Below, one piece after another: positions 1 through 64,000 of a stretch of DNA of 64,000 bases. Numbering within the stretch: the first letter of the stretch is position 1; each line of letters begins with the position of its first letter. The position numbers and the translations under genes were made by a program. The DNA comes from Kovacikia minuta CCNUW1 (GTDB lineage: Bacteria; Cyanobacteriota; Cyanobacteriia; Leptolyngbyales; Leptolyngbyaceae). A model generated the notes under the pieces. It was not told the DNA's origin. It worked only from the letters and a program-made list of their open reading frames with translations, and made no database searches. The stretch spans positions 4,216,001-4,280,000 of the forward strand of contig NZ_CP083582.1 in NCBI RefSeq assembly GCF_020091585.1, in the 5' to 3' direction.

Positions 1-518
1 GCCATCATTGACAGCCAGTCCGTCAAACTGGGGCAAAAAGGGGGGAGGAACACGGAGTTGATGGCAACAAGCAGATAAAAGGACGGAAGCGTCATATTGT
101 AGTCGATGTGCTGGGATTAGTTTTAGGGTGTTATGTCACAGCTGCCAATACGGCTGATGTAAAAGCCGCTCCAGCGGTTCTGGTCTGGGTCTTAGAAATG
201 TATGAACGGATTGCTAAAGTCTTGGCAGACAAAGGCTATCGAGGCGCATTGGCAACCTTGATTGAGCAAGCGTTTGAAAATCGTCAAGTGAAGCTAGAAA
301 TTAGTCAACGTCCAGACGAGACAAAAGGATTTCAGCTTGAACCGAAACGATGGATTGTTGAGCGGACTTGGACTTGGCTTGAGAATGCTCGCAGTTTGAC
401 TCGTGACTATGAACGCTTGCCTGAAAATCATGAAGGGATGATCTATGTCGTCATGATTCGGTTAATGCTCCGACGATTAACCAAGAATCGTCGAACGTGG
501 CAATCAAAAGCTGTTTAA
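1..518 (+). pseudogene. IS5-family transposase, 3' remnant
   Basis: The reading frame carries the C-terminal half of an IS5-type DDE transposase. It has an AIIDSQSVK block at the very start, then KGRKRHIVVD, then WIVERTWTWLENARSL and a closing IRLMLRRL, which is the usual end of this family. The first block and the rest are in different frames, with a shift near position 30-65, so the copy is frameshifted. It also runs off the left edge of the window. It lies directly upstream of the truncated DUF262 gene and may be what removed that gene's 5' end. Confidence 0.75.
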
Positions 519-636
519 CGATCATTTACAAACACTTTCTAAACTGTAGAAATTTAGTCAGGTCAAAGATTATCTTACAGCTTCTTAACATTTGTAAGGA
601 CGGGTATGGCAGCCACAGTGGCCGATCGGTGGCATC

Positions 637-2277
637 TTGTTGCAAGAAGTGTGCAATGGTTCCTGGAAGGTTTGTTCTCGGTTGGTTGAAGGAGTGCAAT
701 TGGAACAAGTTCCAATTCCTACCGAACTAATTCTGGATGGGCAGCAGCGGTGTACCACGCTCTTTATGTGTTTGTTCTCTAATCGCCCTGTACGAGTGCA
801 GAGCCGACGGAACGGCAAAATGAGCGATCGCTGGTACTACATTGACATCCAGAAAGCCCTCGATCCTGATGTTGAGCGAGAACAGTCGATTCTGGGTTTC
901 AATAACCGTCGGATTCGTCCTGGCTTTGCAGGGCATCCTGCCATCAATTGTTCCTCTCCAGAGCAAGAATACGAACTGGGATTATTTCCCCTGGCTCAAG
1001 TGTTTAGCTATGCCGCCTGGCGGCAGGGATATTCCAAATACTGGCAATATGATCCCGTCAAGCTGGAACTTCTGGATCGTTTTGAGCGGGAGGTGATCAA
1101 GCGATTTGAGCATTTTCAGGTGCCTGTCATTCGCCTCAAGCCAGGACTGCCAAAAACCGCAATCTGCCGTGTGTTTGAGAAGGTCAACACTCAATCAGAG
1201 CAGCTCAACTTCTTTGATTTGGCAACCGCCTGTTTTGCCAGTCAGGACTTTTCGCTCCGAGATGACTGGGCAAAGCGGGAGGAACGTCTCAAGCAGCATC
1301 GAGTCCTACAGACCGTAAAAGAGACTGATTACATTGCCTGTGTGGCGCTGGTCGCTACTTATCATCAACGTCAACAGGCGATCGCAGCAGGCACCCCTAC
1401 CCAACAACTACCCGCAGTCGCTTGTAGCCGGGAGGAAGTGTTAGATCTGTCGCTGGCGGACTACCAGAAGTACGCTGATCAAGTCGTTGTAGGTTACGAG
1501 GAAGCAGCACGGTTTTTGTATGGACAAAAAATCCAAACGGCTGAGAATTTGCCATACCAGATTCAATTGGTCGCTCTTGCGGCTATTCTGGCGGTCGTAG
1601 GTTACCCGCAGGATCGGGTGCGGGCAAAGCTGGAGCAGTGGTTCTGGTGCGGGAGTTGCGCGGCTCTATATACTTCCTGGCACGAACGTCGTGCCTCACG
1701 GGATATGGTGGAAGTCCCTATCTGGTTAAACGGGGATGGAGAACTACCAAACACCGTTCAAATGGCACATTTGCAGGCTGAACGACTCCTGCTTGTGCGG
1801 CGGCGGCATGGAGCAGTTTATAAAGCTATCAATGCTTTGCTACGGAAAAATGGGGCGATCGACTTTGCGGCTGGTGAGGCATTGGCAGAGATTAATCTAT
1901 TCAATGACCCGATTGACAGTCACCACATTTTTCCTGTGGCGTATTGCAAGAAGCAGGGAATTGATAAAGACCGGTACAACAGCCTGGTGAACCTGACACC
2001 CCTATCCCGATTATCAAACCAGAAAATTGGTGGAAAGGCTCCAAGCCAGTACTTGCGGGTATTAGAAGCAGAAGGGATCAGTCGGCGACGGATGGACGAA
2101 ATCCTCAGATCTCACTTAATTGAACCAGAAACTCTGAGAGCAGACGACTTTGAATCCTTCTTGAGCAAACGTGCCTACGCTTTGATGGATTTGGTGAATC
2201 GTGCAATGGGCAAGACCTCAACAGGTGGGCTGATGGAAATTGCTTCCAGCCCAACTTCCAAACGGGCAAGTGCTTGA
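637..2277 (+). CDS. DUF262/HNH protein (GmrSD-like), 5'-truncated
   Basis: This is a DUF262-type protein with a C-terminal HNH-like region. The sequence shows LILDGQQRCTTLF, the DGQQR signature of DUF262 (ParB-like NTPase fold), near residue 30, and DSHHIFPVAYCKK with NSLVNLTPLS, an HNH-like nuclease block, near residue 425. GmrSD-type proteins of this build are type IV restriction enzymes that cut modified phage DNA. That function is inferred for this copy. The family usually has about 50 residues before DGQQR, including a QRxxxW segment. Here only a PIGGILL-like piece remains, in frame after a stop at 595-597, so the 5' end is lost and the given start is only the first usable codon. Probably inactive. 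Confidence 0.7.
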   Translation: MLQEVCNGSWKVCSRLVEGVQLEQVPIPTELILDGQQRCTTLFMCLFSNRPVRVQSRRNGKMSDRWYYIDIQKALDPDVEREQSILGFNNRRIRPGFAGHPAINCSSPEQEYELGLFPLAQVFSYAAWRQGYSKYWQYDPVKLELLDRFEREVIKRFEHFQVPVIRLKPGLPKTAICRVFEKVNTQSEQLNFFDLATACFASQDFSLRDDWAKREERLKQHRVLQTVKETDYIACVALVATYHQRQQAIAAGTPTQQLPAVACSREEVLDLSLADYQKYADQVVVGYEEAARFLYGQKIQTAENLPYQIQLVALAAILAVVGYPQDRVRAKLEQWFWCGSCAALYTSWHERRASRDMVEVPIWLNGDGELPNTVQMAHLQAERLLLVRRRHGAVYKAINALLRKNGAIDFAAGEALAEINLFNDPIDSHHIFPVAYCKKQGIDKDRYNSLVNLTPLSRLSNQKIGGKAPSQYLRVLEAEGISRRRMDEILRSHLIEPETLRADDFESFLSKRAYALMDLVNRAMGKTSTGGLMEIASSPTSKRASA

Positions 2278-2310
2278 TTTGTCCTATGGCTCATCAGTGG
2301 GATAACTCTT

Positions 2311-2496
2311 ATGTCTCAATCTCTGGAAGATTACCGACTTGCATTAGTGGAACGGGCATTACGGCTCAGGGACAGCGACAAACCGCCAAACTGGTATTTG
2401 CCTGAAACAGTGCGATTCGCAAAGGATGCAACAAACTTCCTGTACTTATTGCTGAAAAGCGCGATCGCGGCAGATGTACCATTGATGCCACATTAA
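2311..2496 (+). CDS. small hypothetical protein
   Basis: A 61-residue ORF starts 33 bases after the DUF262/HNH gene in the same direction. It is charged, with LVERALRLRDSDKPPNWYLP, and has no motif I recognise. Its spacing suggests co-transcription with the upstream gene. It ends exactly where the convergent small gene on the other strand ends. Confidence 0.35.
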   Translation: MSQSLEDYRLALVERALRLRDSDKPPNWYLPETVRFAKDATNFLYLLLKSAIAADVPLMPH

Positions 2497-2697
2497 TCAC
2501 TCTTCATTTTTCCGTTGTGCATCAAACATAATTTGATAGCTTGCTTCAGGTTCCATGCGACGAAGCACTTTCATGTGAGCCTCCGCATCATTGCGACGAC
2601 GGAATCGTTTAACAATGATGGTACGGGCGTTTGGTAAGAGCCAAATAATACACCAGGGATGAAGTTGATCACGGTAAGGCATTGGATAAAAAAGCAT
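2497..2697 (-). CDS. small conserved-type hypothetical protein
   Basis: About 66 residues, starting at MLFYPMPYRD. It contains HPWCIIWLLPNARTIIVKRF and RRNDAEAHMKVLRRMEP, a pattern I associate with short accessory proteins in cyanobacteria. I cannot name a domain. The longer upstream start is also open. Convergent with the preceding gene. Function unknown. Confidence 0.45.
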   Translation of the reverse strand: MLFYPMPYRDQLHPWCIIWLLPNARTIIVKRFRRRNDAEAHMKVLRRMEPEASYQIMFDAQRKNEE

Positions 2698-2855
2698 AGG
2701 AAAGTTGAGCGATTGCCACCTGTGCATCGCATGAACAGGTTTCGAGCAAATTTTTCAGCAGCAAAAACCGCTACTCATGCCTGAGCAGGTAAATCTTTGC
2801 TCTGTTACTGAGATGTCTGTGTAGAAGATTTCGTAAAATGGCAAACTGATAAGCT

Positions 2856-4026
2856 GTTAAGCATCTAAATTACATATAATTGATGATAGATTTTTGAAGT
2901 TAACATGACAACCAAGAATTATTTAACTCCCGAAGAGAAACTTAAATTGCAAGGACAATTAAAGTTTCATGAGCATCCTGAAATCCGAGAAAGAATTCTA
3001 ATTCTCCTATTAAGGAATGCCGGAAGAACACAACAGGAAATAGCAGATTTTTTAGGTTGTTCCTTACGAAAAGTTGCTTATTGGTGTACTCATGGAGACC
3101 CTAGCAACTTAGACAGCCTAACGGATGCGAGAATGGCAGGCAACTACCACAAAGCGACAGAAGAGTATATCCATTTGCTGCTAGAAGTAATCGATAAAGA
3201 ACCCCAAGAATACGGTTATGAGTTTGGCAATTGGACTGCTCAGAGACTTGCAACTTACTTAGAGGAGGAGACAGGGATAAAATTAAGTGGGAGTCAGGTT
3301 AGGAGAATTCTCAGTAAAAAAAATATGTTTATATCTGGTCAAAATACAGCCTTGAAGACAAGCAGGATCCAGAGAAAAGAAAGCTATTCAAAGCCAAGCT
3401 AGAGGAGTATTTACGGATTACGAAAGAATCTCCAGAGCGCCTTCAGGTGTGGTTTTGGGATGAGACTGGATTTAGTTTAAGAGTGATTAGAAGACGGAGG
3501 TGGACTAAGAAAGGTAGCCGAAATAAGGTTTCGGGACGACGGAGAAAAGGGCGATTTAGTGTTATGGGAGGAGTACGATTTTCTGACAAGAAAAGAATTG
3601 TTGATTTCATTTCAAAAGGTACTGGAGAGAGTTTCATGAGTGTTCTTGAAGGATTTTATCAGGAACTCAAAAATGAGTGGGCAGAAACAGGGAATGATAT
3701 AGATAACTTTGAACAAAATGGACCGAAAATCATCATTATTCTGGACAATGCCAGTATTCACAAGCGTCAAGATATTCTAGAAATAATTAAGAAGAAGATG
3801 CCTAATCTGATTTTAGAATTCCTACCTGAATACAGCCCTGACTACAATCTGGCAGAATTGGTTTGGCACTCAGCAAAAGAGTTTATCTCTAATCGCCTAT
3901 TTAAATCAATTGAAGAGCTGGAAGCTCTTGTCAATAAATTACTGAATGAGGGTGATTTGATTGTAAATTGGGGGAGAAGTATCAAAAATAAAGGAAATGC
4001 TATTAATGCAATTTAGATGCACACTA
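2856..4026 (+). mobile_element. IS630-family insertion sequence
   Basis: The element is delimited by inverted repeats sharing GCATCTAAATT: left near 2860, right as AATTTAGATGC near 4010-4020. TA dinucleotides lie close to both tips, as expected for IS630/Tc1-mariner elements. The exact outer bases are uncertain because the two tips differ by a few nucleotides. It carries one transposase gene broken into two frames. Confidence 0.7.
2905..4016 (+). pseudogene. IS630-family transposase, frameshifted
   Basis: The N-terminal part (2905-3402) has a helix-turn-helix, QQEIADFLGCSLRKVAYW. The C-terminal part (3447-4016) has the DDE core: WFWDETGFSLR (first Asp), IIIILDNASIHK (second Asp) and LPEYSPDYNLAELVW (family PxYSPxxNxxE box). 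The two halves are in different frames across about 3390-3447. Some IS630 elements use programmed frameshifting, but a plain disabling mutation is equally possible. Confidence 0.8.
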
Positions 4027-4142
4027 GCTTAGGGCGCAGCTAACTCTCAAGGTCTTTCACCTGTTGAGTTGCTACCGATTCCCTATTTATGCCACTAAAA
4101 GCGTAAATCAATTTACGAAAACCGTCAACTATTTTACTCCTA

Positions 4143-4382
4143 ATGACAAGCAAGCCCGAACGATCGCCATTAATGAGACTCAGAGTGCAACGCTTTCTGA
4201 CTCAACAGCAGTTGGCGGATGCGTTAGGGGTGACTGAGACAACAGTAAGGAACTGGGAGGCAGGGCGATCTCAACCCAAGTTAACTCCCGCCCAGTATAA
4301 AAAGTTACTTGAGATTTTACAGATCACACCAGATGAGTTACCCGACGAATTTGGAACACCAGACGGGCAGAAGGAGCCGTAG
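4143..4382 (+). CDS. XRE-family helix-turn-helix regulator
   Basis: A 79-residue protein consisting almost entirely of a Cro/C1-type helix-turn-helix: LTQQQLADALGVTETTVRNW then EAGRSQPKLTP, with a short acidic tail. Single-domain proteins like this bind DNA as dimers and often control a neighbouring accessory gene. The next gene starts 57 bases downstream in the same direction, so the two may form an operon. Confidence 0.75.
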   Translation: MTSKPERSPLMRLRVQRFLTQQQLADALGVTETTVRNWEAGRSQPKLTPAQYKKLLEILQITPDELPDEFGTPDGQKEP

Positions 4383-4439
4383 CTAAGGGTTTAATTGTGG
4401 GAACTCTAAAGAAAACTACTCTTTAGGGAGCAATCTACT

Positions 4440-4919
4440 ATGCCAATTACTCCGATTAGTGCAGCATTAACTCAAAGCGATCGAGATGCTGTGATGGCTG
4501 CTGTAGCCACAATCAAGGCAAAGTTATCATTTCTGATTGATTTGACAGCCGACGAGCGTAAAGCTCTGCCAAAGATGGGAGATAAGAGCCGAGCGTTTGT
4601 CAGTAAAGCATTGGAGGTAGCAACACAGAACCCGGACTTCTTGCCAAGATCCTTTGACCTAGATGAGATGCGGAAGGATGTGCAACTGTTTGAAGCCTTG
4701 TTTCCTTTGCTGATGTCACTAACGCAATTACAGGAATTGGTAGACGATACCTGTTTAGCAGTTGGTAGTGAAGCCTATGCCTCAGCCTTGCAGGTTTACA
4801 ATTATGCAAAGGCAAGCGGTCAGGGTTCTGGATTAGATTCTGTCATTGGCGAAATGGGGCAACGATTTGTCAAGAAACCCCGAAAGCCCAAAGCTCAAAG
4901 TGCATCAGCCGGAGCTTGA
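4440..4919 (+). CDS. hypothetical protein after XRE regulator
   Basis: 159 residues with a probable ribosome site (GGGAG) just upstream of ATG. The protein looks helical: repeated A/L/E-rich segments, DAVMAAVATIKAKLSFLIDL near the N-terminus, and a basic C-terminal tail VKKPRKPKAQ. No catalytic motif seen. Position directly after an XRE protein makes a regulated accessory partner possible, but the function is unknown. Confidence 0.5.
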   Translation: MPITPISAALTQSDRDAVMAAVATIKAKLSFLIDLTADERKALPKMGDKSRAFVSKALEVATQNPDFLPRSFDLDEMRKDVQLFEALFPLLMSLTQLQELVDDTCLAVGSEAYASALQVYNYAKASGQGSGLDSVIGEMGQRFVKKPRKPKAQSASAGA

Positions 4920-4991
4920 GATCTACGCCTCACGTAAAAAGGCTGACTATTTGGCTAAGGAGATGCATGATTCAAGCTCGGAACTCGATCG

Positions 4992-5180
4992 TTCTACTGT
5001 TGAGGTCAACTATTTGAGTTCTGAGCTTCGCAATTTGAGGTCAAAGGTCAAATTTTCAAGCTTGGAAGTCAAACTTTTGAGTTCAGAAGTCAAATTTTTC
5101 AGCTTGGAGGTCGAACTTTTGAGTTCAGAGGTGGAAATTTGAAGTTCAGAACTCCAATCTTGAGGTTCAAAGGTCAAAAG
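4992..5180. repeat. degenerate 21-bp tandem repeat coding heptads
   Basis: About eight to nine 21-base units can be laid out from roughly 4992 to 5180, for example TTGAGTTCAGAAGTCAAATT at 5076 and TTGAGTTCAGAGGTGGAAAT at 5118, alternating with a unit built on AGCTTGGAGGTC. Because 21 is three times seven, both strands read as seven-residue repeats: LSSEVKF-like on + (ORF 4846-5142) and LTSELKS-like on - (ORF 5010-5219, starting MIMTIQFASPKWELL). I cannot tell which strand, if any, is translated. The minus ORF has the cleaner non-repeat leader. Confidence 0.75.
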
Positions 5181-5230
5181 CTCCCATTTTGGACTTGCAA
5201 ACTGAATCGTCATAATCAACCCTTATCCCA

Positions 5231-6445
5231 ATGATGGCGACTACATCTCAAACCCAGATCATCTTTCCTCAATCCTCCAGCGAACAAGGGTATGCTTTTG
5301 AGTACCTCCTACTCCGCTACTTCCAACAAGTTCGGGGAAGTACCATAGAACATTTCTCAACGTATAAACATGGTAAGGATAAGAAGTGGTATCAGATTGA
5401 TGGTTTATTAGTGAATGATAAACGCCAACTTCTAGAAGCAAAGTTTTATCAGAAGCCCGTTGGATGTAGAGAAATCGATCCAGATGAACGATTACAAGCG
5501 GCTATAGCCTTTGATTGTGATGAATTACTTCTAGTCTCTCTTAATGGTTTCAAAGATGATGTGCGATCGTGGGCAAGTTCTGTATCTCTTCCTGTACGTT
5601 TTGTCGAATGGAATGAGATTAGAGAAGATGTCTTGGAAAGCTTTGAGGGAACATTCACCGTATTACTAGATCAAGTTCTGTTAGAAGAAACGATAGCAAC
5701 TAGCTTCTCTCATTCAAAAAGTAAACTGTCGTTTAGTAATCAACTCGTTGCAAGCTCCATTGCAGGATTTCCAGAATTCTCTGTTTACTCTGATTCTATT
5801 GAACTCTGGTTGCGTCGTTTGCGTAGATTGGCAGATTGGCAAGAACAGTTAACAAACGGACAATTTCACTACCAGAACACTTTAGAGACTGTTCGATTAC
5901 TTCCTGATAAGGATAGTTATCTCAGCTTAGAAGAAGCTTGGCGAATTGAAGATGCTTTTTCTGGCTATGCAGCACGAACTTATGGGGCTGTAAGAGAAAC
6001 TGCACAAGCATTGAGAAATTTAGGGGGTTCAGCAGTTCTGAAAGCAGTTGTGCAAGAAATTCATCTTTCGTTTCAACAAGACCGCAGACCAGACAAACGA
6101 ACAGGTGATAGTGGCGTAAGGGACTCGCTGAATGCTTTAGCGTTTATGGCACTTGTACAACGTCCTGTGCAACGGGGAGATGGTTATACCTTGACTCCAC
6201 TAGGTTGGGCATATGTCAGAGGTGATGAACCTGATGATCAGATTTTCAGGGAACGACTTACTGAATGGCTACCGTTTAGATACTTCAGATTAGCGATCGA
6301 AGAATACCAAGTTCCACTAGATAAGAAAAGCATTATTGAATGGTTCCAAACTCAATATGCACCGTATGAGCCTTATGCAAGATGTCTATTCAATGCAAAT
6401 AAAGTTGATGGTTTGATAAATTGGTATAAGCAACTTGGATTTTGA
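5231..6445 (+). CDS. PD-(D/E)XK restriction-endonuclease-like protein
   Basis: 404 residues. Residues 20-85 look like a restriction-endonuclease fold: EQGYAFEYLLLRYFQQ helix, then WYQIDGLLV (catalytic Asp) and QLLEAKFYQK (the ExK pair). This resembles Mrr/HSDR-type nuclease modules. The remaining 300 residues are helical with no named domain, and the C-terminal third contains TPLGWAYVRG, which could be a winged-helix end. Start chosen at the first ATG pair. Neighbours are a truncated GmrSD-like gene and an RT-SLATT pair, so a defence role is plausible but inferred. The ORF is intact, unlike its neighbours. Confidence 0.6.
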   Translation: MMATTSQTQIIFPQSSSEQGYAFEYLLLRYFQQVRGSTIEHFSTYKHGKDKKWYQIDGLLVNDKRQLLEAKFYQKPVGCREIDPDERLQAAIAFDCDELLLVSLNGFKDDVRSWASSVSLPVRFVEWNEIREDVLESFEGTFTVLLDQVLLEETIATSFSHSKSKLSFSNQLVASSIAGFPEFSVYSDSIELWLRRLRRLADWQEQLTNGQFHYQNTLETVRLLPDKDSYLSLEEAWRIEDAFSGYAARTYGAVRETAQALRNLGGSAVLKAVVQEIHLSFQQDRRPDKRTGDSGVRDSLNALAFMALVQRPVQRGDGYTLTPLGWAYVRGDEPDDQIFRERLTEWLPFRYFRLAIEEYQVPLDKKSIIEWFQTQYAPYEPYARCLFNANKVDGLINWYKQLGF

Positions 6446-6754
6446 TGTGAGTAATCAAAAGTGAAAGTAAATAAGTTAGGTTCGAGTAACCAAAGCGGTG
6501 AAACTCAGAACTTCTAACTTTCGTCAATGCCATCCATTACATGACCCACTTTAAGTCAATGTCTTCACCTATCTTTGCGCTAAGCATGACTCTATTTCAA
6601 CAATTCACTCCCTTCAAAAGCTACATCGATAAGCACCAGCAAGTAGCGGAATTTGCCATAACTAATCATTGACAGTCTTAAAGATTCTTTAGATCATAGG
6701 AGAGAAGAGAGCAGTCCAATTCGTTCTTTAAGAATAATTAAAAGTTCTTCCTTT
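6446..6754 (+). other. intergenic region upstream of reverse transcriptase
   Basis: 309 bases without a convincing ORF. The last 40 bases are AT-rich with TTCTTTAAGAATAATTAAAA just before the RT start and could hold a promoter or 5' untranslated RNA. No strong hairpin was found by eye. Confidence 0.3.
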
Positions 6755-6796
6755 ATGGATAAAACTCTAGCAACTCCATATCAATTAATGAACGTC

Positions 6797-6905
6797 TCCG
6801 CTGCAAAGCAGACGGAGTATAACTTCGCTCCACTCGCACGCTTCGCGGCTCGATTCCGCTCAACAGCACCCTTGACGCTGTATGGGACGGACGCAGCAGA
6901 GCTGC
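6797..6905 (+). repeat. palindromic repeat insert in RT reading frame
   Basis: This stretch is richer in GC and in short palindromes than the AT-rich RT gene around it. Examples are TCCGCTGCAAAGCAGACGGA and GCACGCTTCGCGGCTCG. It keeps the frame open and adds roughly 35 residues of Ala/Arg/Thr-rich peptide near the N-terminus. It resembles the small interspersed repeats common in filamentous cyanobacteria. Confidence 0.5.
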
Positions 6906-7567
6906 GGGGAATTGACCCTCAGAGATTAAAGTTTTACTTTACAGTAAAGTCTCTTAAAGAGATTTACAACTCAAGATTTAAACTAAATAAAACACAAGGA
7001 GTCGATCGCCTTAATGGGATTCAGTTTGAAAGACAGTCGAAGCAGCAGATTAAGATAATTCACGAAAAGTGCCTCGCTGGGACTTACAAGTTTTCACCTT
7101 ATCTTGAATTATTACGCTCTAAAGGAAGAGGAAAACTTCCTAGAGTGCTAGCTGTTCCTACAGTACGGGATCGAATTGTTCTGTATGCCTTAAAAGAGAT
7201 CCTGATTGATGTGTTTTCTGAATCTATTCCACGAGATCTCGCTAATACCTATATTTACAAAATTACTGATTTTATGAGGGATAAGAACCCTGCAAGTGTA
7301 GGTGTTTTTCGGGCAGACATAGAAAACTTTTATGATTCAATAGATAGAGAGAAGTTACTAGCAAAGCTAAACCTTAGAATAAAATCAAATAAAATTTTGA
7401 CCTTGATTGAACGAGCAATTACATCTCCAATTGTTCCTCAAGGCTATAAAAAAGTGGATTTGAAAAAATATTCATCAGTCAAAGGCATACCACAAGGGTT
7501 GTCTATCTCAAATATACTTGCAGCTATTTATCTAGCTGAACTTGACGACTTTATGAGAAGTAATGAG

Positions 7568-8746
7568 GGGAGCATGTCACCTTCTGAGTAGAAAAATCAG
7601 AATGGAGGAGTCCTCAATTGCTGGATAATGGGTCATGACACCGGAAGAAGAACAAGCCGTTGCGTATCATGTTCGCGAACTTGCCAAACTGCTGTACAAA
7701 GATGCTGACGCTAGTCAAACGCCCATGACCAACTTGGGAGAAATCGAAGCAGCGGTGCGCGAGCAGGTTCAGAAGCACGTAACACCCGAGATGGGCGTTT
7801 TTTTATCGAAACAGTTACGGGCACAACCGAAGGGTACCCGCGACAGCTAAAAAGCATTTTAGGAACGCTGCCACTGACCAGCGAACAAGCCAATCAATTG
7901 GGAGTGAGCAAAGGGAGTCAATTGAGTCCCTATCTGGAGATGTGTTGTTTGAGAATCAGTGCGAATGTGTCCTATGCTCATGCCACAGAAGATGTGGCCC
8001 TTTTAACCGGAGTGCGGGTGAGTCCGAAAACTCAGCAACGCCTGGTGCAACGTCAGTCGTTTGCCCACCCCACAGTGCAACTGACGGATGCGGTCAATCA
8101 AGTCAGTTTGGACGGTGGACAAATGCGCTTTGTCACGCCCAAGGGCGAACCATCCGAGTGGAAGCAATACAAAGCGGTCCGGTTGGACACCGATGGCATC
8201 GGCATGGCGTGGTTTCAGGACAATGCGGCATTGGTCAATTGGGTGCAAGACCAACCGTTACAATCCCCCTTGTACTGCATCGGGGATGGACATCCGGGCA
8301 TTTGGAATCTGCTGAGCCAACTCGTCGAAGATGACCAGCGCATTGAGATTCTCGATTGGTATCATCTGATGGAAAATCTGCACAAAGTGGGTGGGTCGTT
8401 GCAACGTCATGCTCAAGCCCGTCAACTGCTTTGGCGTGGGCAAGTAGATGCAGCCATTGCGGTATTTGAGGATTGTGCTCTAGAGCAGGCAAAGTGTTTT
8501 CAAAACTATCTCCGGGAGCATCGTCATCGCATTGTCAATTATGAGTATTTTCAAGCGGAAGGATTGTGTGCGATTGGTTCTGGAGATGTGGAATCTTGGG
8601 TGAAACAGATTGACCGTCGGATTCAGTTATCGGGAGCCAGTTGGAATCCAGAGCATGCACCCCAAGTTCTAGCCCACCGCTGCGCTTATTTGAATGGTTC
8701 TCTCGATCCTCAACACCTTTTTCTCTCAAGAAGGTGACACGCTCCC
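7568..8746 (+). mobile_element. ISKra4-type element inserted in RT gene
   Basis: 1179 bp. Terminal inverted repeats read GGGAGCATGTCACCTTCT on the left and GGGAGCGTGTCACCTTCT when the right end is reverse-complemented. The element is flanked by a 9-bp direct repeat AGTAATGAG at 7559-7567 and 8747-8755. Exact ends and duplication indicate a recent, un-rearranged insertion. Confidence 0.88.
7635..8737 (+). CDS. ISKra4-type transposase, two reading frames
   Basis: The first frame (7635-7850) encodes the small N-terminal region beginning MTPEEEQAVAYHVRELAK. The second (7898-8737) encodes the DDE part: VSLDGGQMRFVTPKGE (first Asp), YCIGDGHPGIWNL (second Asp), ILDWYHLMENLHKVG, then the C-terminal IGSGDVESWVKQIDRR. 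The other ISKra4-type copies in this window have the same two-frame layout, so the split may be natural (programmed frameshift) rather than a mutation. Confidence 0.75.
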
Positions 8747-9483
8747 AGTAATGAGGAGTATATCTACTTTCGCTATGTTGATGATATTTTAATTTTTACT
8801 GAGAAGGATAAGCTTAAAAAAGCTGAAGAGATTCTAACAGAAAAGATTACAGAACTCAAACTAGCCTTCAATAAGGATAAGACTTATCCCATACCAGGCG
8901 AGGAGGAGTTTGAATATCTTGGCTATCACTTTAAACTTCCCAAAGTTACAGTGAGACAAGCATCAGTGATTAAATTTCTAAACTCCATCACAGCAAAGTT
9001 TAGCCAGTATAAACATACAAAGGCTAGTAAACTTAAGAAATTCAAGTATTTAGATGAGAATAAGTTAAAGGAAATGTTCATTTTGGATATTAATGAAAAA
9101 ATAACTGGTGCAATCAGTGAAAAAAAACGTTATGGATGGATTTTTTACTTTAGTTCTATCAATGAACTATCAGTATTATATAAACTGGATAAAATAATTG
9201 CTGGTTTATTTGAAAGGCTAGATGATTTTCATGGAACTCCGCCTTCAAGTTTAAAGAAACTCTCTCGTGCATATTTTGAAGCAAAATATAGTCCTACAAG
9301 TGGTTATATATACAATTATGACAACAATGATACGTTAGAGTCTAAGAGAAATTTTCTCTCCAAGAGAGGCAAGCTTGATCCTAACAAAGGCTACTCTGAG
9401 GAAGAGATTATCGAGCTTTATGACAAGGTAAAGCAAAGGAACTTATCCGAATTACAGAAGGATGATGCCTTCGTGTATTAAAC

Positions 9484-9660
9484 GGCAGTGCTATGATAAG
9501 TATTGAGCCACCTCCTTCTACAGAAGGATCTCCTAGCACTGCTGGGAGCGTCTGTAATCAATTCCCTTTTGGGCTTTGACCTCCTGATGCCAATATGTGA
9601 AGGTATCGCCGGAGTGAATATAATAACGTGTAAATCAATAGGTGGCTCACCTATTGTTTA
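9484..9660 (+). ncRNA. candidate structured RNA between RT and SLATT
   Basis: The 198-base gap between the RT stop and the SLATT start can fold. A 10-bp long-range pairing joins TGAGCCACCT (9504-9513) to AGGTGGCTCA (9640-9649). Inside it are a CCTTC/GAAGG hairpin (9514-9527) and a 7-bp CTCCTAG/CTGGGAG hairpin with a 5-nt loop (9530-9548). Retrons and several defence RTs have an associated non-coding RNA with flanking complementary arms. That comparison is inference: the position after rather than before the RT is unusual for a retron. Confidence 0.4.
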
Positions 9661-10170
9661 AGTCATCCATATCAACTAGATGAGCAATCTCTCTAATACG
9701 GATTCTTACGCTAAGTCGTTAGAGACTCGAATATGGAAGACTAAAGGTTCGCGCTTTAATGCTGCCCGAAGACTCAATAGAAAGTATCAGTTCGGTATTA
9801 CTAGTATTGCCATACTGTCTGTGTATGGTATTGCCATTCCAATAATCCAGAGTATTCCGAACATAGCAAAATGCCAAAATGTTAATTCCCTATATACGGC
9901 TATCTCTACTATTCTATCTGTTTTCACACTTGCCCTAAGCCTTTTAGAAGGATCTAAGAATCACCAACTGAGAGCAGAAAAATTACATAATAATGCCGTT
10001 CAAATCTCCTCTTTAGGCAGAAAGTTAGAGTATTTGATAACTTGTGAATCTCAAAGTAAAGACTTCGGCGAAAAACTTCGTGATTTATCAGGTGAATATG
10101 AAAAGGTAGTTCAAGAATGTCCTGAAAATCATGAACCAGAAGATTATCTTTTGTTTCAACTACAGCATAA

Positions 10171-11565
10171 CCCTCTTCCATCATTTAAGCAGAGTTAAAT
10201 AAGATACGCCGTAGGAGCAGTTCGTGAATGATAGGGCAGTAAAATTGCTGCATTCGTTCAATCAATTGGGCAAATCCTTGCTCTAGAGTGGGAATGAAAA
10301 ACACAGTTAACCACTGTTTGAGATGGTTAAAGGCAACCCACGGTTCAATCACTAAACGTAAATTATTGAGCAGATTTTTCCACCCCCGTTGATTGTCCCA
10401 CCAGGGATGCTGCGTGAAGACTTGCTGGGATAAAGGACACTCAGAATTGAACGCATCGGCAAACAAACTGACCATCGTAAACGCACTCATGACGATCTCC
10501 CACCAGCGTTCAATCTGCTTGTAGTTCGTCACCCGGAAATCCGCCCACCCCAGGGCATCCTTGCTTTGCTTGAGTCCATATTCCACCCAAGTACGATCAC
10601 CGTAAGCATCACCAATTTCATCAAGCTTGATGGCAGGTGCATTGCTCATCACAAACACAGTTGAATTGTCCGGTAACGTTTCTGGGTCGGTGGTCAACTC
10701 CCAGTAACGGACACTGCCACGAGTGCCATAGATAATCTCACGTCGATAGCGGACTTCAGTTTCGCCGTTGCTAAAGGTGCGCTTGAACTGCTGCCAGGGT
10801 TCTGCCGTGACCTCCTGGTCTTGCGGCAACCAGACCCCGTGATTCGAGCGAATCGCCACAATGTAAGGCAACTTGAGCGCAACCAGCGTTGAAATAAAGT
10901 TGCAGTCACTCTCCCCATACAAACTATCGGCTAACACCAACTCAAACTGAAATCCCATTGCCATCAATTCACGGATCATCGTGGATGCAATTTGCGGTTT
11001 CGTCTGGTAGTTCTCTCCAGGTTTGAGTCGTTCTCTCGGCTTGTACACCTCAAAGCACAACGGTAAAATCATGCCCTTGAATAGCCCGTATGCGGTGACG
11101 ACCACAATGCCATTTTCTCGCTTGCCAACATTGCCGATGTATTGTCGTTTCACATAATCGGTACTGTTTCCCTTTTTACAATCCCCAGTCTCATCAATTA
11201 GCAGGATCATCGCTTGTTTCTGAGTCAACTCCAGTATCAGATTTAAGCGATGCTGCCGCAGACGACTCACTGACCAGGGAGACTCCGTTAACAAGTTGTG
11301 CAAGCCTTGTTCATTAGCTAGTCCAACTGCTTTGGCAATAGCTGGCAAAGTCTTGCGTTTGAGATCTGAAATCATCCCAATATGCAGGTATTTGAATGCT
11401 TCAAAGCTCCGCACCTCTGGAAATAAGTCAGCATACAGTTCACAATACTCATCCACGAATCGCAGCGTTGGATGAGGTGCACGAGGCGTAACCATACCCT
11501 TCAAAATCGCAACAGGAACATATATCTCTATTTTATTTATTCCTCGCTAAAAGGATGGAAGAGGG
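10171..11565 (-). mobile_element. IS701-family insertion sequence
   Basis: 1395 bp, bounded by inverted repeats beginning CCCTCTTCCATC (left 10171; right as GATGGAAGAGGG ending 11565). It is flanked by a 4-bp direct repeat ATAA at 10167-10170 and 11566-11569. It sits inside the SLATT gene. Confidence 0.8.
10185..11504 (-). CDS. IS701-family transposase
   Basis: 439 residues, full length for the family. DDE positions are visible as ILLIDETGDCKKG (first Asp, near 105), LVLADSLYGES (second Asp, near 190) and the WVEYGLKQSKDALGWADFRV block (Glu region, near 310). The C-terminus contains WWEIVMSAFTMVSL, typical of IS701. No frameshift is seen, so the copy is probably functional. Confidence 0.9.
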   Translation of the reverse strand: MKGMVTPRAPHPTLRFVDEYCELYADLFPEVRSFEAFKYLHIGMISDLKRKTLPAIAKAVGLANEQGLHNLLTESPWSVSRLRQHRLNLILELTQKQAMILLIDETGDCKKGNSTDYVKRQYIGNVGKRENGIVVVTAYGLFKGMILPLCFEVYKPRERLKPGENYQTKPQIASTMIRELMAMGFQFELVLADSLYGESDCNFISTLVALKLPYIVAIRSNHGVWLPQDQEVTAEPWQQFKRTFSNGETEVRYRREIIYGTRGSVRYWELTTDPETLPDNSTVFVMSNAPAIKLDEIGDAYGDRTWVEYGLKQSKDALGWADFRVTNYKQIERWWEIVMSAFTMVSLFADAFNSECPLSQQVFTQHPWWDNQRGWKNLLNNLRLVIEPWVAFNHLKQWLTVFFIPTLEQGFAQLIERMQQFYCPIIHELLLRRILFNSA

Positions 11566-11786
11566 ATAAACAAGACTTTAAAGTACATCTGTTTGTTGAA
11601 TTATATATAAGAATTAAACTTATAATCATAGACTACTGGCTATATATTTTTGTTTTAGGTATACCACGAGGAATCGCTATTTTATATTCCTCTTGTTGAT
11701 GAGAATCAGTTCTGTGAGTTTACGGCAGGGAAGTGAGTTTCTTCTTAACTGAGTTACTGATTCCATCTTGCTGAAAAGTGATCAAA

Positions 11787-11864
11787 CTAAGCGATCGCCT
11801 GGGCAGCAGAGGTCGATGAATCCAGACCACCAGACAATAAAACAATAGCTTTGGGAGCACTCAT
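11787..11864 (-). pseudogene. queC: 7-cyano-7-deazaguanine synthase, 5' remnant
   Basis: Only the first 25 codons remain. They encode MSAPKAIVLLSGGLDSSTSA, the ATP-binding SGGLDSS P-loop of QueC, and then run into a stop. The fragment lies just after queE and a small ORF on the same strand, matching the usual queD/queE/queC clustering. The rest of the gene is not in the window, so preQ0 synthesis from this locus would need a second queC elsewhere. Confidence 0.75.
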
Positions 11865-11889
11865 AGTTCAGCCTCACGGTAAAGGGTAA

Positions 11890-12120
11890 TTAGCTTGGCG
11901 ATCGCCAGATGGGTTGTACGCCACTTTCAAATTGGTAGAGTTTGCGGCAAAGGTGCCCGATCTCATCGCTGCGAGGTTGTCCGCTTTCTCCGAAGGTTTC
12001 TCGCTCTATGTCCTCGCTCATTTGGTCGTAAGGATCGTCATCCTCGGGGTTGTCAGCCCAATATTCCAAGAATGCAAGGATGATGGAAAGTTCGCGTGGG
12101 GATAGTTCAATTTGAGCCAC
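11890..12120 (-). CDS. small acidic hypothetical protein in que cluster
   Basis: 76 residues with a GTG start. It begins MAQIELSPRELSIILAFLEY and has an acidic stretch NPEDDDPYD. It lies 14 bases downstream of queE and just upstream of the queC remnant, so it was probably part of the same transcript. No recognised domain. Confidence 0.5.
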   Translation of the reverse strand: MAQIELSPRELSIILAFLEYWADNPEDDDPYDQMSEDIERETFGESGQPRSDEIGHLCRKLYQFESGVQPIWRSPS

Positions 12121-12134
12121 TAGCTTTCACCTCT

Positions 12135-12773
12135 CTATCGAATGTTGGTGAACTTATGAGTTTGTAGGCTAATCCGCCATTCAGGATGGCTGAGAACGTA
12201 CTCGAAGATTAGCGAGTAGCTATCAGGCGTGCCCCATTCCGGTTGAAGCAACTTAACCGCATGAGTTGGAATTCTGGCACCGTGCTCCTCCGCCCACATC
12301 AAATCAGAGCGGTTGGCAACGACAACCTTCAATTCACTGACCTGAGAATAAATACTTGCATGAGGAGGTTTGGAGGGCTTAGGAGAGAATGTGACCCAGT
12401 CAAAACTGCCACTAAAGGGGTGCGCGCCGGAAGTTTCCAGATGCACTCGCAACCCTGCATTTCTCAAACCAGAACTGAGGCAGGAGAGGTCGTGCAACAA
12501 GGGTTCACCGCCTGTGATCACAACGATCGCCGGATTTGCTGCTTTAGCTTCTGCAATCAGGTCAGTCGTATGGCGTTGGGGATGGCGATGGGCATTCCAT
12601 GAATGTTTGGTGTCACACCAGGGGCAACCAACGTCGCAGCCTGCCAAGCGAACAAAGAAAGCATTTGTACCTGTCCACGCTCCCTCACCTTGAACGGAGT
12701 GGAAGGTTTCCACCACTGGCAAGACTGCCGAGGCTGTTTTAGAGGTTGAGGTCGTGGGGATCAGGCTTGTCAT
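12135..12773 (-). CDS. queE: 7-carboxy-7-deazaguanine synthase (radical SAM)
   Basis: QueE converts 6-carboxytetrahydropterin to 7-carboxy-7-deazaguanine, the step before QueC. The 212-residue protein shows HSVQGEGAWTG near 28, the radical-SAM cysteine cluster AGCDVGCPWCDTKHSW near 48-63 (CxxxCxxC type), ITGGEPLLHD near 90, VHLETSG and FSPKPSKPP. The length is normal. It sits 35 bases after queD on the same strand. The product feeds queuosine in tRNA, or 7-deazaguanine DNA modification in some islands; the window does not decide which. Confidence 0.92.
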   Translation of the reverse strand: MTSLIPTTSTSKTASAVLPVVETFHSVQGEGAWTGTNAFFVRLAGCDVGCPWCDTKHSWNAHRHPQRHTTDLIAEAKAANPAIVVITGGEPLLHDLSCLSSGLRNAGLRVHLETSGAHPFSGSFDWVTFSPKPSKPPHASIYSQVSELKVVVANRSDLMWAEEHGARIPTHAVKLLQPEWGTPDSYSLIFEYVLSHPEWRISLQTHKFTNIR

Positions 12774-12808
12774 AATGTGCTAATTCGTAGATGTCGCAAG
12801 GGTTACTC

Positions 12809-13198
12809 CTAGTCGTCTTCATACTCAGCCCAGGAATTGGGGGTTTCAGACACGGCGACCTTGAGCTTTACATCCGAGGGCAATTGCTTTTTCGTCTTTT
12901 CGTAGATATATTGAGCGATCATCTCAGCAGTCGTTTCATAGCCTTCAGGGAGGACTTCGTTCAAAACAGAGTGGTCAAGCCCCCCTTTGAGCAAGTCTTG
13001 CTTTGCCCAGCGGAGTGTGCGGAAGTCCGCTACCATCACAGGATGGGGACAATACTCGGAAGCGTGAAGCTGGCTAGAGGTTGCCTCCATCCGAACCCGA
13101 TAGGTATGCCCATGCATCCGTCCACAGGGACCGTCATAATCCCGAATGTAGTGGGCAGCATCGAAGGTAAATTCAGTCGTCAGTTTCCACTTGGGCAT
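12809..13198 (-). CDS. queD: 6-carboxytetrahydropterin synthase
   Basis: QueD makes 6-carboxy-5,6,7,8-tetrahydropterin from dihydroneopterin triphosphate. 129 residues with the zinc-binding histidines in TFDAAHYIRDYDGPCGRMHG and HTYRVRM, followed by MVADFRTLRWAKQDLLKGGL, DHSVLNE and YPTAE-like YETTAEMIAQYIYE. First gene of the que cluster. Confidence 0.92.
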   Translation of the reverse strand: MPKWKLTTEFTFDAAHYIRDYDGPCGRMHGHTYRVRMEATSSQLHASEYCPHPVMVADFRTLRWAKQDLLKGGLDHSVLNEVLPEGYETTAEMIAQYIYEKTKKQLPSDVKLKVAVSETPNSWAEYEDD

Positions 13199-13515
13199 GG
13201 GGAGCTATCCGATCGCTTATAAACCAGTGGATCTTAGATCCGTTCTACATCTAGCGGCATAAGCCTTAAATTTATATCATTCCGCTCTAAATATAGAATC
13301 AGTGTTAATGAATATTCTAGATGTGCTCTCTCAGTCTTCTCCTGCACGGATCAGGGTGTGAGATGAGTTCCATGTTAGTTCATTTGTCCTATAAAGGTTG
13401 CTCTTAATTTGCCATTTGGCAAGTTGAATCTAACAATTTAGGTTCTAAGGAAAAACAGGTATTTCTCCTTCCAGGCTGATCATGTGCTCCACCACACAGA
13501 AACCTCCTACAAGGC
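13199..13515. other. intergenic region upstream of queD
   Basis: 317 bases without a convincing ORF. It should hold the queD promoter. I looked for a preQ1 riboswitch fold directly upstream of queD and saw no clear H-type pseudoknot pattern. Confidence 0.3.
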
Positions 13516-14208
13516 TTAGAACGTGCTGAGGGATCTTGAAATCCATATTTCAGATAGATAAAAGTCTCCCTGTTGCTCCAATTCATAACCACCTAGCAGC
13601 AAGGCTAACCATACTTTGACAAGCGTCATCTGTGGATCATGCCGCTGTAGTCTCTGGCAGAGTTGGGAAAATGTCACTTTCAACGCGGATGACTCGACCC
13701 ATCCCCTTAACTCTCGGGAAATTGCCTCTATCCAGGCAGATACGTCCTCGTCGTGGGCGATCGCCAACATTTCTTGCACCTGTACGAATTCGTCGTCAGG
13801 ATCCACACAAGCCAGCGATCCATCCTTCTCCCCTTCCCCCGCAATTGAAGCTTCTGCAACCTCTTGAGAGGATCGCTTGCGTTGACACGGCTTTGGTTGA
13901 CGTGTCAGTTCAGACAGGTCAAGATGCATAGTCTGCTGTATCAGTTCGTTTAGCCAATCCTCTGCAATGAGCGGTTCTACCTCAACATCCGTCTCGTCCC
14001 AATCACTCAACCACTGCATTGCTCTTTGGTAATGTAGGTCTGCTAACTGGGCGATAGCCCATCCACCTAACCTCAATTGGTCGATTTTCGACATCTGTCG
14101 CAGAACGGGTTCCACATTTTGCCACAGTTGATTCAAGTTAGCCTGTTCTGGCTCAACTAATGCTTGCTCGAACAATTGTCGGATCGCTATTTCTGCCTGA
14201 GCAAACAT
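13516..14208 (-). CDS. hypothetical protein, plasmid-type
   Basis: About 230 residues starting at MFAQAEIAIRQLFEQ, preceded by an AAGGAA ribosome site. The start lies 12 bases after the stop of the upstream gene. The sequence is Leu/Trp-rich and helical, with an acidic middle (GEGEKDGSLACVDPDDE) and a C-terminal VKVWLALLLGGYELEQQGDF. No domain recognised. Two-gene unit with the next gene upstream. Confidence 0.5.
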   Translation of the reverse strand: MFAQAEIAIRQLFEQALVEPEQANLNQLWQNVEPVLRQMSKIDQLRLGGWAIAQLADLHYQRAMQWLSDWDETDVEVEPLIAEDWLNELIQQTMHLDLSELTRQPKPCQRKRSSQEVAEASIAGEGEKDGSLACVDPDDEFVQVQEMLAIAHDEDVSAWIEAISRELRGWVESSALKVTFSQLCQRLQRHDPQMTLVKVWLALLLGGYELEQQGDFYLSEIWISRSLSTF

Positions 14209-14219
14209 AGGGAAATTCC

Positions 14220-14729
14220 TTACTTTGCCTTTAAAGGACAGGGTGCGATCGGGCACTCACAAGGTTCTAGACGGATCGGTGACTCAAACTCCGTGATGCC
14301 GTATCGCTCCTTCAACGTTACCAAAACCTTTTGTAGGTAGGACTTCACCTGCCCATTGGTCATACCCATGCAATGGATTGGCTCAGTTTCTGCCAGTTTG
14401 TCTGACCCTCTCCACACCGTCACGGCTACTGCATGAAGGTGGGCGTCCTTCCTTGCTTCTCGGTAAAGGTAAAGTAGCCCGATCACTGGAAACTCAACTG
14501 GAACAGCAATTTTATCTGTTTCCGAGACCGTTAGTTCCTGACGTCGAGAAGGCGATCGCTTTCCTCGTCGTTTGGCATTACTTTCAATTCGATGACGGTA
14601 GTGCGATCGCCGTCGATGACAGCGTTTAGGGTTCCAGCAATCATCACCCGACTCACCGTGAAGTTGTTGAGCCTGAGAAACTGAAAGCTGGCTACAGTGC
14701 AGACATTTTGCCTGGGTAGGGCGTGGCAT
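14220..14729 (-). CDS. hypothetical cysteine-rich protein
   Basis: 169 residues. The N-terminus has a possible zinc site (CLHCSQ, then CWNPKRCHRRR), the middle is Arg/Ser-rich, and the C-terminus is compact: VIGLLYLYREARKDAHLHAV then GMTNGQVKSYLQKVL. It ends with a further cysteine pair, CECPIAPC. It lies divergent from a tyrosine recombinase. Unknown function, possibly nucleic-acid binding. Confidence 0.5.
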   Translation of the reverse strand: MPRPTQAKCLHCSQLSVSQAQQLHGESGDDCWNPKRCHRRRSHYRHRIESNAKRRGKRSPSRRQELTVSETDKIAVPVEFPVIGLLYLYREARKDAHLHAVAVTVWRGSDKLAETEPIHCMGMTNGQVKSYLQKVLVTLKERYGITEFESPIRLEPCECPIAPCPLKAK

Positions 14730-14880
14730 CCGCTTGGGTGCTGAAGTACAGGTTTGTAGCGTCAGTTTTTGTGTAGTACAGATAATTATAGTTATTTGGA
14801 GTAGACTTAGGAAGATCTGAGCTGGCTACTGCAAATCGAGCCTTCCAGCGCTGCTCTATTTCAACAACGGGATCAACACG

Positions 14881-15912
14881 ATGGCTGAAGCTGAGCCAAA
14901 ATTCTACTTCTACGACAAAACGGCTCTCGAAGCTTCTCCTGTCCCCGCTACTCCTGTTGATCTCCGATGGCAGCGTGTAGAGGAGTTTTTGCAGAGCCGA
15001 GAGTTTGCGCCAAATACTCGGAAGGCTTACGAGCGGGAGTTGCGGCGGTTCGCCAATTGGACAGAGAAACCCTGGCACGCGATTACTGCTCAAGATGTCG
15101 ATCGCTTTAAGACGTTTCTGAAAGAGGGGCGATCGCAAGACACAACGACTGACAATCCAGGAGCAAGGAAGCCTTTAAAAGCGGCTTCAAGTAAACGTGC
15201 TCTGGCGGCACTGCAAAGTTTTTTCAAATGGTTGACCAGTTGGGATTACATCAGTAAGAATCCGACTCTTGTAATTGAGAAGCCCAAACTGGAGCCGTTG
15301 TTCTCTAAAGAACTGAAAGCTTCTGAAGTCCGAGCTTTACAGGAAGCTCTGGAAAACCGGGGAGAGACAGAAGCGAGAGACACAGCACTCTTGGCGGTGC
15401 TGGAACACGGACTCAGGGCTTCTGAGATTGCGGCACTTAACATTGAAGATTATGACGGAGTGAGACTGCTTATTCGACGCGCAAAAGCAGACAGTGTGGG
15501 CGCTGTTCCTCTGCTTCAGCCTGCTCGAAGATCCCTGGATGCTTATTTAGGATGGCGTTTACGGCAGGGTTTATCAGTTACTCCCGATTCACCCCTATTT
15601 CTCTCAACTTCTAATAACAGCAAAGGACAGCGGCTGAGCTATTGGGGAATTTACAAAATCATGAAGGATCTGGCACAGGCAGCGGGGGTTGAGGACTTTC
15701 ATCCTCATCGTTTACGGCATACGTTTGGAACAAAGTTAGTGCTGAAAAAGATGGACAGCACTTTGGCACGACAATTAATGCGGCACAAATCTGAGGCAAG
15801 CTTTGAGCGATACACTCGACGGGCACTAGAGATTGAGGCAGAGAACCAGTTTTACGAGGTCTTTGGAGAGGAACATCCTGACGGGGCGATCAAGCATGGA
15901 TTAAACAAGTAG
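14881..15912 (+). CDS. tyrosine recombinase (phage integrase family)
   Basis: 343 residues. An N-terminal SAM-like domain (residues 35-130, TRKAYERELRRFANW) is followed by the catalytic domain. Active-site residues are Arg in LEHGLRASEIAALN, His-x-x-Arg in FHPHRLRHTFGTKL, His in LMRHKSEASF and the nucleophile Tyr in ERYTRRAL. The family cuts and rejoins DNA at short paired sites, as XerC/D or plasmid resolvases do. No adjacent attachment site was identified. Full length. Confidence 0.88.
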   Translation: MAEAEPKFYFYDKTALEASPVPATPVDLRWQRVEEFLQSREFAPNTRKAYERELRRFANWTEKPWHAITAQDVDRFKTFLKEGRSQDTTTDNPGARKPLKAASSKRALAALQSFFKWLTSWDYISKNPTLVIEKPKLEPLFSKELKASEVRALQEALENRGETEARDTALLAVLEHGLRASEIAALNIEDYDGVRLLIRRAKADSVGAVPLLQPARRSLDAYLGWRLRQGLSVTPDSPLFLSTSNNSKGQRLSYWGIYKIMKDLAQAAGVEDFHPHRLRHTFGTKLVLKKMDSTLARQLMRHKSEASFERYTRRALEIEAENQFYEVFGEEHPDGAIKHGLNK

Positions 15913-15942
15913 CTCAACGCCAATTCAGCGTAATAGTGACCT

Positions 15943-16446
15943 TTAGACGAGAAATGCGTTCCCTACAAAAACCTCGCGATCGCCCTCCTGAACAAACACA
16001 TAGACAACAGAAGAATCGTTGGGATCAAACCGAACATTAACCAGGTTTCCGATGTAGTTTTCTAGCTTGTCCTCTCCCCTATAATGTTGATGGTTGAGTA
16101 CCAGCAGTCGATGTTTAAAGAGCGTACGAGTACGAACTGGTAGTCGATACAAATCAGAGGTTTCGTTCAGCCCTATAGATTGCTTCCGAGAACTTGGCTC
16201 CCATCGTTGAGATTGCCCTTGCTCAGTCGTCTTCAGACTTGATTCCTTTTCCCAGTAATCTGTGATAAAACGCTGAAGCTGTTGGTTCAATTCCTCTGGA
16301 GTGAAGGTTCTTAAATTTTGAGGGGACGATTCAGATTGGTTCTGGCGTTTTTTGCTTAAATATCCAGGTAGTTTTGAAAGCAATTTCCAATCAACATTCT
16401 TAAGATTAAACCTGTCATCATCAAAAAATCTTATTTTTAGCTCCAT
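15943..16446 (-). pseudogene. TnsB/Mu-type transposase C-terminal remnant
   Basis: 167 residues that align by eye with the region after the catalytic Glu in the 667-residue TnsB of this window. LLSKLPGYLSKK matches its FFSQIPGYKGSN, the FTPEELNQQLQRFITDYW helix matches the LADLEMLLVKYLVDNYN helix, and YIGNLVNVRFDPNDSSVVYV matches YAGEYVTLRYDPRDITTMFA, the Mu C-terminal beta-barrel. The DDE core is absent upstream. It may be the tail of the TnsB-core gene that ends at 19518, from which it is separated by an IS21. Confidence 0.5.
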
Positions 16447-16845
16447 AATGCCATTCCTGACCTAACTGAACTCACTTCCAGTAAAGGTGAATCAAAAGTA
16501 GACTCACTATCAGTTATTGACTGTGTAGATGTTCCATAACTACTAGAGGGTATGCATCAATTCTTGTGAAAGCACTGCACCGTACATCATCAGAACTTGA
16601 ATGCTATATCTGGTTGCATCGCAAAGCTCACAATACAGATTGAAAAGAGATGAATGGCTACGGCTAGCAACTGGTAGCGAAATTACCGCTACTTCCTTGA
16701 AATTAGGCGATTAATGCAATTGCTCTAATCAACCAGTTATCATCATCTTACAAAGCCCTTTGAGACATAATGCTCATGTCTCAAACTTACTTATTCTTGA
16801 AGGACAAATAGTAAGTATCAGATGACAATGAGGGTAGCGGATAAG
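16447..16845. other. intergenic stretch with a perfect hairpin
   Basis: About 400 bases without a gene. At 16759-16785 there is a perfect 10-bp inverted repeat TTTGAGACAT/ATGTCTCAAA with a 7-base loop. No T-run follows, so it is not a clear terminator. It could be a leftover inverted repeat. Confidence 0.4.
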
Positions 16846-16963
16846 TGACAGCTACATAGCGGATTTAGAACCCTGCTAAAACCGTGTTGGGTTGTTAGCT
16901 ATCTGAATCAAAACCAGCAGTAGAAAAGACACTGGAGGATCACCTCATCAGGGAAAGCCTCTA

Positions 16964-18324
16964 ATGCCTGGAAAACTGATTGAAACTTATCAAGTCAGAG
17001 TGTACATGAATGCCCGAGAACTCGGTTTAACTCAAGCCGAAGCGGCTTATGTTGCCCAATTTTCAGAACGCAGTGGACAACGCATTGAATCTGGGGACTA
17101 CCAACCAAACCGGGGAAAGGTGCGAGCGTGGCGAACGAGTGCCGACCCGTTAGCGGAGGTGTGGGAAAGTGAACTAGAGCCAATGCTGCGAGCGCAACCA
17201 AAGCTCAAACCGATGACACTGTTCGAATATCTGCAAACAAAATACCCTGGCAAGTACCCGCAGGTGCTGCGAACCCTACAGCGACGAGTGGCAACATGGA
17301 AAGCGCTGCATGGGTCAGCCCCAGAAGTGATGTTTGAGTTGCGGCATGAACCAGGGAGGCTGGGATTTTCCGACTTCACCGAGTTAAAGGGGATTGAGAT
17401 CACCCTCAATGGTCAGCCGTTTGAGCATTTAATCTATCACTATCGTCTGGGATACAGTGGCTGGCAATATGCCCAAATTATCCAAGGTGGGGAGAGTTTC
17501 ATTGCGCTCTCCGAAGGCTTACAAAATGCTCTGTTTGCCTGTGGAGGTGCGCCAAAGCAGCACCGTACCGATAGTTTGAGTGCCGCCTATCGAAACCTGG
17601 GGGTGTTCGGAACAAACCCTTAACGCGGTTGTATGACGATCTGTGCCACCACTATCGGATGCAACCGACGCGAAACAACACCAGCATTGCCCATGAGAAT
17701 GGGTCGATTGAGTCTCCCCATGGACACTTGAAGAATCGCATTGAGCAAGCCTTGCTGCTGCGCGGGAGTTATGAGTTCAGCAGCATTGCCGAGTATCAAG
17801 CCTTGATTAACCAGGCGGTCGATAGACTTAACGCCCAGCACACCGAGAAGATTGAGGCTGAAAAAGCCTATTTGCAACCCTTGCCCCAAGGACGGGTCGC
17901 CGATTACGAAATCCTCACCGCCCGTGTGAGTTGCCACAGCACGATTGATGTGCGCTGTGTGTTGTATACCGTGCCTGCCCGACTGATTGGACGGCAACTT
18001 GAACTCCATCTATATCATGACCGGATTGTCGGGTATTTACATCGCCAGCAGGTGGTGGAGTTGCCTCGCATTCGAACCAGTGGCACAGGCAAACGACGTG
18101 CTCGGTGTATCAACTACCGACATGTGGCTGAAGGACTCAGGCGCAAGCCCCGAGCATTCTTGTACTGCACCTGGCAACAGGACTTACTGCCCAATGAGCA
18201 ATGGCAACACCTGTGGCAACAGATGAAAACGCAGTTTGACCTCGATACCGCCGCTGTCCTGATGGTTGAAAGCTTGTATATTGCGGCTGCCGATGACAAA
18301 GAATCTCAGGTTGCCGAATACTGA
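16964..18324 (+). pseudogene. istA: IS21 transposase istA, frameshifted
   Basis: The first part (16964-17623) has an N-terminal helix-turn-helix (GLTQAEAAYVAQFSERSGQR) and the start of the integrase core (ELRHEPGRLGFSDFTELKG, the first Asp). The frame is lost near 17620, then the second part (17629-18324) continues with the ENGSIESPHGHLKNRIEQAL block containing the catalytic Glu, and ends early in TGA. The intact copy at 32192 shows the expected full product. Confidence 0.82.
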
Positions 18325-18439
18325 CATCACCATCTGCAAACCAATACTCTGACGCTTTCAGCCTTGCAGCAACACTTTGGATTGCTCAAACCCATCCACC
18401 TGCCTCCCCTGCATCCTCCCCAACCGGATCTCGCCTCCT

Positions 18440-19248
18440 ATGACCAACTCCTGTCCCCCACCGCCCCAACCCAGCCCTTACCAAAGCCTAAGTCTACACC
18501 TCAAGCAATTGCACCTCTCCCACATGCTGGTTCATTGGGAAACCCTCGAGGCTCAGGCGATGCAGGAGAGTTGGTCCTACGCGCAGTTCTTGCTGGCTCT
18601 TTGCGAATTGGAGGCTCAGCGTCGCTGGAGTGCTCGCCTGCAAAGAGCCTTAAGCCAAGCCCAACTGCCAAACGCAAAAACCCTTTCCAACTTTGACTTT
18701 TCCTGGTGTCCAAAATTCAATCCTGCCCCTTAATGCAACTGGCAGACGATTCTACCTGGCTCACACGGGCGGAGAATCTGTTGCTCTTTGGCAGCAGTGG
18801 CGTGGGAAAAACGCATTTGGCTGCAGGTGTAGCTCGTCGCATGGTGGAGTTTGGTAAACGCGTCAAGTTCTGCTCCGCCATCGCCCTGGTGCAACATCTG
18901 CAGCACTCAAAACTGCAATTGCAACTGCAATCCACCCTCAAAAAGCTCGACCGCTTTGACTTGCTAGTACTCGATGACCTGGGCTATGTCAAAAAGTCAG
19001 AAGCCGAAACCTCCGTTCTATTTGAACTCATTGCCCATCGGTATGAGCGTAAGAGCTTACTGATTACGGCTAATCAACCCTTCAGTCAGTGGGATGCCAT
19101 CTTTTCCGATTCCATGATGACCGTTGCAGCCGTAGACCGATTAGTTCATCATGCCCTCATTGTCGAGATTCAAGCCGATAGTTATCGTAAGCAAGCAGCG
19201 GTGGCCAAGTCAGTAGATTCCAACAAACCAGCAGCAAATCCTCAATAA
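18440..19248 (+). pseudogene. istB: IS21 helper ATPase istB, frameshifted
   Basis: The N-terminal piece (from MTNSCPP at 18440 to 18733) and the ATPase piece (18706-19248) are in different frames. The ATPase shows a Walker A motif LFGSSGVGKTHL, Walker B LLVLDDLGYVKK and the IstB-typical ITANQPFSQWDAIF. IstB is the AAA+ partner that selects target DNA for IstA. Confidence 0.82.
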
Positions 19249-19250
19249 CC

Positions 19251-19380
19251 TTTGCCGATCCTAGTTGTCGTTGCGATCTTAGTTGTCACTTTGATCCGAC
19301 TTGTCATTTCGATCTGGCTTGTCATTTCGATCTGGCTTGTCATTTCGTTCTTGACTGTCACTTCGATCTCAAGTGTCGTT
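19251..19380 (+). repeat. tandem 18-bp repeats near IS21 right end
   Basis: Seven imperfect 18-base units follow the istB stop, for example GATCTGGCTTGTCATTTC, which occurs twice in a row, with variants GATCCGACTTGTCATTTC and GATCTTAGTTGTCACTTT. IS21 elements carry multiple internal transposase-binding repeats near their ends, which is the likely role here. Confidence 0.75.
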
Positions 19381-20650
19381 CTGCGTCAATGAATCCTTAC
19401 TCGTTTATCCCTACATCAAGTATTGAATCTAGAAATGATTGAATCATGGCTTTTATTTCTGTGTATTTATGATGCTAAATGGGGTCTTTGCGATCCTATA
19501 AATCCGCCAAGTAGCTGTCATTTCTCAAAAAGGTAGTTGACATTTGACAAGTAAGCAATGATTTTCCGAGAATAGACATCAGTAACGGTGGTTAACCAAG
19601 GGCGTTCTGGATTCCCCTGCTTGTTGATAATATGAATGTCGATGCCACAGGTAAGTAGGAGGGTGAAATTAAGTGTAAGATAAAGCGTTCGCTAAAATCG
19701 CCTATCATGCCCGCCCCTTTACGCATTCATTTGACCGCTGAGGAAGACCGAACCTTAACAGAACTGCGACTGGCTCAGAACCTGCCCCAGCGCACTCGTG
19801 ACCGCGCCCACATGTTGCGGCTGAACGCTCAGGGATGGAACGTGCCAGCGATTGCGGACGTGTTCGAGTGCCATCCTCATACGGTCAGAGCGACGCTGCG
19901 ACGCTGGGAAGAAAAGGGTTTAGGTGGACTCTGGGAAGCTCCAGGACGGGGTGCAAAACCAAAGTGGCACGCCTCAGACTTGGACTATCTGACAGAGTGT
20001 TTGGAGCACGAACCCCGAACCTACAACAGTTTGCAATTAGCCAAAAAGCTGAAACAAGAGCGCTCCGTCGATTTAAGTAGTGACCGACTCCGCCGACTCC
20101 TCAAAAAAAAACTACCGATGGAAACGCACCCGACAGAGTCATCGTAAAAAACAAGACCCCCTGCAAAAGGCGCGCAAGCAGGCAGACTTAGAGACCTTAG
20201 AGCTAGCCGCACAAGCGGGGCACATTGAACTCAAGTATCTCGATGAAGCAGGGTTCTGCCTCTGGAGCCCAGTCAGCTACAGCTATAGTCGGGTGGGCGT
20301 ACAAAAACGGATGGAACAAACACTCAAGCGCTATGGCAACCGGATTAGCATTTTGGGTCTGTGGCAACCGGGAGAGCGGTTTGAGTATGCCTTAGTGCAA
20401 GGCGGATTCAAGGGCAAAAGCTACATTAAGGTGATGGATTGGATGGCAGACAAAGCCGCTCAAACCTTGGCACAAACAGGTCGCATCACAGTAGTAGTGC
20501 AGGATAATGGCTCTCTCCATACCAGTCAACTGGTGCGGCAACAGTGGTCACGGTGGCAGGAGCAAGGATTATTCTTTTTCTTTTTGCCGCCCTACTGTTC
20601 AGAGATGAATCCGATTGAAACCCAGTGGCATCAACTGAAATGTCATGAGA

Positions 20651-21937
20651 CTAGTTCTGACTGATTGTGTGTTTTCTGAATTTACCTCCACCTCTGCCAT
20701 TGATCGAGGAGGCGGTCAGGAAATTGCGTAGCCAATTGTGGTGGTAGTAAAAGCCATTGAGTTCCTCAAAAGGCGAAACGGTGTCAGTCGCGTTGGATTG
20801 AGAGCGCCGTCCGTAGGGATGGAAGTTCCACAGCATAGCCATCGCCCGTAAGGTTAAATTGGCTGAGTCCTGATACCCATGAAAATACTGCATCGCAAAC
20901 AGAACCCGGTCCTGGTAATTCATCAAGCGGTCGAGCATGTTACTGGTACGATGAGCCTCTGGAAACTGGTAAGCCAGGGTAAAGTGGGAGGCTTTCACCG
21001 ATAGATTGAGGATTTTCGTCATCACACTTTCCGGCAGATTTTGCCCAATCGCCCAGGCTTGTAGGTGTCGCAAACGTTCAATAAATTCTGCGGCATCGGG
21101 AGCGTGATAGATGTTCCACAGTTTATCTTGCAAACTCTGCCACAATTCCCCTTGCAAGCGGCAGCGTTGGCCGATAGCGAGCACACTGTGCAGGAAACAG
21201 AGAATCAGGTTTACTCCTGCAAACAGTCCTCTCCAAGCGTTCTGAGTCGCCTCCCAACCATCCGTGTTGAGAGTTTGGGGGCTGTAGTGTGAATCCAGTT
21301 CTCTCGCTTCTTGGGCAAATACTCTGTACGCCTCTTGCAACGCCTCGCTTCCCGCTCCTACCGACAACTGGGCCCCTAAAATACAGCCCTCCCCCACCGT
21401 CGTTGCCACATACACCCGTTCCCCCTGCCACCAAGTATGCTTTTCATCGCTTAACAGATGAGGGGGAATGGCCTCCCCATCTTTGATGGTGGTTCCTACA
21501 ATGGACGGTCGACCTAAGGACTGAGAGGCTCGATACCAATACATCGCGTCTTTCCCCAGCACATGGGCAATGGCATCAAACGGCACTCCGAACTGGCGTA
21601 GATATAAGCCCTTTTCCACATCTTCCGTATTGCCAATCATGTAAGGCATGACAAAATCGGGTCGCAGTTGATAGGCTTCTCCATTGGCCACTAACCGTAT
21701 GCGCCGACTCACCAGACCTAATTTGGCAGAGGTGCGAAACCCATGGAAGCAATAACCAGCTTCCATTTCAGCAGGAAATAGTTCGGGGTGTTGAGCAATC
21801 TGCTGGTCAAGGTACTGGCGAAATGCTTTGCGGTCTTGGACTAAGGTGTCGTACTCCACCCCATCACCGATGGGAAGACAAATTGTCTTGTCTCCAGGAA
21901 CCGTCGAGACATCTTCGCTCATACGAACCTCCCGCAA
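20651..21937 (-). CDS. transposase of unassigned DDE family
   Basis: 428 residues, intact. The pattern [38 protein letters not shown] and [20 protein letters not shown] suggests a DDE transposase of the Mutator/IS256-like type, with an Asp near TDGW. The stop codon is formed by the element's own terminal CTAG. I recognise it as a recurrent cyanobacterial transposase but not its named family. Confidence 0.6.
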
Positions 21938-22012
21938 TCCAAATCATCTACCTTTGAGCCTAACAGCCTTGCTAGGTCTTGACCTTGAAAACACACAATT
22001 AATTAGAATTAG
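20651..22012 (-). mobile_element. IS element with 428-aa transposase, nested in IS630
   Basis: 1362 bp. Both tips end in an inverted repeat containing ATTGTGTGTTTTC and start CTAGTTCTGA (left) or CTAATTCTAA (right, reverse-complemented). Flanked by an 8-bp direct repeat TCATGAGA at 20643-20650 and 22013-22020. An 8-bp duplication suits Mutator-like/IS256-related families, but I cannot assign the family with confidence. Confidence 0.82.
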
Positions 22013-22538
22013 TCATGAGATTGCAGGACAGATGTTTGATAACGAGTACGATTTAGCAATGGCTGTCATGAATGGAATGACAGTTCGTAGCCAAGCAGGT
22101 GATTATGCACTGGAGCGTTTTATATTTAATTGCACCTAGCTACTTATCAATCTCGAAGATTTGGTTACCGTGATTTTTCTCACCTTCGTTGCTGTTGTTA
22201 GTGTTCATTGTGAAATCAAATTAGAGTGTTGTGTACAACTGGTTTATCCATAATTAGTAAAACTGTTATGGATAAACCAGATTTCATCGCCAAGCTTAGT
22301 TAAGACATCGGAACTGCAAAGGCGTGTCCCAGTATTCCGTCTAAACAATCTAAAATTTGTTCAGAGGAAATGCTGGGTTGATTGATTAAGTTAGCTTTCC
22401 AGCGCTCCGATCGAGTTTGACGTGGTGCCCTCGGGGAATAATGTTGATTGTAGACATCCACGATGTAATGCCCTACAAGCTGCTCCAGTTGTTGCAACTC
22501 CAAATAGGCTTCGCGGTTAACTGGAGGTTGTTGAGGAA

Positions 22539-23726
22539 GGGTGCATCCCAGTCTTGTAAGTCTTAGAGTGAGAGTTGCCCATTGAGATAAGCGCAACGGT
22601 GCAGCAACACTTGCGGCACATTGTCCGCTTTCCACTGTGCCCCGGTCAGTTTGATACGTGCGCTGATCTGCTTCACCGTCGATTCAATCGTGCCCGACCC
22701 AATTGAAATGCCTTCGGCTTGGTAGTAACTATAGTTGACAATGCGATGACGATGTTTGGTGAGATAGGCGATGAAGTTGTCAACCTGTTCATGCTGCCAA
22801 CCCGTGAATTGCTCAATTGCGCCATCTACGTTACCCTGCCACAACAAGCTTTCCACAGTGGCTAATCGTTGCAGTGAACCACCGACTTTGTACAGATTTT
22901 CGACCAGATGAAACCAATCTAAAATCTCACGTCGTTGGCTGACTTCAGCAATCCCTGCAAACAAGTTCCAAATCCCATCATGACCATCACCGAGACAAGT
23001 GACCGGAGTGTTCAGCGGTTGTTCGTTGACCCATTGGACTAATTGCTCATTGTCTTGCAAAAATGCCTCACAGCAATGTCCATGCAGATTCACAGCTTTG
23101 TAATCCTGCCATCTACAAATCTCTCCTTTTGGAGTACGAATCCGCACCTTGCCGCCATCAATACTCATTTCCTCCACTGCGGTTTCAATTCGTGGCAACT
23201 CGAAGCACTGCCGATGCACTAACCGTTGCTGTGTCCCTCTGGAAACCTTCATTCCCGTTAGAATCGGAATATCTTGAGCAGATCGCTCATAGGACACATT
23301 CGCACTCAAAATCAAGCAGCATTTCTCCAAGTAAGGACTTAACTGAGTGCGCTCTTTCACGTTCAAGACTTTCGCTTGGTTTTCGGTGAGGCTGATGCTG
23401 CCAAGGATGCTTTTGAGTTGCCGACTTCGTCCGCTGCTAGGACCGCTTGCCCTTGTGATAAAAAATTACCGATTTCTGGACTGACCTGCTCCAGGACATG
23501 TCCTCTTACTGCCGCTTCGATGCCTTCAAGGGTGGTTAATTGCTCTGGGGCAGTTTCATCGTAGAGCAATGCCGCTATCGCACGAGCGTGAGCTTGAATT
23601 TGTTGAAGTTTCTCAGCATCCATCGTCGGCATCCTTGGGAAATAGTAGGGGGTCCCTTTAGCATAATCGAGTCTTCCCAATTCGCTGCCTAAGTATTCCT
23701 ACTCATTGCATAACTGGGATGCACCC
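22539..23726 (-). mobile_element. ISKra4-type element, copy 1
   Basis: 1188 bp with ends GGGTGCATCCCAGT in inverted orientation. Flanked by a 9-bp direct repeat GTTGAGGAA at 22530-22538 and 23727-23735. Its encoded proteins are identical to those of the copy at 36999-38186, which lies in the opposite orientation. Confidence 0.9.
22563..23680 (-). CDS. ISKra4-type transposase, two overlapping frames
   Basis: The small first frame (23363-23680, 105 aa, MPTMDAEKLQQIQAHARAIA in its N-terminal part) overlaps by four bases the main frame (22563-23366, 267 aa). The main frame contains the DDE part: MSIDGGKVRIRTPKGE, TCLGDGHDGIWNLFAG and ILDWFHLVENLYKVG. The overlap, shared by both copies, suggests coupling or programmed frameshifting. 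Confidence 0.8.
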
Positions 23727-24373
23727 GTTGAGGAATCTCATTGAATCCAGGTAGCAACGCAAAGCAGTCGTGATTAGCTGTCAGAAAGAAACGCTCTACT
23801 GAACCGCCCTTAGAAGGAGATACACGCTGGTGGAACTGGCATCCTAGCTGATGAGTGATTTGATCAAGAGCAGAGGGATCAAGATCACTCGCCATATTAA
23901 CAACGATGCCTTCAGGAATACCATGAATCTCCCAATCACAACGAGTTTCATACTGCACCTGAGGTTTCTTTGGTAGCATCGCATGACGCAACACTGTGAG
24001 AATTGAAGCATCAGAGTTTACATTGAGTTGATAGCCCGCAATGCACCCTGAGTATAAGTCACCAACCACATTAAGAACGGGATGACAGACCTGGTCGTTA
24101 GCAACCTTGACAGGAACACTTAGTTTCGAGCGATCGATTACCCACAATTGATTGCTATGGGTAACACGCCCATTGTTGTCATTGGTCATGAATAGTTTTG
24201 TATCCATTGAATATAAAGCCCAGTAGCATTTTGCTGATTGCATGTTAGTACATTCGAACTGTAATGCTACATTTTTTTAGGGAAAAAGTGAGTTGTCAAC
24301 TGGCAAAAGTTTTATCGACGAAGCAACGAAACTTTGCCCTACCCATACAAGTGATAAAAGACACAATCATTTA

Positions 24374-24904
24374 CTAATAAGCTTTTTGGTACTTAACCAT
24401 TCGCTTGTAAGGCATTCCACACTTCTCACAAAAATCATTTGTCAAAATAGACTGTATAGAAAACTTTTTTCGGCACCCTGTTCCAGGACATTTTGAAAGC
24501 AGTCGAAGCTGATGCTGATCGCATCCTTCCGTTGATCGAAGTTGCCACTTCATTTGATGGCATGGATTTTTGAGGTAACAAGCTGCACAAAAGCGAATTG
24601 TGTTTTGAACAACCTCTTCACTTTCAGGAGGTAACATTTCAGCTAACCTCTTGGGACTGATTCCAATTAAAGAACCTACAGCTTTCAGTTCTTTTCGATT
24701 TGGGTAAGGATTGTATTGGAACCTTTCCCATCTTGCAAGTACTGGTCCAATACCTGCCTCCTGGGTTAGCCAACTTGGTGTCGAAAGCCTGTTTCCTTTC
24801 TCATGTCGAAATCGATGAAAGTAACTGGGTAAACTCTCATCTTCTAGAGGTTCAACGTATTCTAGTTGAAGTTGAGGTTGTTCTACTTTAGGTTTAGGCA
24901 TCAA
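24374..24904 (-). CDS. tniQ: TniQ-family transposition protein, V-K-like
   Basis: 176 residues, the short TniQ typical of type V-K CASTs rather than long TnsD/TniQ forms. It shows PLEDESLPSYFHRFRHEKG, the GIGPVLARWERFQYNPYPNR block and two zinc sites, RFCAACYLKNPCHQ with CDQHQL and a later CPGTGC...CEKCGMP. In V-K systems TniQ links the target-bound complex to the TnsC filament. Third gene of the operon, 45 bases after tnsC. Confidence 0.85.
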   Translation of the reverse strand: MMPKPKVEQPQLQLEYVEPLEDESLPSYFHRFRHEKGNRLSTPSWLTQEAGIGPVLARWERFQYNPYPNRKELKAVGSLIGISPKRLAEMLPPESEEVVQNTIRFCAACYLKNPCHQMKWQLRSTEGCDQHQLRLLSKCPGTGCRKKFSIQSILTNDFCEKCGMPYKRMVKYQKAY

Positions 24905-24949
24905 TTCAATCCAGGCAAATTGTTTGCTTGTGACTATTCAATGGAACAG

Positions 24950-25855
24950 CTATTTTCTTTTCTTAACTGTTTGTTCACGATTGTCTGTTGCTAGCTTAAG
25001 TATGTCCTTAGTAATTTTGGGTGAACCTTGAATTACAGCCTCAATTGCAGCACTCCGCAGAATGGCATCAAGTGCGCGCAAACTATTGTTAGCAGCCTTA
25101 GTCAAAGATGGAAGCAATTCCTTTGATGTCAATCCTGATGGTTGTGGAAGTTTCAATACCTGCTTCTCCCAAATTTCCACCGTTTCTTTAAACTCTGTAG
25201 CGCTCATTCTGCCAAAATGGTAGCGCAATCCAAATCTGCTATCCACTTGTTCATCTCTAGAGATGAGGGTAGTCAATCTATTAGTACCTACGAGAATAAT
25301 GGACAGTTCGAGATCCTCGGTGTTGTAGATGCAGCTGAGTTCAGCTAAAGTTTCGTACTTCAAGCGATTGGCCTCATCCAAAATCAGTGTTTCGGTACGG
25401 CGCAATCCAAGTGTGTCGAGCGATCGGTCTCGCAAGTCCTCGGTTGAACCTTGCAATGCACCATTGCCCATAGCCAGCAGCAATCCTTTGTGAAATTGCT
25501 TTGGACCACAATTAGGAGTTACTTCCCAATAGACAACAGGCATGTGTCGTTGTTTACCGGATTGAGGTTGCACTGGAACACGAAGCTTATATGCCATAGA
25601 ACCCATAGTTTTGCCAACTCCAGAATCACCTGCGACAATTCCAGATTCCCCCGCCCAACGTCGAGTATCCAGCCAATCATGGAGATTGGTAACGGAGGTA
25701 AGTGGTACATAAAATTTCTTACGCAACCGCTTAATTTCAGCCTGTTTCTCTGGCGAAAGTTGCTTGACTAATCCTAATTTTTCTGCAACTTTCACAGCGT
25801 TTGTAGCTACCATTCCTGCATCTGTAGCTGTTACTTCAGCATCTTTATTTGTCAT
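24950..25855 (-). CDS. tnsC: AAA+ transposition regulator TnsC, V-K-like
   Basis: Start chosen at the ATG giving MTNKDAEVTATDAGMVATNA (301 residues), because upstream in-frame sequence does not look coding and the V-K relatives are about 280 residues. Walker A VAGDSGVGKTMG, Walker B TLILDEANRLK, sensor region LVGTNRL, and RDEQVDSRFGLRYHFGRMSA closely follow the V-K pattern. TnsC forms ATP-dependent filaments on DNA that recruit TnsB. The C-terminus is basic (REQTVKKRK). Same strand as tnsB, but separated from it by about 0.94 kb. Confidence 0.88.
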   Translation of the reverse strand: MTNKDAEVTATDAGMVATNAVKVAEKLGLVKQLSPEKQAEIKRLRKKFYVPLTSVTNLHDWLDTRRWAGESGIVAGDSGVGKTMGSMAYKLRVPVQPQSGKQRHMPVVYWEVTPNCGPKQFHKGLLLAMGNGALQGSTEDLRDRSLDTLGLRRTETLILDEANRLKYETLAELSCIYNTEDLELSIILVGTNRLTTLISRDEQVDSRFGLRYHFGRMSATEFKETVEIWEKQVLKLPQPSGLTSKELLPSLTKAANNSLRALDAILRSAAIEAVIQGSPKITKDILKLATDNREQTVKKRK

Positions 25856-26794
25856 AAGATTTCTGGGTAGGTTGGCAAAAGATTCATGTAAAACTGAGCA
25901 GTTGAGCGGGTAGTATCTAAAGCTTGGAAATAATAGTACCCGAGTACTAGCTTTTGTGAAAAAGAATATACAATATGCAACAAAACTTAATAGATTTAGC
26001 CGAGAAAATAAGTGAAGGTTCAGTATTCTTTTGCTCGCAAGGTTTTGAAGGGTTTTTCCTACATCAACTTTCCACTTGATAAGAGGCGATGTCTTAGCGG
26101 ATTGACAAACCTCTCGTCGATCGCGTTCTCGCATTCCTCGCACAACTAAGAGCACGCTAATCGGTGGAGTCCTCCTAAAGAGGGCTGGAGCAGGTTTTCA
26201 TTGAGGACACATTTGGAGCTTGGGGGAGATTGAGCAAATGATGCAGAGATAGGGGAAAGGGGAGACGCAGAGAGAAAGAACGTTGCCTGGAAACTCCATG
26301 TCACCGTGCCTATGTGTCAGAACTAATCCCCCACTACTGAACGCGTCCGATCAGGATTTAATCCGTTTAACCAACTTCTATTAGTCTTGAATTGGAGTTC
26401 AGAGCAGGATGAACGAAGCGACTGAATTTCAGCAGTTTTGTCTATCAATCAGTCCCTTGCACTCAATTGCAAATATAAAGTGCTGCACATCGAGAGATAG
26501 AGTGACGATCGATGACACCCGTGTTGTTGAACGACTCGTCGATAAGCACGTTTAATGTGATTGGCGATTCGCTAGAGATTTCAAAATTATCTCTGATTAA
26601 TTCAACTTCCAATCCGAATTGCTCTTGAGCACCTGAACTTGCCTATATGTTCCTCAACAGGTTATTGGACACGCAGAGCATTCCGAGCATTAAATAGGAA
26701 TTAGAAATTTGTATTCTAAAGGCAGATGGGGAACTATTTTCTTCTAATTAACAAATTTCTAGTGCAATAGTGGACGAAATCTAAAATGAGTCTT
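25856..26794 (-). other. 939-bp gap between tnsB and tnsC
   Basis: In V-K CASTs tnsB and tnsC are normally adjacent. Here nearly 1 kb separates them. It contains no convincing gene. One open stretch on the minus strand near 26500-26640 (SESPITLNVLIDESFNNTGV) has no start and is unrecognised. The gap may be an eroded insertion. tnsC may need its own promoter in this region. Confidence 0.45.
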
Positions 26795-28798
26795 CTAGAA
26801 GTCTTGAATCAACTCATCCCAGTCAAAAACTTCCACTTCAGGTATTTCAATCTTAACTTGAGGTCCTACTACTTCCATCTCTGCTGCACTACCAGAACTC
26901 TCAGTATTCAAATCTAAACTTTCCTCCTCCATTCCTTCTGAGCTACTTGCGTCTGAACCCGAACTATCCCCAGAGGTACTAGGGTCAGAAGTTCCACTAC
27001 CGTCATCACTAGGTAGTGAAACTTCTGAAGTTGGTAGTTCTTCATCTTGAAGAATACTGTCTGCTGGTATTTCATGGAAATCATCATGTTCAGATCTCCT
27101 ACGCTGCTTCCTGTTTAATTTTTGGATTTCTGCAATACGAGAATCACGATAGTCAATTTCTCTTAAAACAGACAAGACAGTTTGATTCGTAACATCTTTT
27201 CCGTCCTCCCTCAGTCCTGCGTTAATTACTTCAAGTTCATCTAACGAAAGACGCTCACACTCTAAATCACGAGGATGTAGGCGAGCTATAAATTTACCTA
27301 ACCTGTCCTCTGACTCATAGCTGTAAGCAAACATTGTAGTAATATCTCTGGGATCATAACGGAGAGTCACGTATTCACCAGCATAGGAACTTAAGCAATC
27401 ACCACGGTATATAAGGTTCTTGAAGTAAACATCTCCATATTTCTGAACCCTACGATGGGCTTCTTTCATTAAGCAAATATCTAGTTCTCGCTCATCGACA
27501 AATTCTAGAATGTCTTCTTGTGTAGCTTGCCAGCGCTGATAGCGTGTTTGAGTTTTTACTTTTGGATGTTGCCTCTGGTTGTAATTATCAACGAGATATT
27601 TAACTAGAAGCATTTCAAGATCGGCAAGGGTTAGGCAAGCTTCCTTTTCCGCATCTTTAGGGCGGTCTTTAACATTGGAGCCTTTATACCCTGGTATTTG
27701 AGAGAAAAACTCAGTGTTTAGAGTTTTAAAGATTCGTTCAATCCCACCACCATCTGAGGGGCGGAGACGAAGGTAATGAACAAAATCCAGTTTCTCTGAA
27801 ACTTGTGAGATATGCTCACAGTCATGCTCCGAGCCTCCATCCGTAAAAAGAACACAAGGTTTTCCCTGTATTCCCCATTCATTTTCGAGGTTGTACTCTG
27901 AACCATAGTTCTTGGGCAGGATCGCGTGGCGCAGTGCAAGAGCGACTTCTTTAGACCCAGGACCTAAGAAACCAAGATGGAACCCAACCACACATCCAGA
28001 GTAGGTATCCAAGATGATTGTCAACACAGGACACCCTATTTCAACACCATCCTTATCTACTAATAAAACGTCTGCTCTCGTGCTATCAACTTGCCAAACA
28101 TCTTGGCTCCATCTCACAGGAATACTTTGTCCACAACGAGTTTTGACATGATGTTGATGTGGAGACTGTCCTGCATGTCTTACCGTTTTATTCTCTTGAT
28201 TAATCAAAGGCTCTAAGACGCGGTAGACAGCCATCTTGCTTGGGTATTGCCCATCTTGAAGTCCAAATTCTAATCTGGCTAATTTCTGCACCCTTACAAA
28301 GACTTGGTATTGATTCATTCTCTGGGAGCCTTTGTTTCGGTTTATGTAAGTGTCGATGATGTAACTCGACCATTTAAAGTCCTGATATTTTTCCTCCAAA
28401 CGGAACTTTTCAGGAATTGGGTATAGTTTATCGATTCGAGGAGTACCCTTATCAGATCTTGAGTTAGAGGCGAAGGCTTCCGAATTTTTCTCTAGATATC
28501 TGTTAATTTCCCTTTGAATCGATCGGTCACTTAAACCAAGTTGCTTAGCAGCTTCTTTTTTCCTTTGCTTACGGGTATCATCATCCCTAGCAGCGCATAT
28601 AGCTCGGATCAATTTGAGCCTGAGCTTCATATCTTTTTCTTTGGGTTCCTTCTTTTTCTTGGAGGAATAGGCGGCTTTAGTGGCATTGTCTGTTTCATCA
28701 GAATCATCCAGGTCCTTTTCAAGCAGTTCATCCTGGTTCAGTTCTGGAGAACTTTGCGTTACATCTGAATCTGCTTCTAACGACGTATTATTAGCCAC
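26795..28798 (-). CDS. tnsB: TnsB transposase of V-K CAST-like transposon
   Basis: DDE transposase of the Tn7/Mu group that cuts and joins the transposon ends. A GTG start at 28798 (after AGAG) gives 667 residues, beginning MANNTSLEADSD; a longer start at 28873 is possible. Order: acidic N-terminal tail, helix-turn-helix KEAAKQLGLSDRSIQREINR, then the core with Asp in DVWQVDSTRA, Asp in VLFTDGGSEHD (82 residues on) and Glu in DGGGIERIF (34 on), spacing as in V-K TnsB. A beta-barrel (YVTLRYDPRD), a long Ser/Asp/Glu-rich tail and a final hook EVFDWDELIQDF follow, like the TnsC-binding hook of V-K TnsB. No tnsA is present, so copy-in by cointegrate is expected. Confidence 0.9.
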   Translation of the reverse strand: MANNTSLEADSDVTQSSPELNQDELLEKDLDDSDETDNATKAAYSSKKKKEPKEKDMKLRLKLIRAICAARDDDTRKQRKKEAAKQLGLSDRSIQREINRYLEKNSEAFASNSRSDKGTPRIDKLYPIPEKFRLEEKYQDFKWSSYIIDTYINRNKGSQRMNQYQVFVRVQKLARLEFGLQDGQYPSKMAVYRVLEPLINQENKTVRHAGQSPHQHHVKTRCGQSIPVRWSQDVWQVDSTRADVLLVDKDGVEIGCPVLTIILDTYSGCVVGFHLGFLGPGSKEVALALRHAILPKNYGSEYNLENEWGIQGKPCVLFTDGGSEHDCEHISQVSEKLDFVHYLRLRPSDGGGIERIFKTLNTEFFSQIPGYKGSNVKDRPKDAEKEACLTLADLEMLLVKYLVDNYNQRQHPKVKTQTRYQRWQATQEDILEFVDERELDICLMKEAHRRVQKYGDVYFKNLIYRGDCLSSYAGEYVTLRYDPRDITTMFAYSYESEDRLGKFIARLHPRDLECERLSLDELEVINAGLREDGKDVTNQTVLSVLREIDYRDSRIAEIQKLNRKQRRRSEHDDFHEIPADSILQDEELPTSEVSLPSDDGSGTSDPSTSGDSSGSDASSSEGMEEESLDLNTESSGSAAEMEVVGPQVKIEIPEVEVFDWDELIQDF

Positions 28799-29015
28799 AA
28801 TATTTCTCTCAAGTATGATTAATACGCTTTTTCTACATTGCAATGGATAGACGAAGAAATGTGGAGCACACATCTCTGTCTACATAGGTTCGCTTGTACT
28901 ATATAGTAAAATCCGTTTCGGAAAACGACAACTATTTCGTGAAATATGGATAGCACCTGAAAAAAGGTGTTTCTGGAAAACGACAACTAATGTGTGACAC
29001 GTATATAGATTTAGC

Positions 29016-30393
29016 GTTAGTGTCACGAATTTTTCGCCACGGTTTTACGGTCATGTTTGGCATGATCACGCTCAATCACGAGGAAAAAGACAGTGAGGCA
29101 ACTCGTTTCATGCGGGAATGCCCCAATTTCATCTGACTTGGTGCGAAATTCTCGAAATAGCCGCTCCAAATGATTAGTGGTGCGAATATGCCGATGCAGG
29201 TTTGGTGCAAATTGATAGAAAGTCAGGGTCAACTCTAGATCGCGTTGAAAGACTTGGATGGCTTTGGGTTCTTGTGTTTCCCATTTGGTGATGAATTGCT
29301 CTAACCGTTGCCTTGCCTGCTCCAAAGTCTCTGCATTGTAGATTTGATAAGCCTCAGAGGCAATTTCAAATCGACGCTGCCGTTTGGCATCTTCCCGCTT
29401 CAGGGGTTGTTCCTGCTCATCGGTTTTCGGCAAATCCTCATAACTCAAATAGCGCTCAATCCCTCGGATTTTGTGCGTGATACAGCGTTGCTGTTGGGCC
29501 TGGGGCAAGGTCTTTTTCAACGCCTTGGGCAATCCCAAACTGCCATCACTGACCACTAATTTCACCGCATCGGCTTGCAGTCCTCGGGCGATTAAATGCT
29601 CAAACAAGGCCTCCCACTCTGCTTCTCCTTCGTCGGAGGCAATCTCATAATGCAGGATTTCATAAGACCCATCCTCCCAGACGGCTAGAACTGCCAAAAT
29701 TACCCGTTCTTCGGCCTGCCGACTTTGTCGCAGATGTCCTGCCCGGTCTAGCTTAAACGCTTCTCGGGTATATTGAATCTCTACCCACACCCCATCGACG
29801 ATTAATATCGCAGGGGTTTTGCCAATCGGGGCTAAGCGACGAGTGTCTAAGTGTTGCTGAATCTGGAGGGTGACTTGGTTCACAGCACTGCGGGAAAGCA
29901 CATGTCCTATGAGAAAATATAGCGCCTCTTGCAAATCTCTCAACGACAGTCCCATCACATACAAACAACACAACCAGTTGAGCAGGTTGCCTAAGCCCCG
30001 TTGGTAACGTTGGAGAATCTGCCACTCTCGTTCTGGGTTGCGTTCTCGTAATTTCGGAACTCGCAAATCCTTCACCTGGCCATACTGGGTATCGAGTCTC
30101 CGTTGAAAATACCCGGAACGTCGAGGTCGATCGTCTCCCATTTTGGCTAGTTCTGCCTTGAGTTCCTCTTTCAGTGCGCTCTCCAAGGTGATTTTGACGG
30201 CACTGATGACGGCCTCTCTGAGGGCCTGTTCTAACGCCTCATCCAGTTCAGGTTGAAAACTGACGGCTTTGACTCGATGGATTTGTTGTTCTCGTTGGGC
30301 TATGGTCATGGGAAGCTCCCCTCTCGATGGAGTTCCTCTACTGTCACTGAATCTTTTTTCTCTGTCTAATGGCGAAAAATTCGTGACACTAAC
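29016..30393 (-). mobile_element. IS256-family element inserted in end A
   Basis: 1378 bp. Perfect inverted tips GTTAGTGTCACGAATTTTTC on the left and the same sequence reverse-complemented on the right. Flanked by an 8-bp direct repeat GATTTAGC at 29008-29015 and 30394-30401, the usual IS256 target duplication. Confidence 0.9.
29023..30309 (-). CDS. IS256-family (mutator) transposase
   Basis: 428 residues, full length. Family markers are LRVPKLRERN, YVMGLSLRDLQEALY, AILIVDGVWVEI (first Asp), KLVVSDGSLGLPKAL (second Asp), QQQRCITHKIRGI, and the closing RHIRTTNHLERLFREFR containing the catalytic Glu. No defect seen, so it is probably active. Confidence 0.92.
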   Translation of the reverse strand: MTIAQREQQIHRVKAVSFQPELDEALEQALREAVISAVKITLESALKEELKAELAKMGDDRPRRSGYFQRRLDTQYGQVKDLRVPKLRERNPEREWQILQRYQRGLGNLLNWLCCLYVMGLSLRDLQEALYFLIGHVLSRSAVNQVTLQIQQHLDTRRLAPIGKTPAILIVDGVWVEIQYTREAFKLDRAGHLRQSRQAEERVILAVLAVWEDGSYEILHYEIASDEGEAEWEALFEHLIARGLQADAVKLVVSDGSLGLPKALKKTLPQAQQQRCITHKIRGIERYLSYEDLPKTDEQEQPLKREDAKRQRRFEIASEAYQIYNAETLEQARQRLEQFITKWETQEPKAIQVFQRDLELTLTFYQFAPNLHRHIRTTNHLERLFREFRTKSDEIGAFPHETSCLTVFFLVIERDHAKHDRKTVAKNS

Positions 30394-30515
30394 GATTTAG
30401 CGCAAGTAAGATCGAAAAACCTAAAACCCTTTGCATGCAAGGATTGCAGAAGTTTTCATCGCGACATTATTGTGTGAAAAAGCGACAAACAATTCGTACT
30501 TGTACAGACAATTTT

Positions 30516-30648
30516 TGTACGGTCGCACGATAAATGTCGCTCGTCGCACGATCATGTCGTTTTTGGCATTTTTTCAACCTAAATGTTGAGAGTCGCACGT
30601 TAGTGTCGCTAAAATCATCTTCTATTACTTTTCGCACGCTAATGTCGC
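30516..30648 (+). repeat. transposon end B, opposite orientation, TGTACG tip
   Basis: Starting 9 bases from the tip of end A, this array faces right. It begins TGTACGG and holds four repeats of TCGCACGNTAATGTCGC type at about 30522-30540, 30544-30560, 30592-30609 and 30632-30648. The motif is close to that of end A (ACG/CAC...AATGTCGC). No matching transposase lies to its right in the window. Confidence 0.6.
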
Positions 30649-30707
30649 TAATTGCTTATTTTTGATTACTCTTTATCAGCAGAGCAGACCTGCTAGTGTA
30701 CGTTTTC

Positions 30708-31000
30708 ACGAAAAATGGCGCGGCTCTCAAATTCGTGGCGCGTAGCCCAATTTTACCTGCATTTTAAGCCTTTCAAATTCATGGCGCGAATTTCTTTCGT
30801 TTTCAAATTCGTGGCGTAGTTCTGTTCAACACGACCAAGTCTTTAAATCACCTGATAAAACCTCCGCAAGACCCGGCTTTGAGCCTTCAGAAGGCGCTGA
30901 AAATTATTCAAGTTTGTGGCGCAGATTTTCTTCGGAGATTGCGCTTTCAAATTCGTGGCGCGGATTTCTCTCGTTTTCAAATTCGTGGCGCATTTGTACA
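30708..31000 (-). repeat. transposon end C, GCGCCACGAATTTGA repeats, TGTACA tip
   Basis: Six or seven copies of TCAAATTCGTGGCGCG (plus strand), near 30727, 30773, 30803, 30908, 30947 and 30977, lead up to TGTACA at 30995-31000. Read inward on the minus strand this looks like a Tn7/CAST-type left end, but with a repeat different from ends A and B. Its own transposase is not obvious. The decayed TnsB-core genes to the left are candidates. Confidence 0.6.
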
Positions 31001-31170
31001 TGGTTAAGCAGATAGAGGTCAAACTGAGCAGAACACTTTGAACAGTTGCGAGTAGGCTGTAATTGCTGATTAGGACACTTGTACTTTGTGAGATCGTCAT
31101 ATTGAGGTGGGATTCTGGAAAAGGTGGCACGCTCACAGCCTTCAAATACATTAGTGTTCTGGCTTTTCAA
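31001..31170 (-). pseudogene. unrecognised ORF fragment abutting end C
   Basis: A minus-strand frame reads YDDLTKYKCPNQQLQPTRNC then SKCSAQFDLYLLNH before running into the TGTACA tip of end C. The paired cysteines (CPN..., CSKC) could be a zinc ribbon. It may be the gene into which the end-C transposon inserted, or the tail of a lost transposon gene. No family assigned. Confidence 0.3.
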
Positions 31171-31362
31171 TCGATGTCATGATTTCTTCTCGTTTCCAGG
31201 CATCTGACGTAAGCACAAACGCAGCCAATAACAAACGGATGGGGTAGTGCCATTCGTAAAGGTTGAAGAAAAATTTGATATGGCATGTTGAGCCGACCGT
31301 AGCGCAGGCATCTTGCCTGCATAAGCTAGCAGTCGAGACGGGTATGACTAAAATTTGATGTG
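31171..31362. other. short intergenic stretch with hairpin repeat
   Basis: No gene. Around 31305-31325 the sequence GCAGGCATCTTGCCTGC forms a small hairpin, a widespread type of interspersed palindrome in cyanobacteria. Confidence 0.35.
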
Positions 31363-31995
31363 CTATTCTACAAAAGTGAAGCCGTAGCGATTAATCTTTG
31401 ACCAAAATTGCTGCCATCGTCCTTGGCTATAACTCAAGGTTCTCAAACTCAAAACAATTCCAGCCCCATATTCTTTCCATTTCATTCCAGAGCCGCACAG
31501 TCGCTCTTTAACAATGACTTTGCATCCAGCTTCAGTGACTCCCGAACCAATGGGTAAATGACGGGCAGTCGCCTCGGCATAGCGCATCTGATGGTGGTGA
31601 TTGCGAAAGTAAGTGATGGCATCTTGTAATCCCTCTTGCACCGATTGACTCACCCGTTGCGGCACAAGGGTTTCCATTTCTGCCAACAGCCGTTCTGCGG
31701 CACCGATTTCGTGCTTAAGTGTATGACAATGCTCATCCATCCAGCTTTTTTGATGTTTAGCATTGCGGGGATGGATGGCTTTGGCAACGTTGTCAAGATA
31801 CTGAGTCGCATGAAAGAAATCCAAAACTTGGGTATCGGTTACGGGTTCGAGAAAGGTCCAATTCTCTGGTGCTCCATCGGCTAAGCCTTGATAGTGAGCG
31901 TTGGGATATAACCGTTTGATGTGTTCAATTTCTCGTTGCATTCGAGTTAAAAACGTGTTCCGTCCATGTTCAGGGGCCGCCGTATGGCGCGACAA
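31363..31995 (-). pseudogene. ISKra4-type transposase, C-terminal remnant
   Basis: 210 residues corresponding to the second half of an ISKra4-type transposase: YQGLADGAPENWTFLEPVTD (second catalytic Asp), VLDFFHATQYLDNVAKAIHP, and LPIGSGVTEAGCKVIVKERL with KWKEYGAGIVLSLRTL. The N-terminal half and the left part of the element are missing. It ends about 60 bases from the repeats of the next IS21. Confidence 0.75.
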
Positions 31996-32191
31996 TTATC
32001 TAGACCGAGTGACGATTACATTGCCCATCCCAGAGTTGCAAAGTAAGAGATCACTTTTTCATTTATAAACCGGATCAGGTTCATTTATAAACCGGATCAG
32101 ATTGCATCGCTTAGTTCAGCAATTGTGATCAACCGAAAGTTTCAAAGAAAAGACACTAGGAGATGTCCCAACAGCAATTCGAGACGTCCTA

Positions 32192-33919
32192 GTGCCCGCA
32201 GCAATAAAATATCAACAGGTCCAACTGTACATGAACGCGAAGAAAAAGGGGCATTCCCAACAAGCCTCGGCAGCCAAAGCTGGAATTTCACCGCGCACGG
32301 CTCGGCGGATAGAAAGCGGTACCCATCGACCGAAACGAGGACGACCGAGAGATTGGCAGACTCGTCTTGACCCACTCGATGGGCACTGGGAAGCCGACTT
32401 ACTGCCGCTGCTGGAACGTGAACCTCGCCTGGAACCCATCACGTTGTTTGAAGCCCTGCAAGAGTTATATCCCGGACAGTACGATGACAAGCTCAGAACG
32501 GTGCAACGGCGAGTGGAACGCTGGAAAGCCAAGTATGGCAAGCCTAAAGAAGTGATGTTCAAAATCCAGCATACACCCGGAGAGTTAGGACTGTCCGACT
32601 TTACACACCTTAAAGGGGTGAGTGTCACGGTGAAGGGGCAACCATTTCAGCACATTTTGTATCACTATCGACTGGCGTTTAGCGGTTGGCAATATGTGCA
32701 GGTGATCCAGGGTGGAGAGAGCTTTGTGGGGTTGTCCCAAGGCTTACAGAATGCGCTGTTTGCTTGTGGCGGAGTGCCAGGGCAGCATCGCACTGATAGT
32801 CTGAGTGCCGCCTATCACAATACTGGAGGACGTAATCCTCAATTGACGCAGATGTATGCCGCGATCTGCGACCACTACCGACTGCAACCGACTCGGAATA
32901 ACCCAGGAGTGGCCCATGAGAACGGCTCGGTAGAATCGTCGCATGGCTACTTCAAACGTCGCTTGTGTCAGGCTTTGTATCGTCGAGGCAGCTTCAATTT
33001 TGAGACCGTTGGGCAATATCAGGCATTCATTGAATCGGTGATTGCGAAACTCAACGCCAAGTGCCAGCAGAAATTTGAACTGGAACAAACGACCCTGCAA
33101 AGCTTACCGCACTATCGCACGGCCGATTATGAAGTGCTCAGCAGTCGCGTCAGTGCCCACAGTACCATCAGTGTGCGCTGCATCCTTTACAGTGTGCCGT
33201 CTCGCCTGATTGGGCAGCACCTGACGCTCCATCTCTATCATGACCGGATCGTGGGCTTTGTGGGCAGCACCGAAGTCGTCGAACTACCTCGAATCCATGT
33301 GCATGGCAGTGCCGCGGTTCGACGCGCACGCTGCATCAACTATCGTCATGTCGTCGAAAGCTTACGCCGCAAGCCGAGAGCCTTTCTCTATTGCCAGTGG
33401 CAAGAGGACTTGCTACCAGATGCGGACTGGCGTGAGCTTTGGCAACAGATGAAACGCGGTGCTGAGCCTGATACGGCGGCGCGTTGGATGGTTGAAGCGC
33501 TCTATATCGCCGCCACTCAAGACCGAGAAGTCGAAGTGGCGAACTATCTCAAAACCGAACTAGCCGCTGGCACCTTCACCCTCCATCGTCTCCAACACCA
33601 ATTCAACCGCATGCAAACCTTACCGATACCCGACGTTGCCTCCGTGCAGCACGAACTCTCCAGCTATGACCAACTCTTCCAGCAATCTCCAGCCCCCGTC
33701 GAGCCCGCATCAGTCCCTGACGAGCGTGCTCAAACGCCTCAAACTCGGCCACTTCCTGTCCGACTGGCAAGCGGTCGAACATCAAGCCACCCAGGAGAAC
33801 TGGAGCTACGCTCAATTCCTGTTGGCACTGGCAGAAGGGGAAGCGAACCGGCGCGACCAAGCTCGCATTGCCCGCGCGCTCAAAGAAGCGCAATTGCCCT
33901 ACGGAAAATCCTGGTCTAA
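32192..33919 (+). CDS. istA: IS21 transposase IstA
   Basis: 575 residues with a GTG start. N-terminal helix-turn-helix (GHSQQASAAKAGISPRTARR), integrase core with IQHTPGELGLSDFTHLKG (first Asp), the GVPGQHRTDSLSAAYHN block (second Asp) and ENGSVESSHGYFKRRLCQAL (Glu). Intact, unlike its homologue at 16964. The last 250 bases overlap istB in another frame, as in the other copy. Confidence 0.9.
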   Translation: MPAAIKYQQVQLYMNAKKKGHSQQASAAKAGISPRTARRIESGTHRPKRGRPRDWQTRLDPLDGHWEADLLPLLEREPRLEPITLFEALQELYPGQYDDKLRTVQRRVERWKAKYGKPKEVMFKIQHTPGELGLSDFTHLKGVSVTVKGQPFQHILYHYRLAFSGWQYVQVIQGGESFVGLSQGLQNALFACGGVPGQHRTDSLSAAYHNTGGRNPQLTQMYAAICDHYRLQPTRNNPGVAHENGSVESSHGYFKRRLCQALYRRGSFNFETVGQYQAFIESVIAKLNAKCQQKFELEQTTLQSLPHYRTADYEVLSSRVSAHSTISVRCILYSVPSRLIGQHLTLHLYHDRIVGFVGSTEVVELPRIHVHGSAAVRRARCINYRHVVESLRRKPRAFLYCQWQEDLLPDADWRELWQQMKRGAEPDTAARWMVEALYIAATQDREVEVANYLKTELAAGTFTLHRLQHQFNRMQTLPIPDVASVQHELSSYDQLFQQSPAPVEPASVPDERAQTPQTRPLPVRLASGRTSSHPGELELRSIPVGTGRRGSEPARPSSHCPRAQRSAIALRKILV

Positions 33920-34454
33920 TTTTGAGTTTGCTCATGTCCCCACGCTCAATCCAGCGGTGGTGATGCAATTTGCCGAATCGACGACTTGGTTACAGAATGC
34001 CTCGAATATTTTGATATTTGGACCCAGTGGAACCGGGAAAACGCACGTCAGTTCTGCATTGGGGCGCTCGATGATAGAACTAGGCAAGTGGGTCAAGTTT
34101 CTGCCTGCAACCACTTTGGTGCAGCAACTTCAGCAAGCCAAGCTGCAATTACAATTGCCCGCAATGCTGGTCAAACTCGATAAGTACGATCTGCTCATCA
34201 TTGATGACTTAGGCTATGTCAAAAAATCAGAGGCAGAAACCTCTGTCTTGTTTGAACTGATTGCCCATCGCTATGAGCGGCGTAGTCTCCTGATTACGGC
34301 AAATCAGCCGTTTAGTCAGTGGGATAGCATCTTTACCGATTCGATGATGACCGTCGCTGCTATAGATCGCTTAATTCATCACGCGACCATTATCGAGATG
34401 CAAACCGAGAGTTTTCGCAAACAAACCGCAATTTCACGCACCCACTCAACTTAA
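33666..34454 (+). CDS. istB: IS21 helper ATPase IstB
   Basis: About 262 residues starting MTNSSSNLQPPSSPHQSLTS. Walker A IFGPSGTGKTHVSSAL, Walker B LLIIDDLGYVKKSEAE, arginine/sensor region ITANQPFSQWDSIFTD. AAA+ ATPase that assembles on target DNA and recruits IstA. Intact. Confidence 0.9.
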   Translation: MTNSSSNLQPPSSPHQSLTSVLKRLKLGHFLSDWQAVEHQATQENWSYAQFLLALAEGEANRRDQARIARALKEAQLPYGKSWSNFEFAHVPTLNPAVVMQFAESTTWLQNASNILIFGPSGTGKTHVSSALGRSMIELGKWVKFLPATTLVQQLQQAKLQLQLPAMLVKLDKYDLLIIDDLGYVKKSEAETSVLFELIAHRYERRSLLITANQPFSQWDSIFTDSMMTVAAIDRLIHHATIIEMQTESFRKQTAISRTHST

Positions 34455-34868
34455 ATCAGCATCCGCAATCAAATCTCATTTCTGCTCGGTACTCTGCTAT
34501 CAATGCAGAAGTCCCTCGTGCTAACGGGCTTTTGCAATTCCAGTTCACTACTTTTTGCTGCCTTTTCGCCCCTGTACTACTCGACTTTAGTCCAACTTGA
34601 GTCCATTCAAGGAGTACAGCAATTTTAATTGGCATTTTCGACGGTCGCAATTTACACCTTGCTTTTGATCTCAACGCGATCCTATTCCATTGATTTGAAG
34701 TTCAATTTCTTAGCTAAATTAAGGAGAAAATTGTTTGCATTAAAGCGGTCTATGTAATTGACATTTCACACTTCGTGGCAGATTTTTGGTAAACCTCAAA
34801 AATCAGTTACCGAAAAACCTGTACACGAACTCAAAAGGCTTTGATTATTTCCTACGTAGCAGTATGGC
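34455..34868. other. intergenic region between IS21 and IS66 remnant
   Basis: About 410 bases. No gene seen. It should contain the right end of the IS21 element and the truncated start of the IS66 remnant. The phrase CTTCGTGGCAGATTTTTGG near 34770 weakly recalls the repeats of end C, but only once. Confidence 0.3.
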
Positions 34869-35567
34869 GTGAACTACTGGATGTGGGTTGCGACTGCAAG
34901 CGACGTTTGTGTTCTATTTCTTGCGCCCAGTCGTAGTTCTGCCGAAGTAGAATCCTTGTTGGGCAAAGACTTTAAGGGAATTGTGAGCAGTGATTGTTGG
35001 TCTGCCTATAGTCCCCAAAAGGCAACCGCTAAACAGAAGTGTTTGGCACACATTGGACGAGAACTCGAAGCGATGCGAACCTCGCGCTTTGAGTCCAATC
35101 GCCAGTTCGCAAGCCAAGTGAGTGCCATCTTTGTGCGGGCGCGGCAGGCCTATCAAAACTATCATGCAGGCACTTTAAGTCTGGAACACCTCCAGACCCA
35201 ACGGTTGATCTTGGAAGCGGAACTGGCAGGCGTTATCGACCATCCGCCCAAATCAGGCTGGGCTGCCGATGCTCAAACCCTGGCAAATCGTTTCCACCGT
35301 CATTGGTCAGATTGGTTCACGTTCTTGAGTGTGCCAGAAGTTAAACCCGACAATAATGATGCCGAACGTGCCCTGCGTCCGGTGGTGCTTCATCGTAAGA
35401 CCAGTGGCGGTGCCAGAAGTGCTTGGGGTGGACAATTAGTGTCGCTCATGTTTAGTTTTCTGGAAACTATGCGACTGCAAGGTAAAAATGCAGTGGATGA
35501 ACTGTTCAACCTGCTGGCAGGGGTTGAACGTGCTCCTCCTCTATTGCCGTCATCAACCATTGAATAA
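34869..35567 (+). pseudogene. IS66-family transposase (TnpC), C-terminal remnant
   Basis: 232 residues matching the catalytic and C-terminal part of IS66 TnpC: SDCWSAYSPQKATAKQKCLA with the HIGRELEAM block, and PDNNDAERALRPVVLHRKTS with the GGARSAWGG block, the characteristic IS66 C-terminus. The N-terminal zinc finger and first Asp region are missing. The accessory genes tnpA and tnpB are absent. Confidence 0.85.
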
Positions 35568-35879
35568 AAGTTGGGGTAGGGCTTTTGGGCATTCTCAATT
35601 AGCCCTCCTTCTTGCTGTGACTAATTACCTCCAAACATTCTATATGCGAGCCAACTCGCCGCCTTTTGAAGTCTTCCGTAGTCTGTCTCTCTAGTTCCAG
35701 CAAGTTCACCAAGATCTCTAATTAAATGAAGACCAGCACTATCTAAACCGGGTAAGTTACTCGGTAAAAACACCTTTGATAAAGTGCGTATTACTGTTTC
35801 TGTTGAATGTGCTTCATTCCCACAAAGTTTCTCTATAAAATTAGTTAGTTGGATTGCTGGTATTTCAATACTAGACCTG

Positions 35880-36876
35880 TTGGGAAATAAGGGATAATAA
35901 TCGGCAGTTGGTTGATGCTCTACCCATGCTGAACTTAGAACGCATTTTTCGGGATGACCGTTTGTTGCGGGCAATGACAGGACTCAATCGCAAAGCATTT
36001 GAGAACCTATTGCCTAGTTTCAATGAGGCTTACCAGCAAAGTCGGAGTAACCCCGAAGTTGTGCGTAAACGTGCCCCTGGAGGAGGGCGAAAAGCAACCT
36101 TACGAACCAGTCGCGACAAGTTGTTTTACATTTTGTTGTACTGCAAATGCTATCCCACCTTCGACTTAATGAGTGTGTTGTTTGACTTTGACCGTTCCTG
36201 TGCATGGGACTGGGTCCATGGTCTGCTCCCGGTTTTGGAGCAGGCATTAGGGCACAAGCAGGTGCTTCCCGAGCGTAAGGTGCGGAGCATGGAAGAATTT
36301 CTAGAACGCTTTCCAGAGGTGAAAGAAGTAATTTTCGACGGGACGGAGCGTCCCGTGCAACGTCCCAAAGACCCCGACAAACAAAAAGAGCATTACTCTG
36401 GCAAAAAGAAACGCCATACCCGTAAGCACATCACAGGCAGTACGCGAAAAAAGCGAGTTATCCTCTTGACGAAGGCGAGAGCTGGCAAAATTCATGACAA
36501 ACGACAATTAGACGAAGAAGACTTGGTCGGCAACATTCCCGATGAAGTCGTGATCGAAGGAGATTTGGGCTTTCAAGGATTACAGAATGAGTTTGATAAC
36601 GTTCATTTGCCGCACAAGAAACCCAGGGGGAAGGAATTAAGCGAACAACAGAAGCAGGAGAACCGAGAGTTCAGTCGTCAACGGGTTGCCTGTGAACATG
36701 CCCATGCAGGCATCAAGCGGTATCGTTCGGTGACAGATGTATACCGCAATCGTGTGCCTGATTTCGATGACCGCTTAATGCTGAATGCAGCAGGTTTGTG
36801 GAACTTGTATCTGGATGCAGCCTAAGTTTGGAGGAAAATCGGAAAACCCTGTACCAAAGCTGGTTTTATTTCCCAA
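35880..36876 (+). mobile_element. IS5-family element
   Basis: About 1.0 kb with inverted tips TTGGGAAATAA at 35880 and TTATTTCCCAA ending 36876. A clean target duplication is not evident, and the reading frame of the interrupted host gene is not perfectly restored by removing it. Confidence 0.7.
35908..36825 (+). CDS. IS5-family transposase
   Basis: 305 residues (or from MLNLERIFRDD at 35926). It contains KLFYILLYCKCYPTFDLMSV, EVIFDGTERPVQRPKDP (first Asp), VVIEGDLGFQGLQNEF (second Asp) and RVACEHAHAGIKRYRSVTD (Glu). This DDE pattern is the IS5/IS1031-like group common in cyanobacteria. Intact. Confidence 0.85.
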   Translation: MVDALPMLNLERIFRDDRLLRAMTGLNRKAFENLLPSFNEAYQQSRSNPEVVRKRAPGGGRKATLRTSRDKLFYILLYCKCYPTFDLMSVLFDFDRSCAWDWVHGLLPVLEQALGHKQVLPERKVRSMEEFLERFPEVKEVIFDGTERPVQRPKDPDKQKEHYSGKKKRHTRKHITGSTRKKRVILLTKARAGKIHDKRQLDEEDLVGNIPDEVVIEGDLGFQGLQNEFDNVHLPHKKPRGKELSEQQKQENREFSRQRVACEHAHAGIKRYRSVTDVYRNRVPDFDDRLMLNAAGLWNLYLDAA

Positions 36877-36998
36877 CAACTCTACTATTGAAGACAGATT
36901 TGGCAGCCTCAATAAGATAGGGCAAATTATTTCTGCTTTTATTCTTTTTGCCAAATCCACAGTTTGTCGCAAGAACATAGCTTGAGAAGCATTCTGGA

Positions 36999-38186
36999 GG
37001 GTGCATCCCAGTTATGCAATGAGTAGGAATACTTAGGCAGCGAATTGGGAAGACTCGATTATGCTAAAGGGACCCCCTACTATTTCCCAAGGATGCCGAC
37101 GATGGATGCTGAGAAACTTCAACAAATTCAAGCTCACGCTCGTGCGATAGCGGCATTGCTCTACGATGAAACTGCCCCAGAGCAATTAACCACCCTTGAA
37201 GGCATCGAAGCGGCAGTAAGAGGACATGTCCTGGAGCAGGTCAGTCCAGAAATCGGTAATTTTTTATCACAAGGGCAAGCGGTCCTAGCAGCGGACGAAG
37301 TCGGCAACTCAAAAGCATCCTTGGCAGCATCAGCCTCACCGAAAACCAAGCGAAAGTCTTGAACGTGAAAGAGCGCACTCAGTTAAGTCCTTACTTGGAG
37401 AAATGCTGCTTGATTTTGAGTGCGAATGTGTCCTATGAGCGATCTGCTCAAGATATTCCGATTCTAACGGGAATGAAGGTTTCCAGAGGGACACAGCAAC
37501 GGTTAGTGCATCGGCAGTGCTTCGAGTTGCCACGAATTGAAACCGCAGTGGAGGAAATGAGTATTGATGGCGGCAAGGTGCGGATTCGTACTCCAAAAGG
37601 AGAGATTTGTAGATGGCAGGATTACAAAGCTGTGAATCTGCATGGACATTGCTGTGAGGCATTTTTGCAAGACAATGAGCAATTAGTCCAATGGGTCAAC
37701 GAACAACCGCTGAACACTCCGGTCACTTGTCTCGGTGATGGTCATGATGGGATTTGGAACTTGTTTGCAGGGATTGCTGAAGTCAGCCAACGACGTGAGA
37801 TTTTAGATTGGTTTCATCTGGTCGAAAATCTGTACAAAGTCGGTGGTTCACTGCAACGATTAGCCACTGTGGAAAGCTTGTTGTGGCAGGGTAACGTAGA
37901 TGGCGCAATTGAGCAATTCACGGGTTGGCAGCATGAACAGGTTGACAACTTCATCGCCTATCTCACCAAACATCGTCATCGCATTGTCAACTATAGTTAC
38001 TACCAAGCCGAAGGCATTTCAATTGGGTCGGGCACGATTGAATCGACGGTGAAGCAGATCAGCGCACGTATCAAACTGACCGGGGCACAGTGGAAAGCGG
38101 ACAATGTGCCGCAAGTGTTGCTGCACCGTTGCGCTTATCTCAATGGGCAACTCTCACTCTAAGACTTACAAGACTGGGATGCACCC
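36999..38186 (+). mobile_element. ISKra4-type element, copy 2
   Basis: 1188 bp, same length, ends and encoded proteins as the copy at 22539-23726, opposite orientation. Flanked by a 9-bp direct repeat CATTCTGGA at 36990-36998 and 38187-38195. Inserted in the DUF4297-like gene. Confidence 0.9.
37045..38162 (+). CDS. ISKra4-type transposase, two overlapping frames
   Basis: First frame 37045-37362 (105 aa), second frame 37359-38162 (267 aa) overlapping by TTGA. Both encoded proteins are identical to those of the other copy, including the DDE landmarks MSIDGGKVRI, GDGHDGIWNL and the C-terminal GSGTIESTVKQISARI. Identity of two copies implies recent transposition, so the two-frame layout is probably functional. 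Confidence 0.82.
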
Positions 38187-38330
38187 CATTCTGGAAACTG
38201 GTTCTCAAGCTCAATAAACTTTCTTATAGAAGCTAAAATTGGTTCATCTGTTGCTCTAAATGCTTCGTTAGAGGCTTGGGTCTTAACTTGAATTCCTAAA
38301 AATTTTCCATCCTTACGTTTAACTAATATA

Positions 38331-39264
38331 GAACCCATTTGGGATCTATATAATGGTGAATGAAGGCATCTATAATCCTCTAATTTAACGGCTATGGCAT
38401 ATTCGAGCAGTCTCACTGATGCAGAATGGGAAATTCTTGAACCGCTGTTGCCTCAGATATTACCCAAGAAGAAACGGACCCGACCCTGCGATTGGACGAA
38501 GCGGGAGATCATTGATGGCATCCTTTATCAACTCAAGAACGGTTGCAATTGGGAAGACTTACCCAAAGACTTACCTCCCTACTCGACGGTGTATTGGCAC
38601 TACAAGCAGTGGCGGGAAGCTGGGGTGATCGAGAAACTGATGGGAGTATTGCATGGACAGGTGCGGGAACAGGTTAAAAAAAAGCCCAAATGGACGAGGT
38701 TAATCATCATTGACTCGCAAGCGGTGAAGAATACTTGCAATGCCAGTGTAGACTCAAAGGGCTTCTGTTTTTACAAAGCGACCAATGGGATTAAAAGGCA
38801 CCTGGCTGTTGATACGCTTGGGTTTCCCTTTTTCACTCATTGCACAAAAGCTGATGTTTCCGATGATCTGGGATTGCTTGAGATGTTGACGCTCAACATT
38901 GACTATTTCAAGTCAAAACCTGTTAACATTCCCAAGATTACCATCTTGCTCGACCACGGCTATCACATTGATGCTTTGATTGAAGCATTGGAGCAGGTTT
39001 ATCCTCAAATTATGACGAAAATCAGGTTTGAGCGTTCAACCAAACCCTCGAAACAAGAGAAAGCAGCGCAAGGAAAATCTGGATTTGTCCCAGCAGTCGC
39101 AAGATGGGTCATCGAACGATCCAATGCTTGGATGGAGCGATGTAAAAGTTTGGTTAAAAACTTTGAGCGCACCCTATCTCATGCGGAAACTAAGATTAAC
39201 CTCTGCTTTGTCAGGCTAATGCTGAAGCGGCTTGCAGCTACTTCCTGAGATCTCAAATGGGTTC
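38331..39264 (+). mobile_element. IS5-family element inserted at TATA
   Basis: Inverted tips GAACCCATTTGGGATCT (left) and GAACCCATTTGAGATCT (right, reverse-complemented), flanked by TATA at 38327-38330 and 39265-39268. Removing it with one TATA restores the host reading frame (EDILVK). Confidence 0.8.
38394..39248 (+). CDS. IS5-family transposase (DUF4096/DDE type)
   Basis: 284 residues. N-terminal SSLTDAEWEILEPLLPQ and YQLKNGCNWEDLPKDLPPYS are the DUF4096 marker. Then LIIIDSQAVKNT (first Asp), TILLDHGYHID (second Asp) and WVIERSNAWMERCKSLVKNF (Glu). Intact. Confidence 0.9.
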   Translation: MAYSSSLTDAEWEILEPLLPQILPKKKRTRPCDWTKREIIDGILYQLKNGCNWEDLPKDLPPYSTVYWHYKQWREAGVIEKLMGVLHGQVREQVKKKPKWTRLIIIDSQAVKNTCNASVDSKGFCFYKATNGIKRHLAVDTLGFPFFTHCTKADVSDDLGLLEMLTLNIDYFKSKPVNIPKITILLDHGYHIDALIEALEQVYPQIMTKIRFERSTKPSKQEKAAQGKSGFVPAVARWVIERSNAWMERCKSLVKNFERTLSHAETKINLCFVRLMLKRLAATS

Positions 39265-39489
39265 TATATCTTCATGATGCTCACAGAAGAGGCAGTCGAA
39301 CTCTGAGTCGGCAGCGACCAATGATAAAGCAAGGCTAGCAGCATAGGTGGCTTGGTAACGCAGCCGCCTCTGCATATCATCTCCAGGATCACCGTTGCTT
39401 AGGATTGTTTCAGGAGTAATAGGTTGCTGCATGAGGGGTAATCTAGTTTTGCCGGTGTAAGTTTAACTGAATTTGTATTTTACCAATTT

Positions 39490-39660
39490 CTATTGAAACA
39501 AATACACTTGTTCTATGTAGGTTATCCTCTCTTCAACCGTTGCACCTGTAAGAATCATCATGTGAACTCCTGCGGCGATCGCCCGCTCAATCACTTGCTG
39601 GCGATCGATATCAAAAGCAGCATGAGTGAGATTTACGCCAATATCAACTAATGAGACCAT
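39490..39660 (-). pseudogene. TatD-family metal-dependent DNase, 5' remnant
   Basis: About 56 residues from MVSLVDIGVNLTHAAFDIDR to VEERITYIEQ, matching the N-terminus of TatD hydrolases (DIGVNL...F..D). It stops after strand two, so the metal site and nearly all of the enzyme are missing. It sits at the edge where the IS-rich region gives way to quieter DNA. Confidence 0.65.
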
Positions 39661-39737
39661 CCATTTTCCCTTCAACCTATCTGTCATCTTAACGATGCTT
39701 TTCAGGTGGCGGAGGTCAGCCTGCTATGTGGCTTGTT

Positions 39738-40658
39738 CTAGAAGCACTCAAGCTGAGCGATCGCCCAGCACGTCCAGCGTAAGTCCTCAGCAAGTGTGCG
39801 TCCACAGGACTTTTCATCAGCCGGAGTACCCAGACGATACGCCAGGAAGCCAAACGCACAAACAGCATTGTAGAGATAAATGCGCTGCCGGGAAAGCTGA
39901 ACCCCAACAGCAGGTTCATAGACAGCAAGAGCCGCTTCCAGCATCTCTGAACGATCGAAGTCAAACACAAGATAGCGAAAATCATGGTGACGATCTGCCC
40001 AGGCAGCCTCCTCATAATCAAAGATGCCTTGCACCGTCAGGGTATCTGGATCAAAAGCCAGATTATGGAGTCCAAGATCGCTGTGAACCAACACATAATC
40101 CGTTGCTCCAACCTGTAAGGCTTCATACTGTCTCAAAACAGCATCAATCTCTGAAAACAAGCCAGCATCGTTGATGACCTGCGGAATGCGACCGCGTATT
40201 AAAACTGGGTCTACTGGAAAACTAATTTCCCTGGACAACCAACCTGCAACCGCCTGCCGTTCAATTTTTGTGTGTTGCTCAGCTAGGATTTTACCGATCG
40301 CCTCTCCCGTTCGAGTTGCAAAGACAGTATCTTGCTGTAGCAATCCATATAACCGCCACGGGTCAACTAATCCCGGTACTTTCAAGCGCACGTTAAACTT
40401 GTTGTCCACGCTTTCGTAGAGCACGCGAGGGGCTGCAAACGAACAATGAGTCTCCAATAGCTTCAATAGTCTGCACTCAATGCGTAATTGTTCTCGTCCT
40501 TTCTCAGACACGGCTACCCATATCATGCGATCGCCAGGAAGGTGAGCAATCCAACGTTCCTCCCGTGGTTCAACACGAATTGCTCCGGGTTGAATCTCAA
40601 ATCCAGCCTGATGGAGTAAGTCAGCCACTTCGATTGTTGAGAGAAGAGGTGGTGCCAC
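39738..40658 (-). CDS. APH-family phosphotransferase
   Basis: 306 residues. The kinase-like fold is shown by YVLVHSDLGLHNLAFDPDTL (the HxDxxxxN catalytic loop, about residue 190) and GIFDYEEAAWADRHHD (the metal-binding Asp). The family phosphorylates aminoglycosides or small metabolites such as choline or homoserine; the substrate cannot be read from sequence. The long N-terminal part (WIAHLPGDRMIWVAVSEKGR) fits the nucleotide-binding lobe. Confidence 0.8.
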   Translation of the reverse strand: MAPPLLSTIEVADLLHQAGFEIQPGAIRVEPREERWIAHLPGDRMIWVAVSEKGREQLRIECRLLKLLETHCSFAAPRVLYESVDNKFNVRLKVPGLVDPWRLYGLLQQDTVFATRTGEAIGKILAEQHTKIERQAVAGWLSREISFPVDPVLIRGRIPQVINDAGLFSEIDAVLRQYEALQVGATDYVLVHSDLGLHNLAFDPDTLTVQGIFDYEEAAWADRHHDFRYLVFDFDRSEMLEAALAVYEPAVGVQLSRQRIYLYNAVCAFGFLAYRLGTPADEKSCGRTLAEDLRWTCWAIAQLECF

Positions 40659-40760
40659 ACTAAAAAAGCTAAATTACCGTCGCCATGACTGTAAGTTTAT
40701 GTCGTGTCTGTACGAAAATTTCCAGATCTCGTAAGCTGATACCGATGTACTGCTTGATAT

Positions 40761-41723
40761 TTGATGGCTGAGATTCTGAATTTGCAGCAATTTATTCAGG
40801 AACGTCCCCTCCTGTACCGAAAACTCTGCTTCTGGGCAAATCAACGAGGTGTGCAGGATGCAGGGACACAAGTTCGGGAGTACATTTCCGAATTAATCAT
40901 TGAAGCAAAGGCTGACACTAACAATACTGAACGGTTAGTGAAGTGGACCAAGGTATTGTCTCTTCAAGAAAGGAACGCTTTAGTCCATCTCAGTCCGATT
41001 TTGATTGGAGATTACCCTTTTGCATCCCAATGGTATGAGCTTCAAAAAGGTGAATACTCCTTAACAGCCGAACCGATTGTTCATGAGATTTCATTTGATG
41101 GCAAACAGCAGGCAATCATTACACGGAATCGCTACCGTTGTTTGGTTCTCAATTGCGACCCTTGCGGTAACGGCGAAGCCGCGCGCATGATGATCGTTGA
41201 TGTCGATATTCGTTCGCCTCAGCATGAAGACATCCAGGATTGTGCCAAAAGTTGTCAAGTTCCCTTAACTCAAAGGCAAGCGTGCCGGAACGGATCAGCT
41301 TCGCTGCGCGCAGCCGTAGAGAGCCTCGCAGAACAATTTCCGAAGCTGGGGTTTAGAGTCTATAGAACACGCAATGGATTGCGTTTGATTTGCACAACAC
41401 AACCGTTTGATCCGCTGGATGCTGCCACTCATCGACTGATGGCTAACCTTTACGTTGATCCACTTTACGCTCGTCTATGTAAGTTTCAATCCACTTTTCG
41501 GGCACGGTTGACTCCCAAACCGTGGAGAGTAGATGAAGAATATGAAGAACGATTTATTTACGATCGCATCACTGGATTAGTCATTCCAGAATCAAGTCCG
41601 TATGCTGTTTGTCATCTAATCGAACTCATTGGAGACTCAAAAATTCTTCCTGAATTTGAACCATTAATTCAAGCTCATGATTCCTACTGTCGTGTCAGCC
41701 GTTTGGGTTTGGAATTAGCGTAG
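40761..41723 (+). CDS. hypothetical protein with repeat-derived inserts
   Basis: 320 residues, no named domain. Conserved-looking segments include LVKWTKVLSLQERNALVHLS and KLGFRVYRTRNGLRLICTTQ, which recalls a primase-polymerase-like fold only loosely. Two in-frame GC-rich segments (CGNGEAARM near residue 132 and CRNGSASLRAAVE near 175) look like small cyanobacterial repeats inserted into the gene without breaking the frame. The gene stands alone. Confidence 0.55.
   Translation: MMAEILNLQQFIQERPLLYRKLCFWANQRGVQDAGTQVREYISELIIEAKADTNNTERLVKWTKVLSLQERNALVHLSPILIGDYPFASQWYELQKGEYSLTAEPIVHEISFDGKQQAIITRNRYRCLVLNCDPCGNGEAARMMIVDVDIRSPQHEDIQDCAKSCQVPLTQRQACRNGSASLRAAVESLAEQFPKLGFRVYRTRNGLRLICTTQPFDPLDAATHRLMANLYVDPLYARLCKFQSTFRARLTPKPWRVDEEYEERFIYDRITGLVIPESSPYAVCHLIELIGDSKILPEFEPLIQAHDSYCRVSRLGLELA
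41140..41340 (+). repeat. two in-frame repeat inserts
   Basis: The segments GGTAACGGCGAAGCCGCGCG (41164) and, around 41280-41330, GTGCCGGAACGGATC with CTTCGCTGCGCGCAGCC are much richer in CG palindromes than the gene around them. They resemble the insert in the RT gene. Confidence 0.45.
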
Positions 41724-42018
41724 AGAGATTATTAGCAATGCATGATGGTATTTAACCAGATGCATTGCGGTTACAGCAGGAAATAAATGCTGGTTACTCA
41801 AAGTTGTCGGGTCACGTCTTGAACGATCGCCAAAAAAGCGGGTAGTACTGGAGGGTGTGACCAGAATATAATGTATGGTTAAAAACTGGATTCGCCTTAT
41901 TCCATACGCAATGTGAAATCTTGGGCAAATAGAAAATAATATTTTTCCGTAAACGGTTTTAGAAAGGGCTACAATATATATCTGCCAAGGATTTCAGAGG
42001 TTTTACATCAAATTTTAG

Positions 42019-42867
42019 TCACACCCGTACTGGATTTGTAGTCTCTGGATTCCAAGCAATGGCAAGCTCTAACTCCGGTGTCGGTTCTGCTAAGGCTCGG
42101 AGTACGACACCCGCAGGGGCAACTGATTCTGCTGAGGCATGGAGTAAGGAAACCCCAATCTCGGCAGCTACTAACTCCAGAATGGTCTGCTGAGGCACGA
42201 CTTCCTGGACAATCCTGGGGCTAAATCCTGCTTGTTGGCATAACCCTAGAATGCGATCGTACAGCACAGGACCGACATGACGGGGATAAAAGATAAACGA
42301 CTCATGGGCAAGCTCGTGGAGAGAAATACGTTCAGACTGGGCTAAGCGATGAGAATCTGGCAAAACAGCGACTAAACCCTCTCGATGAATGACCTCTAGC
42401 CTGAGGGAATCATCGTTGATCGGGGGATGCAATAAACCTGCCTGAATCTGCTGCGATCGCAATGCTTCGACTTGTTCGTTGGTTTGGAGTCGTTCCAGCC
42501 CCAGTTCAATGTTGGGATGCTTCTCCTTGAAGTGTCGGACAATTTTGGGCAAAACCGTGTTGAGGGCTGGACCTGTAAAACCGATGGTAAACTTTCCAAT
42601 TTCGCCCCGTCCCGTTTGCCGTGCCAGTAGGATAGCGTGTTCTGCTTGCTGGAGGGTTTTGCGGGCTTCGCTCAAAAAGACCTGCCCTGCTTCGATTAAG
42701 CGAATGGTGCGCTTGGTGCGGTGAAATAAATCCACTTCAATCTCAGCCTCCAGGTCGCGAATTTGACGGCTGAGGGGCTGTTGGGCAATAAGAAGCCTCT
42801 GAGCGGCTCGCCCAAAGTGGAGTTCTTCTGCTACCGCCACAAAATAACGCAGGTGCCGTAATTCCAT
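42019..42867 (-). CDS. LysR-family transcriptional regulator
   Basis: 282 residues. N-terminal winged helix-turn-helix MELRHLRYFVAVAEELHFGR, AAQRLLIAQQPLSRQIRDLE; C-terminal periplasmic-binding-like effector domain with GEIGKFTIGFTGPALNTVLP. The start at MELRHLRYF is the usual family start. It is divergent from the secreted alpha/beta hydrolase at 43066 across about 200 bases, the standard layout for a LysR regulator and its target. Confidence 0.9.
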   Translation of the reverse strand: MELRHLRYFVAVAEELHFGRAAQRLLIAQQPLSRQIRDLEAEIEVDLFHRTKRTIRLIEAGQVFLSEARKTLQQAEHAILLARQTGRGEIGKFTIGFTGPALNTVLPKIVRHFKEKHPNIELGLERLQTNEQVEALRSQQIQAGLLHPPINDDSLRLEVIHREGLVAVLPDSHRLAQSERISLHELAHESFIFYPRHVGPVLYDRILGLCQQAGFSPRIVQEVVPQQTILELVAAEIGVSLLHASAESVAPAGVVLRALAEPTPELELAIAWNPETTNPVRV

Positions 42868-43065
42868 TTGAACCTTTTAGGTGCAGTAAATGGATCAAAC
42901 AGGTGTTGGACATTCATAATGATTCTTTTTAGCATGAATGTATAGAGCACAACGGCTCAAATCAGTCTTGTTTAACAATCTATTTTCGTCTGCAAGGCAG
43001 AATATTGGCGCGGTTTTACGTGCTGCCTTCACCTAGTCATCTGGATTAATACAGGAGGTATAAAA

Positions 43066-44250
43066 ATGAAATTACATCACTCTTTTCAAACACTTTGGAA
43101 ACGGAATCACGGTTTAAGCGCAACGCTGTTGCTCGGTGGTTTATCGTGTACTTTGATTGGAGTCACTCAACTCTCAGGGATTACTTCTGGAAATGCTGCT
43201 GCGATCGCTTCCGGTAAGTCGGAGACCACTGCTCAGGAACCTGATCGCCTATCACAACGAACACCTGCTTCTCCTCAAATTGAGCGCAACGATTTCTTTG
43301 TCACCAGTGATCCGGGAATTCAAATTGCTGTGCGAGAAGTGCGATCGCAAAATGCCTCACAAGTTCCGATTCTGCTTGTTCATGGTGGTGGACCTGGTGG
43401 AACAGCTTCTTTTGATCTGAATGTTCCTGGCTATTCTCTAGCAGTCGATTTTGCTCAAGCGGGGCATCCTGTTTATGTGATGAATCTTCGAGGTTGGGAG
43501 AATTCAACTCGTCCAGATGTCATGAATCAACCCCCAGAAAATAATCCGCCTGCGGTCACCTCAGAAGAAGCAGTGCGCGACATTGGAGCCGTTGTGGATG
43601 CCATTCGGCAACGCCATCAGGGAGAACCTGTGTCACTGGTGGGTTGGGCAACGGGGGGACATTGGGCAGGAATGTACACCAGCCAGAACAACGACAAGGT
43701 GAGTCATCTCGTCATGCTCAATAGTCTGTACGGTGTGAATGCTCCCTGGGAACTGCGATTGTCTTTTGAAAATCCCAACAATCCCGGTACATTCAATGCC
43801 AGTGGTGGAGCTTATCGCCTTAATGACGCGGAGGGGTTGGTCGCGCAGTGGAACAGAACCATTCCTGTGGAAGATAAAAGTCAATGGCGTGATCCACGAG
43901 TTGTAGAGGCTTACCAACAAGTCGCCCTTACAAGCGATCCCACCAGCGAAACTCGCAATCCTCCCAGTATGAGAATTCCTGCTGCTTATCGCTTAGAGAG
44001 CTACAACCTCTCGAAAGGACAGAAATATTGGGAAGCCGCAGATATTACGGTGCCAACGCTGGCTCTGCGGGGAGAGTTGGATTTCTGGTCACGACCTGAA
44101 GATTTGCAAGCTTTGAAAGCGGAGTTAACCAATGCTCCCAGGGTAGAAACGGTGACGATTCCAGATGGAACCCATTACCTGTTCAACGATCGCCCAGAGC
44201 GAGGACGCGATCGCTTTATTCAAGAAGTCCTGTCATTTGTTGGAAGGTAA
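43066..44250 (+). CDS. secreted alpha/beta hydrolase, nucleophile changed
   Basis: 394 residues with an N-terminal signal or anchor (LSATLLLGGLSCTLIGVTQL) and a ribosome site AGGAGGT upstream of ATG. Fold markers are ILLVHGGGPGGTASFDLN (oxyanion loop), VMNLRGWENSTRP and, C-terminal, ALRGELDFW (Asp) and PDGTHYLF (His). At the nucleophile elbow the sequence is LVGWATGGHWAG, so Ala stands where Ser is expected in GxSxG. Either another residue acts or the protein is not a hydrolase. Probably controlled by the divergent LysR. Confidence 0.8.
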   Translation: MKLHHSFQTLWKRNHGLSATLLLGGLSCTLIGVTQLSGITSGNAAAIASGKSETTAQEPDRLSQRTPASPQIERNDFFVTSDPGIQIAVREVRSQNASQVPILLVHGGGPGGTASFDLNVPGYSLAVDFAQAGHPVYVMNLRGWENSTRPDVMNQPPENNPPAVTSEEAVRDIGAVVDAIRQRHQGEPVSLVGWATGGHWAGMYTSQNNDKVSHLVMLNSLYGVNAPWELRLSFENPNNPGTFNASGGAYRLNDAEGLVAQWNRTIPVEDKSQWRDPRVVEAYQQVALTSDPTSETRNPPSMRIPAAYRLESYNLSKGQKYWEAADITVPTLALRGELDFWSRPEDLQALKAELTNAPRVETVTIPDGTHYLFNDRPERGRDRFIQEVLSFVGR

Positions 44251-44291
44251 AAGCCTCAATTTGACAGTAATTCAAAGGTTGTAATGTCGAT

Positions 44292-44321
44292 AGAGGGAAC
44301 TGTTGCAAAGCAGTTCCCTCT
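44292..44321 (+). terminator. hairpin between convergent genes
   Basis: Perfect 11-bp inverted repeat AGAGGGAACTG/CAGTTCCCTCT with an 8-base loop. It lies 40 bases after the alpha/beta hydrolase stop and between two convergent genes, the place for a two-way terminator. There is no strong T-run. Confidence 0.55.
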
Positions 44322-44387
44322 GTAGGGTAATCGTTCTGCCGTCCTGTGATTGATCACTTCAGTGTTGCCGTTGGTCAGAAACGAGCT

Positions 44388-45035
44388 TTACCGATGGGTC
44401 GCTGCTTGAAAAGGGGTAAAGTCTGGGAGTGGAAGGGGAATTGTAACACCCCTCTGTACGGCTGGACGGGCTGCAATGCGATCGAACCAGGCACTCAAAT
44501 TCGGGTAAGACTGGATGGAAAATCCCTGATGAGTGGAACACCAGAGCCAACCGAAATGGGCAATGTCCACGATCGAGTAATCATTCAAGAAATACTCGCG
44601 TTCCATCAGCAGGGATTCCAAAACGTTGGTTAGGCGATCGCCCTCCTTCTGATACCGTTCCACCGCATAACTCGGTTTCTCCGGTGCAAATAGACTGAAA
44701 TGTGCTCTTTGTCCAAACATGGGACCGATCGAGGCAGCCTGAAAGAAGAGTAACTGCAAGCCTTTCCAACGCTGTTCGGGATCGGCTGGAAATAGCCGTT
44801 TCGTCTTCTCTGCCAGGTACAACAGAATTGCATTGGATTCGTACAGCGTCTGTCCAGTTTCCTCATCTACCAGTACAGGCACTTTGCTGTTGGGATTAAG
44901 TTGGACGAATTGGGGGCTGAACTGTTCTCCGTTAGGAACATCAACAATTTGGGTTTCGTAAGGTAACCCTAACTCTTCCAGGGCAATACTGACTTTGTGA
45001 GGGTTTGGAGAACCGTGAGCACATAGTTTCAACAT
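44388..45035 (-). CDS. glutathione S-transferase family protein
   Basis: 215 residues from MLKLCAHGSPNPHKVSIALE. N-terminal thioredoxin-like domain with NSKVPVLVDEETGQTLYESN, the VPxL cis-Pro and ESxAI glutathione-binding block; C-terminal helical domain with VDIAHFGWLWC. Resembles the Ure2p/YfcG-type GSTs. The start lies 11 bases after the SDR stop, so the two are one transcript. Confidence 0.88.
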   Translation of the reverse strand: MLKLCAHGSPNPHKVSIALEELGLPYETQIVDVPNGEQFSPQFVQLNPNSKVPVLVDEETGQTLYESNAILLYLAEKTKRLFPADPEQRWKGLQLLFFQAASIGPMFGQRAHFSLFAPEKPSYAVERYQKEGDRLTNVLESLLMEREYFLNDYSIVDIAHFGWLWCSTHQGFSIQSYPNLSAWFDRIAARPAVQRGVTIPLPLPDFTPFQAATHR

Positions 45036-45046
45036 TGCATACCTCC

Positions 45047-45805
45047 CTAGCTGGCGAGCAATTGAGTCCAACCGCCATCCACCACCAGTTCTTCACCCAG
45101 CACAAAGGACGCATCATTGCTGGCAAGAAATAGTACGGCTTTTGCGACTTCTTCGGCTTCTCCAAATCGTTTCATCGGAATCACTTGCTGAAGTTTCCCA
45201 GCAAATTGCTCAACTTGAGTCTGAGGAATATCCAGCTTGGTCAAGATCGGTGTTTTAATCGGTCCTGGACTGACGGCATTTACCCGAATTCCTCGCTCCA
45301 CTAATTCGGCTGCCAGAACACGAACGAGCGATCTCAGTGCGGCTTTAGAGGCAGCATAGATCCCTGAGTTGGGCATTCCCATTTGATTGTTGATGGAGGT
45401 ATTGAACACAATGCTGCTGTTCTCTCCCATGAGTGGAACCGCTTTTTGAACGGCAAATAGTGCCCCTTTGAAATTGACATTCATCATTTCATCGATAAAT
45501 GCCTCATCGACATCCAGTAGTGGACTGAATTGGACAACCCCAGCATTCACAAACAAAATGTCGAGTTTGCCCCACCGTTCTTTGATTTGAGTGAATGCGG
45601 TGTCCAGGTCGGTGAGCGATCGCGTGTCTGCGGCAATGGTCAGAACTTCGCCACCCAGGGTTTTAGATGCCTGATCTAATCGCTCTTGATTTTGTCCTGT
45701 AATGGCGACTTTTGCTCCCTCCTGCACGAATAGTTGAGCCGTCGCCAAACCAATGCCAGTTGTGCCGCCCGTGATCAGAGCGACTTTTCCATCTAATCGA
45801 GACAT
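45047..45805 (-). CDS. short-chain dehydrogenase/reductase
   Basis: 252 residues from MSRLDGKVALITGGTTGIGL. Rossmann motif TGGTTGIG, NAGV in LFVNAGVVQFSP, catalytic Ser in NTSINNQMG region and YAASK in SGIYAASKAALRSLV, followed by NAVSPGPIKTP. Classical NAD(P)-dependent oxidoreductase of unknown substrate. Forms an operon with the GST and is divergent from the AraC regulator. Confidence 0.9.
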   Translation of the reverse strand: MSRLDGKVALITGGTTGIGLATAQLFVQEGAKVAITGQNQERLDQASKTLGGEVLTIAADTRSLTDLDTAFTQIKERWGKLDILFVNAGVVQFSPLLDVDEAFIDEMMNVNFKGALFAVQKAVPLMGENSSIVFNTSINNQMGMPNSGIYAASKAALRSLVRVLAAELVERGIRVNAVSPGPIKTPILTKLDIPQTQVEQFAGKLQQVIPMKRFGEAEEVAKAVLFLASNDASFVLGEELVVDGGWTQLLAS

Positions 45806-45833
45806 ATTGCTTCTCCTTGAACGTTCGTTTTGT

Positions 45834-45869
45834 GTCACGAGTCATTTTTTCTGATAAATGACTCGTGAC
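45834..45869. promoter_or_regulatory. 14-bp perfect inverted repeat, candidate operator
   Basis: GTCACGAGTCATTT and AAATGACTCGTGAC are separated by 8 bases. It lies between the divergent SDR-GST and AraC genes, 29 bases upstream of the SDR start. It could be the AraC-family operator or a hairpin in the SDR leader. Confidence 0.55.
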
Positions 45870-45981
45870 CGATAACTGAATCAACTCGATACACTTAAGT
45901 TATAATCCGGGAAAACTGAACTAACAATGCGTTAAAGTTCAAATATTATGTCCAATCGTTCAAGGCAGGCGGAAAAATAGG

Positions 45982-46923
45982 ATGGATGCACTCAGCGAAG
46001 TTTTTCGGTCAATTCATTTAGAAAGTACAAGGTGCTATCGACTGGAACTGGCCGCACCGTGGGCGATTACGATGAATGCCTTTGAGGGAGCGGTGTTCCT
46101 TGTCGTGGTTCGGGGCAGTAGTTGGCTGCAAATCGAGGGAATTGATACACCGATGCCCCTGGTCGGTGGCGATCTGGTGATTCTTCCCAAAGGACAGCCG
46201 CATACGTTGCGAGATTCTCTGTCGGAGAGTCATTCAACGATCGAGTTTGAGCAACTCCTACAAGCAGACTCAGACGAAGCCCCGACCGTCCTCAAAGCAG
46301 GAGGAACTGGCTTGCCCACGACCGTCATGTACGGACGATTTTCCTTTGAACCGTTACCTGAAAATCCATTGCTGTCTGCTTTACCACCGCTTCTGGTTGT
46401 GAAAGGGGAGGAAGGACGGGCAGTGGAGTGGTTGGACACAACCCTACAATTTATGGCATCAGAAACGGTAACGGCTCGTCCCGGTGCTCAGGTCGTCATT
46501 AATCACTTGGCGGGAATTCTGTTGGTACAAGCAGTGCGAGCGTACATCCAAAATCAGGAATGTCACGATCGCTGCTGGCTGCGTGCCCTCACCGACCCGC
46601 AAATTGGTGAGGCGATCCACCTGATCCATCGGCATCCAGAGCAAGTTTGGACGGCAGAAGAATTGGCAGAACGGGTGGGTATCTCTCGTACTACCTTCTT
46701 TACTCAGTTTCGAGAACTGGTCGGAGAACCGCCGAACAAATATCTCACTCGTTGGCGGATGCAACGAGCGAGCCAGATTTTGCGATCGCAGCGCATTCCC
46801 TTAAGTTCGGTTGCCAGTTCTGTGGGATATGAATCCGAAGCATCCTTTAGTAAAGCGTTTAAGCAATGGATGGGACAATCACCTGGGGCGTATCGACAAG
46901 CGAACGGGACAGCCAAGCCATAA
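45982..46923 (+). CDS. AraC-family regulator with cupin_6 domain
   Basis: 313 residues. The N-terminal cupin-like sensor has GDLVILPKGQPHTLRDS. The C-terminal tandem helix-turn-helix begins HPEQVWTAEELAERVGISRT, then TFFTQFRELVGEPPNKYLTR and SSVGYESEASFSKAFKQWMG. Members with this cupin typically sense small organic or reactive compounds. Divergent from SDR-GST, its likely target. Confidence 0.9.
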   Translation: MDALSEVFRSIHLESTRCYRLELAAPWAITMNAFEGAVFLVVVRGSSWLQIEGIDTPMPLVGGDLVILPKGQPHTLRDSLSESHSTIEFEQLLQADSDEAPTVLKAGGTGLPTTVMYGRFSFEPLPENPLLSALPPLLVVKGEEGRAVEWLDTTLQFMASETVTARPGAQVVINHLAGILLVQAVRAYIQNQECHDRCWLRALTDPQIGEAIHLIHRHPEQVWTAEELAERVGISRTTFFTQFRELVGEPPNKYLTRWRMQRASQILRSQRIPLSSVASSVGYESEASFSKAFKQWMGQSPGAYRQANGTAKP

Positions 46924-47050
46924 AGCATTCCGAGTTCCTGCTTCAAATATTCGTTGGGCGGCATTACCTGCGAAGTAATTGCCAGTCGCAAAGTTTAGCT
47001 CTAGATTAGATGCATTGCTTTTACAAGGCAGTATGTTGACCAAAGGCTCA

Positions 47051-47461
47051 ATGTCTACAAAAACAATACTTTCTTGGCTCTATCTTGCCAATGCGACCAT
47101 TCTCATTACACATCAAATTGATGCTGCATACTGGCATGAGTGGGATCTATTTGGAATGCCGGGAGGAATTCAATTAAACTTGCTGCTCAACATTCCCCTG
47201 GTTATGTTGATGCTGTTCGGTCAGCAACGTCTTACTCAAGGCTATGCCGATGGTTTTGTTTTCTCCTGGTTACTGGTGGCTGGAGGAATCATCGCAGTTG
47301 GTCTTCACTCGTATTTTCTCCTACAGGGCGATGATGCTTTCCGCCTACCCGTTTCACTCGGATTACTCACCGCTACATTTCTTCTTTCGCTAGCGCAAGC
47401 GATCGCACTGTTTACTTTGCATAATGCGTGTAATCAAAACGATGCTCAACAAAGCTATTAA
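47051..47461 (+). CDS. DUF6713-like membrane protein
   Basis: About 136 residues from MSTKTILSWLYLANATILIT (the longer upstream start at 46979 lacks hydrophobic character). Four predicted membrane segments; HQIDAAYWHEWDLFGMPGGI is the family-like signature. Function unknown. It overlaps the 3' end of the convergent glycolipid-binding gene by 72 bases. Confidence 0.6.
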   Translation: MSTKTILSWLYLANATILITHQIDAAYWHEWDLFGMPGGIQLNLLLNIPLVMLMLFGQQRLTQGYADGFVFSWLLVAGGIIAVGLHSYFLLQGDDAFRLPVSLGLLTATFLLSLAQAIALFTLHNACNQNDAQQSY

Positions 47462-47791
47462 ATTAGTGGCTGGAGTAAATCCTAAATCTAAATCAATGCA
47501 GTCTGCTGCTGTCTGTAATTCTATATTATTGATGCTCCAGTGATTATTGAGAGCACGAGCAATTGTCAGAGCAATGATTGATTTACCAACATAACCTGAA
47601 ACGGTTGCGATACGGGTTTTCCAGTTGTTATCAGTATTCACTTCATAGGATAAAAGACAGGGCTTTTGCCCGAATAGGAAAATGGCTGTTCCAGATAATT
47701 GCCAACCATCACTAGACTTCTGAAGACAACAACTATCGTGTCCAGGACAATCTAACCTGCGCCAAAGAATCGTATGTTCCAGTGAATTCAT
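47390..47791 (-). CDS. glycolipid-binding-like protein, altered C-terminus
   Basis: 133 residues. WRRLDCPGHDSCCLQKSSDG, LSYEVNTDNNWKTRIATVSG and CIDLDLGFTPATNLIALL follow the pattern of the putative glycolipid-binding (DUF1089) family, usually about 180-190 residues. After the TPATN motif, where PIRRL is expected, the frame becomes LSIVLITRIMQ and ends, overlapping the convergent gene. It is probably a 3'-truncated copy. Confidence 0.55.
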   Translation of the reverse strand: MNSLEHTILWRRLDCPGHDSCCLQKSSDGWQLSGTAIFLFGQKPCLLSYEVNTDNNWKTRIATVSGYVGKSIIALTIARALNNHWSINNIELQTAADCIDLDLGFTPATNLIALLSIVLITRIMQSKQCDRLR

Positions 47792-47902
47792 TGACCTCTA
47801 CAGTTTTGCTGGAGTACCGATCGCTATTGTAAGTAAGGCTGCTGTGATGAATGCGGCGATCTTCCGAATATGGTTCCAGAACGTTTAGTTCGTCAGGATC
47901 AT

Positions 47903-48280
47903 TTACGCCGTGCTGCTGATTTCATCCTTGCCCTCGGTTTTGATGACAAAAGCTTTTAATTCGACCATCTGACCACCACGAAAGTGCCAGACATCACAGT
48001 ACAAGTAATCAGCCGCTTTCCCGGCTTCGTCCTTCAGGGTGATGTCGCCAATTGCCGTCACGAAATCACCCTCAGCAATGAAGTGAGCGACCTTAAACTT
48101 TGGTGGCTCTAGGTAGGTCATTACCATCCATTGGCGAACGGCTTCTTTGCCTCTCAGAGTTCTGTCGCCTACAAACGTCCATTGGGTGTCGTCGGTGCAG
48201 AACGACAAGAATCCTTCATAGTTGCCTTCAGCGATCGCTGCATTTGCCGCTTCTAGAATGGCTTTATTTTTCTCTGACAT
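47903..48280 (-). CDS. SnoaL-like (NTF2-fold) protein
   Basis: 125 residues. NAAIAEGNYEGFLSFCTDDT, QWTFVGDRTLRGKEAVRQWM and DYLYCDVWHFRGGQMVELKA are typical of small NTF2-fold polyketide-cyclase-like proteins. Role unknown, often linked to stress or secondary metabolism. Confidence 0.8.
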   Translation of the reverse strand: MSEKNKAILEAANAAIAEGNYEGFLSFCTDDTQWTFVGDRTLRGKEAVRQWMVMTYLEPPKFKVAHFIAEGDFVTAIGDITLKDEAGKAADYLYCDVWHFRGGQMVELKAFVIKTEGKDEISSTA

Positions 48281-48416
48281 CTAAATCTCTCCTGTACATA
48301 CTCAATGAAACACTTGCTCTAAATAAGTCTTAGCTCGTGAGCATTGCCCATTCTACTGGCTCTATTGTTTCCAGCAGTTGCGATCAGAATGGGTGATGTT
48401 TGCTGTGAATCGGAAG

Positions 48417-49295
48417 TCAGCTAAATACCGTTGCATAATCACGAGCAAAGTCCCTAAACTGACGCGGTGCTTTGCCAGTCGCATCCTCTATCCCTGAAGC
48501 GATCGCGGCTGCCTCATTGCGTCGATAGTGGGCGTAATCTTCAATCAGTCCATCGGCTTGCCAAGCTGGCATCCCAAAACCAACCATAGCTTGCCGCATC
48601 TGTTCGGGTGGGATATCGACAAACGCGATCTGACGCTTCAGGGCAGCAGAGAGATAGTCTGCCATCTCGGTATGTGTTAGCGCCTGCGGACCCGTGAGGT
48701 TGTAAATCTTCCCTTCATGCCTAGCTTGGGTCAGAGCAGCGACAGCAACGTCAGCAATGTCGCGAACATCTACGACGCTCACCTTCGCATTACCGATCGC
48801 AGCGTAAAAGGTATTTTGCTCAACGATCAACGACCGGAAGTTTAACAAGCCCTGCATAAACAGATTGGGGCGCAGAAACGTATACGCCATCTGGGTCGCT
48901 TGGATCGCCGATTCGACAGCCGCATGGTAGCGCAAAAAACGCACGGGTGAGTCAGCGTTAGCGGCGAACTGCGACAGTTTAACGATGTGCTTCACACCGC
49001 TTTGTTTCGCTGCTTCGACAAACGCAAGTTGTTGTGCTTCGGCGTGTTCTGTTGAGTTAGTGACAAGGAAGGCTCGATCGACCCCTGCCAGGGCAGAGGG
49101 CAATGTTTCAGGGCGATCGAAATCAGCCTCGACCATTTCGATGCCCAGATCTGCAATTGCCTTGGCTCGATCGCGAGCACGTTCCCGTGTGCCAGAGGCA
49201 TCGCGCACCATCGCGCGAGCTTGAACGTTTTGCGAGGCGAGCCGATTGAGTATCTCCAGTCCGTTATTTCCAGTTGCACCAGTTACTAGGATCAT
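48417..49295 (-). CDS. NmrA-like NAD(P)-binding protein
   Basis: 292 residues from MILVTGATGNNGLEILNRLA (an upstream start adds 21 unlikely residues). Glycine-rich GATGNNG at the N-terminus, GVDRAFLVTNSTEHAEAQQL, LRPNLFMQGLLNFRS and LTGPQALTHTEMADYLSAAL mark the atypical SDR/NmrA family, which includes NAD(P)H sensors and quinone oxidoreductases. Confidence 0.87.
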   Translation of the reverse strand: MILVTGATGNNGLEILNRLASQNVQARAMVRDASGTRERARDRAKAIADLGIEMVEADFDRPETLPSALAGVDRAFLVTNSTEHAEAQQLAFVEAAKQSGVKHIVKLSQFAANADSPVRFLRYHAAVESAIQATQMAYTFLRPNLFMQGLLNFRSLIVEQNTFYAAIGNAKVSVVDVRDIADVAVAALTQARHEGKIYNLTGPQALTHTEMADYLSAALKRQIAFVDIPPEQMRQAMVGFGMPAWQADGLIEDYAHYRRNEAAAIASGIEDATGKAPRQFRDFARDYATVFS

Positions 49296-49437
49296 TTGAA
49301 TCTCCTGATTAGATTTTGAGCATTCTCCTGCTCTACACAGCAGAATTTTTTGAAACAAACATTCGACGAGTTGAAATTGTCCAAGTTTAGAATTTACTTG
49401 CTATGTAATGACAACGACACTCCGAACAATTCTGACA

Positions 49438-49506
49438 GTAGGGTGGGCAATGCCCAGCATTTTGTAAAACTCTTCGTAGTAAGGTTTTGTGGGCATTGCC
49501 CAGGTA
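49438..49506. repeat. dispersed palindromic repeat, copy 1
   Basis: Outer arms TGGGCAATGCCCA and TGGGCATTGCCCA enclose AGCATTTTGTAAAACTC...GTAAGGTTTTG. A related unit lies at 54521-54600. Each arm is itself a palindrome. Non-coding, between genes, like the small interspersed repeats of cyanobacteria. Confidence 0.65.
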
Positions 49507-49697
49507 GCTCAGGCAATTATTTAGAGGTGGAAAAATTATCTTTTTTATGGGGTAAAAGATGAGCCGCAAAATCGAAATAGAAGAGGCGATGTCCTTTATT
49601 TGCAATGACGATCGCAATATGAAGCCCTAACATTCCCCATACCAGTAATACCGCGAGAGACAATCCTGCTTGTGCAAATATCAAGACAAGGTAGAAT

Positions 49698-50957
49698 CAG
49701 TAGATCACAAAATTTTATAGCCAAGGAGAATAGGAAAGGGGTAGGGTCAAGGTTAAAAGCAATTGAAATCAAACCATGACGACCTACCCATCTTCCTCAT
49801 TATCTTCCACCCCTGCCTTGAGTGATGAAGCAACCCTGGAAGCAGCCTTGGAGTGCTTGTTAGAGCACCTGCCTTTAGTACCCGAAGATAGTAGTTGTAG
49901 TGCCGAAAGCCTATTTGAGATTTTGCTCCGGGCAGCCAGTCGTCACGATAGCATCGAGCATACCGCTCAACGCCTACAAGGAGTTCCCAGTGGCAATGGC
50001 ATTCGCTATCATCTCGACCAGTTAGATGACATGGTCGCTTTGGAGGGACAACTCAATGGGGCATTGCAGAGCCGAATTCCAGCCAAGATTCGCAAAAGAC
50101 GACATCGGATCGCGATTGACCTGCACTTGATTCCCTACTATGGCAACCGAACTGAGGCAGCAGCACCCTATATCTATCGCTCCCAAGCCAAAGCCGGAAC
50201 CACCACATTTTTTGCCTATGCCACCGTTTATGTCATCTGCCGCAACAAGCGAGTCACCCTCGGAATTCATGCGGTGCATCGACAGGAAACCTTGGTGGCA
50301 ACGGTGACCTATTTGTTGGCAATGCTCTCTGCTCTGAAGATTCGAGTCAAACGGTTGTATCTCGACCGAGGCTTTTACAGTGTGCCGGTGATTCGCTGGC
50401 TCAAAGCACTCAACATCCCGTTTTTGATGCCTGCGGTGATTCGCGGTAAAACCGGAGGCACCCGCTCATTACTCGTCGGGCGCAAAAGCTATGCGACACG
50501 CTACACCCTCAGCAGTGCCAACTATGGTTCCGTGACTTGTCAAATGCGAGTGGTGTGCACCTATTACAAAGGCTTCAAGGGCAAGCATGGGATTCAATAT
50601 GCGCTTTATGTGGCGCATCGAGTCACTATTGACCTCCATCAGTTGCATCAGCATTATCGGGAGCGCTTTGGCATCGAAACGAGCTACAGAATTAAAAATC
50701 AGTGTCGCATTCGCACCACGAGTAAGAATCCAGCGGTTCGCCTGTTATTTGTGGCACTGGCGTTTATCCTGGTTAATCTCTGGGTGTACTTGTTGTGGTT
50801 CTTTGTCAGTCAGACCCAGCGACGGGGACGAGTCATTCATCGTGAGTTGTTTGGTCTTAAAACCATGTTGGAATTTCTCTCTCAGGCTGTTGAACGACAT
50901 TTTCCACCCATCACTGCTATCTATTTACCTACCCCAAAATGATTTTGTGATCTACTG
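49698..50957 (+). mobile_element. ISH3-family-like element
   Basis: 1260 bp with inverted tips CAGTAGATCACAAAAT and a 5-bp target duplication AGAAT at 49693-49697 and 50958-50962. Short duplications of 4-5 bp suit ISH3. Confidence 0.85.
49776..50942 (+). CDS. ISH3-family-like transposase
   Basis: 388 residues. RRHRIAIDLHLIPYYGNRTE (first Asp), IRVKRLYLDRGFYSVPVIRW (second Asp), LPTPA-like linker IPFLMPAVIRGKTGGTR and HQHYRERFGIETSYRIKNQC (the Y-x-x-R-F-x-I-E-x-x-Y block with Glu). This DDE pattern matches ISH3-type and related transposases of archaea and cyanobacteria. Intact. Confidence 0.82.
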   Translation: MTTYPSSSLSSTPALSDEATLEAALECLLEHLPLVPEDSSCSAESLFEILLRAASRHDSIEHTAQRLQGVPSGNGIRYHLDQLDDMVALEGQLNGALQSRIPAKIRKRRHRIAIDLHLIPYYGNRTEAAAPYIYRSQAKAGTTTFFAYATVYVICRNKRVTLGIHAVHRQETLVATVTYLLAMLSALKIRVKRLYLDRGFYSVPVIRWLKALNIPFLMPAVIRGKTGGTRSLLVGRKSYATRYTLSSANYGSVTCQMRVVCTYYKGFKGKHGIQYALYVAHRVTIDLHQLHQHYRERFGIETSYRIKNQCRIRTTSKNPAVRLLFVALAFILVNLWVYLLWFFVSQTQRRGRVIHRELFGLKTMLEFLSQAVERHFPPITAIYLPTPK

Positions 50958-52066
50958 AGAATGCCGAATTTCTCTCCAGTTGAATTTGGTTCGACAGTCT
51001 AGGGACTGCTGACAGAAACAACGGAACATAAAGTGCTAGCGATCGCACAAGAAAATGGATTGGTAAGGCTTTGTCTATTTCACTAGAGATGAGTTGAAAT
51101 CTCAAAGTTCTTGTACCAGGTGTTTTCCCTTTCCATCGCAGCGGCACAAGACAGAAAATCCCTAGAAAACCTATCAAGGTATAGAGCCACTCCGGAATCC
51201 AGTTCGCTAGAAAAGGAGCTACCAATAGCCAACTTGCTTTAATCAGAAGGTAGTCTATCGCCACTGCAAGTAGTTGAACGACGGGCGATACAACTGCTCG
51301 TTGAAGCATTTGCTCTTTTTTGGCAAGCAAGCTCTGTTGCGATGGAAACAAGAGCAGAATAACTGGAGCAATAGCAAAACCTAACAAAGCGCCTGTACTG
51401 TTCAAGAGCAAATCATTAACGTCAAAGATTCGGTAGGGGCAGGTATATAACCCATATAATCCGGTGAGTTGCGTCACTTCATAAAACAGTGAAAGCGCAA
51501 AACTCAAGCTAAATGCTCGTCTCCAAGAGTACTTTTCTTGAAAGAAGTAGCGCAAATATACCCCAAATGGAAGCAACAACAAGAAATTAAACATGACTTG
51601 CAGAAATGCGGGTTCTGCAAGCACTTGTATGTAAGTTGATGGTCGGTACCAAACAGCTCCGGTTTCTCGCAATATGTCCCACACAAAAGAGAATGGCACT
51701 AAAGAATAATAGACAGTGCCAGGAGTTTGCAGCGCGCAGGTATCTCTCACCGCTGGTACTGGTAGCACCACGAGAAAGAAAGCACACAGCATATAGAATA
51801 TAAAGGAATAGAAAATGAGTGAGAGCCGCCAACTCAAGAACCCGTACTTCCTGTAGTGATGGATCAACCAGGGAAGCGTCAGCATCAATCCGAGCAGCGG
51901 AAACAGAATCAATGCAGTGACCAATGAAATTCTGTATGTGGACATATCATGTACCTTGAATGCTGATCGATCAAACCCATCGATAGAAATGAGGTTGCCA
52001 CGGCATCGCTCACCCTTTTGTAAAACCCTTCACAATGAGTTTTGTAGGCAGTACTCACTCTACTGG

Positions 52067-52762
52067 CTACAACAACCATTGGGTCAGCGGAGGCACCAGG
52101 TAGCGGAGCGAGAACGCCTCCCAGATCGCGCCGATGATGAACAGTGGGAGCGTGGACAGACTCAGCCAACCGAGCTGTTGCAGCCCACGGACGTAACCCT
52201 GACGATGGTTCCGAGTGCCGATGGTGGTGGGGCGAACCCAAGACCGACCCAGGATGTATGCGCCAAACATCAGGAGGGCGTAAGCTTGGAATTCGATGAG
52301 TATTGTCAGCGAGTGCGGGATCAGTGCCACCGCCATAATCTTGGTAGTCGGAACCATCACTAAACCGAGAGTGAACGTCTTATACGCAAACATGGCGATG
52401 CCAGCAAAGGGAACGATCAGCGAAGGGAGCACGATCCACAGCGCTCCGGTTGTGAGGTTGACTCCCAGGATCGTCAGCAAGAACAGCCAGGGGGTATTGA
52501 ATAGTGATCGGACAAGATCCGCCGTTCCGTTGTCTTCCTGGATGGCTACCTGAGTTGCGCCCAGGTTGGGGAAGACCATCGCCGCTACCAACCCGATGAT
52601 GACTAAGCCATACACAATGGCGTTGATGGTGAGGTAGGCGCGAAAATTAGTGCGAATGATCTGAAAGGGTTTGCGAAGCAAGCGCCGAAGCGGTTGTTTG
52701 GCACTGGAAGTAAGTGGTCGTTGTGGAGACTGATCTTTGGTAGCGATCGTTTTGCGTGACAT
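52067..52762 (-). CDS. SpoIIM-family (DUF95) membrane protein
   Basis: 231 residues with about five membrane segments. FRAYLTINAIVYGLVIIGLV opens the membrane part. NLTTGALWIVLPSLIVPFAG and IPHSLTILIEFQAYALLMFG follow; the PH...E motif is the signature of stage II sporulation protein M-like proteins, which occur in many non-sporulating bacteria. Function in cyanobacteria not established. Confidence 0.7.
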   Translation of the reverse strand: MSRKTIATKDQSPQRPLTSSAKQPLRRLLRKPFQIIRTNFRAYLTINAIVYGLVIIGLVAAMVFPNLGATQVAIQEDNGTADLVRSLFNTPWLFLLTILGVNLTTGALWIVLPSLIVPFAGIAMFAYKTFTLGLVMVPTTKIMAVALIPHSLTILIEFQAYALLMFGAYILGRSWVRPTTIGTRNHRQGYVRGLQQLGWLSLSTLPLFIIGAIWEAFSLRYLVPPLTQWLL

Positions 52763-52854
52763 GTTTTAGCTCCGATATTGGGTGATGGATGCAGTGATGC
52801 TCAAGCGTGAAAACCACCGCATCCGTGGTCATAAATCGTCTGCGATCGTTTCGC

Positions 52855-52977
52855 TTACTTCACCTTCATCCCCGTCCAGTGAGCACCATATTCGAGCGCC
52901 GCGTACCAAGAGAAGCGAGTTTTCCCAGTTTGGGGATTGAGTGCCAGAAGGATTAAGTCCTGTGAAAGATATTGCAT
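52855..52977 (-). pseudogene. GPP34/GOLPH3-like protein, 5' remnant
   Basis: 40 codons encode MQYLSQDLILLALNPQTGKT and then stop soon after EYGAHWTGMKVK. The LSxxLxLLALxPxTGK start resembles the N-terminus of GPP34-family proteins. Everything after the first helices is missing. Confidence 0.4.
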
Positions 52978-53054
52978 GATAAATTCCTGATTGAGGTATG
53001 CTGCGGTTCCTTCGGAGTTGCGTCTCGGCGCTCATCGCAAGCTTGTGTATTGTC

Positions 53055-53666
53055 TTACTGGGGTTGATGACGCAGCAGCCATTGCAGACAAATTCCGGTA
53101 ACGATGCCGTAGCCTAGCCAGCCTGCCCCATAGCTCAATGCTGTCGGGAGTGGTGCTGGTAGTAGCCCCGGCTGCACAATGTACGCGACAGTTGAGCCGC
53201 TTGCTCCATCTAATGCACCTCCTAAAGCGCTGACCAGAATCCACCAATGCGCTTTACGGACAAATCGTGTCAAAATCGGAAATTGAGCCGCGCCAAAAAT
53301 AGCCAATACAATCGGCTGTTTGACCAAATTCGTCCAAAAAACATACCATAATCCAAGCGTATTCAGGAATTGAATAAGCGGGTCAAAGGTTTCGTTAGGA
53401 CGCACCAGCGCTATCCCAAAAGTCCATCCCAGGGTGCTAACCACTATCCACCAAAAGGCTTTAGGCATGTACTGGCGCAAAACGAGCCATTGGGCTGCGC
53501 CAATCAACAAACCTGTAAAAAATATGGTTGCTATAAACTGAAATCCTGATGCTTCCAGTGCTCCGACGATCGCCCCCGCAATTGTAGTAGCCAATGTCCA
53601 CCAGAGCCACAGGCGAGGAGCGATCGCCAATTGTCGGGCTTCATCTTGCCATTCATGCTGCTCCAT
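53055..53666 (-). CDS. polytopic membrane protein of unknown function
   Basis: 203 residues from MEQHEWQDEARQLAIAPRLW. Five or six hydrophobic segments, with internal duplication: GAAQWLVLRQYMPKAFWWIV and GAAQFPILTRFVRKAHWWIL repeat the same GAAQ..(L/I)...(Y/F)(M/V)(P/R)KA.WWI(V/L) unit. This repeat is typical of a cyanobacterial membrane family with no known function. Confidence 0.65.
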   Translation of the reverse strand: MEQHEWQDEARQLAIAPRLWLWWTLATTIAGAIVGALEASGFQFIATIFFTGLLIGAAQWLVLRQYMPKAFWWIVVSTLGWTFGIALVRPNETFDPLIQFLNTLGLWYVFWTNLVKQPIVLAIFGAAQFPILTRFVRKAHWWILVSALGGALDGASGSTVAYIVQPGLLPAPLPTALSYGAGWLGYGIVTGICLQWLLRHQPQ

Positions 53667-53785
53667 AATGCTCACTCCAGAGTTGCACTTCAACTCTATA
53701 TCTGTACTATTCGGCTCAACTCGTATGAGAGCGGTTGATAAAAAACTTGGGCTTATTCATGGTGTTCCATGTTCTGATTTAGACC

Positions 53786-54163
53786 CTAATGTTCAGAATT
53801 CACTTGCCATGTAATCACAATGATTTCTGCAAATATTAAGACGATTAACAGCCGCGTGAACGCTTGTAAAATGGCTTCCATTGTCCAGTTCTGACTCTGA
53901 AGCTCCCAGATTGTCACAATAATGTTCACTCCAATCACCAACCAGGGTAGGATGACTGCTGAATTTCGTCTGCGATAAACGCGGAGCGTCGCCTCCCGCC
54001 AAAATGGGAAGGTACTGAAAATACAAACAAGGTAGGATGCTCCTGCACTGATGAACAGGGCGGTTTGAAGACCCGAAGGCAGGTTTGGGTATCCCAGCGC
54101 GATCGCTGTCAGACAAACTCCAAGCGCGAGATACAGGAAAGTAAATAAGGTAAATCGTTTCAT
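53786..54163 (-). CDS. small four-TM membrane protein
   Basis: 125 residues from MKRFTLFTFLYLALGVCLTA, after a GGAGAAGA ribosome site. Four hydrophobic segments, the last two being VILPWLVIGVNIIVTIWEL and RLLIVLIFAEIIVITWQV. No domain recognised. It follows closely the ORF at 54184. Confidence 0.6.
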   Translation of the reverse strand: MKRFTLFTFLYLALGVCLTAIALGYPNLPSGLQTALFISAGASYLVCIFSTFPFWREATLRVYRRRNSAVILPWLVIGVNIIVTIWELQSQNWTMEAILQAFTRLLIVLIFAEIIVITWQVNSEH

Positions 54164-54183
54164 TATTTCTTCTCCGGTGAAGC

Positions 54184-54513
54184 TTATTCTCTGTACCAAA
54201 CACGCACACATTGAAACCACTTGATTGGAAGACCTTGACTAATCATCACTGGGTAGTAACCATTACTGGTCGTCACTCCGTAGACATCATCACTTGTGCT
54301 TTCTATCGACCAATCGGGTAAAACAACGGTTTCAACATTGATTACCTGGATCGTTGTATTTGCAATCCACTGATTGACAGCATTCACAACCCCAGAGAAG
54401 GATTCGTAATCGGAAGGTCCGCCGAAGGGTACCTGTTCAGTAATCCGAGGCGCAAAATCTTTGCATTGAATCATTTGATTGACCACCTTAAAACTGTAGA
54501 GTTGAGCATCCAT
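54184..54513 (-). CDS. hypothetical protein
   Basis: 109 residues, soluble, with VVNAVNQWIANTTIQVINVE TVVLP and a C-terminal PIKWFQCVRVWYRE. It looks like a small alpha/beta (ferredoxin-like) protein. The end lies 20 bases before the next gene, suggesting an operon. Function unknown. Confidence 0.55.
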   Translation of the reverse strand: MDAQLYSFKVVNQMIQCKDFAPRITEQVPFGGPSDYESFSGVVNAVNQWIANTTIQVINVETVVLPDWSIESTSDDVYGVTTSNGYYPVMISQGLPIKWFQCVRVWYRE

Positions 54514-54520
54514 TCAAGTC

Positions 54521-54600
54521 GTGGGCATCGCCCACCATTTTTCAAGCCTTTCTTTCTAAAGCCTTTCACGGTAAAGCTTTGTGGGCAGTGCTAGCCCTAC
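54521..54600. repeat. dispersed palindromic repeat, copy 2
   Basis: GTGGGCATCGCCCACCATTT at the start and GTAAAGCTTTGTGGGCAGTG near the end, matching in layout the unit at 49438-49506. Located between two genes. Confidence 0.6.
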
Positions 54601-54698
54601 GAGACCTATTCCAAAACTTACAGCCGTTTTCGTTTGTATTTGCCACACCCCACACCCTACACCCCGTGCCCCTATCCACCAAACTGTGGCTTACCCAA

Positions 54699-55517
54699 TC
54701 AGTAACTGCTGTAAGCCAACCTTGCCAGTAACCCGCTAAGAACAAAGGTAAAAGCATGAACGCTGACATGGGCTAACATTGCAGCCTCAAGCGAGTATTG
54801 CCAAAAGAGCCAACCAAACGCGATTCCCGCAATCCCATTCAGTAACAACGCCCGAATAATCACAACGGTCGTGAGGGGAACGATCGCGGCAGTCGCTGGC
54901 AGGTGTAGCAGTCCAAAGACCAACGCGGCTAGAACGATCGCACCCTGGTAAATCCTTTGACTTGGCAATGTAACGCCTTGTTTTAAAACCTTCCACGCAA
55001 TCCAAACAAGCAGCGACATTAAACCCCAGCGCATCAAAATTTCCTCAGTGATACCGCCATAGGACATTGCTGTGAACAAATTCAACCCACTTCGTTCTGT
55101 ATGATTAGCTGCCTGTAGCGCTTCAGGTAGGGCAGGTTGCATCAACCGATCGAGCAACAAGAGAGCGATCGCCGTCGCTGCACCCACACTCAAACTCCAC
55201 TTCATCTCAACAGCAAAAGATAGCGACTTAGCGGTATGAAACACCCAATGATCAATCAAATGGGAACGTAATCCAACACGGTAGGCACAGCCAATCCCAA
55301 TCAGAATGCTGATTGCCAGTAGAACTGCATACTGTAGCCCTTGCAGAAGCATTAAAATCCACAATGGAGGCACTTTTTCCAGTGCTTCTGGAGACAGTTT
55401 CGCTAACTGTTGCTCGATTAAAGGAATAGACGCGATCGTGAACATCACAATTCCCACATTGCCCAACAAAAATAGAATCCCAAATTGTTTCAGAATTGCC
55501 ATTGGTTTAGTCTCCAA
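54699..55517 (-). CDS. CPBP-family intramembrane metalloprotease
   Basis: 272 residues with about seven membrane segments. Family motifs: GGITEEILMRWGLMSLLVW (EExxxR), FGLLHLPATAA (FxxxH) and HVSVHAFTFV (HxxxN-like, with His in place of the usual Asn). The CPBP (Abi) family cleaves in the membrane, in cyanobacteria often with stress or bacteriocin-related roles. Confidence 0.82.
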   Translation of the reverse strand: METKPMAILKQFGILFLLGNVGIVMFTIASIPLIEQQLAKLSPEALEKVPPLWILMLLQGLQYAVLLAISILIGIGCAYRVGLRSHLIDHWVFHTAKSLSFAVEMKWSLSVGAATAIALLLLDRLMQPALPEALQAANHTERSGLNLFTAMSYGGITEEILMRWGLMSLLVWIAWKVLKQGVTLPSQRIYQGAIVLAALVFGLLHLPATAAIVPLTTVVIIRALLLNGIAGIAFGWLFWQYSLEAAMLAHVSVHAFTFVLSGLLARLAYSSY

Positions 55518-55586
55518 ATGATCGGCGAAGTGCGGATTGCTTTAATCCTCATCTTTGTCTCCTTTACTGGTGCGTGTGTGCAAAAT

Positions 55587-55760
55587 TCACGGAACAATTG
55601 CAGTCACGCGAATTTCAATCCGCATCGTTGGCAGTCCAAGCGCCTCGACTCCTACCTGTGTCCAAATTGGGGCATGGTTAGGCATGTACTGGCGATATAG
55701 CCTGACCATCACATCGTTAATCTCTGGAGGCAAGCCGCCAACATGGTAAGAATTGACCTT
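55587..55760 (-). pseudogene. RidA-family deaminase, 3' remnant
   Basis: The frame contains YRQYMPNHAPIWTQVGVEAL then GLPTMRIEIRVTAIV, the C-terminal strand-helix-strand of RidA/YjgF proteins including the P.R.EI block. The first half is missing, replaced by the 3' end of the upstream hydrolase gene. Confidence 0.6.
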
Positions 55761-55779
55761 AGTTTTGGCGCTGGGGTAG

Positions 55780-57432
55780 CTAGAGGACGCAGCGATCGCC
55801 CTCTGCGGGAAGTTCAAGGTTGATCAGGTAGTCAGCGACGATCGCATTGACGCAGGGGCTGGTGCCATCCATAGCGATGGTGTGCTGCTCTCCCTCAACG
55901 GTGAGCACGGTGCCGCCCAGGGCTTCGGCTAGACTGGCTCCAGCAGCGTAGGGGGTGGCAGGGTCGCCAGTAATGGAGATGATCAGCGTGTCGGGTAAAC
56001 CCTCAACGTTCTGAGCATGGGGGAAGCCGAGGGTCGGCTCACTGGGCCAGAACTCGCAGGCGTCGCGGGTGACGCCCTCGACGGGTCGTCCGGTATCAAG
56101 AAAGGGGCTCACGTCGAAGATCTGGCGGCGCAGTTCTGCCTCCTGCTCAGGGGTGCGGCGCTCCTCGTCGTTACAGTTGATGGCGAGTTGGGCATCGACC
56201 AAGTTGCTCTCCAACCCTTCAACGATAAAGTCGTCACTGAGAGCGAGGAGTTTGTCGCCGCGTCCCTCGTTTTTGAGCTGGGCGATGCCGTCAATAATTC
56301 GCGGCCACGCCTCGGCATTGTAGAGCGCCCCGAGGACGCTGCCAGTGCCAAACAAAAAATCCAGGGTGCGCCCCTCGCCCGCTGGCACGGGGTTATCGAT
56401 CAGCGGCTGGAACAGATCTTGGAACACAGCGGTGGCCTGCTTGGGGTCGGTGCCCAGCGGACAGTCTGAGCGCTGGGCGCAAAACTCGGCCATCAGATCA
56501 AACGAGCGCTGGAACGCAGCATGGAGCGCTAAGCGGCGTTCCGCGCTGCCCTGCCGAGGGTCGAGCGCCCCGTCGAGAACCATCGCCCGGACATTCTGAG
56601 GGAACATCTCAGCGTAGACCGCGCCCAATCGGGTGCCGTAGCTTCGCCCCAGGAAGGTCAGCTTTTCGTCGCCGAGTGCGGCGCGGAGTACGTCCATGTC
56701 CCTGGCCACGTTGCGGGTGCCGACAGCAGCAAGCACCTGCTCACCACCCGACCCATTGGCGCACTTCTCCATCAACTCGCGGGTGTCGTCGGCACTCCAT
56801 TCTCCCGACGTACCCAACAACGTCGTCTGGTTCTCGCCCCGGTCGTTCTCTTCGTCGGTGAAGCAGTTGATGGCTGGGGTCGAGGCTCCGACCCCGCGAG
56901 GGTCGAACCCAACCAGGTCGAACCGTTGAACCAGGGGAGTCTCCTTCAGAGCCACTGCGGTGAAGGGGGTTTGAATCGTGCCCGAGCCGCCAGGCCCGCC
57001 AGGATTGAGCACCAGAGAGCCGATCCGCTGGTCTGGCTCACCCTGGGCCGGTAGCCGCAGTACCGCGATTTGCATGGTCTCACCCTCAGGTTCGTCGTAA
57101 TCTAGCGGTACCTCCAGGCGACCACATTCAAACGGATCAACGTACACTTGTGCCTCGGTCGCAGTAGTCGCAAAGCCTTTGCACGAACCGAAGGTTAGCT
57201 CCTGGTTATAAAAGCGTTCTAATCCTACCGGGATCTCCCCCGGCTGTGGCGACTGCCCAGATGCTGGTTGGCCGCAGACACTGAGAGCCAGTCCCATTGC
57301 CCCAGTCATTAGCAAGCTGCGGACGTAGGTTTTGCGGGTGAGCAAGGATCTACTCCTGGCGGAAACCGTTGCCCCTGCGTCGTGCGTGGATCGGTCAAGA
57401 TCTCGTGGGTAATTAGAAGAAAATTGAGACAT
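55780..57432 (-). CDS. secreted alpha/beta hydrolase, TAP-like
   Basis: 550 residues. An Arg-rich N-terminus followed by a hydrophobic stretch (SLLMTGAMGLALSVCGQPAS) suggests a secretion or lipoprotein signal. The hydrolase shows LVLNPGGPGGSGTIQTPFTA (oxyanion loop), FDPRGVGAS, TFLGRSYGTRLGAVYAEMFP (GxSxG nucleophile) and, C-terminal, ISITGDPATPYAAGASLAEA and GEQHTIAM (Asp and His). Related to the mycobacterial/Streptomyces tripeptidyl aminopeptidase-like (SlpD) group. The gene is clearly richer in GC than its neighbours, which suggests transfer. Confidence 0.87.
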   Translation of the reverse strand: MSQFSSNYPRDLDRSTHDAGATVSARSRSLLTRKTYVRSLLMTGAMGLALSVCGQPASGQSPQPGEIPVGLERFYNQELTFGSCKGFATTATEAQVYVDPFECGRLEVPLDYDEPEGETMQIAVLRLPAQGEPDQRIGSLVLNPGGPGGSGTIQTPFTAVALKETPLVQRFDLVGFDPRGVGASTPAINCFTDEENDRGENQTTLLGTSGEWSADDTRELMEKCANGSGGEQVLAAVGTRNVARDMDVLRAALGDEKLTFLGRSYGTRLGAVYAEMFPQNVRAMVLDGALDPRQGSAERRLALHAAFQRSFDLMAEFCAQRSDCPLGTDPKQATAVFQDLFQPLIDNPVPAGEGRTLDFLFGTGSVLGALYNAEAWPRIIDGIAQLKNEGRGDKLLALSDDFIVEGLESNLVDAQLAINCNDEERRTPEQEAELRRQIFDVSPFLDTGRPVEGVTRDACEFWPSEPTLGFPHAQNVEGLPDTLIISITGDPATPYAAGASLAEALGGTVLTVEGEQHTIAMDGTSPCVNAIVADYLINLELPAEGDRCVL

Positions 57433-57483
57433 GGTGATGAAGTCCTTTGATACATTTGCTGATGGTTTTACGAACTGACGAGA

Positions 57484-57722
57484 TCATCGGCGACCCTTTC
57501 GATCGCTCTGGGAAACGGGTTCGGATGTCTCGTTGCGCTTGAACACCTTGTAGGCGATCGCCAGAAACACGGGTACGACAACCAGCATTGATAGAGCCGT
57601 GTAGGTCGCGTGGAACTTGCTGACTGTGAATAGAGTCGGCGCGGTCACGGCGCTTCCGGCTACGCCCATCAAGAGATTGCCGCCGATGTTGTTCGCGAAG
57701 TGTGCGCCGATGGCGAGTTCAG
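57484..57722 (-). pseudogene. CPBP protease-like C-terminal remnant
   Basis: The frame reads ELAIGAHFANNIGGNLLMGV, the last conserved motif of CPBP proteases, then APTLFTVSKFHATYTALSML and a basic tail NETSEPVSQSDRKGRR. The upstream two-thirds are missing; the break falls near 57720, at the end of the next small gene. GC-rich like the adjacent hydrolase, so the two probably arrived together. Confidence 0.6.
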
Positions 57723-57997
57723 TGCCTACACTGAATTGCTTTCACATTTCGTAGATAGTTCAACTCAGGCTCAAAATTCGTAGGACAGAAAGCATACACA
57801 ATGTCCTGAGGTCGGCTAATGACTAGACGGTAAGCGGGTGGAATTTCTTCAGAACTTTCAATCACTTCAATTCTGGGAATTACTTGTGAATTGATTTGAG
57901 CCAGAGATGGAAAGGTGAACAGCACCAATAGGCTGAACAGGATTGTTGCTGAGATGATTAGCGGAGAGCGTTGGAAGATGAAAAGAATTTTGTTCAT
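57719..57997 (-). CDS. small exported hypothetical protein
   Basis: 92 residues with an N-terminal signal sequence (SPLIISATILFSLLVLFTFP SLAQ). The mature part contains PRIEVIESSEEIPPAYRLVI and one Cys near the end. The C-terminus coincides with the breakpoint of the CPBP remnant, so it may be truncated. Function unknown. Confidence 0.5.
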   Translation of the reverse strand: MNKILFIFQRSPLIISATILFSLLVLFTFPSLAQINSQVIPRIEVIESSEEIPPAYRLVISRPQDIVYAFCPTNFEPELNYLRNVKAIQCRH

Positions 57998-58217
57998 TAA
58001 AAATCTCGTCAGAAATTCTTTCTGAGCGATTAATCGGTTTGATGGTTGTTTGAGCGATCGCTCTGGGCTGTAACTCAGGTAGGGTTCTGGTTCAGAGAAA
58101 TAGTCTCAATCTATCAGGGAATAAAGTTCAACTTTTCGTACAAGCTTGTTGCATTAAAAGGCGGTTGTTTTGATAGACCTCTAATGTCCCAGCTTGTGGA
58201 TCATCTAACGTCCCATC

Positions 58218-58505
58218 CTAGACCCAATATTCATAGTTGCCATTTCCGAATTTGTACACTCGAACGCCTTCAGTCGCCTGGCTGGTTCCTCCACCCAAGC
58301 TTAAATTACCGTTAGGACTGATGGCACGATAAAGCAGTTCACCAGACTGATAGTTTCGCCAAATGTTAATGGTGTAACCGCCCTGGCATTGAGTACTCAA
58401 GATGAGTTCGGCTGTAGAATCGGCAGCAGCAGGCAAGGAGAAATAAACTGAGATACAGATAGGCAGCGCGAAAAATAATGCGGTTCTTTTGAGGAGTGTT
58501 TTCAT
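58218..58505 (-). CDS. small secreted hypothetical protein
   Basis: 95 residues starting MKTLLKRTALFFALPICISV with a cleavable signal ending near PAAADS. The mature domain (GGYTINIWRNYQSGELLYRA, RVYKFGNGNYEYWV) looks like a small beta-sheet protein. No family named. It follows the DsbA-like gene by 10 bases and may share its transcript. Confidence 0.6.
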   Translation of the reverse strand: MKTLLKRTALFFALPICISVYFSLPAAADSTAELILSTQCQGGYTINIWRNYQSGELLYRAISPNGNLSLGGGTSQATEGVRVYKFGNGNYEYWV

Positions 58506-58515
58506 TGTATAAAAC

Positions 58516-59085
58516 TCATTGATTGAAATAGTGATTTGCAGCAACAATAGTTGCCATTAACTCTGTCATTCTCCAGCGTCCGGCATACCGAATGTTGTTG
58601 ATAAATAGGGCTGGAGCAGTTGTTACTCCACTACGTATTCCACCTTCGATATCTTCATTGATGCGATCGATATGCACGTGTTTAGACAAGTCTTTGAGAA
58701 ACTGAGGAATATCAAGCCCCAAATCGTTGGCGTACTCTACAAGGTAGCCGTTCTCTAACTTCTGTTGATGAATAAATAAAGTATCGTGCATTGACCAAAA
58801 CTGTCCCTGGGCGGCAGCGGCTTCAGCAACTTCGGCGGCTCGTTGAGCATGAGGATGAATCTGTGTTTGTGGAAAATGACGGAAGACAAAGCATAAATAA
58901 TCTTCTCCAAGAGAAGCACTATGATCTTGTTGGAGCCGTTTAATCAGCTTGTAAGCGTCCGCACTTCCAGTGTCTTGATAGTCTCCATACATCACCAGCA
59001 CGACCTTTGCACTCAGCACACCTTGCATCCAATCTTGGGTTGACGGTGGGACAAGTAAGGAACTGTGGCTGCGATCGTCGTTCAT
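58516..59085 (-). CDS. DsbA-family thioredoxin-fold protein without CXXC
   Basis: 189 residues. The fold is clear from VVLVMYGDYQDTGSADAYKL, FVFRHFPQTQIHPHAQRAAE, AAAAQGQFWSMHDTLF and the cis-Pro loop TTAPALFINN (DsbA/thioredoxin_4 type). The CXXC that should follow GDYQ is replaced by DTGS, so a redox role is unlikely. No signal peptide is seen, suggesting a cytoplasmic protein. Relatives are sometimes called DSBA oxidoreductase or NhaA-linked thioredoxin. Confidence 0.8.
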   Translation of the reverse strand: MNDDRSHSSLLVPPSTQDWMQGVLSAKVVLVMYGDYQDTGSADAYKLIKRLQQDHSASLGEDYLCFVFRHFPQTQIHPHAQRAAEVAEAAAAQGQFWSMHDTLFIHQQKLENGYLVEYANDLGLDIPQFLKDLSKHVHIDRINEDIEGGIRSGVTTAPALFINNIRYAGRWRMTELMATIVAANHYFNQ

Positions 59086-59305
59086 TTTTTACGTTTGTAG
59101 TAAGCATAGAATCTTACGATTGACTTGCTCAATTCATTGATTGCATCTTTATTTGCATACATTCAATATAGGAAATCACCTTTAAGCTGTCGTCTATAGC
59201 GAGTTAAAAGTTTGACAGTACAAATTGATAGAATAACCATTCCATCGCAAAGTAGAAGACGGGTTATAACTTAAGTTAGAATCCGAGTTCGATCGAAAGT
59301 ACACC

Positions 59306-59965
59306 CTACAAACTGACAATGCCCCGCTTAACCGCGACGATCACAGCCTGGGTGCGATCGCCCACATCTAACTTATTCAAAATTCGATTCACATGAGATT
59401 TAACCGTGCCTTCACCGATACTCAAAGCAGTCGCAATCTCAGCGTTACTCATTCCTTGTGCCAATGAGCGGAGTACTTCCAGTTCTCGTTCACTCAGTTC
59501 TGGATTACTGAGGCGCTGAGCCAACTTTGCGCCCACATCAGGTGGAATATATTGCTGACCCCGATGAACGGTGCGAATCGCATTCAGAAGCTCATCCGGT
59601 TCAGTTTCTTTCAACAGATACCCTTTGGCTCCTGCCTGCAATCCCCGATAAATGTCTTCGTCACTATCATACGTAGTTAGTACAATAATTCGAGCAGATT
59701 TAGCGATCGCACAAATTGCAGAAATGGCGGCAACTCCTTCCACTTCCGGCATTCGCAGATCCATCAGCGTGACATCCGGTTGGTGTTCCTCAAATAGCGC
59801 GATCGCTTGTTCCCCATTTTCCGCTTGGGCAATCACGTTCATATCTGGATCACGGTTAATAATCGTCGCTAATCCTTGCCGAAAAATAGCATGATCGTCT
59901 GCAATCAGAACCCGAATTGGGGGAGTGGGGAGTGAGGAGTGGGGAGTGGGGTTTGGAGTAGTCAT
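59306..59965 (-). CDS. NarL/FixJ-family response regulator
   Basis: 219 residues from MTTPNPTPHSSLPTPP. Receiver domain with VLIADDHAIFRQG (acidic pocket), DVTLMDLRMPEVEGV (phospho-Asp) and LLKETEPDELLNAI (Lys). C-terminal LuxR helix-turn-helix LSERELEVLRSLAQGMSNAE and GEGTVKSHVNRILNKL. The start is 4 bases after the histidine kinase stop, so the two are a translationally linked pair. A short repetitive GGGAGTG tract codes for the Pro/Ser-rich leader. Confidence 0.93.
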   Translation of the reverse strand: MTTPNPTPHSSLPTPPIRVLIADDHAIFRQGLATIINRDPDMNVIAQAENGEQAIALFEEHQPDVTLMDLRMPEVEGVAAISAICAIAKSARIIVLTTYDSDEDIYRGLQAGAKGYLLKETEPDELLNAIRTVHRGQQYIPPDVGAKLAQRLSNPELSERELEVLRSLAQGMSNAEIATALSIGEGTVKSHVNRILNKLDVGDRTQAVIVAVKRGIVSL

Positions 59966-59969
59966 CACC

Positions 59970-62252
59970 CTACACCCCAACCACTACTAAAATCTCTGTT
60001 CCTTGCCCAGGTTGACTCCGAATTGCGAGTTGTGCGCCGATGCGCTCTGCTCGCTCGCTCATCCCAAGTAAACCAAATCCCTCAGAGGATGGAATACTGC
60101 CAACTCCAAAGCCCTGTCCATTGTCTTTCACACGCAAGCAAAATTGGTCGCGATCGTAGACTAGCTCCACTCGGATTTCGTCAGCATTAGCGTGTCGAAT
60201 CGCGTTGGTTAAGGCTTCCTGCCCAATCCGCAGGAGGTTACTCTCGACCTCACTCGGTAAAGCATACACCGCACCCTCAATCTCATAGTACAAAGTGGTA
60301 TCCATTGCGGCAGCTCTAGTCTGAGCGACGAGACGATGGAGAGCGCTCTGTAGACTGCCTTCCTCCAAAAGCTGAGGACGGAGTGCGACAACCGATCGCC
60401 GTGCTTCAGTCAGTCCCGTTCGCGCCAACTCTTTGATCAGATCTAGATGTGCTTGAGTTGCTTCTACATCATCCGTTAGCACCTGGTTTGCCGCTCCGAC
60501 CTGAGCCAAAATGCCTGTAAATGCCTGAGCAAGTGTGTCATGAATTTCGCGTGCCATGCGATTGCGTTCTTCCAGAATCGAGGCGGCTTCTGCTTGCTTT
60601 TGCAGCGTAATGTCTCGCGCTAACCAAATCACCTGCTCATGTCGAATCGGGGCAATGCGAGCCGAAAACCAAATTTCTCGTCCAGCGATCCACTGACTGT
60701 ATTCAACGGTGAGGACTTGTTGGGTCCTCAACACCTGCTGAATGTAACTCAAGAATTCATCGGCTTGTTCCCTGTCATAGAGTTGATGCAGTGTTTTGCC
60801 AATATACTCCTCCCGATATAACTCTCCATAGGACGGGTTCCCTTTGATTGCACAGATCAATTCTCCCTGACCATTGAAGATACACATTGGATCGGGAATG
60901 GCTGCAAAGAGCGATCGCAGTTCTGCTTCAGAGGCTTGCAACGCGACTTCTGCCTGTTTGCGATCGCTAATATCCGCAACCACCCCTTCTATGTATTCAT
61001 CGGTTGCATTTAGATAACCGGAGTAAAGTCCCCAAAACGGTGTGCCATCTCGTTTTCGCATCTGTATTTCAAAGCTTCGCACTTCCCCATCCCGCTTCAG
61101 CAACTCAATGGCGTGTTGGCGAACGTTGGGATCGACATAGTAGCCTGTAGTGTGTTCCAGCCCGATTATCTCCTCTGGTAAATTAAAGCCAAACAGATCT
61201 GCAAAGCGTTGATTGGCATCAAGAACTAGTCCATCACAAAGGCGAGTTCGGAAGATGCCGACCTGCGAGTTTTCAAAGATAGTTCGGAACTTGGCTTCAC
61301 TGCGTTGTAATGCCTCTTCTGCTTGCCTCCGCTGAGTGGTGTCATTGCCCACCGATAAGATTTCAACGACCTCTCCCTGGTCATTGAAGATGGCTTGATT
61401 CGACCAGGCCACCCAAACTCGCCGACCGTCTCGACACAGATTTTCACCCTCACCTTGCGGGTACGATTGAGGGTTGCGAAGTAAATCGTGAACCATAGGT
61501 TTGACATCGCGCCCAGAGATTTCGATGTCTGGAATGATGGTTTCAAATAAGGTTCGCCCTAAAATCTGATGTTCTTCATAGCCAAGAAGTTTTACCCCAT
61601 AATCGTTGATGTAATGAATCAGTCCTTGCGGATCATAGCGAATGATGACAGAATTCGCGGTTTGTAGCAGATTGCGATAATTCGCTTCACTTCGTCGTAA
61701 TGCGTCTTCTGTTCGTTCGCGATCGCTGATCTCTTGCTGTAAGGCTTGAGTTTGTACTTCTACCTTCCGTTCCAGTGTTTTCGTATAATCTTCTAACTGT
61801 TCACAAAACCGAGCATTTTCTAGTGAAATTGCTGCCTGAGCCATCAACAGCTTCAGGACTTGTAAGCGATCGCGGGTAAACGCTCCGGTACTGAGATTGT
61901 TCTCTAGATAAAGAATGCCAATCAACTGACGTTGCTGGAGAATTGGCATACACAGGAGCGATCGCGTCTGGTGGTGTTGAATGTAAGGATTAGTTGAAAA
62001 AGACGATTCGCTGACTGCATTATCAAACACTAAAGTTTCTTGAGTGTGTTCTACCGAGTAAATGACGGAGGCAGGAATCGTTGCACAGTCGGCAACAGCA
62101 ACTTTTTCCAGGTCATACGGTTTATTTCCGCTGCATTGAGCCACCACAGCAAGTTGATCCTCTTCCACGAGAATCAGAGCGCCAGTTTCAGTTCCTGAAT
62201 TGTCTATCACCACCTGCATCAATGTGGCAATCAGCTGATCGAGACGGATCAT
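59970..62252 (-). CDS. GAF-PAS-PAS-PAS histidine kinase, NarX type
   Basis: 760 residues. GAF domain (about 1-150), a coiled stretch (160-195), three PAS domains (about 195, 320 and 450), then HisKA_3 with the phospho-His in NRMAREIHDTLAQAFTGIL (near 565) and an HATPase with EALTNAIRHANADEIRVELV and VKDNGQGFGVG. The start MIRLDQLIATLMQVVIDNSG lies inside what in many cyanobacterial kinases is the middle of a longer kinase-ATPase-GAF protein, so the N-terminus may be cut. Cytoplasmic; partner of the regulator just downstream. Confidence 0.92.
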   Translation of the reverse strand: MIRLDQLIATLMQVVIDNSGTETGALILVEEDQLAVVAQCSGNKPYDLEKVAVADCATIPASVIYSVEHTQETLVFDNAVSESSFSTNPYIQHHQTRSLLCMPILQQRQLIGILYLENNLSTGAFTRDRLQVLKLLMAQAAISLENARFCEQLEDYTKTLERKVEVQTQALQQEISDRERTEDALRRSEANYRNLLQTANSVIIRYDPQGLIHYINDYGVKLLGYEEHQILGRTLFETIIPDIEISGRDVKPMVHDLLRNPQSYPQGEGENLCRDGRRVWVAWSNQAIFNDQGEVVEILSVGNDTTQRRQAEEALQRSEAKFRTIFENSQVGIFRTRLCDGLVLDANQRFADLFGFNLPEEIIGLEHTTGYYVDPNVRQHAIELLKRDGEVRSFEIQMRKRDGTPFWGLYSGYLNATDEYIEGVVADISDRKQAEVALQASEAELRSLFAAIPDPMCIFNGQGELICAIKGNPSYGELYREEYIGKTLHQLYDREQADEFLSYIQQVLRTQQVLTVEYSQWIAGREIWFSARIAPIRHEQVIWLARDITLQKQAEAASILEERNRMAREIHDTLAQAFTGILAQVGAANQVLTDDVEATQAHLDLIKELARTGLTEARRSVVALRPQLLEEGSLQSALHRLVAQTRAAAMDTTLYYEIEGAVYALPSEVESNLLRIGQEALTNAIRHANADEIRVELVYDRDQFCLRVKDNGQGFGVGSIPSSEGFGLLGMSERAERIGAQLAIRSQPGQGTEILVVVGV

Positions 62253-62791
62253 TAAACTTTCCCCGACGAAGCACTGTCAGCCATCTCCCAAAGTATATCG
62301 CTTGCCAAAATCCAGAAAATTAAGCTTCTGGGCAAATTTTTTGAAGGTTTTCCAAGGGTTGCATTAAAGCCTTGAATGATGAGATATGGTTTGTCAGATT
62401 CTTAAGCCGTTAGCGAACCTACTTGGAGGTCATTCCAGTGAGGTTTGAACTGTTGTGTCAGATGGCTTTGACTAAAGAAACCAACTTGTAAGGCGATGCC
62501 CGCGATCAACATCTCTCTAACGAAAGGGATTTTGCCAATCTGTGAGCAGATTATTCATCAAGGGCTGCTATTGTCTCAATCCAACTAATGTTTTGAGAGA
62601 GACAAATGTGGTAACACCGATGTCAGCAAGTAGGGCATGAGTTTGCCAGAAACTTCATCCATTCTCACGCAGTTTCCGACGAGTTCGATACGATCGATAA
62701 AGCAGCAACTCTTAAGACTCAAGCGATTGCTACCAGGTTTAAACTTCAAGATCACAATAAATCGACAACCTCACATATAGAGGAATCAGTC
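62253..62791. other. gene-poor stretch with an AraC remnant
   Basis: About 540 bases between the kinase and two tiny + strand genes. Apart from the AraC fragment at 62402-62512, nothing recognisable was found. The kinase promoter should lie near 62260-62330. Confidence 0.4.
62402..62512 (-). pseudogene. AraC-family regulator, C-terminal remnant
   Basis: A short frame reads IALQVGFFSQSHLTQQFKPH, the second helix-turn-helix of AraC proteins (normally ALxxGFxxQSHLxRxFK). It then degenerates to WNDLQVGSLTA and stops. No upstream domain remains. Confidence 0.6.
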
Positions 62792-62950
62792 ATGCGAAAT
62801 TCACAACGTAGTATGGGTACGAGTATTGCGCTGGGTTTATCCATTGGAGTTGCAATTGGATTGATCATAGAAAATCTAGTTTTTGGAATCGGCATTGGTT
62901 TAGCCGTTGCGATCGCGCTTAACCTCGTGCTTGAACAACGTCAAAGATAA
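62792..62950 (+). CDS. small two-TM glycine-rich membrane protein
   Basis: 52 residues with an AGGAA ribosome site. MRNSQRSMGTSIALGLSIGV continues with two hydrophobic segments separated by EN. Two tight helices with alternating glycines resemble small stress-type membrane peptides. Function unknown. Confidence 0.55.
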   Translation: MRNSQRSMGTSIALGLSIGVAIGLIIENLVFGIGIGLAVAIALNLVLEQRQR

Positions 62951-62970
62951 ATCTCAATGGAAGCTACATC

Positions 62971-63078
62971 ATGTTTCTTGCCATCGGACTGCTCCTTATT
63001 ACCCACCTGCTTTTTCCGGTTGCTGTTCTGGTGTGGCTATGGCGAGGAAATGAACGCAGCGTTCTTAATACCCTATAG
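62971..63078 (+). CDS. single-TM small membrane protein
   Basis: 35 residues: MFLAIGLLLITHLLFPVAVL followed by VWLWRGNERSVLNTL. One membrane helix and a short basic tail. It starts 20 bases after the previous small gene, suggesting a two-gene unit. Confidence 0.5.
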   Translation: MFLAIGLLLITHLLFPVAVLVWLWRGNERSVLNTL

Positions 63079-63115
63079 TGGGCGATCGCAGGCAACTCAG
63101 ATCGCCCACTTCTCA

Positions 63116-63856
63116 TTACTCAGTTTGCTCCAGAGCAGCCCTGGCTTTAGCCAGGTATTCCATCACCGCTGTATCGACCATTCCTCGGCTGACTACTTCA
63201 GGCTGCTCCTGTTGCCACATCTGGTTTAGGGATTGTGCAATTCCAGGATCACCCCCTGTAAATTCTTGGATCAATTCAATCGATCGGCGAGCGAGAGCTT
63301 GGACGGGTTCACTGGCTGGATCAGTGCCCTTCGCCATCTCTGCCCGTGCTTGCTCAAATAAATCTTGCCATTCGGCTTGAACTTGCTTAATCCGCTCTTC
63401 GCCGACCAATTCCTGACGTTGCCTGAGGGATTCCAATTGTTCAGGGGTGTAATATTTTCCCAACATGTTCATCACCTCAATGGTTTGAATGAGTGCTTCC
63501 ACAGATACGGGTTGCATCGAACTGGTCGCTTGAGCGATCGCTTCCAGGCGATTGAGCAATTTTTGAGAGAGTTCAATTTGCTCACGCAAGCGGGCAGTAT
63601 GGAGTTGAATCACGCGATCGAAGGAAAAGTTGCGTTGCTCTAAACACTCACGGATTTCTTCGAGGGAGAAGCCAATTTGCCGCAGCGATACGATTTGCTG
63701 CAAGCGAATGATGTCTTCCCTGCCATACAGTCGATACCCTGCTTCAGTGCGATGAGAGGGCGAAAGTAAGCCGATTTCGTCGTAGTAATGCAACGTCCGA
63801 ACCGAAACCCCGGTTTGTTTTGCAAGATCACCGACCTTGAGTGCGATCGATTGCAT
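63116..63856 (-). CDS. MerR-family regulator with TipAS domain
   Basis: 246 residues from MQSIALKVGDLAKQTGVSVR. N-terminal winged helix TLHYYDEIGLLSPSHRTEAG YRLY, coiled dimer helix to about residue 110, then a TipAS-like helical ligand domain (YTPEQLESLRQRQELVGEER, AKGTDPASEPVQALARRSIE). TipAS domains bind hydrophobic antibiotics. The operator-like palindrome upstream suggests self-regulation. Confidence 0.9.
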   Translation of the reverse strand: MQSIALKVGDLAKQTGVSVRTLHYYDEIGLLSPSHRTEAGYRLYGREDIIRLQQIVSLRQIGFSLEEIRECLEQRNFSFDRVIQLHTARLREQIELSQKLLNRLEAIAQATSSMQPVSVEALIQTIEVMNMLGKYYTPEQLESLRQRQELVGEERIKQVQAEWQDLFEQARAEMAKGTDPASEPVQALARRSIELIQEFTGGDPGIAQSLNQMWQQEQPEVVSRGMVDTAVMEYLAKARAALEQTE

Positions 63857-63914
63857 CTTCCCCTCCCGACCCAGTGCAGACAACCTTAAGCTGTGAATGA
63901 ATCTATGGTACGAA

Positions 63915-63936
63915 CCTCACGCTCCGTCAGGGTCAA
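63915..63936 (-). promoter_or_regulatory. MerR-type operator/promoter
   Basis: Read on the minus strand: TTGACCCTGACGGAGCGTGA followed by GG. This is a near-palindrome that carries a -35 box (TTGACC) and has the long -35/-10 spacing typical of MerR-controlled promoters. It lies about 60 bases upstream of the MerR gene on the same strand. Confidence 0.65.
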
Positions 63937-64000
63937 GGGGTGAAGCAAAAAAGTTTTTGAACTGCTCATGTAAGTTTTGTGTTGAAGCTTCACCAAATGA

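Follow-up and report, generated by a model that had tools for sequence, protein, structure and literature searches.

Arrays of short sites bound by small proteins are familiar from centromeres and operators, with plasmid parC sites and the omega heptads as examples. In REP/RAYT systems, short palindrome-like repeats are both linked to a gene and dispersed within one genome. The LTRR of Anabaena has a 37-bp unit, and we know of no gene family that is linked to it. Cyanobacteria are known for heptanucleotide repeats, and G-quadruplex heptamers have also been described (PMC4692102, PMC4679880). The LTRR of Anabaena is named in PMC2408588, and REP elements with RAYT transposases are the subject of PMC3733652. 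A search of the open-access literature, which may miss other reports, returned no recognized description of gene-linked 21-bp arrays.

Here, we analyzed a tandem array and the neighboring gene for a 159-aa protein in the window, by which we mean the whole stretch of 64,000 nucleotides that was examined. The association between this gene and such arrays is well supported, as is the conclusion that the window copy of the array is noncoding.

The array in the window

The repeat that the earlier note had placed at 4992-5180 is confirmed. It is a degenerate tandem array with a core that was located by TRF (Table 1), and its 21-bp period was borne out by TRF and by autocorrelation, its 7-bp phase by autocorrelation and by the GANNTC sites. 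Over 5001-5178, the autocorrelation peaked at each multiple of 7 (0.45 at 7, 0.43 at 14, 0.65 at 21, 0.47 at both 28 and 35, and 0.68 at 42). Shuffles of the same interval gave about 0.26, which puts the observed peaks at z 4.5 to 11.1. GANNTC occurs 11 times in 4901-5225, with starts between 4918 and 5149 and spacings of 63, 21, 14, 21, 28, 14, 7, 21, 14, and 28, all of them multiples of 7; 1000 shuffles of this interval held a mean of 1.2 sites and a maximum of 6. Since these sites share one 7-bp phase, the phase runs past the ends of the tract as it was reported.

The second feature described in the earlier note, similar heptads on both strands, is also real and beyond chance. The + frame of the array reads ...LSSEVKFFSLEVELLSSEVEI up to a stop at 5142, so this frame does not cover the final 38 bases of the tract as reported; the - frame (5010-5219) reads ...LTSELKSLTSKLENLT.... 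The GANNTC core is palindromic and the 21-bp unit spans seven codons, which is why both strands read as similar heptads wherever no in-frame stop intervenes. The heptads are a by-product of the 7/21-bp period combined with a self-complementary core, and what the earlier note described is explained without coding.

Table 1. Positions of the array, its reading frames, and the adjacent genes in the window
Feature	Position	Strand	Basis or detail
XRE-type HTH gene, just upstream of the 159-aa gene	4143..4382	+	Pfam HTH_3, E 8.9e-12
Gene for uncharacterized helical 159-aa protein with basic low-confidence tail; usual partner of 21-bp arrays	4440..4919	+	
TTG-started ORF with LSSEVKF heptads, 98 aa; judged not coding	4846..5142	+	ORF list; neutral substitutions; stop in G010
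Noncoding array of one-phase GANNTCN heptamers; higher-order unit of 21 bp (and 42 bp)	4918..5225	none	
TTG-started ORF with LTSELKS heptads, 69 aa; judged not coding	5010..5219	-	ORF list; neutral substitutions
TRF core of the array	5034..5178	none	Period 21 (6.9 copies, 66% matches); period 42 (3.5 copies, 75%)

The tract had been proposed as an expanding coding repeat or a source of new small proteins, and the coding part of this proposal fails for the window. The phased stretch at 4876-5225 has stops in all six frames (3 to 11 each). For comparison, we used the nearest relative found for the locus, G010, which belongs to another genus of the same family. Between the window and G010, the + frame of the array carries 3 silent and 11 changing substitutions (11/14, with 79% changing expected without constraint) and the - frame carries 4 silent and 13 changing (13/17, again with 79% expected). 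The neighboring 159-aa gene, in the same comparison, has 47 silent and 7 changing substitutions (7/54, with 77% changing expected). The G010 copy has a stop about a quarter into the + ORF and another early in the - ORF. Across the 54 of 80 loci that gave delimited arrays for the open-frame, self-complementarity, and folding tests, open frames were not in excess (41 open, where column-permuted units predict 47.3). At p<0.05, 1 of 49 arrays showed codon-position bias, and the window array showed no amino acid constraint of the kind that marks PARCELs or other coding repeats. One part of the proposal holds: alignments of relatives contain 21-bp gaps, meaning that units are gained or lost.

Two other repeats were observed in the window. 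An 18-bp array at 19265-19369 shares its consensus and a copy number of 5.8 with a second site in the genome (L205, 18443-18547). A short GGGGAGT heptamer repeat, typical of STRRs, lies at 59920-59951, and many 7-bp arrays are present in the genome.

The HTH gene was considered as a conserved partner of the 159-aa gene and rejected, as its homologue adjoins the 159-aa gene only in the window locus and G010 among 80 loci. With ORFs reading the gene or array set aside, no neighbor was shared beyond 8 of the 80 loci. The commonest neighbors, at 8 loci each, were an HNH-like ORF and a cluster of mixed content; an ATPase-like ORF, identified by reading its sequence, lay downstream in 5 loci, and neighbor clusters of 10 and 6 loci proved to be ORFs that read the array itself. 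The HNH-endonuclease ORF is mostly upstream of the gene (L140, L118, L143, L171, L173, L175, L176, and L177), and the L140 copy spans 967-1377 (PF01844, E 2.4e-12). In the window, the locus lies between a GmrSD_N-like gene (637-2277) and a gene at 5231-6445 that matches Mrr_cat marginally; together these two possibly mark a defense region. An IS630-like element with a DDE_3 ORF (2852-4029) is inserted relative to G010, with flanks that share 2 bp and resemble a TA target. A reverse transcriptase ORF (RVT_1) is found at 6755-7591.

The gene family and its arrays

The 159-aa protein matched no family above the cutoff in Pfam or NCBIfam, and nothing strong was found in PHROGs (best E 0.0062) or by sequence profile against the PDB (best E 0.27). 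AlphaFold predicted a helical protein with a long helix at residues 74-126 and a basic tail of low confidence; the best of five models had a mean pLDDT of 86.7, and the other four ranged from 58.6 to 67.0. Comparison of the model by Foldseek (best E 2.4) and VIA (best Z 4.3 over 51 residues, rmsd 2.4) gave no convincing structural relative, DNA-binding proteins included. Homologues of the gene, often multicopy, were found in 20 of 58 genomes in a search of relatives and in 14 of 292 genomes in a search of the phylum, where both counts include the window's own genome and some genomes are common to both searches. Similar unannotated proteins presumably occur in Bacteroidota as well. A phage or viral origin found no support, with neither the array pattern nor the protein present in viral contigs and phage matches at only E=5. 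Plasmids yielded one homologue, from Thiodictyon (50% identity, no array). A plasmid search with two diverged family members returned this record alone, and a plasmid search at the DNA level gave no matches.

A tandem array lies at most 450 bp away from 69 of the 79 cyanobacterial homologues examined, a count that comes from related copies and thus not from independent loci. The lag was 21, 22, 42, 43, or 63 in 68 of the 69 (21, 42, or 63 in 63 arrays, 43 in four, and 22 in one), and 7 in the remaining array. The other 10 homologues, together with the Thiodictyon homologue, had no array at the z threshold. Our first sample came from the search of relatives, which gave 74 places; 14 short or weak fragments were left out, and the 60 analyzed consist of 58 with E values of at most 6.7e-30 and two weak ones. 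Arrays with z of at least 6 were present within 450 bp of the match at 52 of these 60 loci, 39 downstream and 13 upstream, compared to 0 of 59 and 1 of 59 (lag 12) in control flanks 900-1350 bp away. The second sample comprised 19 new loci from other families found in the phylum search, in which some other places already belonged to the first set. An array was found beside the homologue in 17 of the 19; the two misses were a locus with masked stretches (L169) and a locus near a contig end (L177). Over both samples, 56 of the 69 arrays come after the gene and 13 lie upstream. The side is clustered on the tree, with 5 changes versus 12.0 in shuffles and 0 of 500 shuffles as low (64 rows, rule-made labels).

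The same association was seen when we started from the array. A degenerate pattern search of GTDB genomes returned 32 stretches, all cyanobacterial (one named to phylum only). The 159-aa gene was present in 6 of them, in each case immediately followed by an array of the lag-21 type (z 6.0 to 14.4).

While the period is shared, the unit consensus varies widely between clades (e.g., L112, L134, L141, and L148). Similarity between units had a mean z of 6.6 for pairs with protein identity of at least 85% (14 pairs), 3.9 for 70-85% (73 pairs), 1.8 for 55-70% (259 pairs), and 0.39 below 55% (980 pairs, of which 41 still had z above 3). Below about 55% protein identity, units are mostly unrelated in sequence, and the 21-bp length persists. 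Most of the cyanobacterial relatives examined have 21-base units beside the gene, often spelled with other letters, a pattern suggesting that spacing counts for more than sequence.

Between close relatives, the array can be compared directly with the gene. The alignment of the window with G010 has no gaps through the gene and the array. In the array (4961-5180), 16 of 220 sites differ (7.3%, gapless), compared to 43 of 160 third positions of the 159-aa gene (26.9%), and 8 of 41 sites differ in the spacer between gene and array. A second measure gave 8.4% for the array over 285 gapless bp versus 34% at 4-fold sites. Array divergence was likewise set against 4-fold sites in L168/L170 (10.9% versus 26%) and in L163/L165 (9.5% versus 16%, where the gaps measured 21, 22, and 42). 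The two values were about equal in L152/L157, L168/L179, and L170/L179; many array alignments are gappy or alignable only in part, and local alignment is biased toward low divergence. In the cleanest comparison, the array evolves more slowly than the third codon positions of the gene. Gene conversion could be an alternative cause of the low array divergence. We also considered whether a mobile unit ends where the array does and rejected this, given synteny with G010 upstream and homology that resumes downstream after about 270 bp (window 5484-5607, 76.6%).

Possible explanations for the arrays

Our preferred reading, in which we place middling confidence, is that the window tract is a cis-acting array of double-stranded DNA sites, putatively bound by the neighboring 159-aa protein or a partner of it. 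We infer that the neighboring protein is probably the binder. Two turns of B-DNA measure 21 bp (2 x 10.5 bp), and the array would be a row of putative binding sites spaced two helical turns apart. In a self-complementary 21-bp tandem, successive dyads, 10.5 bp apart, would all face the same side of the helix. Along this side, the cognate 159-aa protein (or its partner) could bind cooperatively as dimers, and the resulting nucleoprotein assembly would regulate or organize the locus. The unit sequence would coevolve with each paralogue, and arrays without the gene would be spread or left-over sites. Self-complementary units exceeded chance, with 32 of the 54 delimited arrays at p<0.05, including 30 of 45 downstream ones. 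Several points speak against a protein-bound array: the protein has no DNA-binding fold match; upstream arrays are mostly not self-complementary (2 of 9 are); 10 of the 79 homologues and that of Thiodictyon lack an array at the threshold; none of nine 21-type arrays sampled in the window's own genome lies with the gene, and arrays of any lag are common in that genome; the low divergence of the array is not uniform among pairs; and some pairs below 55% protein identity still have similar units.

More tentatively, gene and array may together form a new gene-repeat system, in which a helical protein has its own array and the 21-bp length, often with dyad symmetry, is inherited while the sequence is replaceable. 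If this were true, unit length would be dictated by the protein, whether through a 21-bp-spaced assembly on DNA or through driving array formation. The protein would also seed gene-less arrays genome-wide, and some of these would end up within conserved proteins as heptad inserts that keep the frame. Since the gene family predicts array positions, with the length kept and the letters free, the abundance of 7-bp and 21-bp arrays becomes a testable protein-DNA question. The 21-bp period, being seven codons, shows a route to frame-preserving heptad inserts within genes.

A neutral heptanucleotide repeat of the STRR type, which arises throughout these genomes by replication slippage in steps of 7 bp, decays to 21-bp order, and is tolerated beside the 159-aa gene, seems an unlikely explanation. 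It fits the 7-bp phase of the window array and a genome with abundant (AAAACTC)n and (AAAATTC)n, counts for which the reversed-pattern control carries no information as the heptamer is the same backwards. It also fits the 17 of 69 gene-linked arrays with lag-7 autocorrelation of at least 0.4. In the own-genome background, 147 of 1760 windows of 450 bp held arrays of any lag, 109 of them with lag 7. However, a 21-type lag was found in 11 of these 1760 windows (0.6%), as opposed to 68 of the 79 homologues. In addition, 43 of 69 gene-linked arrays have lag-7 autocorrelation below 0.35 with the 21-bp period still present, and the higher conservation of the array relative to third positions of the gene is a further point against neutrality.

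Rather improbable, in our view, is a system like REP/RAYT in which the 159-aa protein makes or spreads 21-bp arrays that are dispersed and sometimes lie in frame in genes. Arrays of the 21 type do occur away from the gene. In the 0.8 Mb sampled from the window's own genome, none of nine such arrays had the 159-aa gene in its 20-kb stretch. Among eight gene-less 21-bp arrays, three clearly match the gene-linked unit of their own genome (L198, L210, and L191; p<0.005) and one matches weakly (L202; p 0.010), over 56 comparisons. Arrays of the 21 type and at least 80 bp long numbered 21 in 1.6 Mb from seven genomes with the gene versus 2 in 0.8 Mb from four genomes without it, a comparison that is confounded by phylogeny and genome size. 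A stricter count, limited to arrays that have five or more 21-bp units (or the equivalent in 42/63-bp units) and are not built on 7-mers, gave 16 versus 0, under a rule set after the list had been seen and with counts made by eye. Against such a system, no nuclease or transposase family, Y1 (HUH) included, was found by Pfam in 22 members of the gene family, and the 60 alignment rows of the protein family have no invariant or nearly invariant His. No conserved array ends were seen, and the unit sequence varies across the family.

Some of the dispersed copies lie in frame inside long ORFs, as in L002, L004, and L005 of the window's own genome. By Pfam, the array is located between two Glyco_transf_9 stretches in L002 (1409-1814), inside an nSTAND1/WD40 protein with nSTAND1 matched in two stretches in L004, and in the HATPase_c region of a PAS/HisKA/HATPase_c kinase with HATPase_c in two stretches in L005 (1422-1820). 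Seven Nostoc loci (L075, L077, L079, L082, L083, L094, and, at a contig edge, L092) have in-frame repeats of the (TSELGTS)n type. By sequence, these Nostoc ORFs appear to encode the same ATPase as L004, the one member for which Pfam was run. The inserts differ in length and lie between a Walker-A-like stretch and a VLIFDQFEEFF (Walker-B-like) stretch, both motifs being assigned by reading. Such arrays can thus become coding, and the notion of coding heptad arrays survives for these gene-less copies while it does not for the window tract.

A structured RNA, with the array giving rise to a long hairpin transcript or a protein-binding repeat RNA as in type III toxin-antitoxin loci, is very unlikely. 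The folding energy is -65.3 kcal/mol for the + strand of the window array (z -5.0 versus dinucleotide shuffles), and the position of most arrays after the gene would suit a transcript. As a selected structure, the hairpin was rejected, for heptamer-shuffled window arrays fold equally well (z -0.4), meaning that the window fold follows from the heptamers. Several other arrays beat heptamer shuffles in palindrome score or folding, a result to which we give no weight because such shuffles also destroy the 21-bp order. Over the 45 downstream arrays, the mean z was -1.42 for the sense strand and -1.49 for the antisense strand, and sense was the more stable in 23 of 45. This absence of a strand preference points to double-stranded DNA over a transcript, and the 13 upstream arrays argue the same way against an RNA.

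Finally, a translated tract that yields heptad peptides from either strand or from both is scarcely credible: the two TTG-started open frames and the in-frame relatives elsewhere speak for it, but amino acid change is neutral in both frames, both are interrupted by stops in G010, and neither open frames nor codon-position bias is in excess among the arrays.

Comparison with known systems

The LTRRs resemble the window array as tandem repeats in cyanobacterial intergenic regions and differ in unit length. PARCELs share tandem repeats with dyad symmetry that are able to encode amphipathic repeats; however, PARCELs are coding repeats of 25 residues, whereas the unit in the window measures 21 bp and belongs to a noncoding array.

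The STRRs are likewise cyanobacterial, dispersed, and in 7-bp tandem phase, and the window array does have a 7-bp unit. Unlike in STRRs, its heptamers are degenerate, follow a 21-bp order, and lie next to a gene, and a 7-bp unit is not general to the gene-linked arrays, as 43 of 69 have little 7-bp subperiod. With REP/RAYT systems, the arrays have in common short palindrome-like repeats that are gene-linked and may likewise be dispersed through the genome that carries the gene. The difference is that here the repeats are tandem 21-bp arrays of changing sequence and the protein is helical, with no nuclease family and none of the Y1 (HUH) type.

Centromere and operator arrays offer a further comparison. 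Plasmid centromeres differ from the loci described here, which have no motor NTPase in common and encode a 159-aa protein outside the ribbon-helix-helix and HTH families; the window array is also chromosomal and multicopy. What these systems and our loci share is the arrangement itself, namely, a gene for a small protein beside tandem short sites that have helical spacing and are diverse between systems.
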